From the NCBI GenBank assembly GCA_903970465.1, contig CAJCIO010000038.1, positions 1-64,000 on the forward strand: DNA of 64,000 bases, written 5' to 3'. Shown here in pieces: positions 1 to 64,000 of this stretch. The notes under the pieces are model-generated. The model was not told the origin of the DNA, searched no databases, and was given only the letters and a program-made list of their open reading frames with translations. How positions within the stretch are numbered: position 1 is the stretch's first letter; every line of letters starts with the position of its first letter. The stretch comes from Gammaproteobacteria bacterium. Its GTDB lineage: Bacteria > Pseudomonadota > Gammaproteobacteria > Pseudomonadales > Pseudomonadaceae. The translations under genes were made by a program, and so were the position numbers.

Positions 1-592
1 CGCCGCTGCCAGAGGCGGTGTTGTCGTAAAACTCGGCAGTGCTCTGGTCGTCGAACCGGGTGACAAAACCACTGCCCTGGTTGTTGAGGGCCAGGCTGTC
101 GCTGACTACCAGATCGGTGACGTGTGCATTGGCCTGCAGGGCATTACCGCTGAAGCCGGTCATGGTCACCTGGCTGACGGTGATGTTGCGGGCATGGGCG
201 CTTGAGCCCGCTGCGGCGCCGGTCACAAAGCCGTTCACCGTGCCGCTGGTGTAGGCCGAGGTGCCAAACAGCGTCAGGTCCTTGATGCCGGCGTCGTGGG
301 TGGTGCCGGTGCTGGAAGTGCGCACCAGGCCGTCGATGTCGTCACTGCTGCCCCGCGCCAGCTTCAGCGTGGTGAGATCCTGCCCGGCGCCAGTCAGGGT
401 GACGTTGGATTTGAGCGTCAGGCTACCGCCGTCGGCATTGACGCCGCTGACGATGAAGGTGCCTGCCGGCACGTAAACTTCTCCGCCTCCGGCCTTGAAC
501 GCCGCATTGATGGCCAGCTGGATAGCGTGGGTGTCATCGGTGACCCCGTCGCCCTTGGCGCCGAAATCCAGAACGTTGTAGAGAGGGGTCAT
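1..592 (-). CDS. Mannuronan C5-epimerase-like parallel beta-helix protein, N-terminal part
   Basis: Only the first 197 codons lie in the window; the gene runs off its left edge. The translation opens with MTPLYNVLDFGAKGDGVTDD, followed by AGGGEVYVPAGTF near residue 40. This is the start of the pectate-lyase-like beta-helix (A-module) seen in secreted alginate C5-epimerases of the Azotobacter AlgE and Pseudomonas syringae PsmE type. Those enzymes convert D-mannuronate to L-guluronate in alginate outside the cell. There is no N-terminal signal peptide, which fits the type I secreted RTX forms; the C-terminal repeats that would confirm this are outside the window. A good ribosome site (AAGGAC) precedes the ATG. 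A related phage or tail beta-helix protein is a less likely alternative. Confidence 0.72.
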   Translation of the reverse strand, partial: MTPLYNVLDFGAKGDGVTDDTHAIQLAINAAFKAGGGEVYVPAGTFIVSGVNADGGSLTLKSNVTLTGAGQDLTTLKLARGSSDDIDGLVRTSSTGTTHDAGIKDLTLFGTSAYTSGTVNGFVTGAAAGSSAHARNITVSQVTMTGFSGNALQANAHVTDLVVSDSLALNNQGSGFVTRFDDQSTAEFYDNTASGSG

Positions 593-730
593 GAACAGGT
601 CCTTGCGAGGCGGGGAGATAAAATCCGTCTAGGTTCTGGCAAGGACTCAGGGGGATGGTTCCCGCGCGACGCAAAGGATCTGCAACGTTCCCGAGTGAGG
701 TGCCCGGCGCTCGGATAAAGCCTGTCTGTA

Positions 731-2038
731 TTACTGAGGCAGGCCGTCGATACGGCCGAGCACGCGCAGATAGAGGCGCACGCTGGTGCCCGCGCCCGGG
801 GCGGTTTCGAGCCGCACACAGCCACCCGCGCTCTGGGCGAACTCGCGCACTTGCGCCAACCCAAGGCCGGTGCCCTGGCCTGACGCCTTGGTGGTAAAGA
901 AGGGTTCGAACACCCGAGCCGCCAACGCTTTGGTCATGCCCGGGCCGTTATCGCTGACACTGAGCACCAGGTAGTCGCCTTGGGCCAGTTGCAGGTCATC
1001 TTCCACGGCCTGCAAGCGCGTGGCCACCGTGACCCGGCCCGGCCCTGCCAAGGCATCTCGGGCGTTGGCCAGCAGGTTCATCACCACGGCATGCAGTTGC
1101 ACCTCGACACACATCACCCCCAAGCCGTGGGCGGCGAGGTCGAACCTCAGCTCTATGTCGCGGCTCATCGAGCGCTGCATCAATTCCTGCGCGGCGGCGA
1201 TGCGCTTGCTGACATCGAGGCAGATCAGCTCCGGACCATCGCGGCGCACGCTGCTGAGCAGATGATTGACCAACTGCCGGCCCTGCTCCACCGCTTGCAT
1301 CCCGGTGTCGCTGAACCGCTCGACATCGATCGGCCGGCGCGCTCGCAAGCGGATCATCTGCAGGCTGGCACTGAAGGACTGCAGCAGGTTGTTGAAGTCG
1401 TGGGCAATGCTGGCAGTGAGCATGCCCAGCGACGACACCCGACGCGAGTGGTTCAGGGATTGCTCGGCGGCCAGGTTGTATTCCTGCGCGGCCTCCAGTT
1501 GCAGCGCCAGCTCGGCGGCGTACTGCTCGCGCTGCTGATCGAGCAGGCGCAATTGCAGCAGCGCCGCTGTTTGCCGGGCCAAGGCCTGCAAGGCGAGGGA
1601 CTGCGCGGCGCTGAGGGTGCGCGGTCGGGTGTCGATCACGCACACCGATCCCAAGGCATGCCCGGCGCGGGTGCGGATCGGCGCCCCGGCGTAGAAGCGA
1701 ATATAGGGAGGGCCCAGCACCAGCGGGCTGTGTTCGAAACGGGGGTCGAGACTGGCATCTTCGACGATCAGCACCTCGGCGGGTTCCAGGATCGCGTGAG
1801 CGCAGAAGGCCAGGTCGCGGTGGGTTTCCTGCACATCCAGGCCGATGCAGGCCTTGAACCATTGGCGCTCCCGGTCTACCAGCGACACCAGCGCGATGGG
1901 CGCATTGCACAGGGTGGTGGCCAACAGCACCACGTCATCGAAACCCTGCTCGGCAGCACTGTCCAGCACGCGCAGGTGTTCGAGCGACAGGGCGCGCTCT
2001 TCCTCATTGGCGGGAAAAGGAGCTGGACGGTGGGTCAT
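731..2038 (-). CDS. GAF-domain sensor histidine kinase
   Basis: A 435-aa soluble sensor kinase without membrane segments. Residues about 25-165 form a GAF domain of the type found in many Pseudomonas cytosolic kinases. A short coiled coil (165-205) leads to the HisKA helix SIAHDFNNLLQ with the phospho-acceptor His213. The C-terminal HATPase domain carries an N box (NLLANARDAL), a G1 box (DNGPGM) and a G2 box (GTGLGL). It should autophosphorylate and pass phosphate to a separate response regulator; none is adjacent, so it is an orphan kinase. It lies on the same strand as the epimerase-like gene, 138 nt upstream of it. The signal it senses cannot be read from the sequence. Confidence 0.85.
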   Translation of the reverse strand: MTHRPAPFPANEEERALSLEHLRVLDSAAEQGFDDVVLLATTLCNAPIALVSLVDRERQWFKACIGLDVQETHRDLAFCAHAILEPAEVLIVEDASLDPRFEHSPLVLGPPYIRFYAGAPIRTRAGHALGSVCVIDTRPRTLSAAQSLALQALARQTAALLQLRLLDQQREQYAAELALQLEAAQEYNLAAEQSLNHSRRVSSLGMLTASIAHDFNNLLQSFSASLQMIRLRARRPIDVERFSDTGMQAVEQGRQLVNHLLSSVRRDGPELICLDVSKRIAAAQELMQRSMSRDIELRFDLAAHGLGVMCVEVQLHAVVMNLLANARDALAGPGRVTVATRLQAVEDDLQLAQGDYLVLSVSDNGPGMTKALAARVFEPFFTTKASGQGTGLGLAQVREFAQSAGGCVRLETAPGAGTSVRLYLRVLGRIDGLPQ

Positions 2039-2112
2039 GTAAGAGGCCGCGTGACAATAAATTCAGGCGGCTATCATGCTCCGGGCGGCGATGGTGGGCA
2101 AGCACGTGTACC

Positions 2113-2667
2113 TCAAGGGCACAGGCCCGGCACAAGTTGGCTCGCGACCTGAGCGCGAAACCTGTCCATATCGAAGAGAGGATCGATCTTTCGCCCTTTT
2201 GGCAGGGCGAATTCTTTATGGCCAATGCAGCACTGGGCATCGATTTCAAGGTAGCCGAGGATCGCGGCCACGCCCGTCACATAGGCGTCGTACTGCGCCG
2301 CTGGCCAAAGATCTTCGGCCTGCCCCGAGTGCTCGGCTTCGATGCCGATAAAGCGGCTGTTGCCCTCGGCGCTGCCCCTGAAAGCCCCGACACCGGCATG
2401 ATTGCAGCGCCCGGCAGCTACCACGTAATAGGTGCCATCGCGGCCCAGCCCCAACTGGGACAAGGGACCCGGCAGGTCCTTGTGCCCGAGGACCAAGCTG
2501 TCCAGGGTCGGCATATTGCCGGAGCGGCGATTAGCGGTGTGATGGCACATAACCCCTTCGACCGTGCCCATTTCGGCGCGCCCACGGGTGGCCCAACCAT
2601 CCACGAGCACTACTTTGAGCCCAGCGGCCCGCAGTACGTCCGGCAACCATACGAGTGAGTAAGTCAT
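2113..2667 (-). CDS. N-acetylmuramoyl-L-alanine amidase family protein (Amidase_2/PGRP fold)
   Basis: A 184-aa protein with the zinc-dependent amidase fold that cuts the bond between N-acetylmuramic acid and L-alanine in peptidoglycan. Visible ligand motifs are MCHHTANRRSG near residue 40, an H-x-G pattern around NHAGVG, and GHKEFALPKGRKIDP near residue 150, which matches the distal His and Lys/Asp motif. No signal peptide is seen, as in phage endolysins that need a holin. No other phage gene is nearby, so a domesticated endolysin or a defence-type effector are both possible. I chose the ATG at 2667 because GAGGGAA sits at the right distance; an in-frame start 15 codons upstream has no comparable site. 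Confidence 0.75.
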   Translation of the reverse strand: MTYSLVWLPDVLRAAGLKVVLVDGWATRGRAEMGTVEGVMCHHTANRRSGNMPTLDSLVLGHKDLPGPLSQLGLGRDGTYYVVAAGRCNHAGVGAFRGSAEGNSRFIGIEAEHSGQAEDLWPAAQYDAYVTGVAAILGYLEIDAQCCIGHKEFALPKGRKIDPLFDMDRFRAQVASQLVPGLCP

Positions 2668-2798
2668 GATGTGTTCCCTCTGCTGTTCGACCTTCCTGAG
2701 GCCAGAGCGCAAAGGTTGACCGCTGCGAGAGAGACAGCGGCCTTGTATATCTACTACCTGCCCTCACCCCGCGCATTGCGCGCGAGGTGAACCGGTTG

Positions 2799-3989
2799 TT
2801 ACACCAGGTTGGCGATGACCACGTGCGGCTCGACATCGGCGTCGTAGTCCACGCCTTCGACTTCAAAGCCGAACAGACGCAGGAACTCGGTCTTGTAACC
2901 GGCGAAGTCGGTCAGCGCGTCGATGTTGTCGTTGTCGACCTTTTCCCACAGCGCAGAAACTTCGGCCTGAACGTCGGCTTCCAGCTCTTTGTAGTCGGCG
3001 CGGAGGCGGCCTTCTTCGTCGAGGATCGGCTTGGGGTTGTACAGGCTGTCCTTGTACAGGCCGTAGACCTGCTCGATGCAGCCTTCGTGGGTGCCCTTTT
3101 CTTTCATCACCTTGAACAGCAGCGACAGGTACAGCGGCATCACCGGGATGGCCGAGCTGGCCTGGGTGACCACGGCCTTGAGCACCGAAACGCGGGCATC
3201 GCCACCGTGGGCCGCGAGTTTTTCACGGATGCTGATGACCTTGGTGTCGAGGTCCTTCTTGGCGGCGCCAATGGAGCCGTTCCAATAGATGTCGTGGGTG
3301 ATCTTCTCGCCCAGGTAGGTGAAGGCGGTGGTCTTGGCGCCATCGGCCAGCACCCCGGCTTCGTCCAGAGCGTCGATCCACATCTGCCAGTCTTCACCGC
3401 CCATCACGGCCACGGTACCGGCGATCTCTTCTTCGCTGGCGGCTTCGAGGGTGAAATCCTTGACGACCACTTTGTCGGTGTCCAGGCCACGCTGGGTGAA
3501 GGCCTTGCCGATCGGCTTCAGGGTGGAGCTGAACACTTCACCGGTCTTGGGGTGCGTGCGGCGCGGCGCGGCCAGGCTGTAGACCACCAGGTCGATCTTG
3601 CCAAGGTCCTGCTTGATCACGTCGATGGTCTTGCGCTTGATCTCATCCGAGAAGGCGTCGCCGTTGATGCTCTTGGCGTACAGGCCTTCGGCCTCGGCGA
3701 ACTTGTGAAACGCAGCGCTGTTATGGAAGCCCGCAGTACCAGTCTTGCCCTCGGTGCTTTCACGCTCGAAGAACACGCCCAGGGTGCCGGCGCCGCAACC
3801 GAAGGCCGCGGTGATGCGCGCAGCCAGGCCGTAGCCGGTGGAGGCACCGATCACCAGAACGTTCTTCGGGCCATCGGCGATGGCGCCTTCGCGCTTGACG
3901 TAGTCGATCTGGTGTTTGACGTTGACTTCACAGCCGACGGGGTGTGTCGTCACGCAGACGAAGCCGCGAACGCGCGGTTTGATGATCAT
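2799..3989 (-). CDS. fabV: Trans-2-enoyl-ACP/CoA reductase FabV
   Basis: A 396-aa NADH-dependent enoyl reductase that performs the last reduction of each fatty-acid elongation cycle. FabV is an enlarged short-chain dehydrogenase. The nucleotide loop GASTGYG lies at residues 48-54 and the catalytic Tyr-(x)8-Lys pair is Y235/K244, the spacing diagnostic of FabV rather than FabI. The length is the normal family length. FabV enzymes of Pseudomonas are known to be insensitive to triclosan, so this gene probably gives intrinsic resistance. AGGAAGG precedes the ATG. It is transcribed alone; a short hairpin at 2719-2739 lies downstream but lacks a clear U tract. Confidence 0.95.
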
Positions 3990-4242
3990 GGGAGCCCTTC
4001 CTCTTTACAGTATGCCGAGAGCCACGGGTGGCTTGAACAGTACAATTTGAACACGGTATAGACGCTTGGGAAACCGGCGGGTCACCGCGGCAGGCGCAGA
4101 TACACAGGGAAACGCTGTGCCACGGGGCTCTCGACGCCTGTCTGAATACCCGGTAGCCAGGGGGCTTGCCTGCGATTACCGCGCCAGATGCAGCCGAAAG
4201 ACCATAATCGGCGCTGGACAGATTGGCCACTCGCCGCCGCTT

Positions 4243-4285
4243 GACTCAACAGAAAGTTACGGTTTGTGTAACTTTCTGTTGAGTC
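4243..4285. repeat. Downstream boundary hairpin of the AbiE cassette
   Basis: A perfect 18-bp inverted repeat (4243-4260 and 4268-4285) with a 7-nt loop, total 43 nt. It starts 10 nt beyond the abiEii stop codon. Its arms match the hairpin at 5752-5794 at 17 of 18 positions per arm, and the one difference is compensated on the opposite arm. It is not followed by a U tract on the minus strand, so it is not a standard intrinsic terminator. Confidence 0.9.
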
Positions 4286-4295
4286 TTTACGATTT

Positions 4296-5192
4296 CTACA
4301 TTTTGAAGTTTGCTTCACCGCTATCGTTATTAAGCGTCCTTTCCGAGATCGCAGCCAAATCTTTGATGTGTCTCACGAGCACGGTCCAGAAAGCGGGTTC
4401 GTTGACCGTCTGCACAACAATGTCGATGGGCAGAAACCGGCTCATTTCCTTACGAAAATCAGCCACCACCGAGACATCGTCCTCCAGCAAGGCGGCGCGC
4501 GTATTGAACAATTCGAGAAACCGCTGTGGCTCGCAGCGGTGATCCGCAAGTTTCTTCGCCAGCAGTTCCATCGTCGGCTTCACGCCCTGCTGACGTAGCC
4601 ACAACAGGTCCCATAGATCGCGATTCTTGATCCTGTTCGGACGCAATGCAAAGGCCACGATCTTGTCCACATAGATCTCTTCCCGCGCTTGTGCCTGCAG
4701 TATCAACCCGCTAGTACCCATATCGACGCCGTACAGGTTGAGCAGCAACATAGGCTGCGGCATGTAGCTGGGAATTGAGCACACATCAATGTTGATACGT
4801 TGAGCGGGCAGATCTGGCCGACCGGGACGCGTCTGCACTTTGAGTTTCCAGGTATCAACGTTGCCGATATCCCGAACGGGGGCGCTCACACTCACCTCAA
4901 GTCCGTATTTGCCCTTGAGTTGTTCCACTAATATGCGCGCAAGATCCATCAGGCTTTCCCGGTCGAAATCAGCCCCACCGGTAAAATCAAGATCCTCGCT
5001 CAACCGGCTGGAACCGTAGCAAGCCCTCAGGCAGGTTCCTCCGATAAATGTCAGTTGCGCAAGCATCCCGGCGGAACTCAACGCGAGCATGATGTCGTGA
5101 TGCAGAAACTCCTTCTCGACCACCACGCGCAACGGCGCCAAGGCCTGCTGATTATTCAGCGCATCGTCTACCAACTGATCAAACAAACTCAT
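4296..5192 (-). CDS. AbiEii-type nucleotidyltransferase toxin
   Basis: A 298-aa member of the nucleotidyltransferase AbiEii/AbiGii toxin family, the toxin half of a type IV toxin-antitoxin and phage-abortive-infection system. The polymerase-beta-like signature is intact: GG at residues 51-52, SEDLDF with Asp67 and Asp69, a third acidic residue Asp136 (INIDVC), and the downstream family motif with Lys177, Asp192 and Asp195 (YVDKIVAF, RDLWDLLWL). Family members transfer nucleotides to target RNA and stop growth. It overlaps the upstream antitoxin gene by 14 nt, and a GGAG sits inside the antitoxin's last codons, so translation is probably coupled. Low-GC codons are more common here than in neighbouring genes, a sign of transfer. 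Confidence 0.88.
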   Translation of the reverse strand: MSLFDQLVDDALNNQQALAPLRVVVEKEFLHHDIMLALSSAGMLAQLTFIGGTCLRACYGSSRLSEDLDFTGGADFDRESLMDLARILVEQLKGKYGLEVSVSAPVRDIGNVDTWKLKVQTRPGRPDLPAQRINIDVCSIPSYMPQPMLLLNLYGVDMGTSGLILQAQAREEIYVDKIVAFALRPNRIKNRDLWDLLWLRQQGVKPTMELLAKKLADHRCEPQRFLELFNTRAALLEDDVSVVADFRKEMSRFLPIDIVVQTVNEPAFWTVLVRHIKDLAAISERTLNNDSGEANFKM

Positions 5193-5745
5193 CTACGACA
5201 CTCCAGTCAATCAGGTCCAAATCCCGTTTTGCAGCGCGCATGTCCCGAAGCGCTTGCGGCGCAGTGGCGCGCCATAGACGACAGCGGGCGTCATAGCTCA
5301 GGTGGCTTTGCAGGTCCTCGGGCTTCTGCCGTGTGTGGACAAACTCAATCGTGCCCCACCGCCCACACGAGATGCGGTTGCTGCGACCCGAGGACATCAG
5401 CGTGATCCAACTGATGGGGATCTGCGAGATGATGCCGCAATCGCTGAGTGCCGTTTCGAGGCTGATGTAGTTGAACTGTCTGGCTCGCAATCGGGCCGCA
5501 GCATGGAACAGCAGCAGACCGTCGTTCGGCGCAACAGGCTCGAACAGATAAAGGCCTCTACACACGCGGATCAGCGGCCCCTCTGCAGCGATACGTGCCA
5601 GCAGGGTCCGATAAGCACCGTCAGCTAAATCAGGCACTAGCGCCCGCAGATCATCGGGTGTGAACAGGTATCGCTCAGGGCTGGCCAGCTTCGCAAGATG
5701 CTGCAGCAGGCGCCGCATCGGCTGAACAGGATCAAGGCTCGGCAT
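5179..5745 (-). CDS. AbiEi-type antitoxin / autorepressor
   Basis: A 188-aa protein directly upstream of, and overlapping, the AbiEii-type toxin. Its N-terminal 70 residues look like the winged helix-turn-helix of AbiEi antitoxins, and the RVCRGLYLF segment resembles the wing region of the family. The C-terminal part matches the general AbiEi layout. In studied AbiE systems the antitoxin represses its own promoter by binding inverted repeats and neutralises the toxin without forming a stable complex. Here a perfect 19-bp inverted repeat ends 6 nt before the ATG at 5745 and is the obvious operator. A TTG two codons upstream overlaps the repeat edge and is a less likely start. No strong ribosome site is seen. 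Confidence 0.8.
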   Translation of the reverse strand: MPSLDPVQPMRRLLQHLAKLASPERYLFTPDDLRALVPDLADGAYRTLLARIAAEGPLIRVCRGLYLFEPVAPNDGLLLFHAAARLRARQFNYISLETALSDCGIISQIPISWITLMSSGRSNRISCGRWGTIEFVHTRQKPEDLQSHLSYDARCRLWRATAPQALRDMRAAKRDLDLIDWSVVDEFV

Positions 5746-5751
5746 GGTCAA

Positions 5752-5794
5752 GACTCAACAGTAAGTTACACTTACTGTAACTTACTGTTGAGTC
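5752..5794. repeat. Upstream boundary hairpin / likely AbiEi operator
   Basis: A perfect 19-bp inverted repeat (5752-5770 and 5776-5794) with a 5-nt loop, total 43 nt, immediately upstream of the abiEi start. Known AbiEi antitoxins bind inverted repeats in their promoter, so operator function is a reasonable inference. It has the same length and almost the same sequence as the hairpin that closes the cassette at 4243-4285. It also lies 27 nt downstream of the stop of the acetyltransferase gene. Confidence 0.85.
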
Positions 5795-5821
5795 ATTTCA
5801 AAACAGGTGGCGGCAAACACC

Positions 5822-6301
5822 TCAACTCTCGGCAAAGCGCCGCAGCCCCTCGCCTTCCATCCGATAGCGCACCCACTCGTCCTGGGCCACGGCGCCGATG
5901 GATTTGTAGAACTGGATCGCCGGTTCGTTCCAGTCCAGCACGCTCCACTCCAGGCGACCGCAGTTCTTGGCCACGGCTTCGCGGGCGAGCTGTTTGAGCA
6001 GCGCCTTGCCAGCGCCGCTGCCGCGGGATTCGGGGCTGACGTAGAGGTCTTCCAGATACACACCGTTGCGGCCCAGCCAGGTGGAGTAGCTGAAGAAATA
6101 CACGGCGAAGCCGATGGGTTGATCGTCCTGCAGGCAGATCAGACCATGGGTGGTTGCGCCTTCGCCGAACAGCGAGCGTTCGATGTCTGCGACGCTGGCG
6201 ACGACTTCATGGCGGGCGCGCTCGTAGTCGGCCAGTTCGGTGATGAAGGCGAGAATCTGCGGCGCATCACTGAGTTGCGCCGGGCGGATGTGAAGGGTCA
6301 A
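5822..6301 (-). CDS. GNAT N-acetyltransferase, SSAT/thialysine acetyltransferase-like
   Basis: About 159 aa with a complete GNAT fold. The acetyl-CoA loop is the R-x-x-G-x-G/A stretch SRGSGAGKALL, preceded by YLEDLYVSPE. The motif LEWSVLDWNEPAIQFYKSIGA is characteristic of the subgroup related to diamine (spermidine/spermine, thialysine) N-acetyltransferases. The physiological amine is unknown. The start is uncertain: the conserved N-terminus MTLHIRPAQ begins at a TTG (6299-6301), while the frame stays open to 6481 without conserved sequence. The gene is on the same strand as the AbiE pair but separated from it by the boundary hairpin, so it is probably not part of that operon. Confidence 0.8.
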   Translation of the reverse strand: MTLHIRPAQLSDAPQILAFITELADYERARHEVVASVADIERSLFGEGATTHGLICLQDDQPIGFAVYFFSYSTWLGRNGVYLEDLYVSPESRGSGAGKALLKQLAREAVAKNCGRLEWSVLDWNEPAIQFYKSIGAVAQDEWVRYRMEGEGLRRFAES

Positions 6302-6511
6302 GGGGCAGTCATCCGGTGGGAAATAGGGGGTCAATGCTAGCGGGCGGCGGGAGATCCTGCACGTTGTGTTGCCAAATATGGCTGACCATTGCGCGCCAAC
6401 GAGGGACCCACTAACCTCCTCGCCGTCGCTGCAGATCGAGCGACCGGGGGTGAGAACTCGAAAAAAATCTGGGCCTATCAACTGTCAATATTCCTATTGG
6501 AGCGCCATCTC

Positions 6512-6766
6512 ATGCCTGCATCATTCGCACACGAACTCCCCGAAACCCTGCTCATCATCCCCGCCGGCCGCACCGGCCATCCCATCGACGCCATCACCGC
6601 CGCCTGCACCCGAGCCGAGGCCGTACTCGACATGCTCATGCTGCATTTCCGCCTGCCCGCCGAAGCCGAGCGGTTATCGGAAACCCAAGTGAGCAATGTG
6701 CTGTGGGATGTGCAAGGCACGCTGGGGCTGATCCGGACGTTAGCGCTGCATCAATCGGCGGCGTAG
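6512..6766 (+). CDS. Small hypothetical protein, DUF6124-like in layout
   Basis: An 84-aa protein with a good ribosome site (GGAG, 8 nt before the ATG at 6512). A hydrophobic patch (TLLIIPAGR) is followed by ITAACTRAEAVLDMLMLHF and a helical C-terminus with ALHQ. The layout resembles the small, Pseudomonas-restricted family of cytosolic helical proteins of unknown function that are often found as orphans. It is divergent from the acetyltransferase gene with about 210 bp between the starts. No catalytic motif, membrane segment or signal peptide is visible, and I do not infer a function. Confidence 0.6.
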   Translation: MPASFAHELPETLLIIPAGRTGHPIDAITAACTRAEAVLDMLMLHFRLPAEAERLSETQVSNVLWDVQGTLGLIRTLALHQSAA

Positions 6767-6854
6767 CCGGTCAATCAAAGGGAGCACGTATCTGGCGCCG
6801 GATGCGTGCACCCAAGTTTCAAGCATGGGCAAAGCCATACTTTTCCGCCTTCAG

Positions 6855-6927
6855 CTAACAATTTTGACGACAAAAATCCATTTTCTAACAATAATGAAGC
6901 ACCGCTAACAATTTTGAAGACAAAAAT
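6855..6927 (+). repeat. Three-copy 15-bp direct-repeat array upstream of fic
   Basis: Copies start at 6855, 6885 and 6905 and share the consensus CTAACAATTTTGAAG with 0-2 mismatches. Two copies continue with ACAAAAAT. The last copy supplies the GAAG ribosome site and runs up to the fic ATG at 6926. The spacing of 30 then 20 bp is close to whole helical turns, so the copies lie on one DNA face. The same spacing recurs in the array after the gene (8469-8533). Confidence 0.9.
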
Positions 6928-8461
6928 GAACGACTTTCTGGGCTATAGCTGGCTTGCCGAACGCTACCAGATCACTCCGTGCCAGCCCCTGCAGGTCGTC
7001 AGCCTGATTAACAGTCGGCGCCAGGATGTCGAAATCAATGGCGTGATCAATCAATCCTTCCCGCCCTCCTATCGCATCGAGCCAACGCTGGACGATCATT
7101 TGACGTTCGCCTTCAAGAGAGAAGCTTTGCATCTGGAATTTCTCGCTCGACTGTTTCAAGCCATTGATGCAGCCGACCTCGTCAACTGGATCACCGCCGA
7201 GCCCACCAGCCAGTACGCTCGCAAGGCCTGCTTTTTCTACGAGTGGCTCACCGGCCGTTCGCTGGATCACCCGGGCCTGAATCGCGGCAATTACGTCGAT
7301 GCCATCAATGGTGATCAATATCTCACCTGCACTCAACCTACCCGCAACACACGCTGGCGAGTGCTCGACAATCTGCCCGGCACGCCCGACTTTTGCCCAA
7401 TGGTCCGGCTGACGCCGACGCTCAACGCGCTGATCGACTACGACCCCGGCGCGGCGCTTGACCAATTGGGCGTTGAATACGGTGAGGACACGCTGATTCG
7501 CAGCGCCGTGTGGCTGACCATCAAGGAGAGCAAGTCCAGCTTCGCTATCGAGCATGAGCAGCAGCAGGTTGATCGCATCCAGCGATTCGCCGCTGTCATG
7601 GAGTTACGCTGTGGTAATGGCAAGCCGCCGCTGGCCCCGCAACAGCTGACCGACCTGCAATCGGCAATACTCGGCCCTAAGGCCCTGTCGTATGGTATGC
7701 GCTCATCGCCGGCATTTGTCGGACAAACCGTGGGCTTTCAAAACGTGGTCAATTACCTGGCCCCACATTGGGAACAGGCTAGCGGGATGCTGCAGGGCTT
7801 GCAGCAATTCGAGCAGCGTACTGCCGGCCGAGATTCGATCCTGCGCGCCACCTGCCTGTCGTTCGGCTTTGTCTATATCCACCCGCTGGGGGATGGCAAC
7901 GGCCGGGTATCGCGCTTTTTGATCAACGATACCCTGCGTCGCGACAAGGTCGTCCCCGCGCCTTACATTCTGCCGGTATCGGCCACCATGCAGAACGCGC
8001 GCTTCCTGCCGCAGAACTACGATCAGACTCTCGATGAGTTTTCCCGTCCGTTGATGAACAACATCCGCCCCGATCTGCACTTCGACCAGCGCCAGGTCTA
8101 TGCCGATGGTGTGGAGTCCAACCTGCGCTTCGATGGCTTCGACACGGTGGCACCAGCGTGGCGCTATATCGACATGACAAAGCATGCGGAGTACATGGCG
8201 CGGGTGATACGCCACACCATCGAAGAGGAAATGCGCTCCGAGGCGTTGATTCTGCGGGATCACCTGCGGGCCCGCGAGGCTATCAAGGAGATACTCGAGG
8301 GCCCCGACCAGGACATTGATCGCATCATCCGCTCGATTCACCAATCCAAAGGGGTGATGAGCGGCAAACTGCGCAAACAATACCCACAACTGCTGGATGA
8401 AACGCTGAGTGGCGAAATCGTCAGGGTGGTGAGGGAGCACCTGTCATGGAGCCAGGGATAA
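6926..8461 (+). CDS. Fic-family AMP-transferase
   Basis: A 511-aa Fic protein, the family that usually transfers AMP from ATP to a hydroxyl on a target protein. The Fic core is HPLGDGNGRVSR at residues 319-330; the common Phe at position 3 is Leu, but the catalytic His319 and the phosphate-binding GNGR are present. An inhibitory helix of class II type precedes the core: S205-F-A-I-E209-H210, where the usual Gly/Asn after Glu is His. Residues about 435-505 look like a helical, possibly winged-helix tail with basic surface. The frame is open back to 6806, but that extension only translates the repeat array. ATG 6926 with GAAG upstream is the better start. No Fic-partner antitoxin gene is adjacent, as expected for class II. 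Target and role are unknown. Confidence 0.88.
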   Translation: MNDFLGYSWLAERYQITPCQPLQVVSLINSRRQDVEINGVINQSFPPSYRIEPTLDDHLTFAFKREALHLEFLARLFQAIDAADLVNWITAEPTSQYARKACFFYEWLTGRSLDHPGLNRGNYVDAINGDQYLTCTQPTRNTRWRVLDNLPGTPDFCPMVRLTPTLNALIDYDPGAALDQLGVEYGEDTLIRSAVWLTIKESKSSFAIEHEQQQVDRIQRFAAVMELRCGNGKPPLAPQQLTDLQSAILGPKALSYGMRSSPAFVGQTVGFQNVVNYLAPHWEQASGMLQGLQQFEQRTAGRDSILRATCLSFGFVYIHPLGDGNGRVSRFLINDTLRRDKVVPAPYILPVSATMQNARFLPQNYDQTLDEFSRPLMNNIRPDLHFDQRQVYADGVESNLRFDGFDTVAPAWRYIDMTKHAEYMARVIRHTIEEEMRSEALILRDHLRAREAIKEILEGPDQDIDRIIRSIHQSKGVMSGKLRKQYPQLLDETLSGEIVRVVREHLSWSQG

Positions 8462-8468
8462 GGTCCAG

Positions 8469-8533
8469 CTAACAATTTTGAAGCAAAAACCCCAATCCCT
8501 AACGATTTTGAAGCCCCCCTAAGCATTTTGAAG
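8469..8533 (+). repeat. Three-copy 15-bp direct-repeat array downstream of fic
   Basis: Copies start at 8469, 8499 and 8519. They match CTAACAATTTTGAAG with 0, 1 and 2 mismatches, in the same orientation as the upstream array and with the same 30/20-bp spacing. The last copy overlaps the final codons and stop of the gene on the opposite strand. The array begins 8 nt after the fic stop codon. Confidence 0.9.
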
Positions 8534-9010
8534 CACCCCACCCCCTTGAAAGTGCCCCAACGAAAACCCATCCACAGCCGCCACTTTGCCGCGCCACAAC
8601 ATGCCGTCAGGCGACACCGGCCCTTGATGCCCGGTATACACCCGCGCATCGCGCACATGGATGTACTGCGCGGCCGGGTCTTCCTCTTTACCCGTCGATT
8701 CATCAAACCCACGCACCAGCGCGCGGATGCTCTCGGCATCGCTGCTGCCTGCATCGGCGAAGGGTTTGGCGAACTGTTCCGCCAGCAGATGGAAATAGGT
8801 CTGGGGCGATATCAACAAGCCCGACACCAGATGCCCGCGCACCGACAAGGTGATGCCTACTTCCAGATTGGCCTGGCTGGCCACGCGCACGAACCATTGC
8901 AGCAACCAGTCGACCTGGCGGCCATCCCACTCCATCTTGGTGAACGCGGGGTCGGCAAGGGGTTCGGGAGCAGGCGGCGCGGCGGCGAGTTTGGTGTTGA
9001 TCTTGGACAT
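8519..9010 (-). CDS. GvpU-like (gas vesicle accessory) family protein
   Basis: A 163-aa cytosolic protein. The central segment WLLQWFVRVASQANLEVGIT, followed by VRGHLVSGLLIS and YFHLLAEQFAKPF, resembles small proteins labelled GvpU in proteobacteria. YIHVRDARVY and MLWRGKVAAVDGFSLG are further family-like blocks. Pseudomonads do not make gas vesicles, and no other gvp gene is present, so the name marks homology rather than function. A good GGAG precedes the ATG at 9010; an upstream in-frame start is less likely. The last five codons and the stop are encoded inside the third repeat of the array at 8469-8533, so the original C-terminus may have been replaced when that array arrived. Confidence 0.55.
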   Translation of the reverse strand: MSKINTKLAAAPPAPEPLADPAFTKMEWDGRQVDWLLQWFVRVASQANLEVGITLSVRGHLVSGLLISPQTYFHLLAEQFAKPFADAGSSDAESIRALVRGFDESTGKEEDPAAQYIHVRDARVYTGHQGPVSPDGMLWRGKVAAVDGFSLGHFQGGGVLQNA

Positions 9011-9101
9011 GGTGGAGCTCCGTTCCATAGATTGACTTCCTTTCTATAGAACACCCCGGGGCAGAGGGCAATGCATGGCGCGACCGGCGGGCAATCTGCA
9101 G

Positions 9102-10724
9102 CTAGCGCCCGCCGGTCTCGATCATGCTGCCCAGCTCTTCAATAGTGAACGGCTTGCGCAACACCGCAACACCCGGGCCGACGGCGGCTTCGAGCTGCTC
9201 GGAGTCGGAAAAGCCACTGACAAAGATGATCGGCAGGTGCCGATGTTTCTGACGCACGGCGGTGGCGACTTCAGCGCCGTTGAGATGTGGCATGGCGAAG
9301 TCCAGCAGCAACACGTCGGGCAGCACCTGCTCCAGGCGCTGCAGGCCGTCGAAGCCGTTGTCGGACTCGTGCACCTCGTGGCCCAGCACTTCGAGCATGT
9401 CGATGATCACCCGACGCACCTCGTGATCGTCGTCGATCAGCAAAATCCTTTTACCAGGAACCGCATAGCCGTCATGGGTCCGGGCTGCGGGTTCGGCCTT
9501 GACTGCGCGCAAGTGCGTGCACGGCAGCGCCAGGTACACACGAGTGCCCTCGCCCACCGCCGACTCTATATGCACCCGTCCATGGGACTGCTCGACGATA
9601 CTCTGCACCTGCGCCAGCCCCAGGCCCGTGCCCGCGCCAATGTCCTTAGTTGTGAAGAACGGATTGAAGGCGCTCAGGCGCACCTCTTCGCTCATGCCGC
9701 TGCCGGTGTCGGCGATGCACACCTGCATGGCATCCGGCACCAGCGCAGTGCCGGGTATGAAGAGGGTGCTGATAGACAGTTCACCGCCGGCCGGCATGGC
9801 GTCCCGGGCATTGATGCCAAGGTTGAGGATCGCCAGCTCCAGCTGGGTCGGGTCGCTGAGCACATAGTGCTGCGCGGGCTCCAGATCAAGGCGGATGCGA
9901 ATCCCGGTGCCCAAGGTGCGCACCAGCAAATCGGTCATCTCGCCGATCACTTCGTTGATGACCAGCGGCTTGAGCTCGAGCTTCTGCGAACGGGAAAACG
10001 CCAGCAACTGCGCGGTCAACTTGGCTCCGCGATCGGCGGCCTTGAGCCCGGCTTCGGCCCAATGGCCAACCCGTGGCGAATCGCTGCGGCGCAGGATCAA
10101 ATCAAGGCTGCCCTTGATGCCCTGCAGCAGGTTGTTGAAGTCGTGGGCCAGGCCGCCGGTGAGCTGGCCCACGGCTTCCATTTTCTGCGCCTGACTGAGG
10201 CGCGCTTCCATGGCGCGTTGTTCGGTGAGGTCGGTGACGACCCCGCAAACGATCGGCGTACCCGGGAACTCCTGATTCAAGCCGCGGAACGACAGGTAGA
10301 CCGGCACTGACACACCCGCAGGCGTGATCAGGTTGAATTCGGCGCGCATTGCCTCGCTGGAACTGGCCTGCAAAAACTCCTCGAACCGTGGCCGATCGGC
10401 GGCAACGACGCCATCCGCGAATGCTTGGCCGACCACCTGTTCCAGCGGCCGTTGAAGGATCTGCCCGAGGCGATCGTTGCCGTACAGCACCATACCTTCG
10501 GGCGACATGGAAACGGCGCCTTCCTGCATCTGCTCGACCAAGGTGCGATAGGGCCGATCGGCGCTTTCAAGGGTATAAACGCTGACGCCCTCACCATCAT
10601 CGATGCACAGCGCATCCACGGCGCCGCTACGAATCGCTTCGAGGGTCTCGTCGGCCTCGCGCAGTTTTTCCGCAAGCTGCTCGATGTACTGCGCATCGCT
10701 CAGCCCCGGCGCACGTTCGATCAT
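9102..10724 (-). CDS. KaiC-operon hybrid sensor histidine kinase/response regulator
   Basis: A 540-aa cytosolic hybrid kinase, last gene of the kai operon. A short N-terminal coiled region is followed by a PAS domain (about 60-165), a HisKA helix LAHDFNNLLQ with His194, a HATPase domain with DTGSGM and GTGLGL, and a C-terminal receiver domain (about 420-535, ILLIDDD and acceptor Asp475 in LLLDFAMP). Its ATG overlaps the stop of the upstream kaiB (ATGA), so the four genes are translationally coupled. By analogy with SasA/CikA in cyanobacteria, this is the likely reader of KaiB-KaiC state, although it lacks the KaiB-like sensor domain of SasA. Confidence 0.88.
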   Translation of the reverse strand: MIERAPGLSDAQYIEQLAEKLREADETLEAIRSGAVDALCIDDGEGVSVYTLESADRPYRTLVEQMQEGAVSMSPEGMVLYGNDRLGQILQRPLEQVVGQAFADGVVAADRPRFEEFLQASSSEAMRAEFNLITPAGVSVPVYLSFRGLNQEFPGTPIVCGVVTDLTEQRAMEARLSQAQKMEAVGQLTGGLAHDFNNLLQGIKGSLDLILRRSDSPRVGHWAEAGLKAADRGAKLTAQLLAFSRSQKLELKPLVINEVIGEMTDLLVRTLGTGIRIRLDLEPAQHYVLSDPTQLELAILNLGINARDAMPAGGELSISTLFIPGTALVPDAMQVCIADTGSGMSEEVRLSAFNPFFTTKDIGAGTGLGLAQVQSIVEQSHGRVHIESAVGEGTRVYLALPCTHLRAVKAEPAARTHDGYAVPGKRILLIDDDHEVRRVIIDMLEVLGHEVHESDNGFDGLQRLEQVLPDVLLLDFAMPHLNGAEVATAVRQKHRHLPIIFVSGFSDSEQLEAAVGPGVAVLRKPFTIEELGSMIETGGR

Positions 10725-11050
10725 TCTTCGCCCTCCGCGACGATCTCCAGCGCCTGGCGCAATTTCACGCTGTCCGAAAGATCACCGATCAGCAGCCGCC
10801 GCGGTGCGGGCAGCAGTTTGATGAGCGTCGGCACCGCGATGATCTGCGCCTCCTTGGCGGCTGAAGGGTTGTGGTAGATATCGATGACTTCAAGGCTATA
10901 GCGATCGCGCAGATAGCGATCGCACATCAGCCGCAGATTGTGGATCGCTCGGGTCGAACGCGGACTGTTGCCAGACACATAAAGCCGCAATACGCAGAAT
11001 GCCTCGTCGCCGTCGGGCGCCGTCAGGGGGGCACTCGCAAAGTCGCTCAC
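10721..11050 (-). CDS. kaiB: KaiB-family clock protein (second copy)
   Basis: A 109-aa KaiB-like protein of the thioredoxin-related fold. The first strand and helix read [20 protein letters not shown], then [20 protein letters not shown] and [16 protein letters not shown], the three conserved blocks of KaiB. It starts with GTG overlapping the stop of the other kaiB (GTGA) and its own stop overlaps the kinase start. In known systems KaiB switches fold and binds the N-terminal ring of KaiC. The two copies here are clearly different in sequence, so they probably do different jobs. Confidence 0.88.
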
Positions 11051-11379
11051 GTTTTTGACTCTTTACGGATATCCAGTCCTACCAACACCTTGTCGGTGTT
11101 GGAGAGGTCGCCGATGATTTTCACCAAGGGGGTGGGCAGGTGCCGCACCAGCGTCGGCAAGGCGAGGATCTGATCCCCGGCCGCCAGTTGCGGAGTCACC
11201 AACAGGTCGATGATTTCAATGGTGTACGCGCCCGCCAGGTACTCCTCGCAGATGCGCTTGAGATTGCGCAGGGCAGTCACCGACTTGGGTGTTTGCCCGG
11301 CGACGTAAAGGCGCAGCGAATAATGGCCCTCGACTCCGAGGGCATCGGGGTCGATCGGTTGCACAGTGGTATCGCTCAT
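11047..11379 (-). CDS. kaiB: KaiB-family clock protein (first copy)
   Basis: A 110-aa KaiB-like protein between kaiC and the second kaiB. Family blocks are [60 protein letters not shown]. The residues LVTPQLA at the fold-switching segment are closer to cyanobacterial KaiB than the other copy's HNPSAAK. Its ATG overlaps the kaiC TGA. It should bind KaiC and regulate its phosphorylation or ATPase cycle; there is no kaiA gene in the window. Confidence 0.9.
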
Positions 11380-13079
11380 TCCGTAGCCCCCCGGGCCTGC
11401 ACCAGGCGCTGGCGGACATCGTCGTCGGAGATCAACTGGCGCGACTCGTCATCCAGCAGCGCGTTTTCTTCCAGCTCTTCGGCCTCCAACGCCTCGCGCA
11501 TTTCGGCGATCTTACGCTCCAGCAACGTGCGGTTCTTTTCCTTCTCACGGCGGCGCTGCTCGACCAGCTGTTTGCGCACATCCGCCTCGCGGTGCTCACG
11601 GGCTTCCTGATTGAGCCGTGCGGAGCCGGTAAGCACGCCATGAGGGCCGATATACGGGCGCACCAGGGTGATGCCGTTGCTGTCGATATGGTATTCGCGC
11701 ACCTGGTTGGAGTGCCCCATACCGCGCGCTTTGAGCACGTAGAGCAAACGGTTGTGCTCGCCATCGGCCTCGACCATGCCGAGCGAAATCCACACATCCA
11801 TCAGGGAAGAGACCTCGCGATCAAGGCCTTGGGCACGTGCCTTGGCCTCGGAGAGGCTGAAGAAGATGGCCGTGATGTTGTGTTCCTTGAGCAAATCGAC
11901 CAGACGCAGCAGCGTAGCGTGCACCTCTGATTCCGGCCCGCGGAACGCCGAGATCGGGTCGATCACTACGGCGTGCGGCTTGAACGCCATAATCTCGCGG
12001 TACATCCGCGCCAAGTGCACCTCCAGGCCATACAGGCTGGGACGTGCCGACTCGACCCGCAGCAGGCCGCTGTCGATGTAAGTCTTGAGGTTCAGGCCGA
12101 CCGACTCAAGGTTGCGCACCAGTTGGCTTTCTGATTCTTCGAAGGAAAACAGCAGGCAACGCTCATCACGCTTGCAGCACGCATCGATGAAGCTTGCGCC
12201 AAAAGTGGTCTTGCCGGTACCGGCCAGCCCCGAGACCAGCACGCTGGAGCCACGGTAGAAGCCACCGCGGCCGAGCATCCGGTCAAGGCCTTCGATCCCG
12301 CTGGGCACAACCTGCTGGGAAGCCGAGTGGTTCAGCCCAGCCGCCGTGACCGGCAGCACGGTGATGCCAAATTCGTCAATGAAGAACGGGTATTCGTTGG
12401 TGCCATGGGACGAGCCGCGGTACTTGACGACCCGCAGGCGACGGGTGGTGATCTGGTCGACCACACGGTTGTCGAGGAGTATCACGCAGTCGGAGACGTA
12501 TTCTTCGATGCCATAACGGGTGAGTTGGCCATTGCCGCGCTCGCCAGTGATGACGGCGGTAACGCCACGCTCCTTGAGCCAGTAGAACAACCGGCGCAGC
12601 TCCGCACGCAAGATCGCGGTATCGGTAAAACTGGCGAACAGCGCCTCGATGGTGTCCAGCACTACGCGCTTGGCACCGATGGTGTCGATGGCGTAACCGA
12701 GGCGCACGAACAGGCCTTCCAAGTCATATTCGCCGGTCTCTTCGATCTCGCTGCGGTCGATATGCACGTGGTCGATCACGATCTTTTTTTGATCGATCAG
12801 GCCTTGCAGGTCATAGCCCAGCGACGCAACATTGTCGACCAGATCGCGAGGACGTTCCTCGAAGCTCATGAACACGCCCGGCTCGTCATGATCGACGGCG
12901 CCGCGTACCAGAAAGGTCACCCCGAACAGCGTCTTGCCACAACCCGCAGCACCACAGATCAGCGAAGGTCGCCCCGCCGGCAAGCCGCCCAGAGTGATGT
13001 CGTCGAATCCGACGATGCCAGTGGCCACCTTGCTTAACGGTGAGGAATCCGGGTTTAGAACATTGGGGTCAACGGTCAA
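11376..13079 (-). CDS. kaiC: KaiC circadian-clock-type ATPase/kinase with C-terminal coiled coil
   Basis: A 567-aa double-domain RecA-like ATPase. The CI domain has Walker A GAAGCGKT (43-50) and catalytic Glu74/Glu75; the CII domain has GLAGTGKT (284-291) and Glu314/Glu315. The region that holds the S431/T432 phosphosites in Synechococcus reads EVSSLMD here, giving Ser424/Ser425. From about 490 to 550 there is a charged heptad-rich tail, longer than the cyanobacterial A-loop tail, which predicts a coiled-coil pairing of hexamers as described for Rhodobacter KaiC. The start is a TTG with AGGTG seven nt upstream. First gene of the kaiC-kaiB-kaiB-kinase operon; Pseudomonas and Legionella homologues are linked to stress adaptation. 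Confidence 0.93.
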
Positions 13080-13200
13080 GGGCTATCACCTGAAATAGTC
13101 GGCTCGTAAGGGGCATAGGTGCACAGGCGCACACCGGCTCAAATCATCCGACCGTGGAGTAAAGGAATAAATCCAAGGAAATTATTTAAAATAGTGGCAA

Positions 13201-14154
13201 TCAGCCACGCACCGTTACCCGGTTGCGCCCGGCTTTTTTCGACGCATACAGTGACTGGTCGGCCCATTCGATCAGCTCTTGGTGATCGTTGGCCGACCGC
13301 GCAAGGTCCGCCACCCCGAGGCTGATGGTGAAGCGGATCACCTGCCCTTCGTGCACCACGTTGACGTCCTCCACGGCCTGGCGTAGACGCTCGGCCAGAA
13401 TGAGTGCCCCGGCCTTGTCGGTGTCGGGCAGCAGAATGGCGAACTCTTCGCCGCCATAGCGCCCGCACACGTCAACATCGCGGATGTGGTCACGCACGAT
13501 ATCGGCCACGCACTGGATGACCTTGTCGCCGCCCGGGTGGCCGTAGGTGTCGTTGACGCGCTTGAAGTGATCGATGTCGAACATGATCAACGCTGCGTTA
13601 TGGCCATAACGCAGATGACGGGCGAACTCCAGCTTGAGCGTCTCTTCCCAGTGCCCGCGGTTGTACAGGTTGGTCAGACGGTCGGTACTGGAGAGCTTTT
13701 GCAGCTGATCGTTGACCGACAGCAATTGGCGGCGGTTGGTGGCCACATCGGTGACGTCGTAGATCACCAGGCACAGGTGCTCGACCTTGTTGTTGGGCGA
13801 GCGCAGCGGCAGCAGGGTCGTGTTCTGGTACATGAACACCTCCTGTCCGGTGATCGGTTGGTAATTGTCGAAGTGCACCAGGTACGGCCGCTGCTCCCAG
13901 ATGGTGAACGACGGTGTGCCTAGCGTAGCGACGTTGTCGGCTTTCTTGCTGAACCACTCGCGGTCGACCTCGGGAAACAACTCGAAGAATGAGCGATCGA
14001 CGGCGTCCTTGGGCTGCACCCCAGAGCGATTCTCCATGAAGGTGTTCCACACCTTGATCTGATGATCGCGGTCGAACACCACCACACCCACATCGATACT
14101 TTGGGTGATAGCCAGCAGCCAGTGCAGTTCGGTCAGTTCGATCGAGGTGTTCAT
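13201..14154 (-). CDS. PAS-GGDEF diguanylate cyclase
   Basis: A 317-aa cytosolic enzyme that makes cyclic di-GMP from two GTP. A PAS domain (about 10-140) opens with VGVVVFDRDHQIKVWN, followed by a short signalling helix and a GGDEF domain (about 155-315). The active-site loop is GGEEF at 234-238, and the inhibitory I-site RDVD (225-228) lies five residues before it, so product feedback should operate. It begins 5 nt after the stop of the response-regulator gene and is clearly in one operon with it. It also ends 121 nt upstream of kaiC on the same strand. Confidence 0.93.
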   Translation of the reverse strand: MNTSIELTELHWLLAITQSIDVGVVVFDRDHQIKVWNTFMENRSGVQPKDAVDRSFFELFPEVDREWFSKKADNVATLGTPSFTIWEQRPYLVHFDNYQPITGQEVFMYQNTTLLPLRSPNNKVEHLCLVIYDVTDVATNRRQLLSVNDQLQKLSSTDRLTNLYNRGHWEETLKLEFARHLRYGHNAALIMFDIDHFKRVNDTYGHPGGDKVIQCVADIVRDHIRDVDVCGRYGGEEFAILLPDTDKAGALILAERLRQAVEDVNVVHEGQVIRFTISLGVADLARSANDHQELIEWADQSLYASKKAGRNRVTVRG

Positions 14155-14159
14155 CGGGC

Positions 14160-15188
14160 TCAGTTCATCAGGTAGTCGAGCTTGCCTTCAAGGCGCTCGA
14201 GGGAGTCTTCGGTGAACAGCATCAGCAAGTCGAAGTGGATATTGTGGCCTTCGAGGCTGTAGCTGATCTCGACCGCGAGGGTTTTCTTCCAGCGTGTCTG
14301 GTTGACCTTGATCAGGTCGTCGATGAACTTGTGCTGGCCAAGGATCTGCGGGTGGCTTTGCGAGAACACCACGTCGATCTGTTCGGCAATGCCGCTCAGG
14401 CAGGCGCCGATCAGGATCGACGACAGGTCGAGCAGCATCTCCATGTTGCAGTCGTCGCGACAGGGCCGTTGCATCAGCCGCGCCATGTCGCCCAGATCGC
14501 TGTCGTGGAACATCAACAGCGCCTCGCCAGCGATGCCACCGCCGATATAGCCCTGACAGATGGCCGTGAGGCGATCGCCGCTCTGGGCATCGGCGAGGGC
14601 CATGTGCAGCTCGCCCACTTCGAGAATATTGACGTTGGGCACCGGTAACTGCACGAACACCCCCAGCACCCGCGCCAGCAGGGCGGCGGCGCGGCCCATG
14701 GCGACGTTGACGGTTTCGCGAAACGCGTCCTGGAAGCTGATGCGGCCATCGCTGGTCGGGCGTGCTGGTACCCGTTGCTGAGTCGCGATGGCGTCGGTTT
14801 GCTTGCTCAGCAGGCCGCAGCGATCGAGGACTTTTTTCAGCTCGGCCGGGTCGGCGGGTTTTTTCAGGAAGGCCGTGGCGCCCAACGCCAGCACGCGGCG
14901 CACGGCCTCGTCCTGAATGTCACCGGAGACCACGATGACCCGCGCGCGCAAGCCTTCGGCGCGCATGGCGGCGAGTACTTCGTAGCCGTCCATCTCGGGC
15001 ATGGTGAGGTCGAGCAGCACCACTTGGCCCAGACCACGGCGGATCGCCTCCAGCCCCTCGTGGCCGTTGGTGGCCTGAGTTAACGAAACAGCCCATTGCT
15101 CAGGCAAGGCCCGCAGCAATTGTTTACGCGCCATGTTCGAGTCGTCGCAAATAAGCAGCGGCACGGCGTTGGAAGTAATGGCATTCAT
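14160..15188 (-). CDS. Response regulator with C-terminal CheX/CheC-like domain
   Basis: A 342-aa protein. Residues 1-125 are a receiver domain with the acidic pocket LLICDDSN, phospho-acceptor Asp60 (VLLDLTMPEMDGYE) and the KKPAD lysine. The C-terminal half (about 155-340) resembles the CheX/CheC/FliY fold: GRAAALLARVLGVFVQLPVP, then a helix with LDLSSILIGACLSGIAEQ, which corresponds to the E/S-x2-N phosphatase helix although I cannot assign the catalytic pair with certainty. Such proteins dephosphorylate chemotaxis-type regulators or act on their own receiver. I chose ATG 15188 because the receiver domain begins there; 30 codons upstream remain open without similarity. Co-transcribed with the diguanylate cyclase. 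Confidence 0.82.
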   Translation of the reverse strand: MNAITSNAVPLLICDDSNMARKQLLRALPEQWAVSLTQATNGHEGLEAIRRGLGQVVLLDLTMPEMDGYEVLAAMRAEGLRARVIVVSGDIQDEAVRRVLALGATAFLKKPADPAELKKVLDRCGLLSKQTDAIATQQRVPARPTSDGRISFQDAFRETVNVAMGRAAALLARVLGVFVQLPVPNVNILEVGELHMALADAQSGDRLTAICQGYIGGGIAGEALLMFHDSDLGDMARLMQRPCRDDCNMEMLLDLSSILIGACLSGIAEQIDVVFSQSHPQILGQHKFIDDLIKVNQTRWKKTLAVEISYSLEGHNIHFDLLMLFTEDSLERLEGKLDYLMN

Positions 15189-15548
15189 GACTGAACCGTC
15201 TCGGCTTGGCAGCCCTGGGGCGCAGGCCCTACCTGGGCCCGTGTCTGATTGGCTGACTCTACCTAAAAGACGTGGCACTTTGCCAGTTGATTGACGCTCT
15301 CAGGTACGAAACGCCGCAAATGTCCAGATATCGACAGACTCTTCGCCTGCCGGATCAACGAGGCCGGTGCCCGGGTCTACAATCCTTGCGCCGCCGGTTG
15401 CCCTTGTGAGGCGGTTTTTCAGGTTGTATGATGTCAGTCAACATCGCTTTTCCCAAGTTGCGGAACTCGACAGTGTCGAGCCACTCCACTTGAGGCCTGG
15501 ATCCGGTAAGCTCCGGATCACCCCCGCTAACAGGACAAGGAGACAACA

Positions 15549-17132
15549 ATGCCTGACGTTCTCGGTCAAAATTTCATCGCCGGCACTCGTAGCGCCAGCG
15601 GCGAGCCTAAACTCAAAAGCATCGACGCTTCGACCGGTGAGCCACTGCCGTTCACTTTCTATCAAGCCACCGAAGCCGAAGTCGACACTGCCGCCAAGGC
15701 CGCAGAAGCTGTATTCCCTGAATTCCGTCAACTGAGCCCGACCCGCCGCGCCGAGTTTCTGGACGCCATCGCAGATGAACTCGACGCGCTGGGCGACGAC
15801 TTCGTGGCCATCGTCTGCCAGGAAACCGCCCTGCCCGCCGGTCGTATTCAAGGCGAGCGCGGCCGTACCAGTGGCCAGATGCGCCTGTTCGCCAAGGTTC
15901 TGCGCCGCGGCGACTTCCTCGGTGCCCGTATCGATCTGCCGCTGCCGGAGCGCAAGCCGCTGCCACGCGTCGACCTGCGTCAGGCACGCATCGGCGTGGG
16001 TCCGGTCGCCGTCTTCGGCGCGAGCAACTTCCCGCTGGCGTTCTCCACAGCCGGTGGCGATACCGCTTCGGCACTGGCTGCTGGCTGCCCGGTCGTCGTC
16101 AAGGCTCACAGTGGCCACATGGCCACCGCTGACATGGTCGCCAGCGCCATCGTCCGCGCCGCCGAAAAAACCGGCATGCCTAAAGGCGTGTTCAGCATGA
16201 TCTTCGGTAATGGCGTAGGCGAAAACCTGGTCAAGCATCCATCGATCCAGGCCGTGGGCTTCACCGGCTCGCTTGGCGGCGGTACCGCACTGTGCAAAAT
16301 GGCCGCCGAGCGCCCGACCCCGATCCCGGTATTCGCCGAGATGTCGAGCATCAACCCGGTGGTGATCCTGCCTCAGGCACTCAAAGTGCGCAGCGAAACC
16401 ATCGCCACCGAACTGGCCGCCTCGGTCGTCCTGGGTGCAGGTCAGTTCTGCACCAACCCAGGTGTGGTCATCGGTATCAGCTCGCCTGAATTCAGCCAGT
16501 TCCTCGAGCAGCTGCAAGGTCAGTTCGGCAATCAGAACCCTCAGACCATGCTCAACGCGGGCGGCCTGCGCAGCTACGAAAAAGGCGTGCAGCACTTACT
16601 GTCGCACCCGGGTGTCACCCACCTGGCCGGCAAGGCGCAAGAAGGCAAGCAAGCTCAGGCGCAGCTGTTCAAGGCTGATGTGAGCGTGCTGCTTAGTGGT
16701 GACCCTTTGCTGCAGGAAGAAGTTTTCGGCCCGACCACCCTGGTGATCGAAGTCGCTGACGACGCGCAACTCAAGGACGCCTTGCTGGCCCTGCGTGGTC
16801 AACTGACCGCGACCCTGATCGGCGAGCTCGAAGACCTGCAAACCTACAACTGGCTGGTGCCGGTGCTGGAGCAGAAAGTCGGCCGCATCCTGGTCAACGG
16901 CTACCCGACCGGTGTTGAAGTATCGGACGCCATGGTTCACGGCGGCCCGTTCCCAGCGACGTCCGATTCGCGGGGTACCTCGGTGGGTACTTTGGCGATC
17001 GATCGCTATTTGCGCCCGATCTGCTACCAGAACTACCCCGATGCACTGTTGCCCCCGGCCCTGCAAAATGCCAACCCGCTGGGCCTGCAGCGCCTGGTCA
17101 ATGGTGAGTGGAGCTCGCTGCCGATTGCCTGA
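15549..17132 (+). CDS. 2,5-dioxovalerate (alpha-ketoglutaric semialdehyde) dehydrogenase
   Basis: A 527-aa NAD(P)-dependent aldehyde dehydrogenase of the KGSADH group, which oxidises 2-oxoglutarate semialdehyde to 2-oxoglutarate at the end of glucarate/galactarate, L-arabinose or hydroxyproline breakdown. The cofactor region has GASNFPLAFST and Lys185, the general base is Glu264 (FAEMSSINP) and the nucleophile Cys301 (GAGQFCTNPG). The family usually sits beside a sugar-acid dehydratase; here it is alone, and a galactarate/altronate-type dehydratase lies 38 kb away. AAGGAG precedes the ATG, and a strong intrinsic terminator follows. Confidence 0.9.
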   Translation: MPDVLGQNFIAGTRSASGEPKLKSIDASTGEPLPFTFYQATEAEVDTAAKAAEAVFPEFRQLSPTRRAEFLDAIADELDALGDDFVAIVCQETALPAGRIQGERGRTSGQMRLFAKVLRRGDFLGARIDLPLPERKPLPRVDLRQARIGVGPVAVFGASNFPLAFSTAGGDTASALAAGCPVVVKAHSGHMATADMVASAIVRAAEKTGMPKGVFSMIFGNGVGENLVKHPSIQAVGFTGSLGGGTALCKMAAERPTPIPVFAEMSSINPVVILPQALKVRSETIATELAASVVLGAGQFCTNPGVVIGISSPEFSQFLEQLQGQFGNQNPQTMLNAGGLRSYEKGVQHLLSHPGVTHLAGKAQEGKQAQAQLFKADVSVLLSGDPLLQEEVFGPTTLVIEVADDAQLKDALLALRGQLTATLIGELEDLQTYNWLVPVLEQKVGRILVNGYPTGVEVSDAMVHGGPFPATSDSRGTSVGTLAIDRYLRPICYQNYPDALLPPALQNANPLGLQRLVNGEWSSLPIA

Positions 17133-17154
17133 TCAGGGACGGTAGCGTGATCTG

Positions 17155-17188
17155 AAAAACGGCGCAGCTCACCCTGCGCCGTTTTTTT
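17155..17188 (+). terminator. Intrinsic terminator after the semialdehyde dehydrogenase
   Basis: A GC-rich stem (CGGCGCAG pairing with CTGCGCCG, extended by five A:T pairs) with a 6-nt loop and a run of seven T. Confidence 0.93.
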
Positions 17189-17369
17189 ATGCTCTGTTTT
17201 TTTATGACAATTGCGTGAAGACATTCAGTTCGCAAAAAAATTCATCTATATGATTAAGCTTTTCTAAAAGCCGCCGATACGCCGTTTACAGACTGCTCGC
17301 TCGGCTGAAAAACACAAAAAATCTCTCCAGCGAACAACCACACGGATGCTTTGTTTCTGGAGAAACACC

Positions 17370-19277
17370 ATGAGTCACTGGTTCGGCAATATCAGCGTGC
17401 GCGCCAAACTGGGCCTGGGCTTCGGCCTGGTTCTGCTTCTTACCATAGTGCTTGGCCTGATCGGCTGGAGCAGCTTGAGCAAAGCCATTTTCCGTGGCGA
17501 TCGCATGGCCGATATCTCCTCGCTCAACAACAACTTGACCGTCGCCAGGATCAACCGCCTCAACTACATCATGAGCGACGGTGACGACGCAGCCCTGGGC
17601 GCCACCACCCAGGCGCAGATCGACGCCTTGGGAGCTCAGGTCGACAAGCTGCTGACATTTTTTACCACCCCCCAAGGGATCAGCCAGCTCAACGAGCAGA
17701 AGGCCCAGTTGGTCAAGTACAGTCAAGGTATGCATGCACTGCGCGATGCCTTCGATGCGTCGGCTACTGCGCGCCAAGCCATGACCACGGCCGCCAAGGG
17801 CGCGTTCGAAGTCATTTCGCAGATAACCGCCACTGCGGCGGCCAGCGATGACCAGCGCAAGATCGACGCGGCGAACTCGCTTAAAGAGCAGATCATCCTG
17901 GTGCGCTACGAAGCCCGAGGGTACACCGGCTCGCCCAGCGAAAAGACCGAGCAGGCGGCGTTCAAACAATTGGACACGGCGCTCACCACCGTCGAGGGTC
18001 TGACCGAGCCGCTCTCCGACCAGGCCCCGCGACTGGAACAATTACGCGGTTCGTTGAAGGCCTACGGCCGAGCCCTGGAAAGCTTCCGCAGCGCGACGGC
18101 AACAGTAGCCAGCGCCCGTGCAGACATGACCAGAACCGGTACCGATATCGTCAAGACCAGCGACGCCATGGTCAATCTGCAAACCACTCGCCGCGACCAG
18201 GAAACGGCCACCGCCCAAGCCCTGCAGATCGGCTCCATGCTCGCCGCCTTGCTGGTCGGTATCATCGCTGCATTGCTGATCACTCGCCTGATCACCCGTC
18301 CATTGCAGCAAACCCTTACGGCCGTCGAACGTATCGCCAGCGGCGACCTGACCCACAGCGCGACCATCACTCGCCGCGACGAACTGGGCGTGATGCAGCA
18401 AGGCATCCAGCACATGGGCGAGACCATGCGCAATCTGATTGCCGGCATCCGTGACGGCGTCACCCAGATCGCCAGCGCCGCCGAGGAGCTGTCCGCAGTC
18501 ACCGAGCAGACCAGCGCGGGAGTCAACAGCCAGAAGGTCGAGACCGATCAGGTCGCCACGGCCATGCACGAGATGACTGCCACAGTGCTGGAAGTCGCTC
18601 GCAACGCCCAGCTCGCTTCCGAGGCCGCGACCCAGGCCGATGGCGAAGCGCGCGCGGGGGACAAGGTCGTGGCTGAAGCCATCGCCAAGATCGAAGGCCT
18701 GGCGACTGAAATGCGCCGCTCTCTCGATGCCATGACCGTGCTGCAGAAAGAAAGCGACAAGATCGGCAGCGTCATGGACGTGATCAAGACCGTCGCAGAA
18801 CAGACCAATCTGCTGGCCCTGAACGCCGCCATCGAAGCCGCTCGCGCGGGTGAGGCCGGGCGCGGTTTTGCCGTGGTCGCCGACGAAGTACGCGGTCTGG
18901 CGCAACGCACTCAGAAATCCACCGAGGAGATCGAAGGCCTGGTAGCCAGCCTTCAGGCGGGCACCCAGCAGGTGGCCACGGTGATGCAAAACAGCCAGGC
19001 GTTGACCGACAGCAGCGTCGAGCTCACTCGCCGGGCAGGCACCTCACTGGGCAACATCACCCGCACGGTGTCGAATATCCAGTCGATGAACCAGCAGATC
19101 GCCGCCGCAGCAGAACAGCAAACGGCGGTGGCGGACGAGATCAGCCGCAGCGTGGTCAACGTACGCGATGTGTCCGAACAGACCGCCAGCGCCAGCGAAG
19201 AAACCGCCGCGTCCAGCGTGGAATTGGCGCGACTGGGTAATCAGTTGCAGATGATGGTCAGTCACTTTCGGGTGTGA
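17370..19277 (+). CDS. Methyl-accepting chemotaxis protein with HBM-type sensor domain
   Basis: A 635-aa chemoreceptor. TM1 spans about residues 14-34, the periplasmic ligand domain about 35-275, TM2 about 280-300, then HAMP ([20 protein letters not shown]) and the methylation/signalling domain with the hairpin tip [20 protein letters not shown]. The sensor domain is long and all-helical, with the motif [20 protein letters not shown] that marks the helical bimodular domain of McpS in P. putida, which binds TCA intermediates and acetate. The same ligand class is likely but not proven. GGAG sits 8 nt before ATG 17370; the upstream start at 17346 is weaker. No methyl-acceptor C-terminal pentapeptide is seen. 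Confidence 0.92.
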
Positions 19278-19344
19278 TCAGCCGACCCGGCGCTCACACA
19301 GCGCAATACATGGAGCGAGGGGGCTCGCCCCCGATTGCGGTGTG

Positions 19345-20241
19345 TCAGCGGACGTAACGCTCCAGCTTCTCCTGCATGAAATCCAGAAAACACTGGATCC
19401 GCAGCGCCAGCTGTGAATTGCGGTAGTACACCGCATGGATCGGCTGGCGATAGCCGCTGGTGGCATCCGCCAGCAACTCCACCAGGCGTCCGGCGCTGAC
19501 ATCCTCATGGGTCATGAAGTGCGACAGGCAGGTGATCCCGTGCCCGGCGATCGCCAATTGGCGCAGCGTCTCGCCACTGGATGCAGTCAGTGTCGGCTGG
19601 ATCAGCCAGCGATCCCCCTCGCCGTGCCGCAGCGGCCAATGATTGAGCGTTTCGGTCTGCGAGAACCCTAGCAACGAATGCCCTGGCAGATCTTCGACAC
19701 GCTGCGGTGTGCCGTGCTCGGCGAGGTACTGCGCACTGGCCAGAATGCTCAACGCACTGCTACCCAGGGACCGCGCGTGCAGGGTCGAATCGGCCAACAC
19801 GCCGATGCGGATGGCGATGTCGGTGCTCTGTTCGAGCAGGTCGATGATCAGGTCGTTGGTGTTCAACTCGAGCACGATGTCCGGATAGCGCGCGCGAAAC
19901 TCGGCCATGTACGGCACCACCGCGTGCAGCATGAACGGCGCCGCGGCATTGACCCGCAAGCGCCCGGAAGGGGTTTGCTGGCGCAACGACAGACGCTCTT
20001 CCAGCGTCTCAATCTGTTCGAGGATCTGCTTGGCGTGCTCGTAAAAGTACCGCCCCTCCTCGGTCAACACCATGCGCCGCGTGGTGCGGTTGATGAGGGT
20101 GGTGTCGAGCTTGCTTTCAAGGCGCGACAGCGTGCGGCTGATGGCCGAGGGCGTCTGCCCGGACTGCTCGGCCGCGGCGGAGATCGAACCGCAGTCGATC
20201 ACCGCAATAAACACCTGAAGTTCGTCGGATCGGGCTTTCAC
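19345..20241 (-). CDS. LysR-family transcriptional regulator
   Basis: A 298-aa LysR protein with an N-terminal winged HTH (AAEQSGQTPSAISRTLSRLE) and a full effector-binding domain. The HTH segment TPSAISRTLSRLESKLDTTL, with NRTTRRMVLTEEG, is typical of a Pseudomonas LysR subgroup close to aldehyde/quinone-responsive regulators such as the YhaJ/AaeR-like proteins. I chose GTG 20241 because the domain starts there; the open frame upstream to 20349 has no similarity. It lies 64 nt downstream of mdaB on the same strand, so it may be co-transcribed and control mdaB through the palindrome at 20986. Confidence 0.88.
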   Translation of the reverse strand: MKARSDELQVFIAVIDCGSISAAAEQSGQTPSAISRTLSRLESKLDTTLINRTTRRMVLTEEGRYFYEHAKQILEQIETLEERLSLRQQTPSGRLRVNAAAPFMLHAVVPYMAEFRARYPDIVLELNTNDLIIDLLEQSTDIAIRIGVLADSTLHARSLGSSALSILASAQYLAEHGTPQRVEDLPGHSLLGFSQTETLNHWPLRHGEGDRWLIQPTLTASSGETLRQLAIAGHGITCLSHFMTHEDVSAGRLVELLADATSGYRQPIHAVYYRNSQLALRIQCFLDFMQEKLERYVR

Positions 20242-20305
20242 GTGGAGTCCACTGAAGGGGATACGCGACGACCTTAGAGCTTCACGCTCGGTTGGGCAAC
20301 CTGGC

Positions 20306-20887
20306 TCAGCCCAAGACCTTGTCCAGATGCGCCAGGTAGCGCACCACATCGGCCTCGATGTTCGGCGCTTTCATCACGTCGACGCTCAAAAAGGTCGGCA
20401 GCGCGCTCAGGCCGAGGAACTCGTTGGCCTTGTGGAACGGGAAGTACACGGCGTCCACGCCCTTGCCTTCGAAGAAGTCGCTCGGGTCGTCAAAGGCGCT
20501 CTGCGGCGCGTTCCAGGTGGCGGCGATCATGTACTGCCGGCCATGGATCATGCCGCCGCTGCCGTATTTCTTCGAGGCATCGGTGCGGCTGCGGCCATCG
20601 TTGGCGTACAGGCTGGCGTGGCCTTCGGTGAAGACTTCGTCGATGTACTTCTTCACAGTCCAGGGTGCGCCCATCCACCAGCCCGGCATCTGATAGATGA
20701 TCACATCGGCCCACAGATACTTCTGCACCTCGGCGCCAATGTCGTAGCCACCGTCGATGAAGGTGGTCTGTATATCGAAGCCTTTGCTGTCCAGGTGGGC
20801 AACAGCGGCGTCGTGCAGGGTGGCATTGTAGCGGCCGGCGGAGTGGGCGAATTGCTTGCCACCGTTGAGCAACAGAATCTTTTTCAT
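20306..20887 (-). CDS. mdaB: NADPH:quinone reductase MdaB
   Basis: A 193-aa flavodoxin-fold enzyme that reduces quinones by two electrons with NADPH and FAD, avoiding semiquinone radicals. The FAD/phosphate region is LLLNGGKQFAHSAGRYN, followed by IYQMPGWWMGAPWTVKKYID and SSGGxx-like TDASKKYGSGGMIHGRQYM, all hallmarks of MdaB/DT-diaphorase relatives. The length equals that of E. coli MdaB. In E. coli mdaB is adjacent to ygiN, the quinol monooxygenase; here a related ABM-domain gene is divergent from it, which supports a shared role in quinone redox cycling. Confidence 0.93.
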   Translation of the reverse strand: MKKILLLNGGKQFAHSAGRYNATLHDAAVAHLDSKGFDIQTTFIDGGYDIGAEVQKYLWADVIIYQMPGWWMGAPWTVKKYIDEVFTEGHASLYANDGRSRTDASKKYGSGGMIHGRQYMIAATWNAPQSAFDDPSDFFEGKGVDAVYFPFHKANEFLGLSALPTFLSVDVMKAPNIEADVVRYLAHLDKVLG

Positions 20888-20985
20888 GGGAGCCTCGTTA
20901 GCGGGGTGAGGGCCGATCTGAGCGGCCTGTCGAATTGAATGCGCCCAGCTTATCGAGTCGGCTCCCGGGGATTAACCGAGGATGT

Positions 20986-21002
20986 GGCAAATTACATTTG
21001 CC
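20986..21002. promoter_or_regulatory. Palindromic operator candidate between mdaB and the ABM gene
   Basis: A perfect 7-3-7 inverted repeat, GGCAAAT-TAC-ATTTGCC, in the 181-bp divergent intergenic region. Size and T-N11-A geometry suit a LysR-type site. Binding by the LysR protein encoded downstream of mdaB is inference. Confidence 0.55.
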
Positions 21003-21068
21003 CTAAAAGCACGAATACTCAGAAATTATTGCCATAGACTGGCCTTTCACTGTTCATTGGAGGCCGCT

Positions 21069-21383
21069 ATGAGCGAGCACTACGGATTCATCGTCAAAGC
21101 CAAGACCCGCCCGGAAAAGTCCGACGCCTTCGAGGCGCTGTTCGCCGCCTTCGTCGAGCCCAGCCGCCAGGAGCCGGGCTGCATCGAGTACCACATGCTG
21201 CGCGACAAACAGGACCCGAGCCTGTTCATGTTCTACGAGATCTGGGCCAGCAAGGCGCATCTCGATGTGCACTCGGCGTTGCCGCACATGGTCGAGTTCG
21301 CGCAACGGCGCATGGAGTATCTGGAGGAGGATTTCGATTTCCAGTTGATCGAGATGCTGAGTGCTTCGTCGGCGCAACGCTGA
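21069..21383 (+). CDS. YgiN-like antibiotic biosynthesis monooxygenase (ABM) domain protein
   Basis: A 104-aa ABM-fold protein (ferredoxin-like alpha/beta dimer). Family blocks are VKAKTRPEKSDAFEALFAAF, EPGCIEYHMLRDKQDPSLFM and FYEIWASKAHLDVHSALPHM. YgiN in E. coli oxidises menadiol back to menadione and forms a redox cycle with MdaB. Here the gene is divergent from mdaB with a shared intergenic palindrome, so the same partnership is likely. GGAGG precedes ATG 21069; the open frame extends upstream to 20982 without conserved residues. Confidence 0.87.
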   Translation: MSEHYGFIVKAKTRPEKSDAFEALFAAFVEPSRQEPGCIEYHMLRDKQDPSLFMFYEIWASKAHLDVHSALPHMVEFAQRRMEYLEEDFDFQLIEMLSASSAQR

Positions 21384-21470
21384 AGGGCAATCAGGAAGCA
21401 TTTTGCTGGGTTCAGCGGCCCTTTCGCGTTCGCACGCGGCGGCGAAGAGGCCCGCACAAACGCAGCAAAA

Positions 21471-22388
21471 TCACCGCCGAGTCGAAGACAGCGTCTCGCG
21501 CATCTCGGCGATCATCTCCAGCAGGATGGTCTTGACCGCCTGGCCCGGCACCGACAGCGGCAAATGCCCGGACAGGCACAGGGCCAGGGGCGCTTCGATT
21601 TCCGGCTCGACGATGCAGCTCAGGTGCACCTTCTGATGCTGCTGCATCGCCCGCGCGGCGGACTCCGGCAGCACGGTCGACCCGAACTGCTCGGCCACCG
21701 CTATCTCCAGGGTCGAGGCCGATTCCACCTCGGCGATCACCCGCGCACTCAGGTTGATCTTCATGAAGGCGTCGTCCACCAGCCGGCGCATGATGTTGTA
21801 GGTGCGCGGCAGCAACAAGTCGAGCTCGGCCAACTCCGCCAAGGCGATGGTCGGGCGTTCAGCGAACTGCGGATCGGCGCTCACCAGGTACAACTGCTCG
21901 CGCAACAAGGGCGTGAAGCTCAGACCATGGATCTCGCGGCCGCCATAGAGCACCGCCATGTCCATGCGGCCGTTCATGATCAGCTCGCTCAGCGTTGTAC
22001 CGAAGTTTTCGTTGAGGTACAGCAGAATGCCCGGATGGCGCTCACGTACACGGCGCAACAGCGGCACCGACAAGGCCGAGGCCGCCGTGCCCGGCGCCAG
22101 CCCCACCGACACCTGCCCGGACAGCTCCAGGCCGGACGCGTTGACATCGCTCTGGGCCTGCTCGCACTGGCGCAAGATCAACTGTGCATGCCCGTAGAGC
22201 ACCTTGCCCGCCTCGGTCGGCGTGACACCGCGCTTGGTGCGGATGACCAATTGCTGCTGCATCTCGGTCTCCAGCGTCACCAGTTGCTGGCTCAATGCAG
22301 GCTGGGCAATGTGCAGCACGTTGGCGGCCTGGGTCATGCTGCCGATATCGACGATCTTGACGAAATACTTCAAGCGACGGAAATTCAC
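21471..22388 (-). CDS. nac: NAC-type nitrogen assimilation LysR regulator
   Basis: A 305-aa LysR protein whose first 60 residues are almost the same as enterobacterial NAC: NFRRLKYFVKIVDIGS, then QAANVLHIAQPALSQQL and RTKRGVTPTEAGK. The effector domain also follows NAC (GQVSVGLAPGTAAS, LNENFGTTLSE, LPESAARAM). NAC is made under nitrogen limitation from sigma-54 promoters and couples this state to sigma-70 promoters without needing a small effector. The start is GTG at 22388. It is divergent from an MFS-pxpBC operon, and two sites that fit the NAC consensus lie between them, so autoregulation and control of that operon are likely. Confidence 0.9.
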   Translation of the reverse strand: MNFRRLKYFVKIVDIGSMTQAANVLHIAQPALSQQLVTLETEMQQQLVIRTKRGVTPTEAGKVLYGHAQLILRQCEQAQSDVNASGLELSGQVSVGLAPGTAASALSVPLLRRVRERHPGILLYLNENFGTTLSELIMNGRMDMAVLYGGREIHGLSFTPLLREQLYLVSADPQFAERPTIALAELAELDLLLPRTYNIMRRLVDDAFMKINLSARVIAEVESASTLEIAVAEQFGSTVLPESAARAMQQHQKVHLSCIVEPEIEAPLALCLSGHLPLSVPGQAVKTILLEMIAEMRETLSSTRR

Positions 22389-22471
22389 GAAGTCATACTC
22401 TGGCGAGGTTCATGACAGGAGCAGAGCAAGAGCCGCGCCAGCCACCACCGCCCGGGGGCAAAACGCCAGTC

Positions 22472-22486
22472 ATAAGGCTTTCCTAT
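22472..22486. promoter_or_regulatory. NAC-binding site candidate 1 (ATA-N9-TAT)
   Basis: ATAAGGCTTTCCTAT matches the ATA-N9-TAT consensus known for NAC and is partly palindromic. It lies 84 bp upstream of the nac start. Confidence 0.65.
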
Positions 22487-22578
22487 GGCAGGGCGACCGA
22501 CCAGTGACCCCCAGCGCCAACCACAAGACGCCCGCCCAAGAGCACCAAAACGGTGCAAAAGCGCACACAAAGTGCGTC

Positions 22579-22593
22579 ATAAGGCGTCCTTAT
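22579..22593. promoter_or_regulatory. NAC-binding site candidate 2 (ATA-N9-TAT)
   Basis: ATAAGGCGTCCTTAT matches ATA-N9-TAT and shares the flanking GTCATAAGG with site 1, 107 bp away. It lies 116 bp upstream of the MFS start. The rest of the 320-bp intergenic region (22389-22708) shows nothing else I can name. Confidence 0.68.
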
Positions 22594-22708
22594 CCGTACA
22601 GAACGAAGCCGTCTTTTTGCTCTGGCGCCGCAGCTCTTAAATTAGGCTAACGAAACCCAAGGACCGCCCCATGCCCGCCCGCCGTTCTCCCTGCCACCGA
22701 GCCTCATC

Positions 22709-24247
22709 ATGACCGTTGCCGCGCACCCCGCGCTGACGTTTCGCCAGGCGTTGCTGGCCATGCTGGGCGTGTCGCTGGTGCTGATGCTCTCGGCGCTGGA
22801 CCAGACGGTAATCGGCAACGCGCTGCCGACCATCGTCGCCGAGCTGAACGGCTTCGAGCTCTATGCCTGGGTGGCCACGGGCTACCTGCTGGCCTCGATC
22901 GTCACCATCCCGATCTTCGGGCGCCTGGGGGATTACTACGGCCGCAAACCGTTCGTCATCGCCGCCACGCTGATCTTCATGGCCGCCTCGCTGATGTGCG
23001 CGCTGGCCGATGGCATGGTGACGCTGGTGATTGGGCGCGCCTTGCAGGGCATCGGCGGCGGCATGCTGGTCGGCACCGCCTTCGCCTGCGTGCCGGAACT
23101 GTTCCCCGACACCCGCCAGCGGTTGCGCTGGCAGATCCTGCTCAGTGCCCTGTTCAGCGTGGTCAACGCCATCGGGCCGGGCCTGGGCGGCTTCATGACC
23201 GCGCATCTGGGCTGGCGCTCGGTGTTCTGGCTCAACCTGCCGCTGGGCGGGCTGGCGCTGTTCTTCGCGTGGCGGCATTTGCCTTGGTACCGCCCGAAAA
23301 CCGGCAAGGTGATCCGCATGGACTGGCTCGGCGCCGGCCTGATCGCGGTGGCGCTGGGCGCGTTGCAGTTGTTCGTCGAATGGCTCGGGCATTCCAGCGC
23401 GCTGGTCTGCACAGCCCTGGGATTGCTCAGCCTGGTCGCCTTTATCGCCCTGTGGTTTCAGGAGCGTCGCAGCCCGGCCGCGCTGTTGCCCAGAGCGCTG
23501 TTGGCCGAGCACAGCATGCGCGTACTGTTCGCCTTGGCCCTGCTGGCGGGCGCGGTGATGTTCACGCTGCTGTTCTATCTGCCGTTGCTGCTGCAAGGCG
23601 GCTATGGCTACTCACCGCAACAGGCCGGGGTGCTGATCACCCCTCTGGCGTTGAGCATCACTCTGGGGGCGATCGTCAACAGCCGGGTGATGACGCGCAT
23701 GAGCAACCCCAATCGATTACCCCTGGGCGGCTTCATCGCGCTGAGTTGCGCCTGCCTCGGCCTGGCACTGGTTGGCACCCACGCGGGATTCAATACCCTG
23801 CTGGGCTTGATCCTGTTGGCTGGCCTGGGCCTGGGGTTCATCTTTCTCAACCTGTCGGTATTCACTCAGACGCTGGTCGAGCGCCAGTACTTGGGCATCG
23901 CCACAGCGCTGCAGCAATCACTGCGCCTGGTGGGCGGCTTGCTCGGCACAGCGTGCATGGGCGCGCTGGTGAACGTGCTGTATGCCTGGCGCCTGGCCCA
24001 ACAACTGGCACAGGCCGGCCAGAGCCAGGCCCTGGCGCTGCTGGCCGACCCGCAGGTGCTGAGCCATGGCTCCAGCGAGTTGACACCCCAGCTGCTGACC
24101 TTGGGCCGCCATGCGCTGATCCAGGCCATGTCCACCGGCCTGGGGCTGTGCGCGCTATTGGCAGTAATTGCCGTGCTGGTGCTGCGCCGCTTGCCGGTGG
24201 TGCAATTGATGCCCGCCCCCCTTGCGCCGCAGAGCGCCAAACCATGA
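22709..24247 (+). CDS. DHA2-family (EmrB/QacA) MFS transporter
   Basis: A 512-aa inner-membrane protein with 14 predicted helices. The DHA2 signature LDQTVIGNALPTI is in helix 1, GRLGDYYGRKP follows helix 2, and the antiporter motif C (GPGLGGFM) lies in helix 5. The family exports drugs or metabolites in exchange for protons. It is first in an operon with pxpB and pxpC and divergent from nac. Nitrogen-linked control of an exporter beside a 5-oxoprolinase suggests traffic of an amino-acid derivative, but import by a DHA2 protein would be unusual. The substrate is unknown. Confidence 0.9.
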   Translation: MTVAAHPALTFRQALLAMLGVSLVLMLSALDQTVIGNALPTIVAELNGFELYAWVATGYLLASIVTIPIFGRLGDYYGRKPFVIAATLIFMAASLMCALADGMVTLVIGRALQGIGGGMLVGTAFACVPELFPDTRQRLRWQILLSALFSVVNAIGPGLGGFMTAHLGWRSVFWLNLPLGGLALFFAWRHLPWYRPKTGKVIRMDWLGAGLIAVALGALQLFVEWLGHSSALVCTALGLLSLVAFIALWFQERRSPAALLPRALLAEHSMRVLFALALLAGAVMFTLLFYLPLLLQGGYGYSPQQAGVLITPLALSITLGAIVNSRVMTRMSNPNRLPLGGFIALSCACLGLALVGTHAGFNTLLGLILLAGLGLGFIFLNLSVFTQTLVERQYLGIATALQQSLRLVGGLLGTACMGALVNVLYAWRLAQQLAQAGQSQALALLADPQVLSHGSSELTPQLLTLGRHALIQAMSTGLGLCALLAVIAVLVLRRLPVVQLMPAPLAPQSAKP

Positions 24248-24313
24248 ATCCCCCCCGCAGCGGCCTGGACGGCGTACCGAAGTTTCCATCTCCCGAGCTA
24301 CAGGAATCCCACC

Positions 24314-25024
24314 ATGAATAGCCGTTCGCAGCCGCTCGAGGCCCCTGTCGCCCCGGCGCTGCTCCTGAATAGTCAGGCCGCCAAGATTTCGATGATCGGC
24401 AGCCGCGCGTTTCTGATCGATGCCCCCGGCGACTTCGACCTGCCCGCCCAGCGGCGTATCTGGGCATTGAGCAAGGCGCTGCACGGCCACACGCTGGTCG
24501 AAGAGCTGGTGCCGGGGATGACCAATCTGTTGGTCGTGCTGCAGCGCACCCCGGCCGACCCGCAGGCAGTCGTCGATGAACTGCAGCAGGCCTGGCGCCA
24601 GGTGCAGGAGCTGGATCGCCCAGGGCGCCTGATCGAGATCCCGACCTGCTATGGCGGCGAGCACGCCATCGACCTGGCCGCCATCTGCGACTTTTCCGGC
24701 TTGCCCGCTGCCGAAGTGATCCGCCGTCATCACCGCGCGACCTACACCGTGTTCGCCATCGCCAGCGCCCCCGGCTTCGGCTACCTGGGCGGCCTTGACC
24801 CGACCCTCTATATGCCCCGCAAGAAGGTGCCGTCGCTGAACATGCTCAAGGGCATGGTCACCATCGGCGGCATGCAGTCGGGCCTGTCGGTGCTCGACGG
24901 CCCCAACGGCTGGAACGCCTTGGGCTTCGCCGACATGCCGATGTTCGACCCCTATGCCGACGTCCCCGCCACCCTCGCGCCGGGCGACACCGTGCGCTTC
25001 TTGCCCGAAAGGATCGAACTGTGA
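24314..25024 (+). CDS. pxpB: 5-oxoprolinase subunit PxpB (KipI-like)
   Basis: A 236-aa protein of the allophanate hydrolase subunit 1 / KipI family. With PxpA and PxpC it cleaves 5-oxoproline to glutamate using ATP. Conserved blocks include GDFDLPAQRRIWALSKALHG, the metal/ATP region IPTCYGG, FAIASAPGFGYLGGLDPTLY and GGMQSGLSVLDGPNGWNALG. The usual GPDL after CYGG is replaced by HAIDL, a modest divergence. AGGAA precedes the ATG. The stop overlaps the pxpC GTG start. No pxpA gene is in this operon. Confidence 0.87.
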   Translation: MNSRSQPLEAPVAPALLLNSQAAKISMIGSRAFLIDAPGDFDLPAQRRIWALSKALHGHTLVEELVPGMTNLLVVLQRTPADPQAVVDELQQAWRQVQELDRPGRLIEIPTCYGGEHAIDLAAICDFSGLPAAEVIRRHHRATYTVFAIASAPGFGYLGGLDPTLYMPRKKVPSLNMLKGMVTIGGMQSGLSVLDGPNGWNALGFADMPMFDPYADVPATLAPGDTVRFLPERIEL

Positions 25025-25998
25025 TCGAGATCATCGCCAGCGGCCCCCTCAATACCGTTCAGGACCTCGGGCGCCGCGGTCATCGCAACATCGGCGTGGC
25101 CTCGGCCGGCGCCATGGACAGCGTCGCCTTGCGGGTCGGCAATCTGCTGCTGGGCAACGACGCCAACAGCGCCGCCATCGAGGTCCAGACCTTCCCGTTC
25201 AAGGTGCGCTTCACCCGCCACTTAGCCATCGCCCTGACCGGCGCTGACTGCAAGGCGCGCCTGGATGGCAAGCCGCTGCTGCCCTGGTGGGCAATCACCG
25301 TGCAGGCCGGCCAGGAGCTGGAACTCAGTTTTCCCAAGGGCGCAGCGCGGGGCTATCTGTGCGTCAGCGGCGGGATCGACGTGCCGCTGATGATGGGCTC
25401 GCGCAGCACCTCGTTGCGCGGCAATTTTGGTGGGCTCGAGGGCCGCAGTTTGACCGTCGGTGATTGCCTGGCGACGCTCGACGCAGCGCTGCCGCAACTG
25501 CCCGTCGGCGGCATTGGTGTGACGCCACCGAGTGCGGCAATGCCCGAGCACTTCCCGGTGGCGGACGACGGCACCTTGCTGCTACGCGCCATCCCGGCTG
25601 GCGAGTACGAGCTGTTCACGGCCGACGCCGAGCGCTTCTGGACGCAAAGCTGGAAGATCTCGGCGCAGAGCAACCGCACTGGCTACCGGCTCTCGGGCCC
25701 GGCCATCCAACCGGAGACCGTGGTCGAGATGCGCTCCTACGGCCTGGTCCCCGGCATCATTCAAGTGCCACCGGCCGGCGAGCCGATCATTCAGATGAGC
25801 GACGCCAATACGGCCGGCGGCTACCCGAAGATCGCCGGGGTGATCGAGGTGGATCTGTGGCGCCTGGGCCAGGCGGCGATCGGCAGCAAGATCCGGCTGG
25901 TCAAGGCCGATACCGCTGACGCCCTGTCAGCCGAGCAAGCGCTGGATGGTTACTTCGCCGACATCGGGCGGCTGATCGGGGCGTTGGTGCAGCACTGA
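25021..25998 (+). CDS. pxpC: 5-oxoprolinase subunit PxpC (biotin-dependent carboxyltransferase family)
   Basis: A 325-aa protein of the allophanate hydrolase subunit 2 family (KipA-like). Conserved features are TVQDLGRRGHRNIGVASAGAMD at the N-terminus, GNDANSAAIEVQ, YLCVSGGIDVP with MGSRSTSLRGNFGG, and QSNRTGYRLSGP. It starts at GTG within GTGA, overlapping pxpB, so the two subunits are made together. The activity needs PxpA (YcsF), which must be encoded elsewhere, or the pair acts on a related substrate. An 8-bp hairpin at 26027-26049 follows without a U tract. Confidence 0.88.
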   Translation: MIEIIASGPLNTVQDLGRRGHRNIGVASAGAMDSVALRVGNLLLGNDANSAAIEVQTFPFKVRFTRHLAIALTGADCKARLDGKPLLPWWAITVQAGQELELSFPKGAARGYLCVSGGIDVPLMMGSRSTSLRGNFGGLEGRSLTVGDCLATLDAALPQLPVGGIGVTPPSAAMPEHFPVADDGTLLLRAIPAGEYELFTADAERFWTQSWKISAQSNRTGYRLSGPAIQPETVVEMRSYGLVPGIIQVPPAGEPIIQMSDANTAGGYPKIAGVIEVDLWRLGQAAIGSKIRLVKADTADALSAEQALDGYFADIGRLIGALVQH

Positions 25999-26141
25999 TT
26001 GCGGGCTGCGAAACCACGGTCCAGAAAGGCCAGCACCCTGCGCTGGCCTCAGTCTGCCTGGGGCCGCCAAGGCTCCAATGCCATTTCGACGACTCCAGAC
26101 CCGCTTGATGGCGGATATCGCCGGTCCGCCATGCTGCGTTC

Positions 26142-27080
26142 CTAGCCAGAGCATCCCTGCCGTCCTGCCAAGAACGCCCGCAATTCCTCGCTCGCCGGGC
26201 ACGTCGCCGGCCCGCGCCGAGTGACCGCCACCGCCGCGGCGGCATTGGCCTGCCGGGCCGCATCGACTTCGCTCGATCCGCTCGCCAACGCCGCGAGCAT
26301 CACGCCTGCATGGGCATCGCCCGCACCATTGCTGTCGATAGCCTGCACCGCGAAGCCCGCCACCTGTTCACACCAGGCGCCGCGTGCCAGCCAACAACCG
26401 GCAGCGCCATCGCGCACCACCACCAGCGCCCCGCTGGGCAAACGGTCTACCAACATCTGCAGGGCCTGCTCGAGGCTGGCAGCCGCCGTGAAGCGCAAGG
26501 CCTCGTCACGGTTGCTGCTCCAAAGCGTTACCCAGGGCAACAGACGCCCCATCATCGGCGCATCCGGCGCACTGACCAAAGGCCCCGGGTCGAAGGCCAA
26601 GAAACAACGGCCAGCCTGGAGCGCCAGCCAGTCCAGCAAGCCTTGGGCCTTGCCGGGATGCAGGAGGCTGTAGCCGCTGACCATGATCCAGTCGTCAGCG
26701 GCGGGCACCAGCCCGACAAGCTCGGCGGCTGCCAATCCGCCTTCCGCGCCCACCTGGGAAATGAACGAGCGCTCGGCACTGGCATCGGTCAGCGCCACGG
26801 ACAAACCGGTGTCTTGTTCGCTGCTGGCCGGGAGGAAGACCTCGATCCCCTCCTCGGCCATGGCCTGACGCGCCAGTTCGCCGAAACGGCCATTGCCATG
26901 GCGTCCCAGGTAGCAGGTCGCCAGGCCGTTGCGCGCAGCAGCGGCCATCACGTTGAAACCGCCGCCAGCCTCGAAGCTGGCGCTGCGGGCCAGCACGTCT
27001 TGGCCGGCGGTGGGCAGGGCGTCCACCGCCATCACCAGATCGATGACTACCTGGCCGGTATAGAGCAATCTAGCGGGCAT
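26142..27080 (-). CDS. PfkB-family sugar/nucleoside kinase
   Basis: A 312-aa ribokinase-type kinase. The N-terminus LLYTGQVVIDLVMAVDALPT carries the substrate-binding Asp; GGGFNVMAAAARNG is signature 1, and IDSNGAGDAHAGVM is signature 2 with the catalytic Asp and anion hole. It resembles YegV in both sequence type and setting: the operon also encodes a GntR repressor, an ADP-ribosylglycohydrolase-family protein and a permease. It most likely phosphorylates the sugar freed from a nucleoside or a nucleoside itself. The ATG at 27080 overlaps the end of the permease gene by 11 nt; an upstream extension to 27155 lies inside the permease and is unlikely. Confidence 0.88.
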   Translation of the reverse strand: MPARLLYTGQVVIDLVMAVDALPTAGQDVLARSASFEAGGGFNVMAAAARNGLATCYLGRHGNGRFGELARQAMAEEGIEVFLPASSEQDTGLSVALTDASAERSFISQVGAEGGLAAAELVGLVPAADDWIMVSGYSLLHPGKAQGLLDWLALQAGRCFLAFDPGPLVSAPDAPMMGRLLPWVTLWSSNRDEALRFTAAASLEQALQMLVDRLPSGALVVVRDGAAGCWLARGAWCEQVAGFAVQAIDSNGAGDAHAGVMLAALASGSSEVDAARQANAAAAVAVTRRGPATCPASEELRAFLAGRQGCSG

Positions 27081-28536
27081 GGACACGCTCTTGCAGGTGG
27101 GTGGCGACCTGGCGGTCACGGCAACCGCCGAGCAAGGCATAGAGCCCGCCAGCAATCACAAACGTGACGATCCAGCCCAGACCGTTCTGACCGAACCAGG
27201 AGTCCGCCAGCCATCCATGGAACAGCACATTGGTGGCGGTGGTCTTGACCGTAGTGAAACTGAAGCCCAGGACAATGGCCACGGCCCAGGCACCCAGCGC
27301 ACGCCACTCCACACCGCCCTGATACCAGTAGGCGCTGCTGGGGCCGACGTTCATCAGGTCGGCAGGCACGTAGCGGTGACGATGCAGCAGATCGACCAGA
27401 AAGATGCCCACCCACGCCGTGATCGGCACCGCCAGCATGGAAATGAAGGTGATGAAGGGCCCATAGAAGCTGTCAGCGAACAGCATGAAGTAGATGGAGC
27501 CGGCGAAAATGGCGATGACGTCCACCACTACCGCGTGCACGCGCTTGACCTTCAGGCCGAGGGTCAGGGTGGTGAGCCCTGCCGAGTAGACCGACAGGTT
27601 GTTGGACAGCAGCAGGCCACCGAAGGCGGTGATCAGGTACGGCACCGCCATCCAGGCCGGCAGCAATTCGCGAATCGCCACGATCGGGTCGGCGGCCGAG
27701 GCCAGGTGGTCGTTACCGACGGAAATCAAGCCGCCCAAGGTGATCAACAGCACCAGCGGTATCCCCGCGCCAAAGGCTGCCGAGGCGACCAAGGCACCGG
27801 CTTTCACGCTTTTATGCTGATAGCGCGACATGTCGGCGCCAGCGTTGGCCCAGCCGATACCGGTGCCTGCGGCCATGGTACCGACGCCGATCAGCACGGC
27901 CGATAAAGGCGCCGGGCTTGCGGCCCACACGGCGGTCCAATCGATATGCAACGCCAGGAAGCCGCCGACGATCAGGTTCAAGGCACCAAACACCCAAGTC
28001 GCCCATTTCTGGATCACCAGCAAGGTGGCATGCCCCAGCCCCGAGACGCACAAAGTCAGCAGCACGAACACGGCGATGAACAACAGCGTCAGCAGCGGCG
28101 CGGATTTGGCTTCCATCGGACTGCCCTGGATGATCGACACCAGCGACAACAGCACAAAGGCCGCCGTGGTGGTGTTGACGGTTTCCCAGCCCAGGCGCGA
28201 GCCCAGTGAAACCAGAGTGGGGCCGATATTGCCACGCACTCCGAAAATCGCCCGCGACAGCGTCAGGCTGGGCGCGCGCCCGCGCCGTCCGGCGATGGAC
28301 AACAGTCCGACCACCGCGAACGAACCGCCCGCACCCAGTACTGCAACGATGAATGCCTGCCCGATCGACAAGCCCTGAAACGCCACCAGCGTGGCCCCCA
28401 GCGGCAAGCCGAGGATGCTGATGTTGGCGGCGAACCACACCCAGAACAGCTGCAACGGATGGCCATTGCACTCCTGCTCGGGTACCGGTTCAATGCCGCG
28501 GGTTTCCAATTGCCCAGCGTGGTTGGACGTGCTCAT
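27070..28536 (-). CDS. NCS1-family purine/pyrimidine-type permease
   Basis: A 488-aa inner-membrane protein with about 12 helices of the nucleobase:cation symporter-1 family (cytosine/purine/allantoin permeases). Typical parts are LFWVWFAANISILGLPLGA in helix 1, LSRAIFGVRGN, and GIGWANAGADMSRYQ near the middle, the place where substrate-binding residues lie. Substrates of the family are nucleobases, hydantoins or vitamins; a nucleoside is possible here given the neighbours. Third gene of the operon gntR - ADP-ribosylglycohydrolase - permease - kinase; it takes the place of the unrelated YegT transporter in the E. coli version. Confidence 0.88.
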   Translation of the reverse strand: MSTSNHAGQLETRGIEPVPEQECNGHPLQLFWVWFAANISILGLPLGATLVAFQGLSIGQAFIVAVLGAGGSFAVVGLLSIAGRRGRAPSLTLSRAIFGVRGNIGPTLVSLGSRLGWETVNTTTAAFVLLSLVSIIQGSPMEAKSAPLLTLLFIAVFVLLTLCVSGLGHATLLVIQKWATWVFGALNLIVGGFLALHIDWTAVWAASPAPLSAVLIGVGTMAAGTGIGWANAGADMSRYQHKSVKAGALVASAAFGAGIPLVLLITLGGLISVGNDHLASAADPIVAIRELLPAWMAVPYLITAFGGLLLSNNLSVYSAGLTTLTLGLKVKRVHAVVVDVIAIFAGSIYFMLFADSFYGPFITFISMLAVPITAWVGIFLVDLLHRHRYVPADLMNVGPSSAYWYQGGVEWRALGAWAVAIVLGFSFTTVKTTATNVLFHGWLADSWFGQNGLGWIVTFVIAGGLYALLGGCRDRQVATHLQERVHAR

Positions 28537-28602
28537 TGCATGACTCCTGCGATAACTTGTTGTGGTTGGGGGCAGGTCGAAAATGAATCGGGCAGAGGGT
28601 TC

Positions 28603-29640
28603 TTATAGGGGCTGCGGCCGGGCTCCCGCGCTGCGCAGGGCCAGCAGTTGTTCGGTGAGCAATTCGAGGTCAAGACTGTTCACGCTTTTGATTTGTGCCA
28701 CCGCCTCCAAGGGCCAGGCCTCCAGGCCGTGGGTCGCACCGAGCATGGCCCCGAGCATGGCGGCGATGGTATCGGTATCGCCGCCCAGGCTCGCCGCCAT
28801 GCACAGCGCCGGGAACACGTGCAGCTGGCCTTCGGCGACTGCGTGAGCCAGCGCGAAGGCGGCCACTACGGACTCCTGAGAGGCCACCGAGGTGCCAATC
28901 ACGTCGTAGATCACATCGGGCAGGCTGGCGGCATCGCAACCGGCGCACACCTGCCGCGACCAGAGGATGCGCGCGGCGATATTGCCACCCGCTACCCAAT
29001 GGCCTCGGCCATGACCCCAGCGTGCCGCCTCGATGCCGAATTCCAGTGCAGTCTTGAGATCCGCGCCCTGCACGCCTGCCGATACCACCGCCGCCACTGC
29101 GGCAGCGCTGGCGATGCCGAGGCCGGTGTTGTGAGTCACCTGGCAGGCTTGCACGACCTGATCCATGAAATATTCGGGGTCGCTGATGTCGGCAGCGATG
29201 CCCACCGGCGCGATGCGCATGGCCGCGCCGTTGGTGGTGCCGAATCGCCCCGCTTCCTCGGGGCTGGCACCGGCCAGGATCATTTCAATAGCGCGTTTGG
29301 TGGACGGCCCTAGCAGGTCCTGGGAACCTTTGGCGCGCATGGCCGCTTCCCAGTCGATCAGGTCCTGGGCCAGGGCCGCAGGCTCGATGCGCCCCTTTCC
29401 GGCAACCAACCGGTGGGCGACCAGAATGGCTTGCTCGGTATCGTCGGTAATGGCGCCGGCCGGCATGTTCGGGGCGATGGGTTGTTCGTTGTCAGCCGCC
29501 TGCAACGTGGTGATGCGGCCATAGCGGGCACGTACCTGCTCCCGGGACAGGGACTGCGTGGGCATGCCCAGGGCATCGCCCAAGGCCAAGCCATAGAAGG
29601 CGCCAAGGGCGCGAGTGCGGGTCTGTTCGAGGCTGATCAT
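28603..29640 (-). CDS. ADP-ribosylglycohydrolase-family protein (YegU-like)
   Basis: A 345-aa all-alpha dimetal hydrolase. Metal-binding motifs are GDALGMPTQ near residue 20, ITDDTEQA near 65, and SLGGDTDTIAAMLGAM near 300. The fold cleaves N-glycosidic bonds in ADP-ribosylated proteins or, in other branches, in free nucleoside-like compounds. In an operon with a permease and a PfkB kinase the second role is more plausible: release of a base and a ribose-type sugar. The ATG at 29640 overlaps the stop of the GntR gene (ATGA). The open frame upstream to 29820 lies inside the GntR gene and is not used. Confidence 0.9.
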   Translation of the reverse strand: MISLEQTRTRALGAFYGLALGDALGMPTQSLSREQVRARYGRITTLQAADNEQPIAPNMPAGAITDDTEQAILVAHRLVAGKGRIEPAALAQDLIDWEAAMRAKGSQDLLGPSTKRAIEMILAGASPEEAGRFGTTNGAAMRIAPVGIAADISDPEYFMDQVVQACQVTHNTGLGIASAAAVAAVVSAGVQGADLKTALEFGIEAARWGHGRGHWVAGGNIAARILWSRQVCAGCDAASLPDVIYDVIGTSVASQESVVAAFALAHAVAEGQLHVFPALCMAASLGGDTDTIAAMLGAMLGATHGLEAWPLEAVAQIKSVNSLDLELLTEQLLALRSAGARPQPL

Positions 29641-30350
29641 TGCAGGCTTCCGAAACTTAAATGAAGTTGAAAGTGGGCAGGGTCGAGCAGGCTTTCCACC
29701 TGTTCCATGAAGCGCCCCTGGGTATCGAAGGTTTCCCGCATCGTCTTGAGAAACACCGTGCCCGACGGGCGTTGCAGGCGTTCGGCGGCCACCGTGTCGA
29801 GGGCTTCGGCACCGATCCACTGCTTGCCGAGCTGGCCTTCATAACCGTGGGCGGCGAGTGTGGCGGTGAGCGAACCGTCGACCAGCCCCGTTTCGGGCAA
29901 CGCCTCCAGGCCATCGCGCGCGGGAATCAATGCCCGCTCCAGTGACACCACGCTGCCATCAGCCGCACGCCGCCGGCGCTCCACCAGGACGAACTGGTCG
30001 CTCCCCGCCAACAGCGCCAATGTCGGACGCTGCACGCGGGTGATGCCCAACAGTTCGGTATTCATCTGTACAGCGCCGGCCGCCAGGGTACGGGCCCAAC
30101 CGCCGCTTTGGTCGAGCGGCACGCCATCGTAGGTGACGATGGAGCCGACGCCGGTCTGGGTGGCGATGTAGTTGCGTCGCTTGAGCTCGGACAGCGCCTC
30201 GCGCAACGTGCCGCGGCTGACGTCGAACTCGGCGGCCAGTTCGTGCTCGCCAGGCAGACGCGCGCCGGAACCCAGTTCGCCGCGCTCGATGCGTTCGGCA
30301 AGGGCTTGGACGACGCGGAATTTCTTGTCAAATCGAACCTGTCTAGTCAT
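29637..30350 (-). CDS. GntR/HutC-family transcriptional regulator (YegW-like)
   Basis: A 237-aa regulator with an N-terminal winged HTH (RLPGEHELAAEFDVSRGTLR) and a C-terminal UTRA effector domain (about 90-235, ending QVESLLDPAHFQLHLSFG). HutC-type proteins bind a pathway metabolite and release DNA. It is the first gene of the operon and probably its repressor. The start is ATG 30350; a TTG two codons upstream is possible. The start region TTGTACATGACTAGACAGG contains a TGTACA core that could be part of its operator. No other repeat is clear in the short upstream region. Confidence 0.88.
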   Translation of the reverse strand: MTRQVRFDKKFRVVQALAERIERGELGSGARLPGEHELAAEFDVSRGTLREALSELKRRNYIATQTGVGSIVTYDGVPLDQSGGWARTLAAGAVQMNTELLGITRVQRPTLALLAGSDQFVLVERRRRAADGSVVSLERALIPARDGLEALPETGLVDGSLTATLAAHGYEGQLGKQWIGAEALDTVAAERLQRPSGTVFLKTMRETFDTQGRFMEQVESLLDPAHFQLHLSFGSLQ

Positions 30351-30442
30351 GTACAATTTGATACCTCGGCAAGGGGCCGATTGGCAAGTGCTATTTGCAT
30401 GTCACCTCTGAATCGCGACCGCCGGAGCCCATGGGACGGCCA

Positions 30443-30476
30443 CAGAAAATCGCCCCGGGCATTTCGGCCCAGGGCG
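30443..30476 (-). terminator. Intrinsic terminator of the aminotransferase gene
   Basis: A 10-bp stem, CGCCCTGGGC with GCCCGGGGCG (one mismatch), loop CGAAAT, followed on the minus strand by ATTTTCT. It lies 50 nt after the stop codon. Confidence 0.75.
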
Positions 30477-30526
30477 TTCGTCAGTCAACTAAAGCGGCTG
30501 TGCGCCAGCCTGTTCAGCCCATCCGG

Positions 30527-31729
30527 TTACTTGAACCCGGCACAGAACGCCGCGATGCGATCACAGCCTTCGCTCAGCACGTCCAGGCTGGTGGCGTAGG
30601 ACAAGCGGAAGTAGGGGCTCATGCCATAGGCCGCGCCTTGGACGGTGGTGACGTGGTGCTCTTCCATCAAGGCCATGACGAAGTCCGTGTCGTTGCTGAT
30701 CAGGCGCCCGCCACGGGAGGTCTTGCCGATGAGTTCGGCAATGTTGGGGAACAGATAGAACGCGCCCTCCGGCTTGTGGCAGTGCAGGCCTTCGATATCG
30801 GCCAAACGCCCGAGCACGAAGTCACGACGTTGCTGGTAGATGGCCGCACGCTCCTTGAGCAGGTCCTGCGGGCCGTCCAGCACGGCAATCGCGGCTGCTT
30901 GAGTGAGGGTGCAGATGCCGCCGCTGTTCTGCGTATTGACGTTGCTCATGGCCTTGATCAAGTCACTCGGGCCACCGCAGAAACCCATGCGCCAGCCGGT
31001 CATTGCATAGGCCTTGGAGATGCCGTTGACGGTCAGCACGCGGTCAAGCAATCGCGGCTCGACATCACCAATGGTGCAGAACTCGAAGTCGTCGTAAATC
31101 AGATGCTCGTACATGTCGTCGGTCATGATCCACACATGCGGGTGGCGCAACATCACTTCGGCGATGGCGGCCATCTCGGCGCGCGAGCAGGCAGAACCCG
31201 TGGGGTTGCTCGGGTAGTTGAGCAGCAGCCATTTGGTCTTGGGCGTGATCGCCGCTTCCAGGTCTTCGGGGCGCAGCTTGAAGTGGTTGGCCTGCGAGCA
31301 CTTCACCGGCACCGGCGTGGCACCGGCGAACTTGGCGATGTCGGCGTAGCTGATCCAGGCCGGGGTCGGGATCAGTACTTCGTCGCCGGCGTTGATGGTG
31401 GCGAGCATCGCGTTGAAGATGATCTGTTTGCCGCCGCCTGCGGTGATGATCTGCGATACCTCGTAGTCGAGGTTGTTGTCGCGTTTGAACTTGCGCTGGA
31501 TGGCCGCGCGCAGGGCCGGCGTACCATCGGTGGGCGGGTACTTGGTGTCGCCAGCGCAGGCCGCAGCATAGGCGGCTTCGATGGCGTGCTGCGGGGTCGG
31601 GAAATCCGGCTCGCCCGTCGACAGGCCGATGACCTTGATGCCTTGGGCTGCCAGGTCGCGGGCTTTCTGGGTCATGGCCACAGAGGCGGAAACGGTTACG
31701 TTGTTCAAGCGATCAGCAATAGCAGGCAT
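30527..31729 (-). CDS. Aspartate/prephenate-type PLP aminotransferase
   Basis: A 400-aa class I aminotransferase (fold type I). It has GLSTGEPDFPTPQ at the N-terminus, the KYPPTDGTPALR block, LLNYPSNPTGS, and the PLP lysine in VNGISKAYAMTGWRMGFCGG. Arg near the C-terminus in FRLSYATS binds the substrate carboxylate. It transfers amino groups between aspartate, aromatic or similar amino acids and 2-oxoglutarate. The N-terminus MPAIADRLNNVTVSAS fixes ATG 31729; the frame remains open upstream through repeat DNA. It is monocistronic with its own terminator. Confidence 0.92.
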   Translation of the reverse strand: MPAIADRLNNVTVSASVAMTQKARDLAAQGIKVIGLSTGEPDFPTPQHAIEAAYAAACAGDTKYPPTDGTPALRAAIQRKFKRDNNLDYEVSQIITAGGGKQIIFNAMLATINAGDEVLIPTPAWISYADIAKFAGATPVPVKCSQANHFKLRPEDLEAAITPKTKWLLLNYPSNPTGSACSRAEMAAIAEVMLRHPHVWIMTDDMYEHLIYDDFEFCTIGDVEPRLLDRVLTVNGISKAYAMTGWRMGFCGGPSDLIKAMSNVNTQNSGGICTLTQAAAIAVLDGPQDLLKERAAIYQQRRDFVLGRLADIEGLHCHKPEGAFYLFPNIAELIGKTSRGGRLISNDTDFVMALMEEHHVTTVQGAAYGMSPYFRLSYATSLDVLSEGCDRIAAFCAGFK

Positions 31730-31901
31730 TGGCGTCAGTCTTCGTGGTGGCGAGATCGGGGTTGCGCGCTCGGGAGCTGGGGAAAAGCATAAGAGCAAAC
31801 AGCGAAAGGCCTCCAATAGAGCTTTGCTGTGGAGACATAACAGAAATGGATGGACCGGTGTGGCGGCCGACAACAGGCATCGTGCGCTATCTTTGTGGAC
31901 T

Positions 31902-31936
31902 GGGCGATTGGGCGATTGGGCGATTGGGCGATTGGG
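31902..31936 (+). repeat. Tandem octamer repeat GGGCGATT x4
   Basis: Four exact head-to-tail copies of GGGCGATT (31902-31933) plus a partial fifth, about 170 bp upstream of the aminotransferase start. Such arrays change length by slippage. Confidence 0.92.
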
Positions 31937-31986
31937 GTGTGCATCAAAGCCGCTTTTAAAAGCGAACGAACGCCACAAATCTCACT

Positions 31987-32210
31987 GTTCTGCTTTCGAG
32001 CCGGCCTTGGGTTCGCCGCCCCATCCAGCAGGCCGCGTTCCGGTACGCTTGCGCAGGGATAGCCGGCATGGATGCCGGCTAAGCCCCGCTGGGCCATGGA
32101 AGGCCCATCGGGGCGTGCCCTGCGCAAGCGTGCCGGAGCGTGGGCACCCTGAGCCTAGGCGAAGGGCCAATGCTGGGGCGGCGAACCCAAGGCCGGCTCG
32201 AAAGCAGAAC
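31987..32210. repeat. 224-bp nested palindromic element (MITE/REP-like)
   Basis: Perfect 37-bp terminal inverted repeats (31987-32023 and 32174-32210) enclose a second 23-bp inverted repeat with two mismatches (32036-32058 and 32118-32140). Inside that are two perfect hairpins: AGCCGGCAT/ATGCCGGCT (32061-32080) and CCCCG..TGGGCC/GGCCCA..CGGGG (32084-32113). No credible gene is encoded. The structure suggests a dispersed non-autonomous element, and it is the main content of the gap between the aminotransferase and the gamma-glutamylcyclotransferase gene. Confidence 0.88.
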
Positions 32211-32298
32211 CCCCCAATCCCCGGCAACAAATCATCCCACCAACACCGTCAATCAGGCCGTGGCAATACTCATGTGCTCTACCGAATCCAGCCGCCAC

Positions 32299-32652
32299 TC
32301 ACGCCTGCACGTAAACCCACGCCGAGTGCCCGGACGCCAGTTGCACCAGCACCCGCTTGTAGTCCGCCACCTCGTAAGCATCGGCGGCCGCCAGCTCCTG
32401 CTCGCTGATCTGAAAAACCGTGCCCGTTACCCGAGCGCCAGGCTGAGCATCGGGACTGACGATCGGATGATGGGACTTGCCACTGGTTGCCAGGACCGCC
32501 GGATCGGTGATTTCGACCCAGCCTTGCGAGTAGCCAAGCATCTCGTCGGCCTGGCCCTGGAGCGCGCGGCCGAAATTGGCCAGTTGCACGGCGGTGTCCT
32601 GCAGCGTGCCATAGGAAAACAGCAAGACGGGGTAATCCTGGGACGGGGTCAT
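32299..32652 (-). CDS. Gamma-glutamylcyclotransferase-family (AIG2/YtfP-like) protein
   Basis: A 117-aa protein of the GGCT beta-barrel fold. The substrate loop LFSYGTLQ (the YGTL signature) is near residue 12; the catalytic acidic residue is probably Glu82 or Glu83 in SEQELAAADAYEVADY. Family members release 5-oxoproline from gamma-glutamyl amino acids or amines. The C-terminus AWVYVQA is the usual closing strand. It is downstream of a cupin gene and an MFS transporter on the same strand, with 116 nt in front, so it may share their transcript or be separate. Confidence 0.85.
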   Translation of the reverse strand: MTPSQDYPVLLFSYGTLQDTAVQLANFGRALQGQADEMLGYSQGWVEITDPAVLATSGKSHHPIVSPDAQPGARVTGTVFQISEQELAAADAYEVADYKRVLVQLASGHSAWVYVQA

Positions 32653-32768
32653 GGAAAGTACCTGATACGAAGAGTGAGTGTGTCGAGCGTGCCAATGGTC
32701 AAGCGCTACATCGCGAACTATACAACGACAACCAGAACGATTAAGCCTGCGCGCTCAAAACAACGCAC

Positions 32769-33080
32769 TCAGACACTCCCCTCACTTTCCACCACCAGCA
32801 CCCTCGCCGGACCGACCGGATGGGCGACGTGCGCCGTACCGACCGAAGCGTAAAAAATGTCGCCCACTTGCAGCAGTGTCGAACGCTCGACTCCCTGTTC
32901 CATGAAACGCATTTCCACCTGCCCGTCGAGCACCACAAACACCTCTTGCCCATCATTGACATGCCATTTGTATGGCTGGTCGGTCCAGTGCAAACGCGTG
33001 GTGATGCCGTTCATGTTAGCAATATCCAGCGCCGCCCAGGGCCGCTCGCCGGTGAAGTCTTTGCTGCGGATGATCTGCAC
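32769..33080 (-). CDS. Small cupin-domain protein
   Basis: A 103-aa single-domain cupin. WHVNDGQEVFVVLDGQVEM and GDIFYASVGTAHVAHPV are the two cupin motifs; the usual metal-binding His-His-Glu set is only partly present (WHVND lacks the second His), so metal binding is uncertain. Function cannot be assigned. It follows the MFS gene by 35 nt on the same strand, suggesting co-transcription. Confidence 0.82.
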   Translation of the reverse strand: MQIIRSKDFTGERPWAALDIANMNGITTRLHWTDQPYKWHVNDGQEVFVVLDGQVEMRFMEQGVERSTLLQVGDIFYASVGTAHVAHPVGPARVLVVESEGSV

Positions 33081-33115
33081 AGAGGATGACCTGTTTCAAG
33101 GTAGATGACGGGCCG

Positions 33116-34279
33116 TTACTCGACCGCCCGAACCGGCTGCAATTGCATGCGAATCGCCCAGGCCAGCAGCACGAACACCCCGGCCAGATAGCCGACGTAT
33201 TGAATGCCGACATGGTCGGTTACCAGCCCGCCGCACATCGCACCGAGCATGATACCGACGTTGATCGCCGCCACGTTCACCGAATTGACGATCTTGGCAT
33301 CGGCCCCGGCCCGACGGATCACATCCATGCCGTTCATCATGCTCGCCCCGGCATGGCAAAACCCAGCCGCCGCCACGAACACCGGCACCAGCCACAGACT
33401 CGCACCAAACACAGAGACGCCGATAACCGATACGGCCAGGGTCAACAACACTCGCTTGAACATGCCATCCAACGGGTTGGGCACACGTTTGGCCAGCAAC
33501 AGATTGCCAACGATATCCGCCACGCCGTACAGCGCCAGCACCAGCGTCACCTGTGCCGCAGGAAAGCCGGTGTACCGGGTCAGCAGCGTAGCGAGGAAAC
33601 TGAAGACAGTCATGATGCCGGCGAACATCAGCAAGTAGCTCAGCAATGCCAAGGCGATGTCCCGTTTCCAGATCACGCTGAGGCGCCCGAGCAAGTTCTC
33701 TTGCACCTGCGCGCGATCACCCTCGGGCGGGCGCACCCAGCCGATTACCAGCACCAACGCCAAGGCGCTCAAGCCGGCCATCAGGCCCATGGCGTACTCC
33801 CAGGTCCAGGCATCACTGACCCACTTGCCCAGCGGCACCCCGACCACCGAGGCAATAGAGATGCCGATCAACACCCGAGAAATTGCCAGGCTCTGGGTAT
33901 TGGCCGTGGACAGTGCCGCTGCGGCCACGGTGGCGTTGGTCCAGAAGATCGCCACCCCGACGCCGCCGAGCGCGCGGCCGGCCAGCAGGATCGGAAAATA
34001 GCTGGTCATCGCGCAGATGGTATTGCCAAGGAACAGTGCCACGCAGGCCCAGATCAGCAAGGCGCGCATGCTGACCTTATGAGTGAACGCCGCGATAAGC
34101 GGCGCGCCGATACCCATGCCCAAGGCGAATGCCGTGACCAGCGCGCCGGCACTGCCGACGGTGATCTGCAGACTGGCGGCGATCTGCGGCAACAGGCCGG
34201 CGACAATGAACTCCGATGAGAGCATGACGAACGAGGTGAAGGTCAACACGTAAATGCGGGGGTTGAGCGAGTGATTCAT
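33116..34279 (-). CDS. DHA1-family MFS transporter (AraJ/SotB-like)
   Basis: A 387-aa inner-membrane transporter with 12 predicted helices. The start SFVMLSSEFIVAGLLPQIA and the loop GRALGGVGVAIFWTN are typical of the AraJ/YdhP/SotB exporter group, which extrudes arabinose-like sugars, purine ribonucleosides or drugs. A loop around residue 195-205 separates the two six-helix halves. I chose ATG 34279 as the start because similarity begins there; an in-frame ATG at 34327 adds 16 polar residues. The cupin gene lies 35 nt downstream. Confidence 0.88.
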   Translation of the reverse strand: MNHSLNPRIYVLTFTSFVMLSSEFIVAGLLPQIAASLQITVGSAGALVTAFALGMGIGAPLIAAFTHKVSMRALLIWACVALFLGNTICAMTSYFPILLAGRALGGVGVAIFWTNATVAAAALSTANTQSLAISRVLIGISIASVVGVPLGKWVSDAWTWEYAMGLMAGLSALALVLVIGWVRPPEGDRAQVQENLLGRLSVIWKRDIALALLSYLLMFAGIMTVFSFLATLLTRYTGFPAAQVTLVLALYGVADIVGNLLLAKRVPNPLDGMFKRVLLTLAVSVIGVSVFGASLWLVPVFVAAAGFCHAGASMMNGMDVIRRAGADAKIVNSVNVAAINVGIMLGAMCGGLVTDHVGIQYVGYLAGVFVLLAWAIRMQLQPVRAVE

Positions 34280-34407
34280 AGGAAACTTAGCGTCCGGTGC
34301 CTGATCAATATGCGGGAGAGAACGCAAGCCTACCTGACGCGACGCATCCTTGCAGATGGAATCGCCAATGCTAGGCTAATGGAACAACAACCAAAGGACG
34401 ACACACG

Positions 34408-34626
34408 ATGTATGCGCACAAGGATCTGCAAGATTGGCAAGCCGCCTGGATCATGTTCGATGAAGAAATCGCCTGCTCCGAATGCGCCGCGCGACAGCCG
34501 AGCCGGCTCTCCAACACCGCCTTCATCCATTCCCCCTCCTGCTCCCGCGTGGGCAAGGGTCATCGGCCCTGGGAAGACCTGATGACCATGCTCATCGTGC
34601 CAACACCGAAAGCGGTGGGGGCATGA
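34408..34626 (+). CDS. Small hypothetical protein
   Basis: A 72-aa frame with a good AAAGGA ribosome site before ATG 34408 and a possible -10 (TAGGCTAAT) upstream. It contains CSECAAR, a potential but incomplete metal-binding pair of cysteines, and no membrane helix. It fills the gap between two convergent or divergent genes and ends 3 nt before the stop of the acetyltransferase on the other strand. I do not recognise a family. Confidence 0.5.
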   Translation: MYAHKDLQDWQAAWIMFDEEIACSECAARQPSRLSNTAFIHSPSCSRVGKGHRPWEDLMTMLIVPTPKAVGA

Positions 34627-34629
34627 CAC

Positions 34630-35142
34630 TCAGCTGTCCTTGCTGAACACCAGGCTTGGCGCCTGCCCTGGCACGTCGTCAAGCTCACCGTCGCGGTGCA
34701 TGCCGATCTTTTCCAGCACCCGCACGGACGCCAGATGTGCCGGTCTTACCACCGCGTAGATCCGCGGTGCTCGCAGCTCGACGAACGCGAAATCGAGCGC
34801 CGCCTGGCTCAACTCCGTTGCATAGCCTTGACCCCAGGCTTCAAGCGCAAAACGGTAGCCCAGATTCAAGCGCTCGACGTGCAGATAATCTCGCGCATCA
34901 ATACCGCCAAAGCCGATCACCCGCTGGGGCTTGACCCGAAGGGCGATGGCCCACTGGCCGTAGCCTTTCCCGTCCCAGTGCCTGAGCCATCTGATCAACA
35001 ATGTTCGCGCCTGCTCGATATCCGTCAGCGGCCCGGCGGGATTGAAGGTATTAGTGGCCGGATCGCCATAGATCGCGAACAGCGGCTGCAGGTCATCCTC
35101 AGTGGGCGGGCGCAACACCAGTCGTGACGTCAACCTTTGCAT
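34630..35142 (-). CDS. GNAT acetyltransferase, RimJ/RimL type
   Basis: A 170-aa acetyltransferase of the RimJ/RimL subgroup, which acetylates protein N-termini or small amines. It opens with LTSRLVLRPPTEDDLQPLFA, has the acetyl-CoA loop EAWGQGYATELSQAALDFAF, and ends with VVRPAHLASVRVLEKIGM, the typical third block. GGAG sits 6 nt before ATG 35142; the longer frame to 35163 is less likely. It lies downstream of the PepSY gene, 24 nt away on the same strand. Confidence 0.87.
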   Translation of the reverse strand: MQRLTSRLVLRPPTEDDLQPLFAIYGDPATNTFNPAGPLTDIEQARTLLIRWLRHWDGKGYGQWAIALRVKPQRVIGFGGIDARDYLHVERLNLGYRFALEAWGQGYATELSQAALDFAFVELRAPRIYAVVRPAHLASVRVLEKIGMHRDGELDDVPGQAPSLVFSKDS

Positions 35143-35166
35143 GACTTTCTCCGATCCGGCCACCGT

Positions 35167-36549
35167 TCAGGCCTGCGCTTGAGACAATACGTTGGGTGAT
35201 GCGCGCACACTCAACCACACATCCGCCAGCACAAAGCACACCAGGCTGACGCCCAGCACGGGCAGACAAATGCCCAACGCCAGCGCCACGGCGATTACCC
35301 CCAGCCGCGCCGCGGGCGCCAACTGCCGCCAGGCATCAAACAGCGTCAACTGCGGCGCGAGCGTCGGACGGCGGCGCCCCCACATCAGATAACCGAGCAC
35401 CACCATCACCGCCAGGCCGCTGGCAAAAGCCACCAGCAACAGCTGATTGGTCAGGCCGAACAAAGCGCCCATGTGCGCGTCGATGCCCCAACGGGTGAGC
35501 TTGGCCGGCAGCGAATATTGCGCGAATCGCACCTGGTCGATCACCTTGAGGCTCTGCGGATCGACCGCAGCGGCGTCCACATGCGTCGGCCAGCGTCGGT
35601 CGATCTCGTTTACCACCCAGGCTTTATCGGCGCTCTTGGCCGGGCGGATCTCCACCTTGGCGGCATAGATCCCGGCGCTACGGGCGCTGGCGAGCACGCT
35701 GTCGAACCGCGTCGCATCGAGGGTGACCGGCGCGTCATGGGCAGGCATGGACATATGATGCTCGGCATGCGCGTCCATGGGCATTTTCATGCTGGCGGGC
35801 TTGTTGGAGGCCTGGCCCAGCGACGTCGTCACAGTGGGCGTCGACCAGCCATACCAGGCCCGCAGCACACCAATGTTATCCCCCGCGTACTGCGACCAGG
35901 TCAGCCCCGTGGCCGAGAAAAACAGCAGCCCCAGCGCCAGCCACAGCCCGGCGCTGGCGTGCCAGCCACGCAGGCTGCGCGCGCCCGGTTTGGCTCGCGC
36001 GCGGCTGACCGCCCACAACACCAGGCCACCCAGCACCGCCACCCACAGCCAGGACGCCGCCAACTCGCTGTACAAGCGGCCGACATCACCGAGCAGCAAA
36101 CCGCGATGAAACTGATCGATCCAGGTGCGCAGCGGCAAGACACCGCTGGTGCCATAAACGGTCATGTCACCGCGCACCGCGCCGCTGACTGGATCGATGA
36201 ACACCGCGCGATGCTCGGATTCACCCAAGGTCGGCGCGCTGAACATCACCCGCGTGGTATCCCCCGCCTGTGGCGCCGGGCGCACCGCCGCCACGGTCAA
36301 ATGGGCATTACCGATCTGCGCCTGCGCGATGGCAACCTGCTCGGCCAGCGTCAGGTTCGGCCCGCGGCTGTCACTGTGCAGTGCATCGGCATAAAGATGT
36401 TCTTCGATCTGCGGCGTCAGGGCGTACAGCACCCCACTTAACGCCGCGACCAACAGAAAAGGCCCGACAAACAGGCCCACGTAAAAATGCAGCCGTTTGA
36501 GCAAGGCCACGATAGCCCCCGGCGCGGGGGAAGAAATTCGAGCAGACAT
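35167..36549 (-). CDS. PepSY-associated transmembrane protein (iron/siderophore-linked type)
   Basis: A 460-aa inner-membrane protein with four main helices (about 15-40, 150-175, 200-220 and 350-375) and an extra pair at the C-terminus. PepSY-type segments lie in the periplasm (residues about 60-130, including the block AVFIDPVSGAVRGDMTVYG). A His/Met-rich stretch DAHAEHHMSMPAHD near 265 is a possible copper or iron site. Such proteins accompany TonB receptors and are thought to reduce metal-siderophore or handle copper. DUF2946 upstream fits this metal context. Confidence 0.87.
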   Translation of the reverse strand: MSARISSPAPGAIVALLKRLHFYVGLFVGPFLLVAALSGVLYALTPQIEEHLYADALHSDSRGPNLTLAEQVAIAQAQIGNAHLTVAAVRPAPQAGDTTRVMFSAPTLGESEHRAVFIDPVSGAVRGDMTVYGTSGVLPLRTWIDQFHRGLLLGDVGRLYSELAASWLWVAVLGGLVLWAVSRARAKPGARSLRGWHASAGLWLALGLLFFSATGLTWSQYAGDNIGVLRAWYGWSTPTVTTSLGQASNKPASMKMPMDAHAEHHMSMPAHDAPVTLDATRFDSVLASARSAGIYAAKVEIRPAKSADKAWVVNEIDRRWPTHVDAAAVDPQSLKVIDQVRFAQYSLPAKLTRWGIDAHMGALFGLTNQLLLVAFASGLAVMVVLGYLMWGRRRPTLAPQLTLFDAWRQLAPAARLGVIAVALALGICLPVLGVSLVCFVLADVWLSVRASPNVLSQAQA

Positions 36550-36653
36550 AAGTACTCATCCACAGTGAAAAACAGCCGGCGCGGCAACACACTGCCCGCC
36601 GGGCACTATTCGTTTATCAAGGATTGACACGCGCCCCAACGGCGCGAGGGGGG

Positions 36654-37073
36654 CTAAGGCGCGCGGGGGTTGAGGGCGGGAAAGAACAACCGGAAGGACG
36701 ACACCCGCCAGCGTCCATGAAGCGCAGCAGGCGGTTGGCGCAAGCGAATCAGCCAGCCCAGAGCGGCGAAGACCACCATGGCCATGGCCAGGATACCGGC
36801 GAACGTGCAGGCACCGAACATGGATTTCAGGCTGTCGTGGCTGCTCTTTGCGCCAGTGTCCATAGCGGCCTGCATCGGCATCGCCATGTCCATTTGCATA
36901 CCGGCATGGGCATGCACAGCCGGCGCCGCCTCATCGCGCGGCGTGCCTGGCTCGGGCGCACCGTCCATCCCCATCATCAGGCCATGGCCGATGCTGCAGG
37001 CGAGGCCATTGAACAGGACGAAGGCAAACAGCATCCAGACAATAGGCAGGCGGTGGGCGCGCAAGGAATTCAT
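36654..37073 (-). CDS. DUF2946-family protein, His/Met-rich
   Basis: A 139-aa protein with an N-terminal signal-anchor helix (IVWMLFAFVLFNGLACSIGHG) and a second helix near residue 95-110 (FAGILAMAMVVFAALGWLI). Between them is HAHAGMQMDMAMPMQAAMD, rich in His and Met and suited to copper. DUF2946 proteins are often found beside copper-responsive TonB receptors and PepSY proteins, as here; the PepSY gene starts 104 nt downstream on the same strand. The receptor gene is not in the window. Confidence 0.85.
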   Translation of the reverse strand: MNSLRAHRLPIVWMLFAFVLFNGLACSIGHGLMMGMDGAPEPGTPRDEAAPAVHAHAGMQMDMAMPMQAAMDTGAKSSHDSLKSMFGACTFAGILAMAMVVFAALGWLIRLRQPPAALHGRWRVSSFRLFFPALNPRAP

Positions 37074-37227
37074 GGCCGCGAATGTAGCATCATGAGCATG
37101 TGGCGCCTAGCAACGGATTGTTTGATGGGCTGGCGGCGCAAGCATAGGCGCCGCAGCTTTACACACCATGATCCAAGCGTCTCGCAAGGTGCCAGCACGG
37201 CCCAAAGCCGAACCCGCGTGCAGTGCT

Positions 37228-38001
37228 TCAGCTCATCCAGTTACCGCCATCGACGTTGTAGGTTTGGGCAACCACATAACTGCTATCGGCAGAGGCCAGG
37301 AACACCGCCATGCCAGTAAGGTCCTGCGCGGTGCCCATACGTCCAAAGGGCACTGCCTGACCGACCAGTTTCTTTTTCTCTCCTAGCGGTCGGTTCTCAT
37401 GTTTGGCAAACAGTGCATCGACACCCTCCCAGTGTTCGCCATCGACCACGCCTGGCGCGATGGCATTGACGTTGATGCCATGCTTGATCAAATTCAGCCC
37501 GGCCGATTGGGTCAGGCTGATCACCGCTGCCTTGGTGGCGCAATACACCCCGACCAGGGCTTCACCACGACGACCAGCCTGGCTTGCCATGTTGATGATC
37601 CTGCCGCCCTGCCCTTGGCTGATCATCTGCTTGGCTGCGGCCTGTAGCGTGAACAAGGTGCCCGCTACGTTGATCGAGAACAGTCGCTCGTAGCTGTCGC
37701 GGGTGATGTCGACGATGGGCGCGAGATCGAACAATGCGGCGTTGTTGATGAGGATATCGAGCTTGCCGGTGTGGCTGATCACGGCGGCAATGGCCTGATC
37801 GATGGACTCCTGGCGCGTGACGTCCATCTCCACGGCATAGGCATCGGGGCCCAGCTCTTCAGCGGTGGCCTGGGCGCGCTGCAGGTTGATATCGGCGATG
37901 GCGACGGTGGCGCCTTCGTGGATATAGGCCTGTGCGAAAGCGCGACCAATCCCCCGCGCAGAACCGGTGATCAGCGCGCTTTTACCTTCGAGTCGTTTCA
38001 T
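37228..38001 (-). CDS. Sorbitol (L-iditol 2-) dehydrogenase, SDR family
   Basis: A 257-aa classical short-chain dehydrogenase. The NAD loop is TGSARGIG (residues 13-20), acidic Asp37 favours NAD, the active site is Ser (NMASQAG) with YCATK, and the C-terminus ends in NVDGGNWMS. The sequence matches polyol dehydrogenases of the PolS/SmoS type that oxidise sorbitol to fructose. It follows a polyol-type binding-protein gene by 68 nt on the same strand. Genes for the rest of the usual ABC transporter are absent between them. Confidence 0.88.
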   Translation of the reverse strand: MKRLEGKSALITGSARGIGRAFAQAYIHEGATVAIADINLQRAQATAEELGPDAYAVEMDVTRQESIDQAIAAVISHTGKLDILINNAALFDLAPIVDITRDSYERLFSINVAGTLFTLQAAAKQMISQGQGGRIINMASQAGRRGEALVGVYCATKAAVISLTQSAGLNLIKHGINVNAIAPGVVDGEHWEGVDALFAKHENRPLGEKKKLVGQAVPFGRMGTAQDLTGMAVFLASADSSYVVAQTYNVDGGNWMS

Positions 38002-38069
38002 GTTTTTTATCCTTGGCGGGTGGTTCGAGGCGCTATGGCCTCCAAAAGCCTTCAGCCGATACCGTGGCG

Positions 38070-39377
38070 CTACTTCGGATACCCGGCACGCTTCATCTCG
38101 CGCTCGGTGCTGGTCTGCGCCGCCGTCAATGCCTGGTTCACCGACATCTGCCCCGTCAAAGCCGCCGAGAACAGCTTGCCCACCGACGTACCAATCGCCT
38201 GGAACTCCGGAATCGTCACGTACTGGATACCGCTGTACGGCACGGGCTGCATCGACGGATGCAGCGGGTCGGCATGCTGCATCATCTGCAGGGTCACCGC
38301 CGCGAATGGCGCGGCCTTGAGGTAGGCATCGCTATAGGTCGACTTGCGCGTCCCTGGCGGCACATTGGTGATGCCATCCTTGTCGGTCACCAGTTGGATA
38401 TAGTCCTTGGACGTCGCCCAGACGACGAACGCCTTGGCCGCCTCCTTGTGCTTGGAGGTAGCAGGAATGGCCAGCGACCAGGCATACAGCCACGAAGAAC
38501 CTTTATCGGTTTTTTCTACGGGAGCAGGCGCAAACCCGACGCTGTCGACCACCTTGCTCTGCTCTTTGTCGGTGGTAAAAGAGCCCGCCACACTGGCATC
38601 GACCCAGATCGCACATTTGCCGCTGTTGAACAGCGCCAGGGTTTCATTGAAGCCGTTGCTGGAGACACCGGGAGGCCCATTCTTCTTCAAGGTGGCGACG
38701 TAGAAATCAGCCGCTGCGGTCCACTCAGGGCTGGTCAACTGCGCCTGCCACTTCTCATCGAACCAGCGCGCGCCAAAGGCATTGGCCATGGTGCTCAACA
38801 AGGCGATGTTCTCACCCCAGCCGGCCTTGCCGCGTAGGCACATGCCGTACTGATCCTTGCTCTTGTCGGTGAGCTTGTCGGCGAACTCGCCGAGCTGCGT
38901 CCAGGTGGGTTTCATGGGCATGGTCAAACCCGCCTGCTTGAACAGATCGGTGCGGTAATAGGTGACGGTGCTTTCCCCGTAAAAAGGCAGCGCATAGAGC
39001 GTGTCATTGACCGAAAGCCCTTGGCGTACGGCTGGGAAGATATCCTCGACGTCATAGCTGGCGGGCAAGTCCGTCATCGGCTCCAGCCAATGCTTGGCGC
39101 CCCACAGTGGCGTTTCATAGGTACCGATGGTCAGCACATCGAACTGCCCACCCTGGGTGGCGATATCGGTGGTCAGCCGCTGGCGCAGGACATTTTCTTC
39201 CAGCACGACCCAGTTGAGTTTGATATCGGGATGCTGCTGCTCGAAGACTTTTGAAAGACGCTGCATGCGGATCATGTCGCCGTTGTTGACGGTGGCGATC
39301 GTCACTGTGTCGAGCGCAAGGCTGATCGATGCGTAGGACAGGTCAGCAGAAAGAATTAACGCGGGGGTAATCTTCAT
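38070..39377 (-). CDS. Polyol (mannitol/sorbitol) ABC transporter substrate-binding protein
   Basis: A 435-aa family 1 extracellular solute-binding protein. LTIATVNN-like VTIATVNNGDMIRMQ, LNWVVLEENVLRQRLTTDIA and QFDVLTIGTYETPLWG are strongly like MtlE/SmoE of Pseudomonas. It captures mannitol or sorbitol in the periplasm and needs inner-membrane permeases and an ATPase, none of which is nearby. The N-terminus MKITPALILSADLSYASISLA is a poor signal peptide: one Lys and a core broken by Asp. GGAGAG precedes the ATG. Divergent from the AraC activator gene. Confidence 0.88.
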   Translation of the reverse strand: MKITPALILSADLSYASISLALDTVTIATVNNGDMIRMQRLSKVFEQQHPDIKLNWVVLEENVLRQRLTTDIATQGGQFDVLTIGTYETPLWGAKHWLEPMTDLPASYDVEDIFPAVRQGLSVNDTLYALPFYGESTVTYYRTDLFKQAGLTMPMKPTWTQLGEFADKLTDKSKDQYGMCLRGKAGWGENIALLSTMANAFGARWFDEKWQAQLTSPEWTAAADFYVATLKKNGPPGVSSNGFNETLALFNSGKCAIWVDASVAGSFTTDKEQSKVVDSVGFAPAPVEKTDKGSSWLYAWSLAIPATSKHKEAAKAFVVWATSKDYIQLVTDKDGITNVPPGTRKSTYSDAYLKAAPFAAVTLQMMQHADPLHPSMQPVPYSGIQYVTIPEFQAIGTSVGKLFSAALTGQMSVNQALTAAQTSTEREMKRAGYPK

Positions 39378-39658
39378 GGGGCTCTCCGCTCCTGGCCGAT
39401 TCGGCTGGAACTCTTGTTTTTGTTATTGATCACGGCTAGGCAATACCGCACCACACACCAGTGATGGACGAATGGATTAAATCACCGCGCCATCCCCCTA
39501 ACAAACGAATCAAGAACCGCCTTTCGATACTTTTTTAACCGCAACACCCCCCTTCCTGGCGGATCAAAAAAATATCATCCTCAGGTAAAACCGCCGCTGG
39601 CCAGGCCGCTCGATTTCGACGTATGGTGGGCACATCAGAACGATAAAAGAGGCACTCG

Positions 39659-40621
39659 ATGCCTGATAACCCCACGGCCCTGCTGACGCAGCGGCCTGCC
39701 GAACTCGAAGTCATCCTGCCGCCAGCGGACCAAAGCTTTCGTTGGTACGAGCATGACTATCCCTACGAACTGGCGCGCTGGAACCACCATCCCGAATTCG
39801 AAGTTCACCTGATCCGCCACGGCAGCGGCAAGCTGGTGGCCGGAGATTACATTGGCCCTTTCAGCGCCGGCCACGTTGCCCTGATCGGCCCGGGCCTGCC
39901 CCATGACTGGATGGGCGACATCGCCCCCGGCGAGCACCTGGCGGGTCGCGACGTGGTATTGCAATTCGACGGGCCTGCCCTGCTGGCGCTGCGCAGCACC
40001 TGCCCCGAGTTCGGCGAGCTCAAGCAACTGTTCGAACTGGCCCGCTGCGGTCTGCAATTTCATGGCGCTACTGCACTGCTGGCTGCGGCGATGCTCGAAC
40101 GCATCGGCAGTGCCCAAGGGCTGGAACGACTGATCCTGTTCCTGCAACTACTCGACACCTTGGCCAAGGCACCTGCCGATGAAGTTCAGGTACTCGCCAG
40201 CGCCTGCTACGCCCCCTCACTGGATGCACGCAGCTCAGAGCGCATTCATCAAGCGTTCGACTACCTGCTGAGCGAGTTGACCGGCGACTTGCGTCTGTCG
40301 GTGATCGCCAAGCGCCTGGGGATGAGTGAGCCGGGCTTCTCACGGTTTTTCAAGCGCATCACCGGGCACGGTTTCATCGACCTGATGCGCAAGTTGCGCA
40401 TTCAGCGCGCTTGCCGCCTGCTGGTACAGACAGAGATGTCGATCGCCGATATCTGCTTCGAAGTCGGTTATGGCAACATCTCCAACTTCAATCGGCACTT
40501 TCGCATCGAAATGAACCAGACCCCCAGCGACTACCGCCGTGAAACCGCCCGAATGCTGTTCAAGCGAGGCGGTCTCCCTGCCCCAATGCCTGCCCCAGGC
40601 TATCGGTCAATCCAGCGCTGA
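39659..40621 (+). CDS. AraC-family activator of polyol genes (MtlR-like)
   Basis: A 320-aa regulator. The N-terminal half is a cupin-type sensor (WNHHPEFEVHLIRHGSGKLV, then a GPGLPHDW motif). The C-terminal AraC double HTH spans about 205-305, with GDLRLSVIAKRLGMSEPGFS and FEVGYGNISNFNRHFR. The whole follows MtlR of P. fluorescens, which activates the mannitol/sorbitol operon. AGAGG precedes the ATG. The 281-bp region shared with the binding-protein gene should hold both promoters; I saw no clear repeat there. Confidence 0.87.
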   Translation: MPDNPTALLTQRPAELEVILPPADQSFRWYEHDYPYELARWNHHPEFEVHLIRHGSGKLVAGDYIGPFSAGHVALIGPGLPHDWMGDIAPGEHLAGRDVVLQFDGPALLALRSTCPEFGELKQLFELARCGLQFHGATALLAAAMLERIGSAQGLERLILFLQLLDTLAKAPADEVQVLASACYAPSLDARSSERIHQAFDYLLSELTGDLRLSVIAKRLGMSEPGFSRFFKRITGHGFIDLMRKLRIQRACRLLVQTEMSIADICFEVGYGNISNFNRHFRIEMNQTPSDYRRETARMLFKRGGLPAPMPAPGYRSIQR

Positions 40622-40657
40622 AATCAGCCAGGAACATCGATTGCAGCAACATGACTG

Positions 40658-40807
40658 CTACTTCTTGTCTTCGCTATTACCATTTTGCATCTGCACCGAA
40701 GCCTTGCTGGTGTCGGTATTGGCCTTGGTCTTGTTGTCGTCGTTCTGGAAGCATCCATGCAGCGCCAACAGGCTGCAGAGGGTTATGCATGCATAGGCCT
40801 TTTTCAT
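40658..40807 (-). CDS. Small lipoprotein
   Basis: A 49-aa protein starting MKKAYACITLCSLLALHGC. The first 18 residues are a lipoprotein signal peptide with a lipobox-like ALHGC, so Cys19 would be lipidated. The mature part is short, polar and Asp/Asn/Lys/Gln-rich (FQNDDNKTKANTDTSKASVQ and so on). AGGAG is correctly placed before the ATG. No family is recognised; an entericidin-like or stress-envelope role is a guess I do not make. Confidence 0.72.
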   Translation of the reverse strand: MKKAYACITLCSLLALHGCFQNDDNKTKANTDTSKASVQMQNGNSEDKK

Positions 40808-40848
40808 TTTCCGTCTCCTGCTTTATCGGGTGAACGCCAAGCCGGCAC

Positions 40849-41025
40849 TCACAGTTTCACGTGCTGTCGAAATGTCTGAAACCTGCCGATCGCAAACAGG
40901 TCGAGGGTCAACGCCGCACGAAACTGCTGGCGCGATACAAAGGCCTGCTCGTCGAAGTCTTCCAGGCCATGACGAAAATCGCCCATCGCGAATTTCGCTG
41001 CCATCGGTGTCTTGCGAATGTACAT
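40849..41025 (-). CDS. Possible small protein upstream of the lipoprotein
   Basis: A 58-aa frame beginning MYIRKTPMAAKFAMGDFRHG with AAGAG upstream and mostly normal Pseudomonas codons. It ends 41 nt before the lipoprotein start and could share its transcript. It is basic and Phe/Arg-rich, without signal peptide or membrane helix. I do not recognise it, and other frames of the region are also open, so the call is weak. Confidence 0.35.
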   Translation of the reverse strand: MYIRKTPMAAKFAMGDFRHGLEDFDEQAFVSRQQFRAALTLDLFAIGRFQTFRQHVKL

Positions 41026-41098
41026 GGCAGGTCTCTTTCTTCATGGGATACATCCTATGAAAATCGGCGGTGGGCAGTTGCACAGAATATATTTCAAT

Positions 41099-41863
41099 TC
41101 AATGACGAATGGTCGCCAGTTCATGCAATCGCAAGGCGTTACCGAGCGCCGCGCCACTCGCGGTGTTGTCGAAGATGCACCATGCCTGAGCACCGGCAGT
41201 CGCGGCGGCAACAAGCTCGACCGCCAGCGACTGTATCTGCGACTCGTCATAACTGTCGTGGTAGATACGCGGTGCACCATGCAGACGCCAGTAGCGCAAT
41301 CCCGGCCAGCCAGCGGGTGCCGAGTCACCGCCAAAACGCGATGGATCAACGGCGGCGCGAGCGATCCGCTGTGCTTGCAGCAATGGCTCGGCGGCGTCCC
41401 ATGAGGCGTGACGCGGCTCCAGTACAACGCCGCCACTGAAATGCTCGCGAAGCGTGGCAAAAAATGCTTCGGCTACCGCTTCATCGAACCTCAAGGATGG
41501 CGGCAGCTGCACCAGCACACAGCCGAGTTTGTCCCCCAGGCCTGAGCACTGGGAAAGAAACAGCTCGAGCAGGGGTTCACAGCTGTGCAGGCGCTGACCA
41601 TGGGTGATCAGCTTGGGCGCCTTGACGCTGAAGCGAAAGTCATCAGGCACCGACTCGGCCCAGCGCACGTAGGTCTCGCGGCGATGGGGCCGGTAGAACG
41701 AGCTATTGATTTCCACCCCGCCAAGGCGCGCACCGTAACGCTGCAGGTGCGTGCCTTGCGCCGCAAACTGCGCGGCGTATTCCCGCGACAGGCTCCAGCC
41801 GGCGCAGCCGACCACTGCTTGTGGGGCCTGGGACTGCACGTTACTCGGGCTCTTCGCTGCCAT
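41099..41863 (-). CDS. DUF72-family protein
   Basis: A 254-aa TIM-barrel-like protein of DUF72 (YecE family), related in fold to endonuclease IV-type barrels but of unknown activity. Family marks are VGCAGWSLSREYA, VEINSSFYRPHRRETYVRWA, FRFSVKAPKLITH, LVQLPPSLRFD and the closing WCIFDNTASGAA. The start is taken at ATG 41863, which overlaps the end of the small acidic gene upstream by 23 nt; a longer frame runs to 41914 inside that gene. Both genes probably form one operon. Confidence 0.87.
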   Translation of the reverse strand: MAAKSPSNVQSQAPQAVVGCAGWSLSREYAAQFAAQGTHLQRYGARLGGVEINSSFYRPHRRETYVRWAESVPDDFRFSVKAPKLITHGQRLHSCEPLLELFLSQCSGLGDKLGCVLVQLPPSLRFDEAVAEAFFATLREHFSGGVVLEPRHASWDAAEPLLQAQRIARAAVDPSRFGGDSAPAGWPGLRYWRLHGAPRIYHDSYDESQIQSLAVELVAAATAGAQAWCIFDNTASGAALGNALRLHELATIRH

Positions 41864-41996
41864 CCATGCCCGCGATATCAGGATCGTCAGGACTCGCTTC
41901 ATCGGCATCGTCATGTTGCGGATGCTTGCCAGGATCGTTCACATAGGGCAGGCCATTCGGGCCCTTCTCTTCATTGCCTTCGGTTTCAGGGGTCAT
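41841..41996 (-). CDS. Small acidic protein, overlapping the DUF72 gene
   Basis: A 51-aa very acidic protein, beginning MTPETEGNEEKGPNGLPYVN and rich in Asp, Glu and Pro to the end. GGAG is well placed before ATG 41996. The end overlaps the DUF72 start, indicating translational coupling. It is probably disordered. No function is known to me. Confidence 0.62.
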   Translation of the reverse strand: MTPETEGNEEKGPNGLPYVNDPGKHPQHDDADEASPDDPDIAGMDGSEEPE

Positions 41997-42083
41997 GGGC
42001 TTCTCCGTGATGCATCGAATGATGGGGATGCACAGCATTGGAAGAAGCCCGCCGGTAATCGTTCAGTCGGCGCGCGGGTGACG

Positions 42084-42863
42084 CTACCCCAGCGCCAGGC
42101 GCGCCTGCTTGCCGCGCAAATCGCTCACGGGGTTGCGCCCAGCGAGCATCCAGGCGTGCTGACCATCATTCCAGTACAGCACGTTGAGGCCGTTGCGAAC
42201 CTCTTCGGCCGGGGCCTGTACTGCGGCGGCAGAGCGTACGAAGCACAGCGCCAGCGGCCCGTATTGCTGATCCAGATACACCAGCTGGGCGATGAGGTCG
42301 GCGTCGTAGCGCAGCACCTGGGCGCGGCGCAGATCCGCTCCAGGAAGGCTGATGCGCGTGGGCGTCAAGGTAATCCCAAGCTGCTCACCAACCCGCGCCA
42401 ACTGCGGTGCCTGGGTGGCCGCGCTGGTGTCGAGGCCTTCGAGCGTCTGCTCGGTATAGAGCGCCATGTACTGGGCCACCGAGCCGCGCCAGCTACCGTT
42501 GGCCACCCAGTTGGAGGATTGCCAGCCGCGCCAGACGCGGTCCCCCAGTACGCCGGCGACCAGGCAAGCGGCCGCACCGGCCAGCAAGCGCCGCCGCGAC
42601 CATTGACTCGACACCGGCTTGGCCGCGACGACCGGTGGCAGGTCGCCGAGCATGGCCTGCAAGTGCGCCAGCGGTGCGGCGTCGAGCAGCGGCGCAAAAC
42701 CCTCTGGCATGCCCACGCAGCCCTGCCGAAGGAAGGCCAGACGCTGCGCGATGGCCGGTTCGCGCTCGCACAAGACCTCGATGCGCGCCGCGTCGCTAGC
42801 GTTCAATTCGCCGTCCAGAAACGCCACAAGGGTCATATCGGAAGGAAGCTCAAGGCGTGTCAT
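42084..42863 (-). CDS. Anti-sigma factor, membrane-anchored
   Basis: A 259-aa protein whose ATG overlaps the stop of the ECF sigma gene (ATGA). The cytosolic N-terminus LPSDMTLVAFLDGELNASDA is the usual anti-sigma start, but the zinc-binding His-x3-Cys-x2-Cys motif is absent. One membrane helix lies near residue 90-108 (RRRLLAGAAACLVAGVLGD), followed by a periplasmic part of about 150 residues. It should hold the sigma factor at the membrane until a signal. A long in-frame extension upstream is only the sigma gene in another frame. Confidence 0.85.
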   Translation of the reverse strand: MTRLELPSDMTLVAFLDGELNASDAARIEVLCEREPAIAQRLAFLRQGCVGMPEGFAPLLDAAPLAHLQAMLGDLPPVVAAKPVSSQWSRRRLLAGAAACLVAGVLGDRVWRGWQSSNWVANGSWRGSVAQYMALYTEQTLEGLDTSAATQAPQLARVGEQLGITLTPTRISLPGADLRRAQVLRYDADLIAQLVYLDQQYGPLALCFVRSAAAVQAPAEEVRNGLNVLYWNDGQHAWMLAGRNPVSDLRGKQARLALG

Positions 42864-43399
42864 GGTTGGCCACCCGAAAGGTGCTGTGCAGGGTTCATGT
42901 GTTCCGCCAGGCGTATGCGTGCAGCGGCCAGGCGGCTCATCACCGTGCCGATGGGAATCTGCTGGATGTCGGCGGTTTCCCGATAGCTGAGCCCCTCCAC
43001 GTAGGCCAGGAACACCGTCTCGCGCTGGACCTCGGGCAACGCCTGGACCTGACGCATGACCTGGCTGGCAAGAATCTGGTTTTCGACCGCCAGGCCTTCG
43101 TTGCCAGCGGCCAGGCTGTCGCTGTCGACGAAGCCCTGACCGTGGCGCACGCGCTGTGAACGGAGCTCGTTGAGCCAGATGGAATGCAGGATCGAAAACA
43201 GCCAGCGATCCAGGCGCGTGCCTGGCCGATAATGCCCCGCCCGTTCCAGCGCCCGCACGCAAGTGGCCTGGACCAGATCGTCGGCCACATGGCGCTCGCG
43301 CGACAGCACCCAGGCATAGCGCCAAAGCCTTGCCAGGCAAGGGGCCAGACCTTGACGAACACTGTCGGTACTGTAGGGCTCGGGTGGCTCGATCGGCAC
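42860..43399 (-). CDS. ECF sigma-70 family factor
   Basis: A 179-aa extracytoplasmic-function sigma factor. Region 2 spans about 15-80 (LWRYAWVLSRERHVADDLVQATCVRALER), and region 4 about 115-165 (ALPEVQRETVFLAYVEGLSYRETADIQQIPIGTVMSRL), with no region 3. It directs RNA polymerase to a small regulon, probably including its own operon. The anti-sigma follows with a 4-nt overlap, and a cytochrome b561 gene lies 44 nt upstream on the same strand. In many bacteria this set also includes a catalase-like gene; none is present here. Confidence 0.9.
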   Translation of the reverse strand: MPIEPPEPYSTDSVRQGLAPCLARLWRYAWVLSRERHVADDLVQATCVRALERAGHYRPGTRLDRWLFSILHSIWLNELRSQRVRHGQGFVDSDSLAAGNEGLAVENQILASQVMRQVQALPEVQRETVFLAYVEGLSYRETADIQQIPIGTVMSRLAAARIRLAEHMNPAQHLSGGQP

Positions 43400-43443
43400 G
43401 GGGTCTATTCCATAAGGGCTTCAGACGAGGTTCGGCACAACGA

Positions 43444-43998
43444 TCAGCGGCCGGGCCACATCCGCACCAGCACCCCGTCCTTGAACCAATAGTGATGAGC
43501 CAGCGCCACGCAGGCGTGCAGCCCGGCCAGAATGATCAGCGCCCAGGCGACATTTTCGTGCAGCCCACCCAGCGTGTGGCGCCAGTCAGGGTTGGGCGCC
43601 ATCAGCGCCGGCACGCTGAACAGGCCGAAAAACTCGAACGCCTCGCCCTGAGCCCAACGGAACATGAACCCCAGCACAATCTGCGCCAGCAACAAGGCGT
43701 ACAGCAGACCGTGCCCGGCCTTGGCGGCGAGCCCGGCCAGGCCCGGCAGATGAGGCAGACGTCGGCCTTGAGTGGTGCGCCACAGCAGCCGCCCGACAAT
43801 CGCCACGGCCAGCAGAATACCCATGGAGATATGCAGCGCTTGCAGGTTATGCCGCAGCGGCGTGCCTTTGGCCAGGAACGACCAGATCTGCGCGCTGGCG
43901 AACAGGGCAATCACCAGGACGGCGGTGACCCAATGGAAAAACATCGTGGCGTGATCATAACGTTCACGCGCAGAGAGCAAGGGCTTGGTGGCGATCAT
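43444..43998 (-). CDS. Cytochrome b561
   Basis: A 184-aa inner-membrane dihaem cytochrome of the CybB family with four helices. Haem ligands are probably His16 and/or His22 (YDHATMFFHWV), His56 (LQALHISMG) and His154/His162-type residues in GLHENVAWALIILAGLHACVALAHH. Such proteins pass electrons from quinol to periplasmic acceptors or oxidise superoxide. It begins the run cytochrome - sigma - anti-sigma on one strand, so it is a likely target of the sigma factor. Confidence 0.9.
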   Translation of the reverse strand: MIATKPLLSARERYDHATMFFHWVTAVLVIALFASAQIWSFLAKGTPLRHNLQALHISMGILLAVAIVGRLLWRTTQGRRLPHLPGLAGLAAKAGHGLLYALLLAQIVLGFMFRWAQGEAFEFFGLFSVPALMAPNPDWRHTLGGLHENVAWALIILAGLHACVALAHHYWFKDGVLVRMWPGR

Positions 43999-44118
43999 CA
44001 GGGCGACCTTATGGAGGGGTGACTCGTAGTGAACACTTGGGCGGCGGCTTTTATTCGGTCGACGAGAAAACTTTATTCATGGCACGCCAGGCCAAGGGGA
44101 CAAAGGCGCCCGATACGA

Positions 44119-44158
44119 CCGAGCCCGCTGCGGTCTTATGGACCGGCAGCGGGCTCGG
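44119..44158. repeat. Long GC-rich palindrome between cybB and the antiporter gene
   Basis: A 13-bp perfect stem (CCGAGCCCGCTGC with GCAGCGGGCTCGG) extended by four inner pairs GGTC/GACC. It lies 31 nt after the antiporter stop and could end its transcript, although no T run follows. Confidence 0.65.
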
Positions 44159-44188
44159 CATGCATCAAAGCATGATCAGCGGCACGCT

Positions 44189-45187
44189 TCAGTGAAAGAA
44201 ATACCAGCCGACATAGGCTGCAAAAGCGACATACAGCAGAGCGATCGCCATCAGGTTGCGCGAATCCACCTCGCCCTTGCGGAACATGAACCACGTTATC
44301 GCTACCGAGAACACCGTCACCACACCGGAGGCGAACAACGGTGTATCGAACAACCACGGCGTATAGAACAGCCCCAACGCACTGGGAATAGTCGCCTGAA
44401 TCATCATGGCGCCGGAGATATTGGCCAGGGCCAATCGCTCTTTACCTTGTTTGATCCAGATCAACGCGTTCATGATTTCTGGCAGTTCAGTCGCCACTGG
44501 GCTCAACAACAACGCGACGATATGCGGCGAAATACCGAAGAGCACGCCGATATGTTCGAGCTGCGAAACAAAGATATGCGACGCCGCGCCAATCACACAC
44601 AAGGCAATAATGGATTGCAGTGCCGCCCAGCCCATCGACGCGTTACCGGGGCGTATCTTCAGCGGTTCCAACTCCTCCTCTTCAGGTGCAGTATCGCCGC
44701 TGGTAATTTCCCGCCAGACATACACGCCATACGCGGCCAGAAACAATATGCCCAGCCAGGGTTTGATAGTGAATGCCACCAGGCCAAGGCCGACCTTGAA
44801 CACGAAAATGACCAGAAACGCCAGTTGATCGTTGGCCAGGGCCTTGCGATCGACGCGAACCAGGGTGTCGCCACGCGCGAGCTTGCGACGATTGAGCCAG
44901 AGCGCAAAGCCGACCACGGCATAGGCGATGGTCGCCAGCACCAGTGGGCCGCCCATGGCCGAGCCGACGCCAATGTCCTTTTGTTCAGGGGTGGTGCCGA
45001 AGGCGACTGCGGTAAAAGTCACGGCACTTTCCGGCAACGCCGTACCAAAGGCTGCCAACACGGTGCCCACTGCCGTGGCACCGAGTTTCATATGGCGACC
45101 GCACCATTCAATGCCATTGACGAAGAATTCGCATGACAAGTAAATAATCGCAGCAGAGGCGAAGAACAGCACTAGAGTTAAAATCAT
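44189..45187 (-). CDS. Sodium/calcium exchanger-family antiporter
   Basis: A 332-aa inner-membrane protein of the CaCA superfamily with two inverted repeats of about five helices. The alpha repeats are GTVLAAFGTALPESAVTF (residue about 45) and SPVATELPEIMNALIW (about 235), each with the key acidic residue. It exchanges Ca2+ or another divalent ion for Na+ or H+. The two halves are linked by an acidic loop (TAPEEEELEP). I placed the start at ATG 45187 because helix 1 begins there; an in-frame ATG 15 codons upstream (45232) is possible. Divergent from mgtA. Confidence 0.83.
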   Translation of the reverse strand: MILTLVLFFASAAIIYLSCEFFVNGIEWCGRHMKLGATAVGTVLAAFGTALPESAVTFTAVAFGTTPEQKDIGVGSAMGGPLVLATIAYAVVGFALWLNRRKLARGDTLVRVDRKALANDQLAFLVIFVFKVGLGLVAFTIKPWLGILFLAAYGVYVWREITSGDTAPEEEELEPLKIRPGNASMGWAALQSIIALCVIGAASHIFVSQLEHIGVLFGISPHIVALLLSPVATELPEIMNALIWIKQGKERLALANISGAMMIQATIPSALGLFYTPWLFDTPLFASGVVTVFSVAITWFMFRKGEVDSRNLMAIALLYVAFAAYVGWYFFH

Positions 45188-45577
45188 CAGACGCACAGAC
45201 CGGGCAAGCAGATTACCAATGGCACACGGCATGGCTTACCCGGTCGGTAAACACGCAGTGGCCAAAGGTCTCGCCGGGCATATTCAGGCTGAACTGAATG
45301 TGCTGATCACGCCATGAAGCAAGGGGCTTCAATTATGTTGACGTGAACTCTCCAACCGGGCGGTTGAAGATAGCTACTCCCCAATGACTAGGGCGCGCAT
45401 TATTTCAGCGAGCAAATGATATTGCAAGCAAATCAATCGAGTATTAGTCAGTCATATAAACGTCATATATTTTCACTAAATAAAACTCAATCGCATTTGT
45501 GATTAGATCATTTAAAGCAGTCAGCTCTCTGCCCCCGCCAGACTAGCGACGGGGAAAATGAATTTTTCGTTAGTGGG
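45188..45577. other. Gene-free upstream region of the antiporter and mgtA
   Basis: About 390 nt, partly AT-rich around 45400-45500. It should contain the antiporter promoter on the minus strand. I see no conserved gene or strong repeat. Confidence 0.5.
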
Positions 45578-45605
45578 TTGCCTGGGCGATTTCGCTGGGT
45601 ATACT
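45578..45605 (+). promoter_or_regulatory. Sigma-70 promoter candidate for mgtA
   Basis: TTGCCT at 45578-45583 and TATACT at 45600-45605 with a 16-nt spacer. Transcription from about 45612 would give a leader of roughly 520 nt before mgtA. Confidence 0.6.
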
Positions 45606-45665
45606 CCGCGCAGATTTTCAATACGGAGACCCTCAGTGGGCACTTGTTCGAGTGACAGACGTCAG

Positions 45666-45768
45666 CCGGTTCGCGGAACCGGAATCAACTCAGCGATCTA
45701 GCCCGCAGGTCTCCTGCCGTCTTTCGCTGAGCGTGAAAGGCGGTACCTCCAGCGCATTGCCAATGCGC
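45666..45768 (+). promoter_or_regulatory. Structured part of the mgtA 5' leader
   Basis: Three consecutive hairpins can be drawn: CCGGTTC/GAACCGG (45666-45682); an 11-bp stem TGCCGTCTTTC/GAAAGGCGGTA with two G:U pairs (45715-45745); and GCGCAT/ATGCGC (45752-45768). They lie between the promoter candidate and the leader reading frame. No known riboswitch class is recognised. Confidence 0.55.
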
Positions 45769-45913
45769 CTGTAGTCACCCCCTATCTTCTGACTGTGCAG
45801 TCTTGCGACTGGCGGATTTTCCTGGGTGCGCGTTTCGCGCCGCACTCTGGACTCGCCACAAGTACCCGCCTAAGGTCTCCTTGCCCGCCCTCTTGTTGTT
45901 CGGGGAAATAGCC

Positions 45914-46036
45914 ATGCTCGAAAACCGTCAAAAAGCCTGCTCCAGATTTCTCGTGCCCCCCCCTCGCTGGATGCACGGTCGCTCAGTGAGTGCAGAAGCC
46001 GTGCCCGAACGATTACCCCATTGCCGTCAGCCATAA
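45914..46036 (+). CDS. Possible MgtL-like leader peptide with triple proline
   Basis: A 40-codon frame, MLENRQKACSRFLVPPPRWM to ..PHCRQP, 94 nt upstream of mgtA. GGGGA lies 9 nt before the ATG. Codons 15-17 are CCC CCC CCT, and three further prolines follow near the end. In Salmonella the mgtL leader contains proline codons, and slow translation there opens mgtA expression under low Mg2+ or low proline. The same logic is possible here, but the peptide is not similar in sequence to MgtL. Coding status is unproven. Confidence 0.45.
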   Translation: MLENRQKACSRFLVPPPRWMHGRSVSAEAVPERLPHCRQP

Positions 46037-46130
46037 AGGCCCTTTGAAACCATGTCCGAAGACCCGTATTTGAGCTTGCCTGCGTGATCACCCTGGGTGG
46101 TCGCGTGGGCGCCACCTAGAGTTGATCATC

Positions 46131-48893
46131 ATGAAATACGAACTGTTGAAAGAATTCTTCCAGAGCCTGGTGCGCTCTCGCCGTCAAGCCCAGCACTTTC
46201 GCCGTGGCACCATTCTGGAAAGCATGAATGGCACCGGCGTCAGCCGTGAAGTCCCCAAGTCCCTGGCGAGCTCGCTGGCCGATGCCGCCCAGGCTGTTCC
46301 TGGCGAGCTGGTTGCGCGCATGGATTCCCATGAAGACGGCCTGACCGAGGCGCAGGCCACTGCGCTGCGGGCCATCCACGGTGCCAACGAAGTCCAGCAC
46401 GACAAGCCGCTGACCTGGTATCGCCACCTGTGGGACTGCTACAAAAACCCATTCAACATGCTCCTCACCTTGCTCGCGATCGTGTCCTTCGCCACCGAAG
46501 ACATGAAGGCGACCGTGGTCATTTCGAGCATGGTGCTGCTGTCGACCTTCCTGCGCTTCTGGCAGGAGATCAAGTCCAACAAGGCCGCCGATGCGCTCAA
46601 GGCCATGGTCAGCAACACCGCCACGGTATTGCGCCGGCCATCGCCGTCCGCCGAACCGGACGCTGCACAGGCGCCTGCCCCCAAGGCCATGGGCAAACCG
46701 GGGCGCATCGAGTTGCCGATCAGCCAGTTGGTGCCCGGCGACATGCTGGTGCTGTCGGCTGGTGACATGATCCCGGCTGATTGCCGCGTGCTGACCGCCA
46801 AGGACCTGTTCGTCAGCCAGGCCGCCATGACCGGTGAATCGATGCCGGTAGAGAAGTTCGTAGTGCAGCCAGGCGCTGCCTCGATCAACCCGCTTGAACT
46901 GGACAACATCCTGTTCATGGGCACCAACGTGGTGTCCGGTTCGGCCATCGCGCTGGTCCTGGCGACCGGTCAGCACACCTATTTCGGTGCCCTGGCGCAG
47001 CGGGTCAGTGCAGTGGACCGCGCGCCGACGGCGTTCCAGGCCGGCGTCAACAAGGTCAGCTGGCTGTTGATCCGCTTCATGTTCGTGATGGCGCCACTGG
47101 TGATGTTCATCAACGGTTTCACCAAGGGCGACTGGACCGAAGCGCTGCTGTTCGCACTGTCTATCGCCGTCGGCCTGACCCCGGAAATGCTGCCGATGAT
47201 CGTTACCTCCACGCTCGCCAAGGGCGCGGTGGTGCTGTCGCGCCAGAAAGTCATCGTCAAGCGCCTGGACGCGATCCAGAACTTCGGCGCCATGGATGTA
47301 CTGTGCACCGACAAGACCGGCACCCTCACCCAGGACAAGATCTTTCTGGCCCGCCACGTCGATGTCTGGGGTGAAGAGTCCGATGCGGTGCTGGAAATGG
47401 CCTATCTCAACAGCTACTACCAGACCGGCCTGAAGAACCTGCTCGATGTGGCCGTGCTCGAACACGCCGAAGTGCACAGCGAACTGCAGGTCAGCACGGC
47501 CTTCACCAAGGTTGACGAAGTGCCGTTCGACTTCGTGCGCCGGCGCATGTCGGTGGTGGTCGCCGAACACGAGCATCACCAGCATCTGCTGATCTGCAAA
47601 GGTGCGGTCGAAGAAGTACTGGAAGTCTGCACCCGCGTGCGCCACGGCGAGATCGACGAGCCGTTGACCGAAGCACTGCTGAGCCGCATCCGCGAGGTCA
47701 CCGCCTCGATCAACGAAGAAGGCCTGCGCGTGGTCGCCGTGGCGGCGCGGCATACCTCTCAGGAGCAAAGCGTCTACGGCCTGAGCGATGAACAGGAACT
47801 CACCCTGATCGGCTACGTGGCGTTCCTCGATCCGCCCAAGGAAAGCACCGCGCCGGCCATCAAGGCCCTGGCCGAGCACGGTGTGGCAGTGAAGATCCTC
47901 ACCGGCGACAACGAGCTGGTCACCGCCAAGATCTGCCGCGAAGTGGGCCTCGCCCAGCAAGGGCTGCTCAAGGGTGGCGATATAGAAGGCATGACCGACG
48001 CCGAGCTGGCCAAGGCCGTGGAGACCACCAACGTCTTTGCCAAGCTGACCCCCGCCCACAAGGAGCGGATCGTGCGCATGCTCAAGAGCAATGGCCATGT
48101 GGTCGGCTTCATGGGTGACGGTATCAACGACGCCCCGGCACTGCGCGCGGCAGACATCGGCATTTCAGTGGACACTGCAGTGGACATCGCCAAGGAAGCC
48201 GCCGACATCATCCTTCTGGAAAAAAGCCTGATGGTGCTTGAAGAGGGGATTCTCGAAGGGCGTCGCACCTTCGCCAACATGCTCAAGTACATCAAGATGA
48301 CCGCCAGCTCGAACTTCGGCAACGTGTTCTCGGTGCTGGTCGCCTCGGCATTCATCCCGTTCCTGCCGATGCTGCCGATGCACCTGCTGGTGCAGAACCT
48401 GCTTTACGATATCTCGCAGATCGCCATTCCGTTCGACAACGTCGATGAAGAGCAACTGCAGAAACCACAGCGCTGGCAGCCGGGCGAGATTGGCCGCTTC
48501 ATGCTGTTCTTCGGGCCGATCAGCTCGGTGTTCGACATCACCACCTTCATCATGATGTGGTACGTGTTCGGGGCAAAGACACCCGAGCATCAAACGCTGT
48601 TCCAGTCGGGCTGGTTCATCGTCGGCCTGCTGACCCAGACCCTGGTGGTGCACATGATCCGCACGGCCAAGATACCGTTCATCCAGAGCCGTGCTTCACT
48701 GCCGCTGATGATCATGACCGGCATCATCATGGCGGTCGGGATTTTCCTGCCGATGGGCCCGCTGGCGGAGTACTTCAAGCTGCAAGCGCTGCCACCGCTG
48801 TACTTTGCCTTGCTGCCGTTCATCCTGATCGGCTACGTGGCGCTGACCCAGGCGATGAAAGGCATCTATAGCCGTCGTTACGGCTGGCAATAA
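46131..48893 (+). CDS. mgtA: Magnesium-importing P-type ATPase MgtA
   Basis: A 920-aa P3B-type ATPase that brings Mg2+ into the cytosol down its gradient, using ATP. Main marks are the actuator-domain TGES motif (QAAMTGESMPVEK), the phosphorylated Asp394 in CTDKTGTLTQD, the hinge GDGINDAPALRAADIGI, and ten helices. Six are C-terminal and include FGNVFSVLVASAFIPFLPM and LPMHLLVQNLLYDISQIAIP, the Mg-specific region. ATG 46131 is used because sequence like the MgtA N-terminus starts there; a TTG three codons upstream is possible. A long structured leader suggests Mg2+-responsive attenuation. A strong terminator follows. Confidence 0.95.
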   Translation: MKYELLKEFFQSLVRSRRQAQHFRRGTILESMNGTGVSREVPKSLASSLADAAQAVPGELVARMDSHEDGLTEAQATALRAIHGANEVQHDKPLTWYRHLWDCYKNPFNMLLTLLAIVSFATEDMKATVVISSMVLLSTFLRFWQEIKSNKAADALKAMVSNTATVLRRPSPSAEPDAAQAPAPKAMGKPGRIELPISQLVPGDMLVLSAGDMIPADCRVLTAKDLFVSQAAMTGESMPVEKFVVQPGAASINPLELDNILFMGTNVVSGSAIALVLATGQHTYFGALAQRVSAVDRAPTAFQAGVNKVSWLLIRFMFVMAPLVMFINGFTKGDWTEALLFALSIAVGLTPEMLPMIVTSTLAKGAVVLSRQKVIVKRLDAIQNFGAMDVLCTDKTGTLTQDKIFLARHVDVWGEESDAVLEMAYLNSYYQTGLKNLLDVAVLEHAEVHSELQVSTAFTKVDEVPFDFVRRRMSVVVAEHEHHQHLLICKGAVEEVLEVCTRVRHGEIDEPLTEALLSRIREVTASINEEGLRVVAVAARHTSQEQSVYGLSDEQELTLIGYVAFLDPPKESTAPAIKALAEHGVAVKILTGDNELVTAKICREVGLAQQGLLKGGDIEGMTDAELAKAVETTNVFAKLTPAHKERIVRMLKSNGHVVGFMGDGINDAPALRAADIGISVDTAVDIAKEAADIILLEKSLMVLEEGILEGRRTFANMLKYIKMTASSNFGNVFSVLVASAFIPFLPMLPMHLLVQNLLYDISQIAIPFDNVDEEQLQKPQRWQPGEIGRFMLFFGPISSVFDITTFIMMWYVFGAKTPEHQTLFQSGWFIVGLLTQTLVVHMIRTAKIPFIQSRASLPLMIMTGIIMAVGIFLPMGPLAEYFKLQALPPLYFALLPFILIGYVALTQAMKGIYSRRYGWQ

Positions 48894-48907
48894 GGCGGCC
48901 ATTCGAA

Positions 48908-48942
48908 GAGGGGTACGGACTTGCGGTCCGTGCCCCTTTTTT
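48908..48942 (+). terminator. Intrinsic terminator of mgtA
   Basis: Stem GGGG-T-ACGGAC paired with GTCCGT-G-CCCC, loop of about five nt, then TTTTTT. It ends 5 nt before the stop of the convergent LysR gene. Confidence 0.9.
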
Positions 48943-48947
48943 CATGA

Positions 48948-49802
48948 CTACAGCCGAAAGTACTGATGCAGACTCTGCGCCAGCAACTCGATCGCCTCAT
49001 CGTCCTTCGCCGAAGCCGAGCGCACCAGCACCACCTCATGCTCGCCGATGTCTGGCATCCCTTCCAGCACCGTCATGGCTGCCGTCACCGCCTCGCGGTC
49101 CATCAGGGCCACGGCCAGGCCGGCCTCGACGCAAGCACGCACCGCCTGGGTCGATGGACTGTCGAGCACCACGCGCCAGCGTCGACCGTCGCGTTTCAGG
49201 GATTCGAGCATGGCCTGGCGGTACGGGCAATCGGCCGCATACAGCGCCACCGGCAGCGGATCGGGCCAGGCGGAACTCGCCGAAGCTGCTGCCACCCATA
49301 CCGGCCTCGTCACTGCCAGCACTTGCGCCGCCAGGCTGTCTTGCCCGCGGGGCTGCGACATCAGTGCCAACTGCAATATGCCGCGCTGGACCCACTGGCT
49401 GAGGGTGTAGCTGGGCGCCGTCTTGACCTCCAGCACCACATTGGGCCAAGCGGCGGTGAATATCGGCAGGATGTCGCGGATGACATGGGCGGCGTATTCA
49501 TCCGGCACGCCGAGCGTGATGCGCCCGGCCAGGCGCGTGCCCTGCAACTGCGCCAGCACGCGGTCATGGGTGTGCAGCAGTTCCGCAGTGGCAGCCAGCA
49601 AGCGTTTGCCCAGCGGGGTCAGCGTCACCGACTGGTTGTCGCGATCGAGCAGGCGCCCGCCGGCCACCGCTTCCAGACGCTGCACGTGGACGCTGACGGC
49701 CGCAGGACTTTTGTGCAGCTGCTGGGCGGCGGAGCTGAATCTGCCGAGGCGCACCACGGCGTGGAAGGTGCGTAACAGATCGATATCGAGGATCGCGCTC
49801 AT
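48948..49802 (-). CDS. LysR-family regulator of the EamA exporter
   Basis: A 284-aa LysR protein. The HTH is AAQQLHKSPAAVSVHVQRLE near residue 25-45; the effector domain begins near 90 (GRITLGVPDEYAAHVI). The pattern of HTH plus LGVPDEYA is common in a group that controls an adjacent exporter. It is divergent from the EamA-family gene with 74 bp between the starts, and a perfect inverted repeat sits directly before its ATG, so it probably represses itself and activates the exporter with an unknown ligand. Confidence 0.88.
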   Translation of the reverse strand: MSAILDIDLLRTFHAVVRLGRFSSAAQQLHKSPAAVSVHVQRLEAVAGGRLLDRDNQSVTLTPLGKRLLAATAELLHTHDRVLAQLQGTRLAGRITLGVPDEYAAHVIRDILPIFTAAWPNVVLEVKTAPSYTLSQWVQRGILQLALMSQPRGQDSLAAQVLAVTRPVWVAAASASSAWPDPLPVALYAADCPYRQAMLESLKRDGRRWRVVLDSPSTQAVRACVEAGLAVALMDREAVTAAMTVLEGMPDIGEHEVVLVRSASAKDDEAIELLAQSLHQYFRL

Positions 49803-49803
49803 G

Positions 49804-49820
49804 ATTCACCTAATGTGAAT
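49804..49820. promoter_or_regulatory. LysR operator candidate
   Basis: Perfect 6-5-6 inverted repeat ATTCAC-CTAAT-GTGAAT with T-N11-A geometry, 1 nt upstream of the LysR start and 56 nt upstream of the exporter start. Confidence 0.6.
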
Positions 49821-49876
49821 AACCGGTTCAGGTAATTTTGATTTATCAGATTACACCCCTTGGGTAGCCTGTGCCT

Positions 49877-50839
49877 ATGAACTCGACCTCAGCACTGCCC
49901 TGCCCTCGTCCTCCGGTGAAGCTCTTGTATCGCCTGCCCTTGCCCCTGCTCGAACTCGGCCTGGTGGTGAGCTGGAGTTCCGGTTTCATCGGCGCACGGT
50001 TCTCCATCGACTACGCGCCGGCGCTGCTGGTGGTGTTCTGGCGTTGTGTGCTGGTCACCCTGGGGCTGCTGCCCTTCGTCATCGGCGAGCTGAAAAACAC
50101 GCCGCTACCGGTGCTGTTGAAAAACGCCGGCATCGGCTTGCTGGCCATGAGCGGTTATCTGCTGGGCGTGGTCCAGGGCGTTGCCTTGGGCGTGCCTGCC
50201 GGCCTTGCGGCACTGCTGGCGGACTTGCTGCCAGTGGGCATGGCGCTGCTGGCCGCCGGAGTGCTGCGCCAGCGCTTGCACTGGAGCGTGTGGACGGGCC
50301 TGGGGATCGGTCTGGTGGGCGTGGTGGTGGTCGCTCACGATGCCCTGGCGCTGGGCAACGCGCCCCTGTGGGCCTACAGCCTGCCGTTGCTGGGCATGGC
50401 CTCGCTGGCCGTGGCGACGCTGTGGCAGAAGCGCTTGCAGGCTCACGAATCGCTGGGGTTACTCGCCAATCTGTGGTTGCAGTGCGCGGTATCCGCCGTG
50501 GCCTTTGGCACGGTGGTCGCCAGCCAAGGCAGCCTGCTGCCACTGCCGACCACGGGATTTGCCCTGAGCGTGCTATGGACCGCGACCATCGCGACCCTGG
50601 GCGGCTATGGGCTCTATTGGCTGTGCCTCAAACGCTCCACACCGACACGGGTCGCCAGCGTGCTGTACCTCAGTCCGGCAGTCACCCTGCTCTGGGCCTG
50701 GGCGGTGTTCGACGAACCGCTGTCGTGGTTGATGCTGCTCGGCACGGGCGTGTCGGCGGCGGGCGTGTGGCTGGTGGTGCGGGGTGAGGCGGCGGCGCGC
50801 TGCAACAATGGAAAACCGCTCGAGCAACGTCCAGATTGA
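49877..50839 (+). CDS. EamA/DMT-family transporter
   Basis: A 320-aa inner-membrane protein with ten helices in two EamA repeats (about 25-155 and 165-300). Typical parts are LGLVVSWSSGFIGARFSIDY in helix 1 and VASVLYLSPAVTLLWAWAVF in helix 9. The family exports amino acids, cysteine-pathway metabolites or similar small compounds. ATG 49877 is used; GTG 49871 two codons upstream is possible. Regulated most likely by the divergent LysR protein. Confidence 0.88.
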   Translation: MNSTSALPCPRPPVKLLYRLPLPLLELGLVVSWSSGFIGARFSIDYAPALLVVFWRCVLVTLGLLPFVIGELKNTPLPVLLKNAGIGLLAMSGYLLGVVQGVALGVPAGLAALLADLLPVGMALLAAGVLRQRLHWSVWTGLGIGLVGVVVVAHDALALGNAPLWAYSLPLLGMASLAVATLWQKRLQAHESLGLLANLWLQCAVSAVAFGTVVASQGSLLPLPTTGFALSVLWTATIATLGGYGLYWLCLKRSTPTRVASVLYLSPAVTLLWAWAVFDEPLSWLMLLGTGVSAAGVWLVVRGEAAARCNNGKPLEQRPD

Positions 50840-51054
50840 TCGATTTTCGACCAAACCCACCAAGCGCTTGATCCTTATGGCTTACAGACACTTATCCACA
50901 GACATACTCAAGTATTTCGTGGACAACATTGCCTCATAAAACAACTGTTTGCGCCGCCGTATCATTCATCGGTGAGTGGATTGATTCCACCTGGGCGTAG
51001 ATTTTCACCCCGGGCTCGGAATTCAGCAGCGACGGTGACGGTCATGGTGAATCC

Positions 51055-52662
51055 TCAGAAAGGAGAATGGAAAAGCCAGAACAGCAAGGCAGACAGCGCC
51101 ATCGCAGCTGGGAGAGTAAACACCCAGGCCAATATCAGATTGCGAACCGTGCCCATCTGAAGACCGCTACCGTTTGCGGCCATCGCCCCGGCCACTCCCG
51201 ATGACAGCACATGAGTGGTCGAGACAGGCATACCGAACATATCGGCTGCACCAATGGTGGTCATCGTGACCAGCTCTGCACTGGCGCCTTGAGCGTATGT
51301 GAGATGGGCTTTGCCGATACGCTCACCTACCGTGATGACGATTCGCCTCCAGCCCACCAACGTGCCCAGACCGAGTGCGATGGCCACGGCAATCTTCACC
51401 CAGAATGGGATAAAGCGAGTCGCCTCATCGATCTGACGCTTGAATGCGTCGAGGTTGGTATTCGTATCCGGGGAAAACTTGTCCAGATGCTGGTTCCTCA
51501 ACAGACGTATCGTCTCCGAGGTCAGGAACATATCGTTGCGCACGTTCGTCATGGCTTGAGCAGGAACCTTGGCGAGCGTGCCGTAGTTCTTTACTTCATC
51601 TGCAATCAGGCCCGTCACTGCGGCCAGAGCGGCGGTGACCTCGGATGGCGCTTTGCGCGTTCGAATATAGTCCATCAGCACGCTGCGCGGGTCATCGACG
51701 TGCTGGTTGTGGGTGTCCGTCACCAAGCCTTGATGGGTCACCTGGGCGACGGCGACGAACTGAGTCGTCTGGGTAGCCGGAACGGCCCGATCCAATGCGT
51801 ACGCCATCGGCAACGTGCCAACCAGAATCAGCATGATGAGCCCCATGCCTTTCTGGCCGTCATTGGAACCATGGGCGAAGGACACGCCGCTACAGGTCAA
51901 AATCAGCAAGCCGCGGATCCATGTCGGTGGGGGGCTGCTACCCTTGGGCTCCTCGTACAACGCCTTTTGTTTGACCACCAACTTCAGGGCCCAGAAAAGC
52001 AGCGCCGCACAGCAAAAACCTACCAAAGGAGACAGCAATAGCGCATAGGCCACTTTGGTCACTTGCGACCAATCTACGCTTTCCCCCAGCGACCTGTGTT
52101 CCATCCAGGCGTTGGCCAGCCCCACTCCAAGAATGGAACCAATGAGAGTATGGGAAGATGACGCCGGTAGCCCCAACCACCAGGTCCCCAGGTTCCAGAT
52201 AATCGCCGCTATCAGCAGTGCGAAGATCATGGCAAAGCCGTTTGAGGAACCCACCTGGAGAATCATGTCGACAGGCAGCAGAGCCACGATACTGAAAGCG
52301 ACTGCCCCGCTGGAGGTGAGTACGCCTGCAAAGTTGCAGCATCCGGACCACACCACCGCGATGTTTGCGGGAAGGGAGTGGGTGTAGATCACCGTCGCTA
52401 CAGCGTTGGCGGTGTCATGAAAGCCATTCACGAATTCAAACCCCAACGCAATGACCAGTGCCAGGCAAAGCAATCCATACGGCAACCAGGTGGAAGCCAC
52501 TGCGCCCGCGTCACTGACGTCGTCGAATATCCCCCAGCCACTGACAATGACACCGATGACCAGCAGTGCGATGAACAGGACCAAGGTGCGGCGACTGAGT
52601 CCGTGGTCCAGTTTTGGACGGGTCAGCTGCTGAGCATTTACATCGGTGGCTGGTGCGTTCAC
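51055..52662 (-). CDS. PiT-family inorganic phosphate transporter
   Basis: A 535-aa inner-membrane transporter. The two PiT signatures are present: GFEFVNGFHDTANAVATVIY near residue 75 and GVSFAHGSNDGQKGMGLIM near 270, each holding the GxNDxxN-type phosphate site. A large cytosolic loop (about 290-430) separates the halves. It takes up metal phosphate with H+. The start is probably GTG 52662, after which the N-terminus is like other Pseudomonas PiT proteins; ATG 52710 adds 16 residues. No pho box was recognised upstream. Confidence 0.9.
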   Translation of the reverse strand: MNAPATDVNAQQLTRPKLDHGLSRRTLVLFIALLVIGVIVSGWGIFDDVSDAGAVASTWLPYGLLCLALVIALGFEFVNGFHDTANAVATVIYTHSLPANIAVVWSGCCNFAGVLTSSGAVAFSIVALLPVDMILQVGSSNGFAMIFALLIAAIIWNLGTWWLGLPASSSHTLIGSILGVGLANAWMEHRSLGESVDWSQVTKVAYALLLSPLVGFCCAALLFWALKLVVKQKALYEEPKGSSPPPTWIRGLLILTCSGVSFAHGSNDGQKGMGLIMLILVGTLPMAYALDRAVPATQTTQFVAVAQVTHQGLVTDTHNQHVDDPRSVLMDYIRTRKAPSEVTAALAAVTGLIADEVKNYGTLAKVPAQAMTNVRNDMFLTSETIRLLRNQHLDKFSPDTNTNLDAFKRQIDEATRFIPFWVKIAVAIALGLGTLVGWRRIVITVGERIGKAHLTYAQGASAELVTMTTIGAADMFGMPVSTTHVLSSGVAGAMAANGSGLQMGTVRNLILAWVFTLPAAMALSALLFWLFHSPF

Positions 52663-52845
52663 GATTTTTATCCCGGCTCGATGTGAATCTCCACTGTCGG
52701 CGCCTCCCATGACATTTTTCTTACGGGAACGAGCGCTCCGTCCGAAGCGGCGAGGCTTCTGACCAATGGCAGCAAATGCCGGAGCTTACTGACCTTGAAC
52801 CAGGCGTCCAATCTTGACTGAAGGGCGCGTATCCAACTGCCCGCG

Positions 52846-53793
52846 CTAAAGCACGGTGCGGGCTGCGTCCAAGCTTGTACCGGTGAGCTCTTCGATCAAC
52901 AACACCATCGATGCGGTGTACTCCACGTTGGCCCGAGTGACGATTTCATAGGGCTCGCTAGTGGATTGGATGGCCAGCGCCAGCTTGACCAACATCCCGT
53001 GATCCAGCGCCATCTGAGCGGCATCGTTCGGCAGAACGGCCACCAGGTTCTTATCGTTCAGCAACAGGGACAACGTCGTAAAGGTCGAAGAGGTCTCGAT
53101 GGCGTAGAGCGGGAAGCTCAATCCCGACTGCCGAAACTCACGCTCCAGTGTCAGGCGCATGGGCATATTCACCGGGAATACGACCCAGCGGCTGTCCATC
53201 AGGTCGGCGAGCTGCAGCGCCTGTGCGCTTGCCAGTCGATGCCCCGGGTTGGCCACCACCACGAGCGGTTCCTGCGCCCGAAAGCGCGTTTGATACGCCG
53301 TCGGGCGGGCGCTGATGCTGGTGCGACAGATGGCGACATCCAACCGTCCCTGGTCCAGCAAGCTCAATAACCGGGAGCTGGTGTCCTCGACGATGGCAAT
53401 CGATAGCTCCGGCTGTTTAGCGCGAAGCCGCGCCAGGCTGTCCACCAACGCCGGCACTGCGCCCATGATGGTGCCCACGGCCAGGCGTCCGCCGTGGCCT
53501 TGGAGGATGCCGACCATTTCTTCGCGCAGGTGCTCAAGGTCGGTGTGGATCAAACGGGCATAACGGATCACGCAGCGGCCCAGGTCGTTGGCTTCCAGGC
53601 CTTTGCTGGTGCGCTCGAACAGGCTGGAGCCAAAGGTGGTTTCGATTTCCTGCAACGCCTTGGTGGCGCCCGGTTGCGACAACGCCATGAGCTCGGAAGC
53701 CTTGCGCACCGAGCCGTGCTCCTCGAGGGCAATCAAGAGACGAAGTTGCTTGAGCCTCAGGCGCGAAACGATGGATGAGAAGGACGGCAGCAT
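52846..53793 (-). CDS. LysR-family regulator (GbpR-like) of the sugar-acid operon
   Basis: A 315-aa LysR protein. The start SRLRLKQLRLLIALEEHGSV, HTH ASELMALSQPGATKALQEIE and GLEANDLGRCVIRYARLI are typical of the GbpR/CbbR-like subgroup that controls galactose-, sugar-acid- or aromatic-acid genes. The effector domain (about 95-300) includes GTIMGAVPALVDSLARLR. It is divergent from the MFS-dehydratase operon with 174 bp between the starts and is the likely activator of that operon. Confidence 0.9.
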   Translation of the reverse strand: MLPSFSSIVSRLRLKQLRLLIALEEHGSVRKASELMALSQPGATKALQEIETTFGSSLFERTSKGLEANDLGRCVIRYARLIHTDLEHLREEMVGILQGHGGRLAVGTIMGAVPALVDSLARLRAKQPELSIAIVEDTSSRLLSLLDQGRLDVAICRTSISARPTAYQTRFRAQEPLVVVANPGHRLASAQALQLADLMDSRWVVFPVNMPMRLTLEREFRQSGLSFPLYAIETSSTFTTLSLLLNDKNLVAVLPNDAAQMALDHGMLVKLALAIQSTSEPYEIVTRANVEYTASMVLLIEELTGTSLDAARTVL

Positions 53794-53967
53794 GGGTATA
53801 CCTGAAAGTTATCGCTTGGGTCGTAGCTCTCATTAGGCAGCAACAGCCTGGAAATTTAAAGTGGCCTTGACGATACCCATAAAGCCGAGGCCCTACCCCG
53901 CGCCTGGTTCAGGCCGAAGGCCAGGACCTCAAGCAAGAACGCGTTTCATAATAAACATAAGAGTGAG

Positions 53968-55293
53968 ATGAAAATGACCATTGGCAATCCTCAGGTCGTC
54001 AGCGCGACTGCATCGACTACCGCGACAAGCGCTCGTCCAACCACCGTGCGCTGGAGGATTTTCTTGATCCTGCTGCTGCTCTCGGCCATCAATTACATCG
54101 ACCGTGCTTCGCTATCGGTTGCACTGCCGCTGATTTCTGCCGACTTCAACATGACGCCGGCGCTGGAAGGGTTGATGCTGAGTGCGTTCTTCTGGTCGTA
54201 CGCACTGATGCAGATCCCGGGTGGCATGCTGCTCGACCGTTTCCAGACCCGCAACATCATCGGCATTGCCACCATTGGCTGGGGTCTGTTCCAGGCCTTG
54301 GCCGGCGGCGCACACAACTGGATCACCCTGCTCGTCACACGGATCGGCCTGGGTGTCGCCGAGTCGCCGATCATGCCCGCGGGAGCAAAGCTCAACGGCG
54401 CCTGGCTTACGCCCAATGAACGCGGTCGCGGCGCGACGCTCGTCGATGGCGGCGCACCATTGGGTACCGCACTGGGGGCCATCCTCATTGCGGGGTTGAT
54501 CACCTGGCTTGGATCCTGGCGGATTGCATTCGTGATTGCGGGCGTCGGCACCATGATCGTTGGTGTGTGGGCTTGGTGGTACATCAGAAACCACCCCAGT
54601 GAACATCCCAAAGTGAACGCGGCGGAATTGGCTCATATCACCGACGCCAACGACGCTGCCAAACAGGCCACCGGGGGTCGCAAGGCCATCCTGAAAGAAC
54701 TGCTCAAAAGCCGCTCGGTACTGGCCATGTTCGCGGGCTACGCTTGCTACAACAGCGTGTTCTACGGCCTGCTGACCTGGATGCCCAGCTACCTGCACAA
54801 GGTCCATAACCTGGACATCAAGGCCATGGGCGGCGCTACCTTCCTGATTTTCATGTGCGGGTTCATTGGCGAGCTGTTTGGCGGCTGGTTGTCCGACAAA
54901 TGGAAGGCCGGTGGTGGTCAACCCAACACCGTGATGCGCAGCATGTTCGCAGGTTCCGCCGCGATCGCCGCCCTCTGCATTCTCGCTGTGGCTTACAGCG
55001 GTGATGCGGTCGTGGTCATCTCACTGCTGTGTGTCGCGCTTTTTTTCATTCGCTGGTGCGGCATGTACTGGTGCTTGCCAGCCATCCTGGGAGGACAGTC
55101 CAAAGCCGGTGTGCTGGGCGGAAGCATGAACTTCTGCGGCAATATGGTCGGGGTCATCGTGCCTATCTTGATCGGCCTGATCGTTCAATACACCGGTTCA
55201 TACTTCCTGGCGTTGATCTTCTTCGTCGTCATGGCTTCAGGACTGATGCTGTTCTCCAGTCTGATTGATTATCGCGAGCGTGGATTGGCCTGA
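53968..55293 (+). CDS. MFS sugar-acid transporter (GudP/GarP-like, ACS family)
   Basis: A 441-aa inner-membrane symporter with 12 helices of the anion:cation symporter family. The signature helix SAINYIDRASLSVALPLIS is followed by SYALMQIPGGMLLDRFQTRN and IGLGVAESPIMPAGAKL, as in glucarate/galactarate and galactonate transporters. The downstream gene, 49 nt away, encodes a UxaA/GarD-type dehydratase, so a hexarate or aldonate is the likely substrate. ATG 53968 and ATG 53974 are both possible starts. Confidence 0.9.
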   Translation: MKMTIGNPQVVSATASTTATSARPTTVRWRIFLILLLLSAINYIDRASLSVALPLISADFNMTPALEGLMLSAFFWSYALMQIPGGMLLDRFQTRNIIGIATIGWGLFQALAGGAHNWITLLVTRIGLGVAESPIMPAGAKLNGAWLTPNERGRGATLVDGGAPLGTALGAILIAGLITWLGSWRIAFVIAGVGTMIVGVWAWWYIRNHPSEHPKVNAAELAHITDANDAAKQATGGRKAILKELLKSRSVLAMFAGYACYNSVFYGLLTWMPSYLHKVHNLDIKAMGGATFLIFMCGFIGELFGGWLSDKWKAGGGQPNTVMRSMFAGSAAIAALCILAVAYSGDAVVVISLLCVALFFIRWCGMYWCLPAILGGQSKAGVLGGSMNFCGNMVGVIVPILIGLIVQYTGSYFLALIFFVVMASGLMLFSSLIDYRERGLA

Positions 55294-55342
55294 CGGGGCT
55301 CGTCCGCCTCCATTGCCCTACCTGAAAACCGAGGGAACTGTC

Positions 55343-56899
55343 ATGCAACTCATAACAACAACAGGCAGTGAAACCACTGCCAATGCCGTGATCAGACTCA
55401 ACGTGCTGGACGATGTACTCATCGCGCGACAACCGCTCCCCCAAGGCCTGGAGCTCAAAGCAGAAAGCATTCAGGTGCTTGAACCCGTACCCGCCGGCCA
55501 TAAGGTCGCGGCCCGTCACATCGACGTGGGGCAGCCGGTGCGCCGTTACGGTCAGATCATCGGCTTCGCGAGCCAGCCCATCGAGGCGGGGCAACATGTG
55601 CACGTCCATAACGTGGCAATGGGGGATTTCTCTCGGGACTATGCATTCGGCGTCGATGCAAAAGGTCGTCCCGCGGCCACGGCGGAGACGTTCATGGGCA
55701 TCGTGCGCGCGGATGGTCGCGTGGCGACCCGCAACTACATCGGCATTCTGACCTCCGTCAATTGTTCGGCCACCGTGGCGCGCGCCATTGCCGACTACTT
55801 CCGCCGCGATATTCACCCTGAAGCGCTGATCGAGTACCCCAACGTCGACGGCGTCGTGGCGCTGACCCATGGCGTTGGCTGTGCGGTCGATCCTGGAGGC
55901 GAGGCATTGGCAATGCTGCGCCGGACGCTCGGCGGCTATGCCATCCATCCCAATTTTGCCTCGGTGCTCATGATCGGCCTGGGATGCGAGACTAACCAGA
56001 TCTCCGAATTGCTGGCGGCCCAGGGTCTGAAAAGCAGCGATTCGTTGCGCACCTTTACCATCCAGGCAACGGGCGGCACGTCTAAAACCATCGCCAGCGG
56101 CATTGCGCAAGTGAAGTCGCTGCTGGCCGAAGCCAATCAGGTAAAACGCGAACCGGTCAGTGCCAGGCACCTGATTGTCGGCCTGCAATGCGGCGGCTCG
56201 GACGGTTACTCGGGCATCACCGCCAACCCCGCACTGGGCAACGCGGTCGATCGTCTGGTGGCCGCTGGCGGCACCGCGATTCTTTCGGAAACGCCTGAGG
56301 TCTATGGCGCAGAACACTTGCTGACGCGCCGAGCCGTCAGCCAGCAAGTCGGGGAAAAATTGATCGCGCGCATCCATTGGTGGGAAGCGTACTGCAAGCG
56401 TATGGATGCCGAACTGAACAATAATCCGTCGGCGGGCAACAAGGCCGGTGGCTTGACCACCATTCTGGAAAAATCCCTCGGCGCCGTGGCCAAGGCGGGC
56501 TCCACCGATCTGGTGGATGTCTACGAGTACGCGCAGACCGTCAGCGCCCACGGCCTGGTGTTCATGGACACCCCCGGCTACGACCCGATCTCCGCGACCG
56601 GTCAGGTCGCCGGCGGGGCCAACCTGATTGCGTTCACCACCGGTCGAGGTTCGGCGTATGGGTGCGCGCCCTCGCCTTCCATCAAACTCGCCACCAACAA
56701 CCGCCTGTGGGAAACCCAGGAAGAAGACATGGACGTCAACTGCGGCGGGATTGCCGACGGCACCATGACGATCAAGGAACGCGGCGAATATATCTTTCGC
56801 ATGATGCTGCGCATTGCCTCGGGCGACAAAAGCAAAAGCGAACAGCACGGCTACGGCCAGAACGAATTCGTGCCGTGGCAGATAGGTGCGATCACTTGA
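55343..56899 (+). CDS. UxaA/GarD-family sugar-acid dehydratase
   Basis: A 518-aa dehydratase of the altronate/galactarate family. An N-terminal SAF domain (about 15-95, VLDDVLIARQPLPQGLEL) is joined to the catalytic part, with GVGCAVDPGGEALAMLRRTL, LIVGLQCGGSDGYSGITANP and VNCGGIADGTMTI; conserved His and Cys in these blocks bind the metal. It removes water from altronate, galactarate or a related acid to give a 2-keto-3-deoxy acid. The exact substrate is not certain; the ADGRVATRNYIG block is closer to the altronate-type branch than to E. coli GarD. GAGGGAA precedes ATG 55343. Confidence 0.88.
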   Translation: MQLITTTGSETTANAVIRLNVLDDVLIARQPLPQGLELKAESIQVLEPVPAGHKVAARHIDVGQPVRRYGQIIGFASQPIEAGQHVHVHNVAMGDFSRDYAFGVDAKGRPAATAETFMGIVRADGRVATRNYIGILTSVNCSATVARAIADYFRRDIHPEALIEYPNVDGVVALTHGVGCAVDPGGEALAMLRRTLGGYAIHPNFASVLMIGLGCETNQISELLAAQGLKSSDSLRTFTIQATGGTSKTIASGIAQVKSLLAEANQVKREPVSARHLIVGLQCGGSDGYSGITANPALGNAVDRLVAAGGTAILSETPEVYGAEHLLTRRAVSQQVGEKLIARIHWWEAYCKRMDAELNNNPSAGNKAGGLTTILEKSLGAVAKAGSTDLVDVYEYAQTVSAHGLVFMDTPGYDPISATGQVAGGANLIAFTTGRGSAYGCAPSPSIKLATNNRLWETQEEDMDVNCGGIADGTMTIKERGEYIFRMMLRIASGDKSKSEQHGYGQNEFVPWQIGAIT

Positions 56900-56942
56900 C
56901 AGAGGGGGTGTCGAAGCGATGCAAACGACAGGCTGACCTGAC

Positions 56943-57881
56943 TCAGTGCGACGACACGTAGGGCGACGGCGTGGTCGGCGCGGGCAAGGCATAGGTAGCC
57001 TTCATCCATTCGATCTCTGCCAGCGGAGTGCGGCCGAAAAAGCGCTTGAATTCGCGGCTGAACTGCGAGGCGCTTTCATAGCCGACATTGAACGCCGCCG
57101 AGGACGCGCTCATGTCGTGGCGCAGCATCAGCAAGCGCGCCTGATGCAGGCGTGTCGACTTCACGTATTGCATCGGCGAGGAGTCGGTGACACTGCGAAA
57201 GTGCAGGTGAAAGTTGGGCACGCTCATGCTCGCCTCCCGGGCCAGGGATTCGACATCCAGGTGCTGCTGATAACACCTGTGGATCTTGCGGATGGCGCGG
57301 GTGACCTTGCCGAAGTGTCCTTGGCGATTGAGCGCCGCGCGCATCGACCCGCCCTGCTCGCCCGTGAGAATGCGGTAGTAGATTTCCCGCACCAACGCCG
57401 GCCCGAGGATCTGCGCATCCAGCGGGTCGCCCATGGCCTGCAGCAAGCGCAGCGTCGAAGCGCGCAGCGAGTCATCCATCGGCGAGGCGTACATCCCCTT
57501 GGGCGGCGCCGAGGTGGCACCGAGCGCCTCGTCGACCTGCAGCAGCAACTCGCTGGCCAGCTTGAAATCCAGCCGCATGTACAGCGCCAGCATCGGCTCG
57601 GCGGCGCTGGCATCGGTCTCCATGGTGAAGGGCACCGGCACCGACACCACCAGGTAATGCTGGGCATCGTAGACGTACACCTCATCACCCAGGTAGCCAC
57701 GCTTGCGGCCCTGGCAGAGGATCACGATGCCGGGGTCATACAGCACCGGGGTGCGGGTCAGCGGCCGGTTGGAACGCAAAAACCGCACGTCATCCAAGGC
57801 ACTGAGGTTGTAGCCTTCGAGCGGCGCGAGTTGGTCGAGCAAGCGGACCATGGTCGTCGTGTACGGGTCATGCGGGTTCAT
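56943..57881 (-). CDS. AraC-family regulator
   Basis: A 312-aa regulator with an N-terminal AraC_N (cupin-like) domain (PVLYDPGIVILCQGRKRGYL) and a C-terminal double HTH (about 205-300, VESLAREASMSVPNFHLHFR and FNVGYESASQFSREFKRFFG). It is the type that sits beside short-chain dehydrogenases or aldo-keto reductases in Pseudomonas and responds to aldehydes or alcohols. The SDR gene lies 21 nt upstream on the same strand, so the two are co-transcribed. The inducer is unknown. Confidence 0.88.
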   Translation of the reverse strand: MNPHDPYTTTMVRLLDQLAPLEGYNLSALDDVRFLRSNRPLTRTPVLYDPGIVILCQGRKRGYLGDEVYVYDAQHYLVVSVPVPFTMETDASAAEPMLALYMRLDFKLASELLLQVDEALGATSAPPKGMYASPMDDSLRASTLRLLQAMGDPLDAQILGPALVREIYYRILTGEQGGSMRAALNRQGHFGKVTRAIRKIHRCYQQHLDVESLAREASMSVPNFHLHFRSVTDSSPMQYVKSTRLHQARLLMLRHDMSASSAAFNVGYESASQFSREFKRFFGRTPLAEIEWMKATYALPAPTTPSPYVSSH

Positions 57882-57902
57882 GGCGTGGTCTCTGCCTGAC
57901 GC

Positions 57903-58736
57903 TTAACCATCGGTGGAACGGGTCAGCGCTTCCCATTGATCGATTTCGGCGGCGGCGCGGCTGAGTTTATCGCGCACCAGCCCCAGCGCGTCGCTGCCCA
58001 GTAGCAGATGCGCGGGCGGTGTCGGGCTGGCGATGATCTGCAACATGGCCTGTGCGGCTTTTTGTGGATCGCCCAGCTGTTTGCCGCTCTTCGCTTCGCG
58101 CGCCTGGCGGATCGGGTCGAAGCTGGCATCGTAGTCGGCGATGCTGCGTGGCGTGCGCTGCATCGACCGCCCGGCCCAGTCGGTTCGAAACGATCCCGGC
58201 GCCACTGCGGTGACAAAAATGTCGAACGGCTGCAACTCTTTGCTCAGGGTATCGGAGATGCCCTCCAGAGCAAACTTGCTGCCGCAATAGTAGGCGATGC
58301 CAGGCAGGGTGATGGTGCCGCCCATGGACGTGATATTGATGATGTGCCCCGCGCGGCGTTGGCGAAAATACGGCACAAAGGCTTTGGTCACTGCTACCGC
58401 ACCGAACACATTGACGTCGAACTGACGGCGCATCTCTTCGAGGGGCGACTCCTCGAAGATGCCTTCATGGCCGTAGCCGGCATTGTTGATCAGCACATCG
58501 ACCGGGCCGTGGGTGGCTTCGACATCGGCGACCACTTTATCGATGCGGTCAAAATCAGTGACGTCGAGGATCACGCCATACGCCAGTTCCGGGGACAAGG
58601 CCTGGAACGCTTGCAAGGCCGCATCGGTGCGTACCGTGCCGATGACCCGATGGCCGGCGGCGATGGCTTGTTGCGCCAGGGCATTGCCGAACCCGCTGCT
58701 GACACCGGTGATGAACAGGGTTTTGTGATCGCTCAT
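57903..58736 (-). CDS. Short-chain dehydrogenase/reductase
   Basis: A 277-aa classical SDR. The cofactor loop is TGVSSGFG (residues 10-17), NNAGYG near 87, catalytic Ser in NITSMGG and YYCGSKFALEG with Tyr and Lys. Arg38 in VRTDAA favours NADPH. Sequence type YCGSKFALEGISDTLSKELQ is that of the oxidoreductases paired with AraC regulators. Substrate unknown. It is first of a two-gene operon with the AraC gene. Confidence 0.9.
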   Translation of the reverse strand: MSDHKTLFITGVSSGFGNALAQQAIAAGHRVIGTVRTDAALQAFQALSPELAYGVILDVTDFDRIDKVVADVEATHGPVDVLINNAGYGHEGIFEESPLEEMRRQFDVNVFGAVAVTKAFVPYFRQRRAGHIINITSMGGTITLPGIAYYCGSKFALEGISDTLSKELQPFDIFVTAVAPGSFRTDWAGRSMQRTPRSIADYDASFDPIRQAREAKSGKQLGDPQKAAQAMLQIIASPTPPAHLLLGSDALGLVRDKLSRAAAEIDQWEALTRSTDG

Positions 58737-59073
58737 GGGCAGGCTCCAATCTGTTGGGGTGGCGATCAGAGTAGTCAGGATCGGGGCGGGCAGAAATGCC
58801 GGTTTGTCTGTGAGGCTTGCCTGTTTCTATCAGCGCAGGTGCCTGAGCGGCGGTATCGATTCGAACCCGGAACTGACCGCACAGCAACACCTGATCAGCA
58901 GTACTGTTTATCCAGCAACAGTACTGCTCTCTACATAGCGCTATCGGCTTGATTCCAAAGGGCTTACTGACCGGCACAGGAATTGCTCCCTTCAAGCCTG
59001 CACGTCTGCAGATCATCACACAGCCACCGCGCCCTGCCATCCGAGCATCCTCCGACTATCCAAGGATCACACA
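58737..59073. other. Divergent intergenic region between the SDR and ssuD-like genes
   Basis: About 337 nt that must contain both promoters. I see no additional gene, and no repeat stronger than background. Confidence 0.5.
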
Positions 59074-60198
59074 ATGAGTCTCGACATCTTCTGGTTCCTG
59101 CCCACGTCCGGCGATACGCGCTACCTGGGCAACTCCGCCAGCGGGCGACCGGCAACCAGTGGGTACATGCGCCAGATCGCCGTGGCGGCGGATCAATTGG
59201 GCTTCGACGGATTGCTCATTCCGACGGGTGCCAGTTGCCTGGACCCTTGGGTCACAGCGGCCAGCCTGGTGCCAGTGACCCAGCGCATCAAGCTGCTGGT
59301 GGCCTTGCGTACTTCGTTAGGCAACCCCACCGCATCAGCGCGCCAGGTCGCTACGCTGGATCAGGCCAGCGGCGGCCGGCTGTTGCTCAATGTGGTGCCG
59401 GGCGGCGATCCGGTGGAGCTGGCGGCGGACGGTGTGTTCTTCACCCATGACGAGCGCTACGAAGCCTCTGATGAATACCTGCAGATAATTCGGCGCCTGC
59501 TGCAAGGCGAACGAGTGGACTTCGAGGGCAAGCACTTGAAGGTCCAGGGCGCGCGCAACTTCTTCGAGCCGGTGCAACGTCCGCACCCGCCGCTGTATTT
59601 CGGTGGATCGTCACCCGCGGCCCACGAACTGGCGGCCAAGCATGTCGACACCTACCTGACCTGGGGCGAGCCGCCGGCCGCCGTGGCAGAGAAGATCGCC
59701 GACGTGCGCGCTCGCGCCGCAGTGCATGGCCGCACCGTGCGTTTCGGCGTGCGCCTGCACATCATTGTGCGCGAGACCGACGCCAAGGCCTGGGCCGCTG
59801 CTGACGAGCTGATCAGCCATCTAGACCCGGCCAGCATCGCCGCGGCCCAGGCCAACTACGCCGGCATGGACTCCGAAGGCCAGCGGCGCATGGCCGCGCT
59901 GCACGGCGGGCGCCTGGATCAACTGGAGGTATCGCCCAACCTGTGGGCCGGCGTGGGCCTGGTGCGCGGCGGCGCCGGTACCGCGCTGGTGGGCGACCCG
60001 CAGACCGTGGTCGCGCGCCTCTTGGAATACGCGGCACTGGGCGTCGACAGCTTCGTGCTGTCCGGCTATCCGCATCTGGAAGAAGCCTATCGCGTCGCCG
60101 AGCTGCTGTTCCCGCTGTTGCCCGGCAAACAGAAGGTCACGGTGGATGGCGCCATGACGGGGGGTGCCTTCGATGTGCGGGCCGGGCGCCAGGACTGA
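59074..60198 (+). CDS. FMNH2-dependent alkanesulfonate monooxygenase (SsuD-like)
   Basis: A 374-aa flavin-dependent TIM-barrel monooxygenase of the SsuD type, which releases sulfite from alkanesulfonates with FMNH2 and O2. Family parts are [18 protein letters not shown] at the N-terminus, [39 protein letters not shown] and [20 protein letters not shown]. The length is near the 381 residues of E. coli SsuD. The FMN reductase (SsuE) and ABC transporter genes are not beside it, so it is an additional, stand-alone copy. AAGGA precedes the ATG. Confidence 0.87.
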
Positions 60199-60208
60199 CC
60201 CTAGGCCA

Positions 60209-60229
60209 GGGGGCTGACGAGCAGCCCCC
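60209..60229. terminator. Hairpin between convergent ssuD-like and adhP genes
   Basis: Perfect 8-bp stem GGGGGCTG/CAGCCCCC with a 5-nt loop, placed 10 nt after one stop and 11 nt before the other. It lacks a T run on either side, so a role as bidirectional terminator is only likely. Confidence 0.5.
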
Positions 60230-60240
60230 CGCTGCAATCA

Positions 60241-61269
60241 TCAGCTCTGCAGATCAATCACCACGCGCCCCTCGATCTGCCCTTCACGCATACGATCGAA
60301 CACAGCGTTGACGTTCTCGAGTTTTTCCGTCGACACCGTCGCCTTGACCTTGCCTTCACCGGCAAAATCCAGTGCCTCCTGCAAGTCCTGGCGGGTGCCG
60401 ACGATGGAGCCGCGCACCGTGGTGCCGTTGAGCACCATGTCGAAGATCGAGATCGGAAACTCGCCCGCGGGCAGGCCGTTGAGGGCGATGGTACCGCCAC
60501 GGCGGGTCATGCCGATGGCCTGTTTGAAAGCGATCGGCGACACCGCAGTGACCAGCGCGCCATGGGCACCGCCGATCTCCTTCTTGAGATAGGCGGCCGG
60601 GTCCTGCTCGCGAGCGTTGACGACCACCTCGGCGCCCAGGCGCTTGGCCAGGTTCAGCTTGCCGTCGTCGATATCCACGGCGGCGACGTTCAGCCCCATG
60701 GCCTTGGCGTACTGCACGGCCATGTGGCCGAGGCCGCCGATACCGGATATCACCACCCACTGCCCGGGCTTGGCCTCGGTCATTTTCAGGCCTTTGTACA
60801 CGGTGACACCTGCGCACAGTATCGGGGCGATTTCGATGAACCCGATGTTGTCCGGCAGGCGCCCGACATAACCGGCGTCTGCCAAGGCATATTCGGCAAA
60901 GCCGCCATTGACCGAATAGCCGGTGTTTTCCTGCTTCTCGCAGAGGGTTTCCCAGCCGCCCAGGCAGTGTTCGCAATGCCCGCAGGTGGAGTACAGCCAA
61001 GGCACACCGACCCGGTCGCCTTCCTTGATATGGGTCACTCCCGGGCCGACCGCGACCACATGGCCGACGCCTTCGTGGCCGGGAATGAACGGAGGATCAG
61101 GTTTGACCGGCCAGTCGCCTTCGGCGGCATGCAGGTCGGTGTGGCAGACGCCCGAGGCGGCGATCTTGACCAGAACCTGGCCGTAGGCAGGCGTGGGGAC
61201 CGGGACTTCACGGATTTCCAGCGGTTTGCCGAAGGCATGAACGACCGCAGCTTTCATGGTCTTTTGCAT
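60241..61269 (-). CDS. adhP: Zinc-dependent alcohol dehydrogenase AdhP
   Basis: A 342-aa medium-chain alcohol dehydrogenase. The catalytic zinc ligands are Cys ([10 protein letters not shown]), His (PGHEGVGHV) and a later Cys (ILCAGVTVY); the structural zinc is held by [15 protein letters not shown]. The NAD loop is [11 protein letters not shown]. It oxidises ethanol and similar alcohols or reduces aldehydes. The start ATG 61269 has AAGGA 8 nt upstream; the ATG three codons earlier has the site too close. It is transcribed alone. Confidence 0.94.
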
Positions 61270-61543
61270 GGATGGCATCCTTTTCTTGTGGTTATCAAGA
61301 GCGTGAGCCGATGACTATAGTCGGCAAAAAATGCCCTGCCCCCCCGACCTTAGGCTAACGGCCTCATGTTCAAGGGAGACATGACGGCCGCATGAACCCG
61401 CGAAAAATGGCGCGTCGTCGCGCTACCCACCCACCAAAAAACCGAACCGAGCCGCACGCCCCGGAGTCGCATATACAGGAGCGGCCAAGACGTATCAGGG
61501 CCGAAATCGCGCCCTGCGCCGAACAGTCCCACTGGAGAAGCAA

Positions 61544-62314
61544 ATGCTCGCCCACAGCCAACAAGGTCAAGGCTCACCCACCTTCGTACTCCTGCATTTT
61601 CTTGGCGGATCGCATCGCACCTGGTTCCCAACCCTGCCTTATCTCGACGCCCACCATCACTGCGTCGCCTTGAACACGCCGGGCTTTGGCGACGCGGCCG
61701 AGGTGCCGGGCTACAGCGTCAGCGCCATGGCCGATCAGGTCGACGCGACGATTCGCGCGTTGGGCCTGAGCCAGTGCATTGTGGTGGGGCATTCGATGAC
61801 CGGCAAAGTTGCGCTGGTCCTGGCCTCGCGTCGGCCCGAGTATCTGGCCGGATTGATCCTGGTAGCGCCCTCTCCGCCGACCCCGCAGCCCATGAGCGAT
61901 GCCGACCGCGACAGCCAGCGCGCCTACACCAAGACCCGCTTTCAGGCAGAGGATTTCGTCGATCAGGCCAGCGCCCACCCGTTGCCGGAAGCGATCCGTG
62001 AAGTAGCCATTGCCGATGCCCAGCGGGTCAATCTGGTGGCCTGGCGCGCCTGGGTCGACCGCGGCAGCCGCGAGGACTGGAGCGATCGCCTAGGCGTGAT
62101 CGACTACCCGGCGTTGCTGATCTGTGGCGCTGACGACCAGCAGGTCCCCGGCGCCGATGAGCAGCGCCGTACGACCCTCGCACACCTGCCCAATAGCCGC
62201 GTTGAAATCATTCCGGGGGCCGGGCACTTGATGCCGTTGCAGACCCCCCAGGCGCTGTCACGGCTGATGCTCGATTTTGCACAAGAGATCGTCGGTGCCA
62301 GTCCTGTGAATTGA
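61544..62314 (+). CDS. Alpha/beta hydrolase
   Basis: A 256-aa alpha/beta hydrolase. The oxyanion strand is FVLLHFLGGSHRTW, the nucleophile Ser is in VVGHSMTGKVAL (about residue 84), the acid is Asp in LLICGADDQQVPG, and the base His in IPGAGHLMPLQ. The full catalytic triad is therefore present, and the substrate is unknown (ester, lactone or epoxide-type). GGAG lies 6 nt before the ATG. It is divergent from adhP, with a 275-bp intergenic region. Confidence 0.88.
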   Translation: MLAHSQQGQGSPTFVLLHFLGGSHRTWFPTLPYLDAHHHCVALNTPGFGDAAEVPGYSVSAMADQVDATIRALGLSQCIVVGHSMTGKVALVLASRRPEYLAGLILVAPSPPTPQPMSDADRDSQRAYTKTRFQAEDFVDQASAHPLPEAIREVAIADAQRVNLVAWRAWVDRGSREDWSDRLGVIDYPALLICGADDQQVPGADEQRRTTLAHLPNSRVEIIPGAGHLMPLQTPQALSRLMLDFAQEIVGASPVN

Positions 62315-62421
62315 TCGACAGGTTTGAGGCGCGCGCCCACCTGAGGGCGTCAGCGCTGCTCGGCGCTGTGAGGCCAGCGTTTGCATAGCTTCGTACCAGC
62401 GATGGGGACGTAATGGGGACG

Positions 62422-62736
62422 CTATTTGCGCGCCGCCGACTTGTCGACCATCTGCTTGATGGTGCCATTGGGGATATTCACCAGCACGTACTTGTCCTTG
62501 ATCTCTACCCATTGTTCGTTCTCGCTGGGCGCGGGCAGGTGCCGTTTCTTCCAGTCACCCAGTGCCAGTTCCTTGCGCTTGTATTCATCCGGCGCTTTGT
62601 CGCCCTCCTTGATCGGGTGAGCGCCGACCCCAGGGCGATCCAGGGTGACGCTGGTGTCCTGTGCGGCAAAAGCCGGAACACCAAGGCTGAACAGGGCCAA
62701 CAGGGCGAAAGGTGCGAAGTATTTTTTAGCGCTCAT
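62422..62736 (-). CDS. RcnB-like periplasmic protein
   Basis: A 104-aa exported protein. The signal peptide KKYFAPFALLALFSLGVPAFA is cleaved after AFA. The mature part has a KAPDEYKRKELALGDWKKRH segment and a C-terminal block EQWVEIKDKYVLVNIPNGTI that follows the RcnB/CigR pattern (W-x-x-DG.YLLV...G.I). RcnB in E. coli takes part in periplasmic Ni/Co balance; other members have unknown roles. Metal ligands are not obvious here. Monocistronic. Confidence 0.75.
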   Translation of the reverse strand: MSAKKYFAPFALLALFSLGVPAFAAQDTSVTLDRPGVGAHPIKEGDKAPDEYKRKELALGDWKKRHLPAPSENEQWVEIKDKYVLVNIPNGTIKQMVDKSAARK

Positions 62737-62988
62737 GACAGAATTCCTTTGGCATCAGGGGTACAGCCACCACTGTGGCGGCCCGGTCGATTTCACGACT
62801 CTCCCACTATCGACCCGTGCGCTGCTGAATATTTCCATCTATTTGTGCGCGATAGCCGATTCGCACGCGCAGAAACCATTGCCATCGGGCCACTTGATGA
62901 AGAAATTGTCATAAAAATCAATGGCCCAACGGGTGATTTTCGACGACCTCATGGGTCTGATTGTTATCGATCACCCAGAGTAAAACCC

Positions 62989-63375
62989 ATGACATTCAGT
63001 AACTTTTCACAGGGCCTGGCGAACATGTCAGGCAGCCCTCGCACCTTCGCCACCGCCATCGTGCTGATTGTGGTCTGGGCGGTCACGGGCCCTTACTTTC
63101 ACTACAACGACACGTGGCAACTGATCATCAACACCTCCACCACCATCATCACGTTCTTGATGGTCTTCCTGATTCAGAACACGCAAAACCGCGACAACGA
63201 TATCTTGCATATCAAGATCGACGAATTGCTGCGCGCGACCAAGGAAGCGCAAAACGCGGTGCTGAATCTGGACGAACTGGACGAGAAGGCCCTCAAGACC
63301 ATTCGCAAGGAATACCGCAAGGTCGGGGAAAACGAAACGATCGAAGTGAGCGAGTCCGAGACGCGAATCGAATAG
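62989..63375 (+). CDS. Low-affinity iron permease family protein
   Basis: A 128-aa small membrane protein. Two helices are clear (TFATAIVLIVVWAVTGPYFH, and INTSTTIITFLMVFLIQNTQ), followed by a cytosolic helical tail with NRDNDILHIKIDELLRATKE and LDELDEKAL. This layout is typical of the bacterial proteins placed in the low-affinity iron permease (Fet4-like) family; iron transport itself is not shown for the bacterial ones. The start is ATG 62989. The open frame upstream to 62413 has no conserved content. Confidence 0.85.
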   Translation: MTFSNFSQGLANMSGSPRTFATAIVLIVVWAVTGPYFHYNDTWQLIINTSTTIITFLMVFLIQNTQNRDNDILHIKIDELLRATKEAQNAVLNLDELDEKALKTIRKEYRKVGENETIEVSESETRIE

Positions 63376-63518
63376 CGTCCTCGAATGTCCGCTCGAAGCG
63401 CGGGCGGCACATACTCATCGAGTATTTCGCAGAGCATGCTCACCGCCAACGCGGACAGGTCATAACAAGGCTGCGGCGTGGCGCAGATGATCCCGCTCGC
63501 TTGATTCAGCGCAGGGCA

Positions 63519-63641
63519 CTACAGATTGCCCATTTCGAGGGCAGCGCCCAGGCGTGCTTCGAGCTGCAGCCAGATTGCGCGAATCAAACGCGCGCACTTT
63601 TCTCTCGCCAGGTACGCCTCAAGGTCTGCTGTGTCGGTCAT
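63519..63641 (-). CDS. Possible 40-aa protein
   Basis: A short frame, MTDTADLEAYLAREKCARLI onward to LEMGNL, with normal Pseudomonas codon use and an amphipathic helix. The ribosome site is weak. It is too short for recognition by family, and may be a relic or a small regulator. Confidence 0.35.
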   Translation of the reverse strand: MTDTADLEAYLAREKCARLIRAIWLQLEARLGAALEMGNL

Positions 63642-63919
63642 GTCGCTATGCTCTGAACAGTGGTGGGCCAATCGCGTATCGACGACCTCTTGCGGTCGCC
63701 GCTACAGCCGTTCGCTACTCTAGAATCCTCAGCGCACAGACTGGTCAAGGCGATGTGAGAAATCTGTCATCCAGGACCTTGGCGCAAGCAGGCCGGGGTG
63801 TTCAAGGATCGACCGGGCACGCGACAGCGAATAAATAATGAATTTTCCAAAATCGCGCCGGGTCCAGATTCATGAACACAGAACATCTGACCAGGCAAAA
63901 AAGCGACGAGGTAACCACC

Positions 63920-64000
63920 ATGACTATCGAAGCAGAGACACTCGTGCAATTGACCGACACTCTCAAGCAACGCGGTCTGACCCGTGTCTGCGATGTGCAC
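63920..64000 (+). CDS. Unidentified gene, N-terminal 27 codons
   Basis: Starts at ATG 63920 with a strong GAGG seven nt upstream and runs off the right edge. The peptide MTIEAETLVQLTDTLKQRGL begins with a helix that ends in an acidic/His segment (CDVH). An earlier in-frame-looking ATG at 63873 lacks a ribosome site. Too little is visible to assign a function. The 278 nt upstream hold no gene that I can support. Confidence 0.55.
   Translation, partial: MTIEAETLVQLTDTLKQRGLTRVCDVH

Follow-up and report, generated by a model that had tools for sequence, protein, structure and literature searches.

Arrays of three direct repeats at a fixed 30/20 spacing accompany a family of fic genes and lie on both sides of the gene in one clade

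Why should a single fic gene be bracketed by two matching arrays of three short direct repeats? The question is raised by a 64,000-nucleotide stretch of contig CAJCIO010000038.1 from a gammaproteobacterium of the Pseudomonadaceae, referred to here as the window, in which the 15-bp sequence CTAACAATTTTGAAG is found in six copies, three on each side of fic, with a spacing of 30 and then 20 bp on both sides (Table 1). An earlier note on this DNA had reported six same-strand copies with 0-2 mismatches and equal spacing in the two arrays; all six were recovered at the reported positions, and the 30-then-20 spacing was measured in both arrays. The window contains no further CTAACAATTTTGAAG match with up to three mismatches, and 100 dinucleotide shuffles of the window gave 0.36 expected matches with a maximum of two, never six. 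The two arrays align as 68-bp stretches without gaps at 78%, and the rest of the window's own genome contains no further array, its two extra 2-mismatch matches being single sites on other contigs. The upstream array starts at position -71 relative to the fic ATG, which lies 6 bp past the end of site 3, and 7 bp separate the fic stop codon from the downstream array. The other neighbour of the unit is a small gene, presumably DUF6124-like, with no Pfam or NCBIfam matches.

Table 1. Features of the fic locus, in window coordinates
Feature	Position	Strand	Details
Upstream array (A2)	6855..6919	+	direct sites 6855-6869 (1 mismatch), 6885-6899 (2), 6905-6919 (0); spacing 30/20; profile R1 69.7 bits (array used in building R1)
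Putative -35 hexamer TTGACG	6864..6869	+	in site 1; consensus scan alone
Putative -10 hexamer AACAAT	6887..6892	+	in site 2, 17 bp past -35; consensus scan alone
GAAG, likely fic ribosome site	6916..6919	+	in site 3; sequence; GAGG at the corresponding LS-2 position
fic, 511 aa	6926..8461	+	start 6926-6928, stop 8459-8461; Pfam Fic PF02661; PADLOC PDC-S24
SFAIEH, residues 205-210	7538..7555	+	candidate inhibitory motif of class II type, ahead of the Fic core on its N-terminal side; sequence, alignment
Fic motif HPLGDGNGR, residues 319-327	7880..7906	+	fits HPxx[DE]GN[GK]R of class II Fic AMP-transferases
C-terminal helical domain, residues 461-505	8306..8440	+	candidate DNA-binding part; AlphaFold models
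Downstream array	8469..8533	+	direct sites 8469-8483 (0 mismatches), 8499-8513 (1), 8519-8533 (2); spacing 30/20; profile R1 64.7 bits (array used in building R1)
GvpU-like gene	8519..9028	-	NCBIfam NF041667; convergent with fic; stop codon inside last downstream repeat

The upstream array covers the predicted -35 and -10 hexamers of fic as well as its likely ribosome site, and its occupation should therefore repress the gene. The promoter itself is putative: the consensus scan of positions 6700-8700 returned two candidates, against 1.0 expected in shuffles, and the match to the consensus is weak. That the upstream array runs into the fic ribosome site, as had been claimed, agrees with the GAAG found in site 3. 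Repeats ahead of a possible toxin gene could also act as RNA, in the manner of the repeat antitoxins of type III toxin-antitoxin systems, in which the repeats are contiguous. We consider this extremely improbable and rejected it: the sites at fic are short (15 bp), set apart at 30/20 by diverged, unconserved spacers rather than forming contiguous tandem repeats, and the predicted promoter inside the upstream array would leave most of that array untranscribed.

The Fic protein matches the PADLOC profile PDC-S24, a candidate defence family, over almost its whole length (E = 1.1e-170; protein residues 2-506 against profile positions 2-489 of 497); no paper in the open-licence literature searched names this family. 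Compared with the inhibitory consensus [ST]xxxE[GN], the S and E of SFAIEH are invariant in 17 aligned proteins and H replaces the final G/N; the motifs set beside it are SARIEG of CccR and TSAIEG of CbFic2. The top structural match of the full-length AlphaFold model (pLDDT 81.7) is 4rgl (Z 17.8), which covers residues 153-439 only. Alignments to SoFic of Shewanella oneidensis (3zec, 3zcn and 3eqx; residues 153-510 of the model, Z 17.1-17.6) reach the C-terminus, although SoFic is shorter and only 14% identical in sequence, with an rmsd near 7. CbFic2 of Coxiella burnetii (8cil chain B) aligns with residues 19-507 over 296 residues (Z 16.3, rmsd 4.6). The C-terminal helical domain falls within the full-length alignments to both SoFic and CbFic2; queried alone, it gave no useful fold match and no credible sequence match.

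Relatives of the window Fic were detected in 68 of 298 Pseudomonas-genus genomes (protein search, E <= 1e-30) and in 264 plasmid records (E <= 1e-5). The closest homologue, 62% identical, is that of Pseudomonas sp. LS-2 and Bc-h, where fic likewise has two arrays with the spacing kept; these two strains were the only matches of an array pattern scan of a species-level genome collection. In both, the array-fic-array unit sits between two convergent genes, MCP1 and MCP2, which we read as MCP-like from their sequences. The same kind of unit, with equal ends, thus occupies two unrelated chromosomal sites, one beside gvpU and the other between MCP genes. Whether the array always brackets fic in Pseudomonas, a check proposed in the earlier note, was addressed with a profile derived from the arrays of the window and of LS-2: window-type arrays were found in 2 of 398 Pseudomonas-genus genomes (E <= 0.01), both around fic. 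The exact two-site array pattern was less informative in the genus genomes, its 298-genome version being too strict to recover even the window and its 99-genome version matching the window alone. A protein-based pattern scan of genome contigs produced 41 matches, none of them relatives, while blastn of plasmids with the array consensus and a pattern scan of viral contigs gave no matches. Window-type arrays as dispersed genome repeats were ruled out, the own genome having no other array and those detected in other genomes lying around fic. Twenty-nine further homologue loci, examined for local direct repeats, had no comparable arrays at their flanks. One of the homologue loci (L022) has a perfect 19-bp direct repeat, unrelated to the arrays, about 200 bp to each side of fic, with the upstream array region enclosed.

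The upstream regions of the homologues contain equivalent arrays with different letters. A degenerate 10-mer matched 76 times upstream of fic in 30 loci, against 1.05 expected, and never on the opposite strand. A weight-matrix scan for triples found an upstream triple scoring >= 12 in 26 of the 30 loci (all except L023, L035, L037 and L039) and no reverse-strand triple scoring >= 8 in 138 kb; the same scan overlooked the LS-2 downstream array owing to its middle site. Since the 10-mer had been designed from inspected sequences, we also ran a model-free test in which, for each of 676 spacing pairs, loci were counted whose best three 12-mers agree at >= 24 of 36 positions. Upstream of fic, 30/20 ranked first of the 676 pairs, with 30 of 58 loci against a mean of 0.40 for the other pairs, counts that are not independent because the loci share ancestry. 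The runner-up, 23/30 with 17 loci, is a product of neighbouring arrays. Downstream of fic, 30/20 was found in 3 of the 58 loci (the window, LS-2 and Bc-h), and coding controls gave 0 of 58, twice. One locus at a short contig end (L015) was excluded from the 10-mer, weight-matrix and model-free scans.

The spacing extends to more distant relatives. Among thirteen plasmid loci from other genera, picked from the 264 records, a lag of 30 was present in six (0.43 expected) and a lag of 50 in four (0.50 expected), with four loci (L117, L124, L125 and L126) near background upstream (16 of 36). In two Psychrobacter plasmids (L122 and L128), a gene of a recombinase family precedes fic. Ten homologues of 28-33% identity, chosen among the matches of the protein search of Pseudomonas-genus genomes, showed the lag of 50 in eight cases (0.40 expected) and that of 30 in five (0.47 expected), the lags being kept while the site letters have changed. 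As in the 58-locus test, the loci are related and the counts not independent. Three sites at 30/20 are a trait of this fic family. Retention of the 0/30/50 spacing in spite of changes in the protein (down to ~30% identity) and in the letters strongly suggests that protein and DNA meet in a fixed geometry. The finding is real and larger than first stated: it would represent an operator architecture of the fic family, of which the window clade has an unusual both-sides layout. Our searches of open-licence literature turned up no report of direct arrays with three sites, nor of a fic gene flanked by arrays on either side.

The position of the second array separates the clades. In the main Pseudomonas clade (46-48% identical), the arrays lie in tandem upstream, starting 138 to 143 bp and 65 to 66 bp ahead of the ATG, and site 3 of the nearer array reaches the ribosome site; of 21 loci, 13 showed both upstream arrays, seven a single one and one neither. 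Around close homologues, whose lack of arrays would have counted as a refutation in the earlier note, it is only the downstream array that is missing. Two arrays precede the sister homologue on plasmid pMPPla107, at -73 and, with a lower score (14.5), at -643, both offsets being counted from the protein-match start and not from an ATG. In the tree, the window, LS-2 and Bc-h genes are joined with a support of 0.954 and the pMPPla107 gene comes next (0.999), and the downstream array is therefore a trait of a single clade. From the layout, we infer that the downstream array may be the distal array of the main clade in a displaced position, a point that the letters of the sites do not decide.

The explanation that we favour, and regard as reasonably probable, is that the arrays are autoregulation operators, probably bound by the C-terminal domain of Fic, with looping between the upstream and downstream arrays in the window clade. 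A protein would find three direct sites to bind in each array, at 0, +30 and +50, and occupation of the upstream array would shut off fic. The binder would most likely be Fic itself, acting through its C-terminal helical domain. In the window clade, where one array would have moved behind the gene, a Fic oligomer bridging both arrays could loop the gene out or block read-through. The earlier note had offered paired operators and duplicated cassette ends as its two readings; the former is the better supported, given the family-wide link of 30/20 arrays to fic, their location over the predicted promoter and ribosome site, and their conservation against diverging spacers.

Conservation within the window clade bears on whether the downstream array has any role. 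Between the window and LS-2, 15 of 90 site positions differ, against 21 of 40 spacer positions (p = 8e-5). LS-2 and Bc-h have no differences over the 65 bp of the upstream array and four over the 65 bp of the downstream array, only one of them in a site, a lower rate than in the gap between the fic stop codon and the array (12 of 31; p = 2e-4) or at fourfold sites of MCP2 (22 of 80, counted from 471 bp of the gene; p = 9e-4). Compared with fic fourfold sites (20 of 242), the array sites are modestly more conserved (1 of 90; p = 0.02), as are the whole arrays by trend (4 of 130; p = 0.07); the contrast is modest because fic itself has changed much less than the genes beside it. Indeed, fourfold divergence between the two strains (loci L045 and L046) is 8.3% in fic, versus 34% in MCP1 (109 of 321) and 27.5% in the part of MCP2 compared. 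A downstream array without function, either left over from the deletion of another fic copy or carried along as a passive duplicate, would fit its restriction to one clade, and scars consisting of arrays and a truncated fic do exist (in genome G208, see below). We nevertheless hold this to be rather unlikely, since the 30/20 spacing is kept in two lineages with Fic proteins only 62% identical, the sites are conserved relative to the spacers, and the downstream array is conserved relative to the diverged DNA adjoining it in LS-2 and Bc-h.

The low divergence of fic in this strain pair has a sharp left edge at the array, the last difference being located 11 bp ahead of it, a sign that the fic unit was at some time exchanged between lineages, whatever the mechanism. 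Such an exchange, together with the occurrence of the bracketed unit at two unrelated sites, would be expected if the arrays were recombination sites of a mobile one-gene cassette, with an array-fic-array circle, an enzyme encoded elsewhere and a single array left or used at the target; array-fic-array is also a circular permutation of the array-array-fic order of the relatives. Against this, the stretch from the fic stop codon to the downstream array has diverged at 12 of 31 positions, unlike a single exchanged block, and no recombinase gene was seen in the unit: fic fills the space between the arrays, and the other open reading frames there overlap it. Moreover, both arrays of the main clade are upstream of fic, and the arrays are therefore not simply the ends of an element.

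Sites devoid of fic provide a further view of the cassette question. A match to MCP2 was present in 347 genomes; seven of 30 MCP2 loci were compared, of which four are syntenic, all without intact fic. One of these genomes, G068, has a single decayed relic, as long as one array and placed precisely where the MCP genes meet (R1 13.7 bits, E = 0.0043; p = 0.0005). G085 retains a 3' fic remnant and one site; a weak trace is left in G152 (p 0.009-0.055), and no trace of an array in G195. The arrays have thus decayed at the LS-2 site in relatives that lost fic (L060 and L058), as expected of parts serving fic. The G068 relic is what a cassette would leave behind, but an ordinary deletion between repeats would account for it just as well. 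For the window locus, the possible anchors were GvpU, matched in 10 of 95 genomes, and GNAT, matched in 371 of 398; among 29 other GNAT loci, none was syntenic, their matches being confined to GNAT, and the window locus yielded no empty site. A clean target site was likewise not seen among the 398 genomes, in which window-type arrays occur only with fic (E <= 0.01). Duplicated cassette ends, the second reading of the earlier note, hence retain the two unrelated sites and the relic at the LS-2 site in their favour, set against a unit in which no recombinase was seen, the missing empty site and the main-clade arrays lying both upstream; we judge a mobile cassette to be unlikely.

Arrays away from complete fic genes were sought with a main-clade array profile in 14 chosen genomes, seven with and seven without a fic relative (E <= 1e-30). 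The profile matched at E <= 1 in eight of the 14; five of the seven fic genomes (G021, G208, G049, G129 and G017) had supplied arrays to the profile, and their fic-linked matches are by construction. Four matches were weak (E 0.28-0.73), including one in G117 directly ahead of a fic start. G208 is a counter-example to the decay of arrays that have lost their fic: a well-formed array pair (52.7 and 33.4 bits) precedes a truncated fic start, with a complete fic 4 kb off. Here (L146 1501-2400; C5:134466 onward), both arrays and ~50 bp of the fic start are followed by a HigB-type toxin gene (PF09907), adjoined by a probable partner gene without a Pfam match. The complete fic 4 kb away may keep the arrays of the truncated locus in use, and the toxin pair may now be under the control of the Fic operators. 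G129 contains an array relic without fic (L155 1899-1942), followed by what appears by eye to be the end of a higB gene. A further relic without fic is found in G002 (L149 1501-1556). No intact second target of the arrays was seen at the places inspected, and fic may therefore be the whole regulon, to which the G208 toxin gene may have been recruited.

These observations also bear on what binds the arrays. A host or otherwise unlinked regulator, rather than Fic, could occupy them as operators: the role of Fic as the binder is one that we infer, and its C-terminal domain, queried by itself, matched no recognisable DNA-binding domain. Yet the few arrays found away from complete fic in the 14 genomes were, in the three cases inspected, relics without fic or with a truncated fic, and no other gene is consistently linked to the arrays in the annotated loci, as judged by eye. 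Furthermore, the site letters change with the fic clade and differ between paralogues of one genome: in G049, matches to the main-type and group-3-type motifs number 4 and 0 ahead of one fic paralogue and 0 and 4 ahead of the other, a difference not expected from a shared host factor. In G021, G201 and G269, main-type matches number 3, 4 and 4 before the main fic and 1, 0 and 0 before a distant paralogue, a contrast weakened by the distant-type pattern matching only 1, 0 and 1 times. The G049 paralogues and the clade-wise change of letters suggest that the binder is the product of the gene itself, and we regard an unlinked regulator as improbable.

Autoregulation by a Fic protein has a precedent. 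CccR of Yersinia pseudotuberculosis is a class II Fic protein with a C-terminal DNA-binding domain, and it acts close to -35 and -10 as the repressor of its own promoter (PMC9755527). Its operator is an inverted pair of 10-bp repeats 26 bp apart, unlike the direct three-site arrays of the window fic, and the available part of that report describes neither a three-site direct array nor a second array (PMC9755527). Conversely, an inverted-repeat operator of the CccR type over -35/-10 is absent from the window fic, where the sites are direct repeats at 30/20 in a single orientation. DNA binding alters the enzyme activity of CbFic2, as demonstrated with random DNA; no specific operator is described in the available part of this source (PMC10628234). 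As for the layout, the window clade has a parallel in looping repressors. The looping repressors of lac and gal and Rco of pLS20 act on two such clusters that lie apart on the DNA, as the arrays do here; these are dedicated repressors, whereas looping at fic would be the work of the putative enzyme itself.

If autoregulation by Fic is correct, widespread Fic candidates would be their own repressors, kept silent via the arrays, and paralogues with different sites in one genome would serve as natural specificity controls. A bolder version, which we consider quite unlikely, is that Fic sitting on its own arrays, ahead of and behind the gene, is held in an inactive or AMP-removing state, the DNA acting as the antidote of a one-gene toxin, and that the enzyme would be freed or activated once this DNA is lost or copied, as might happen when a phage attacks. 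Were this true, the whole family would consist of DNA-gated switches, with site letters and protein having evolved together.

A neighbouring gene pair in the window is also bracketed by a repeat. A 52-bp inverted repeat (86.5% identical; 4242-4293 and 5744-5795) tightly surrounds an AbiEi/AbiEii gene pair (4296-5751, - strand), which looks as if it were an inserted unit in its own right.
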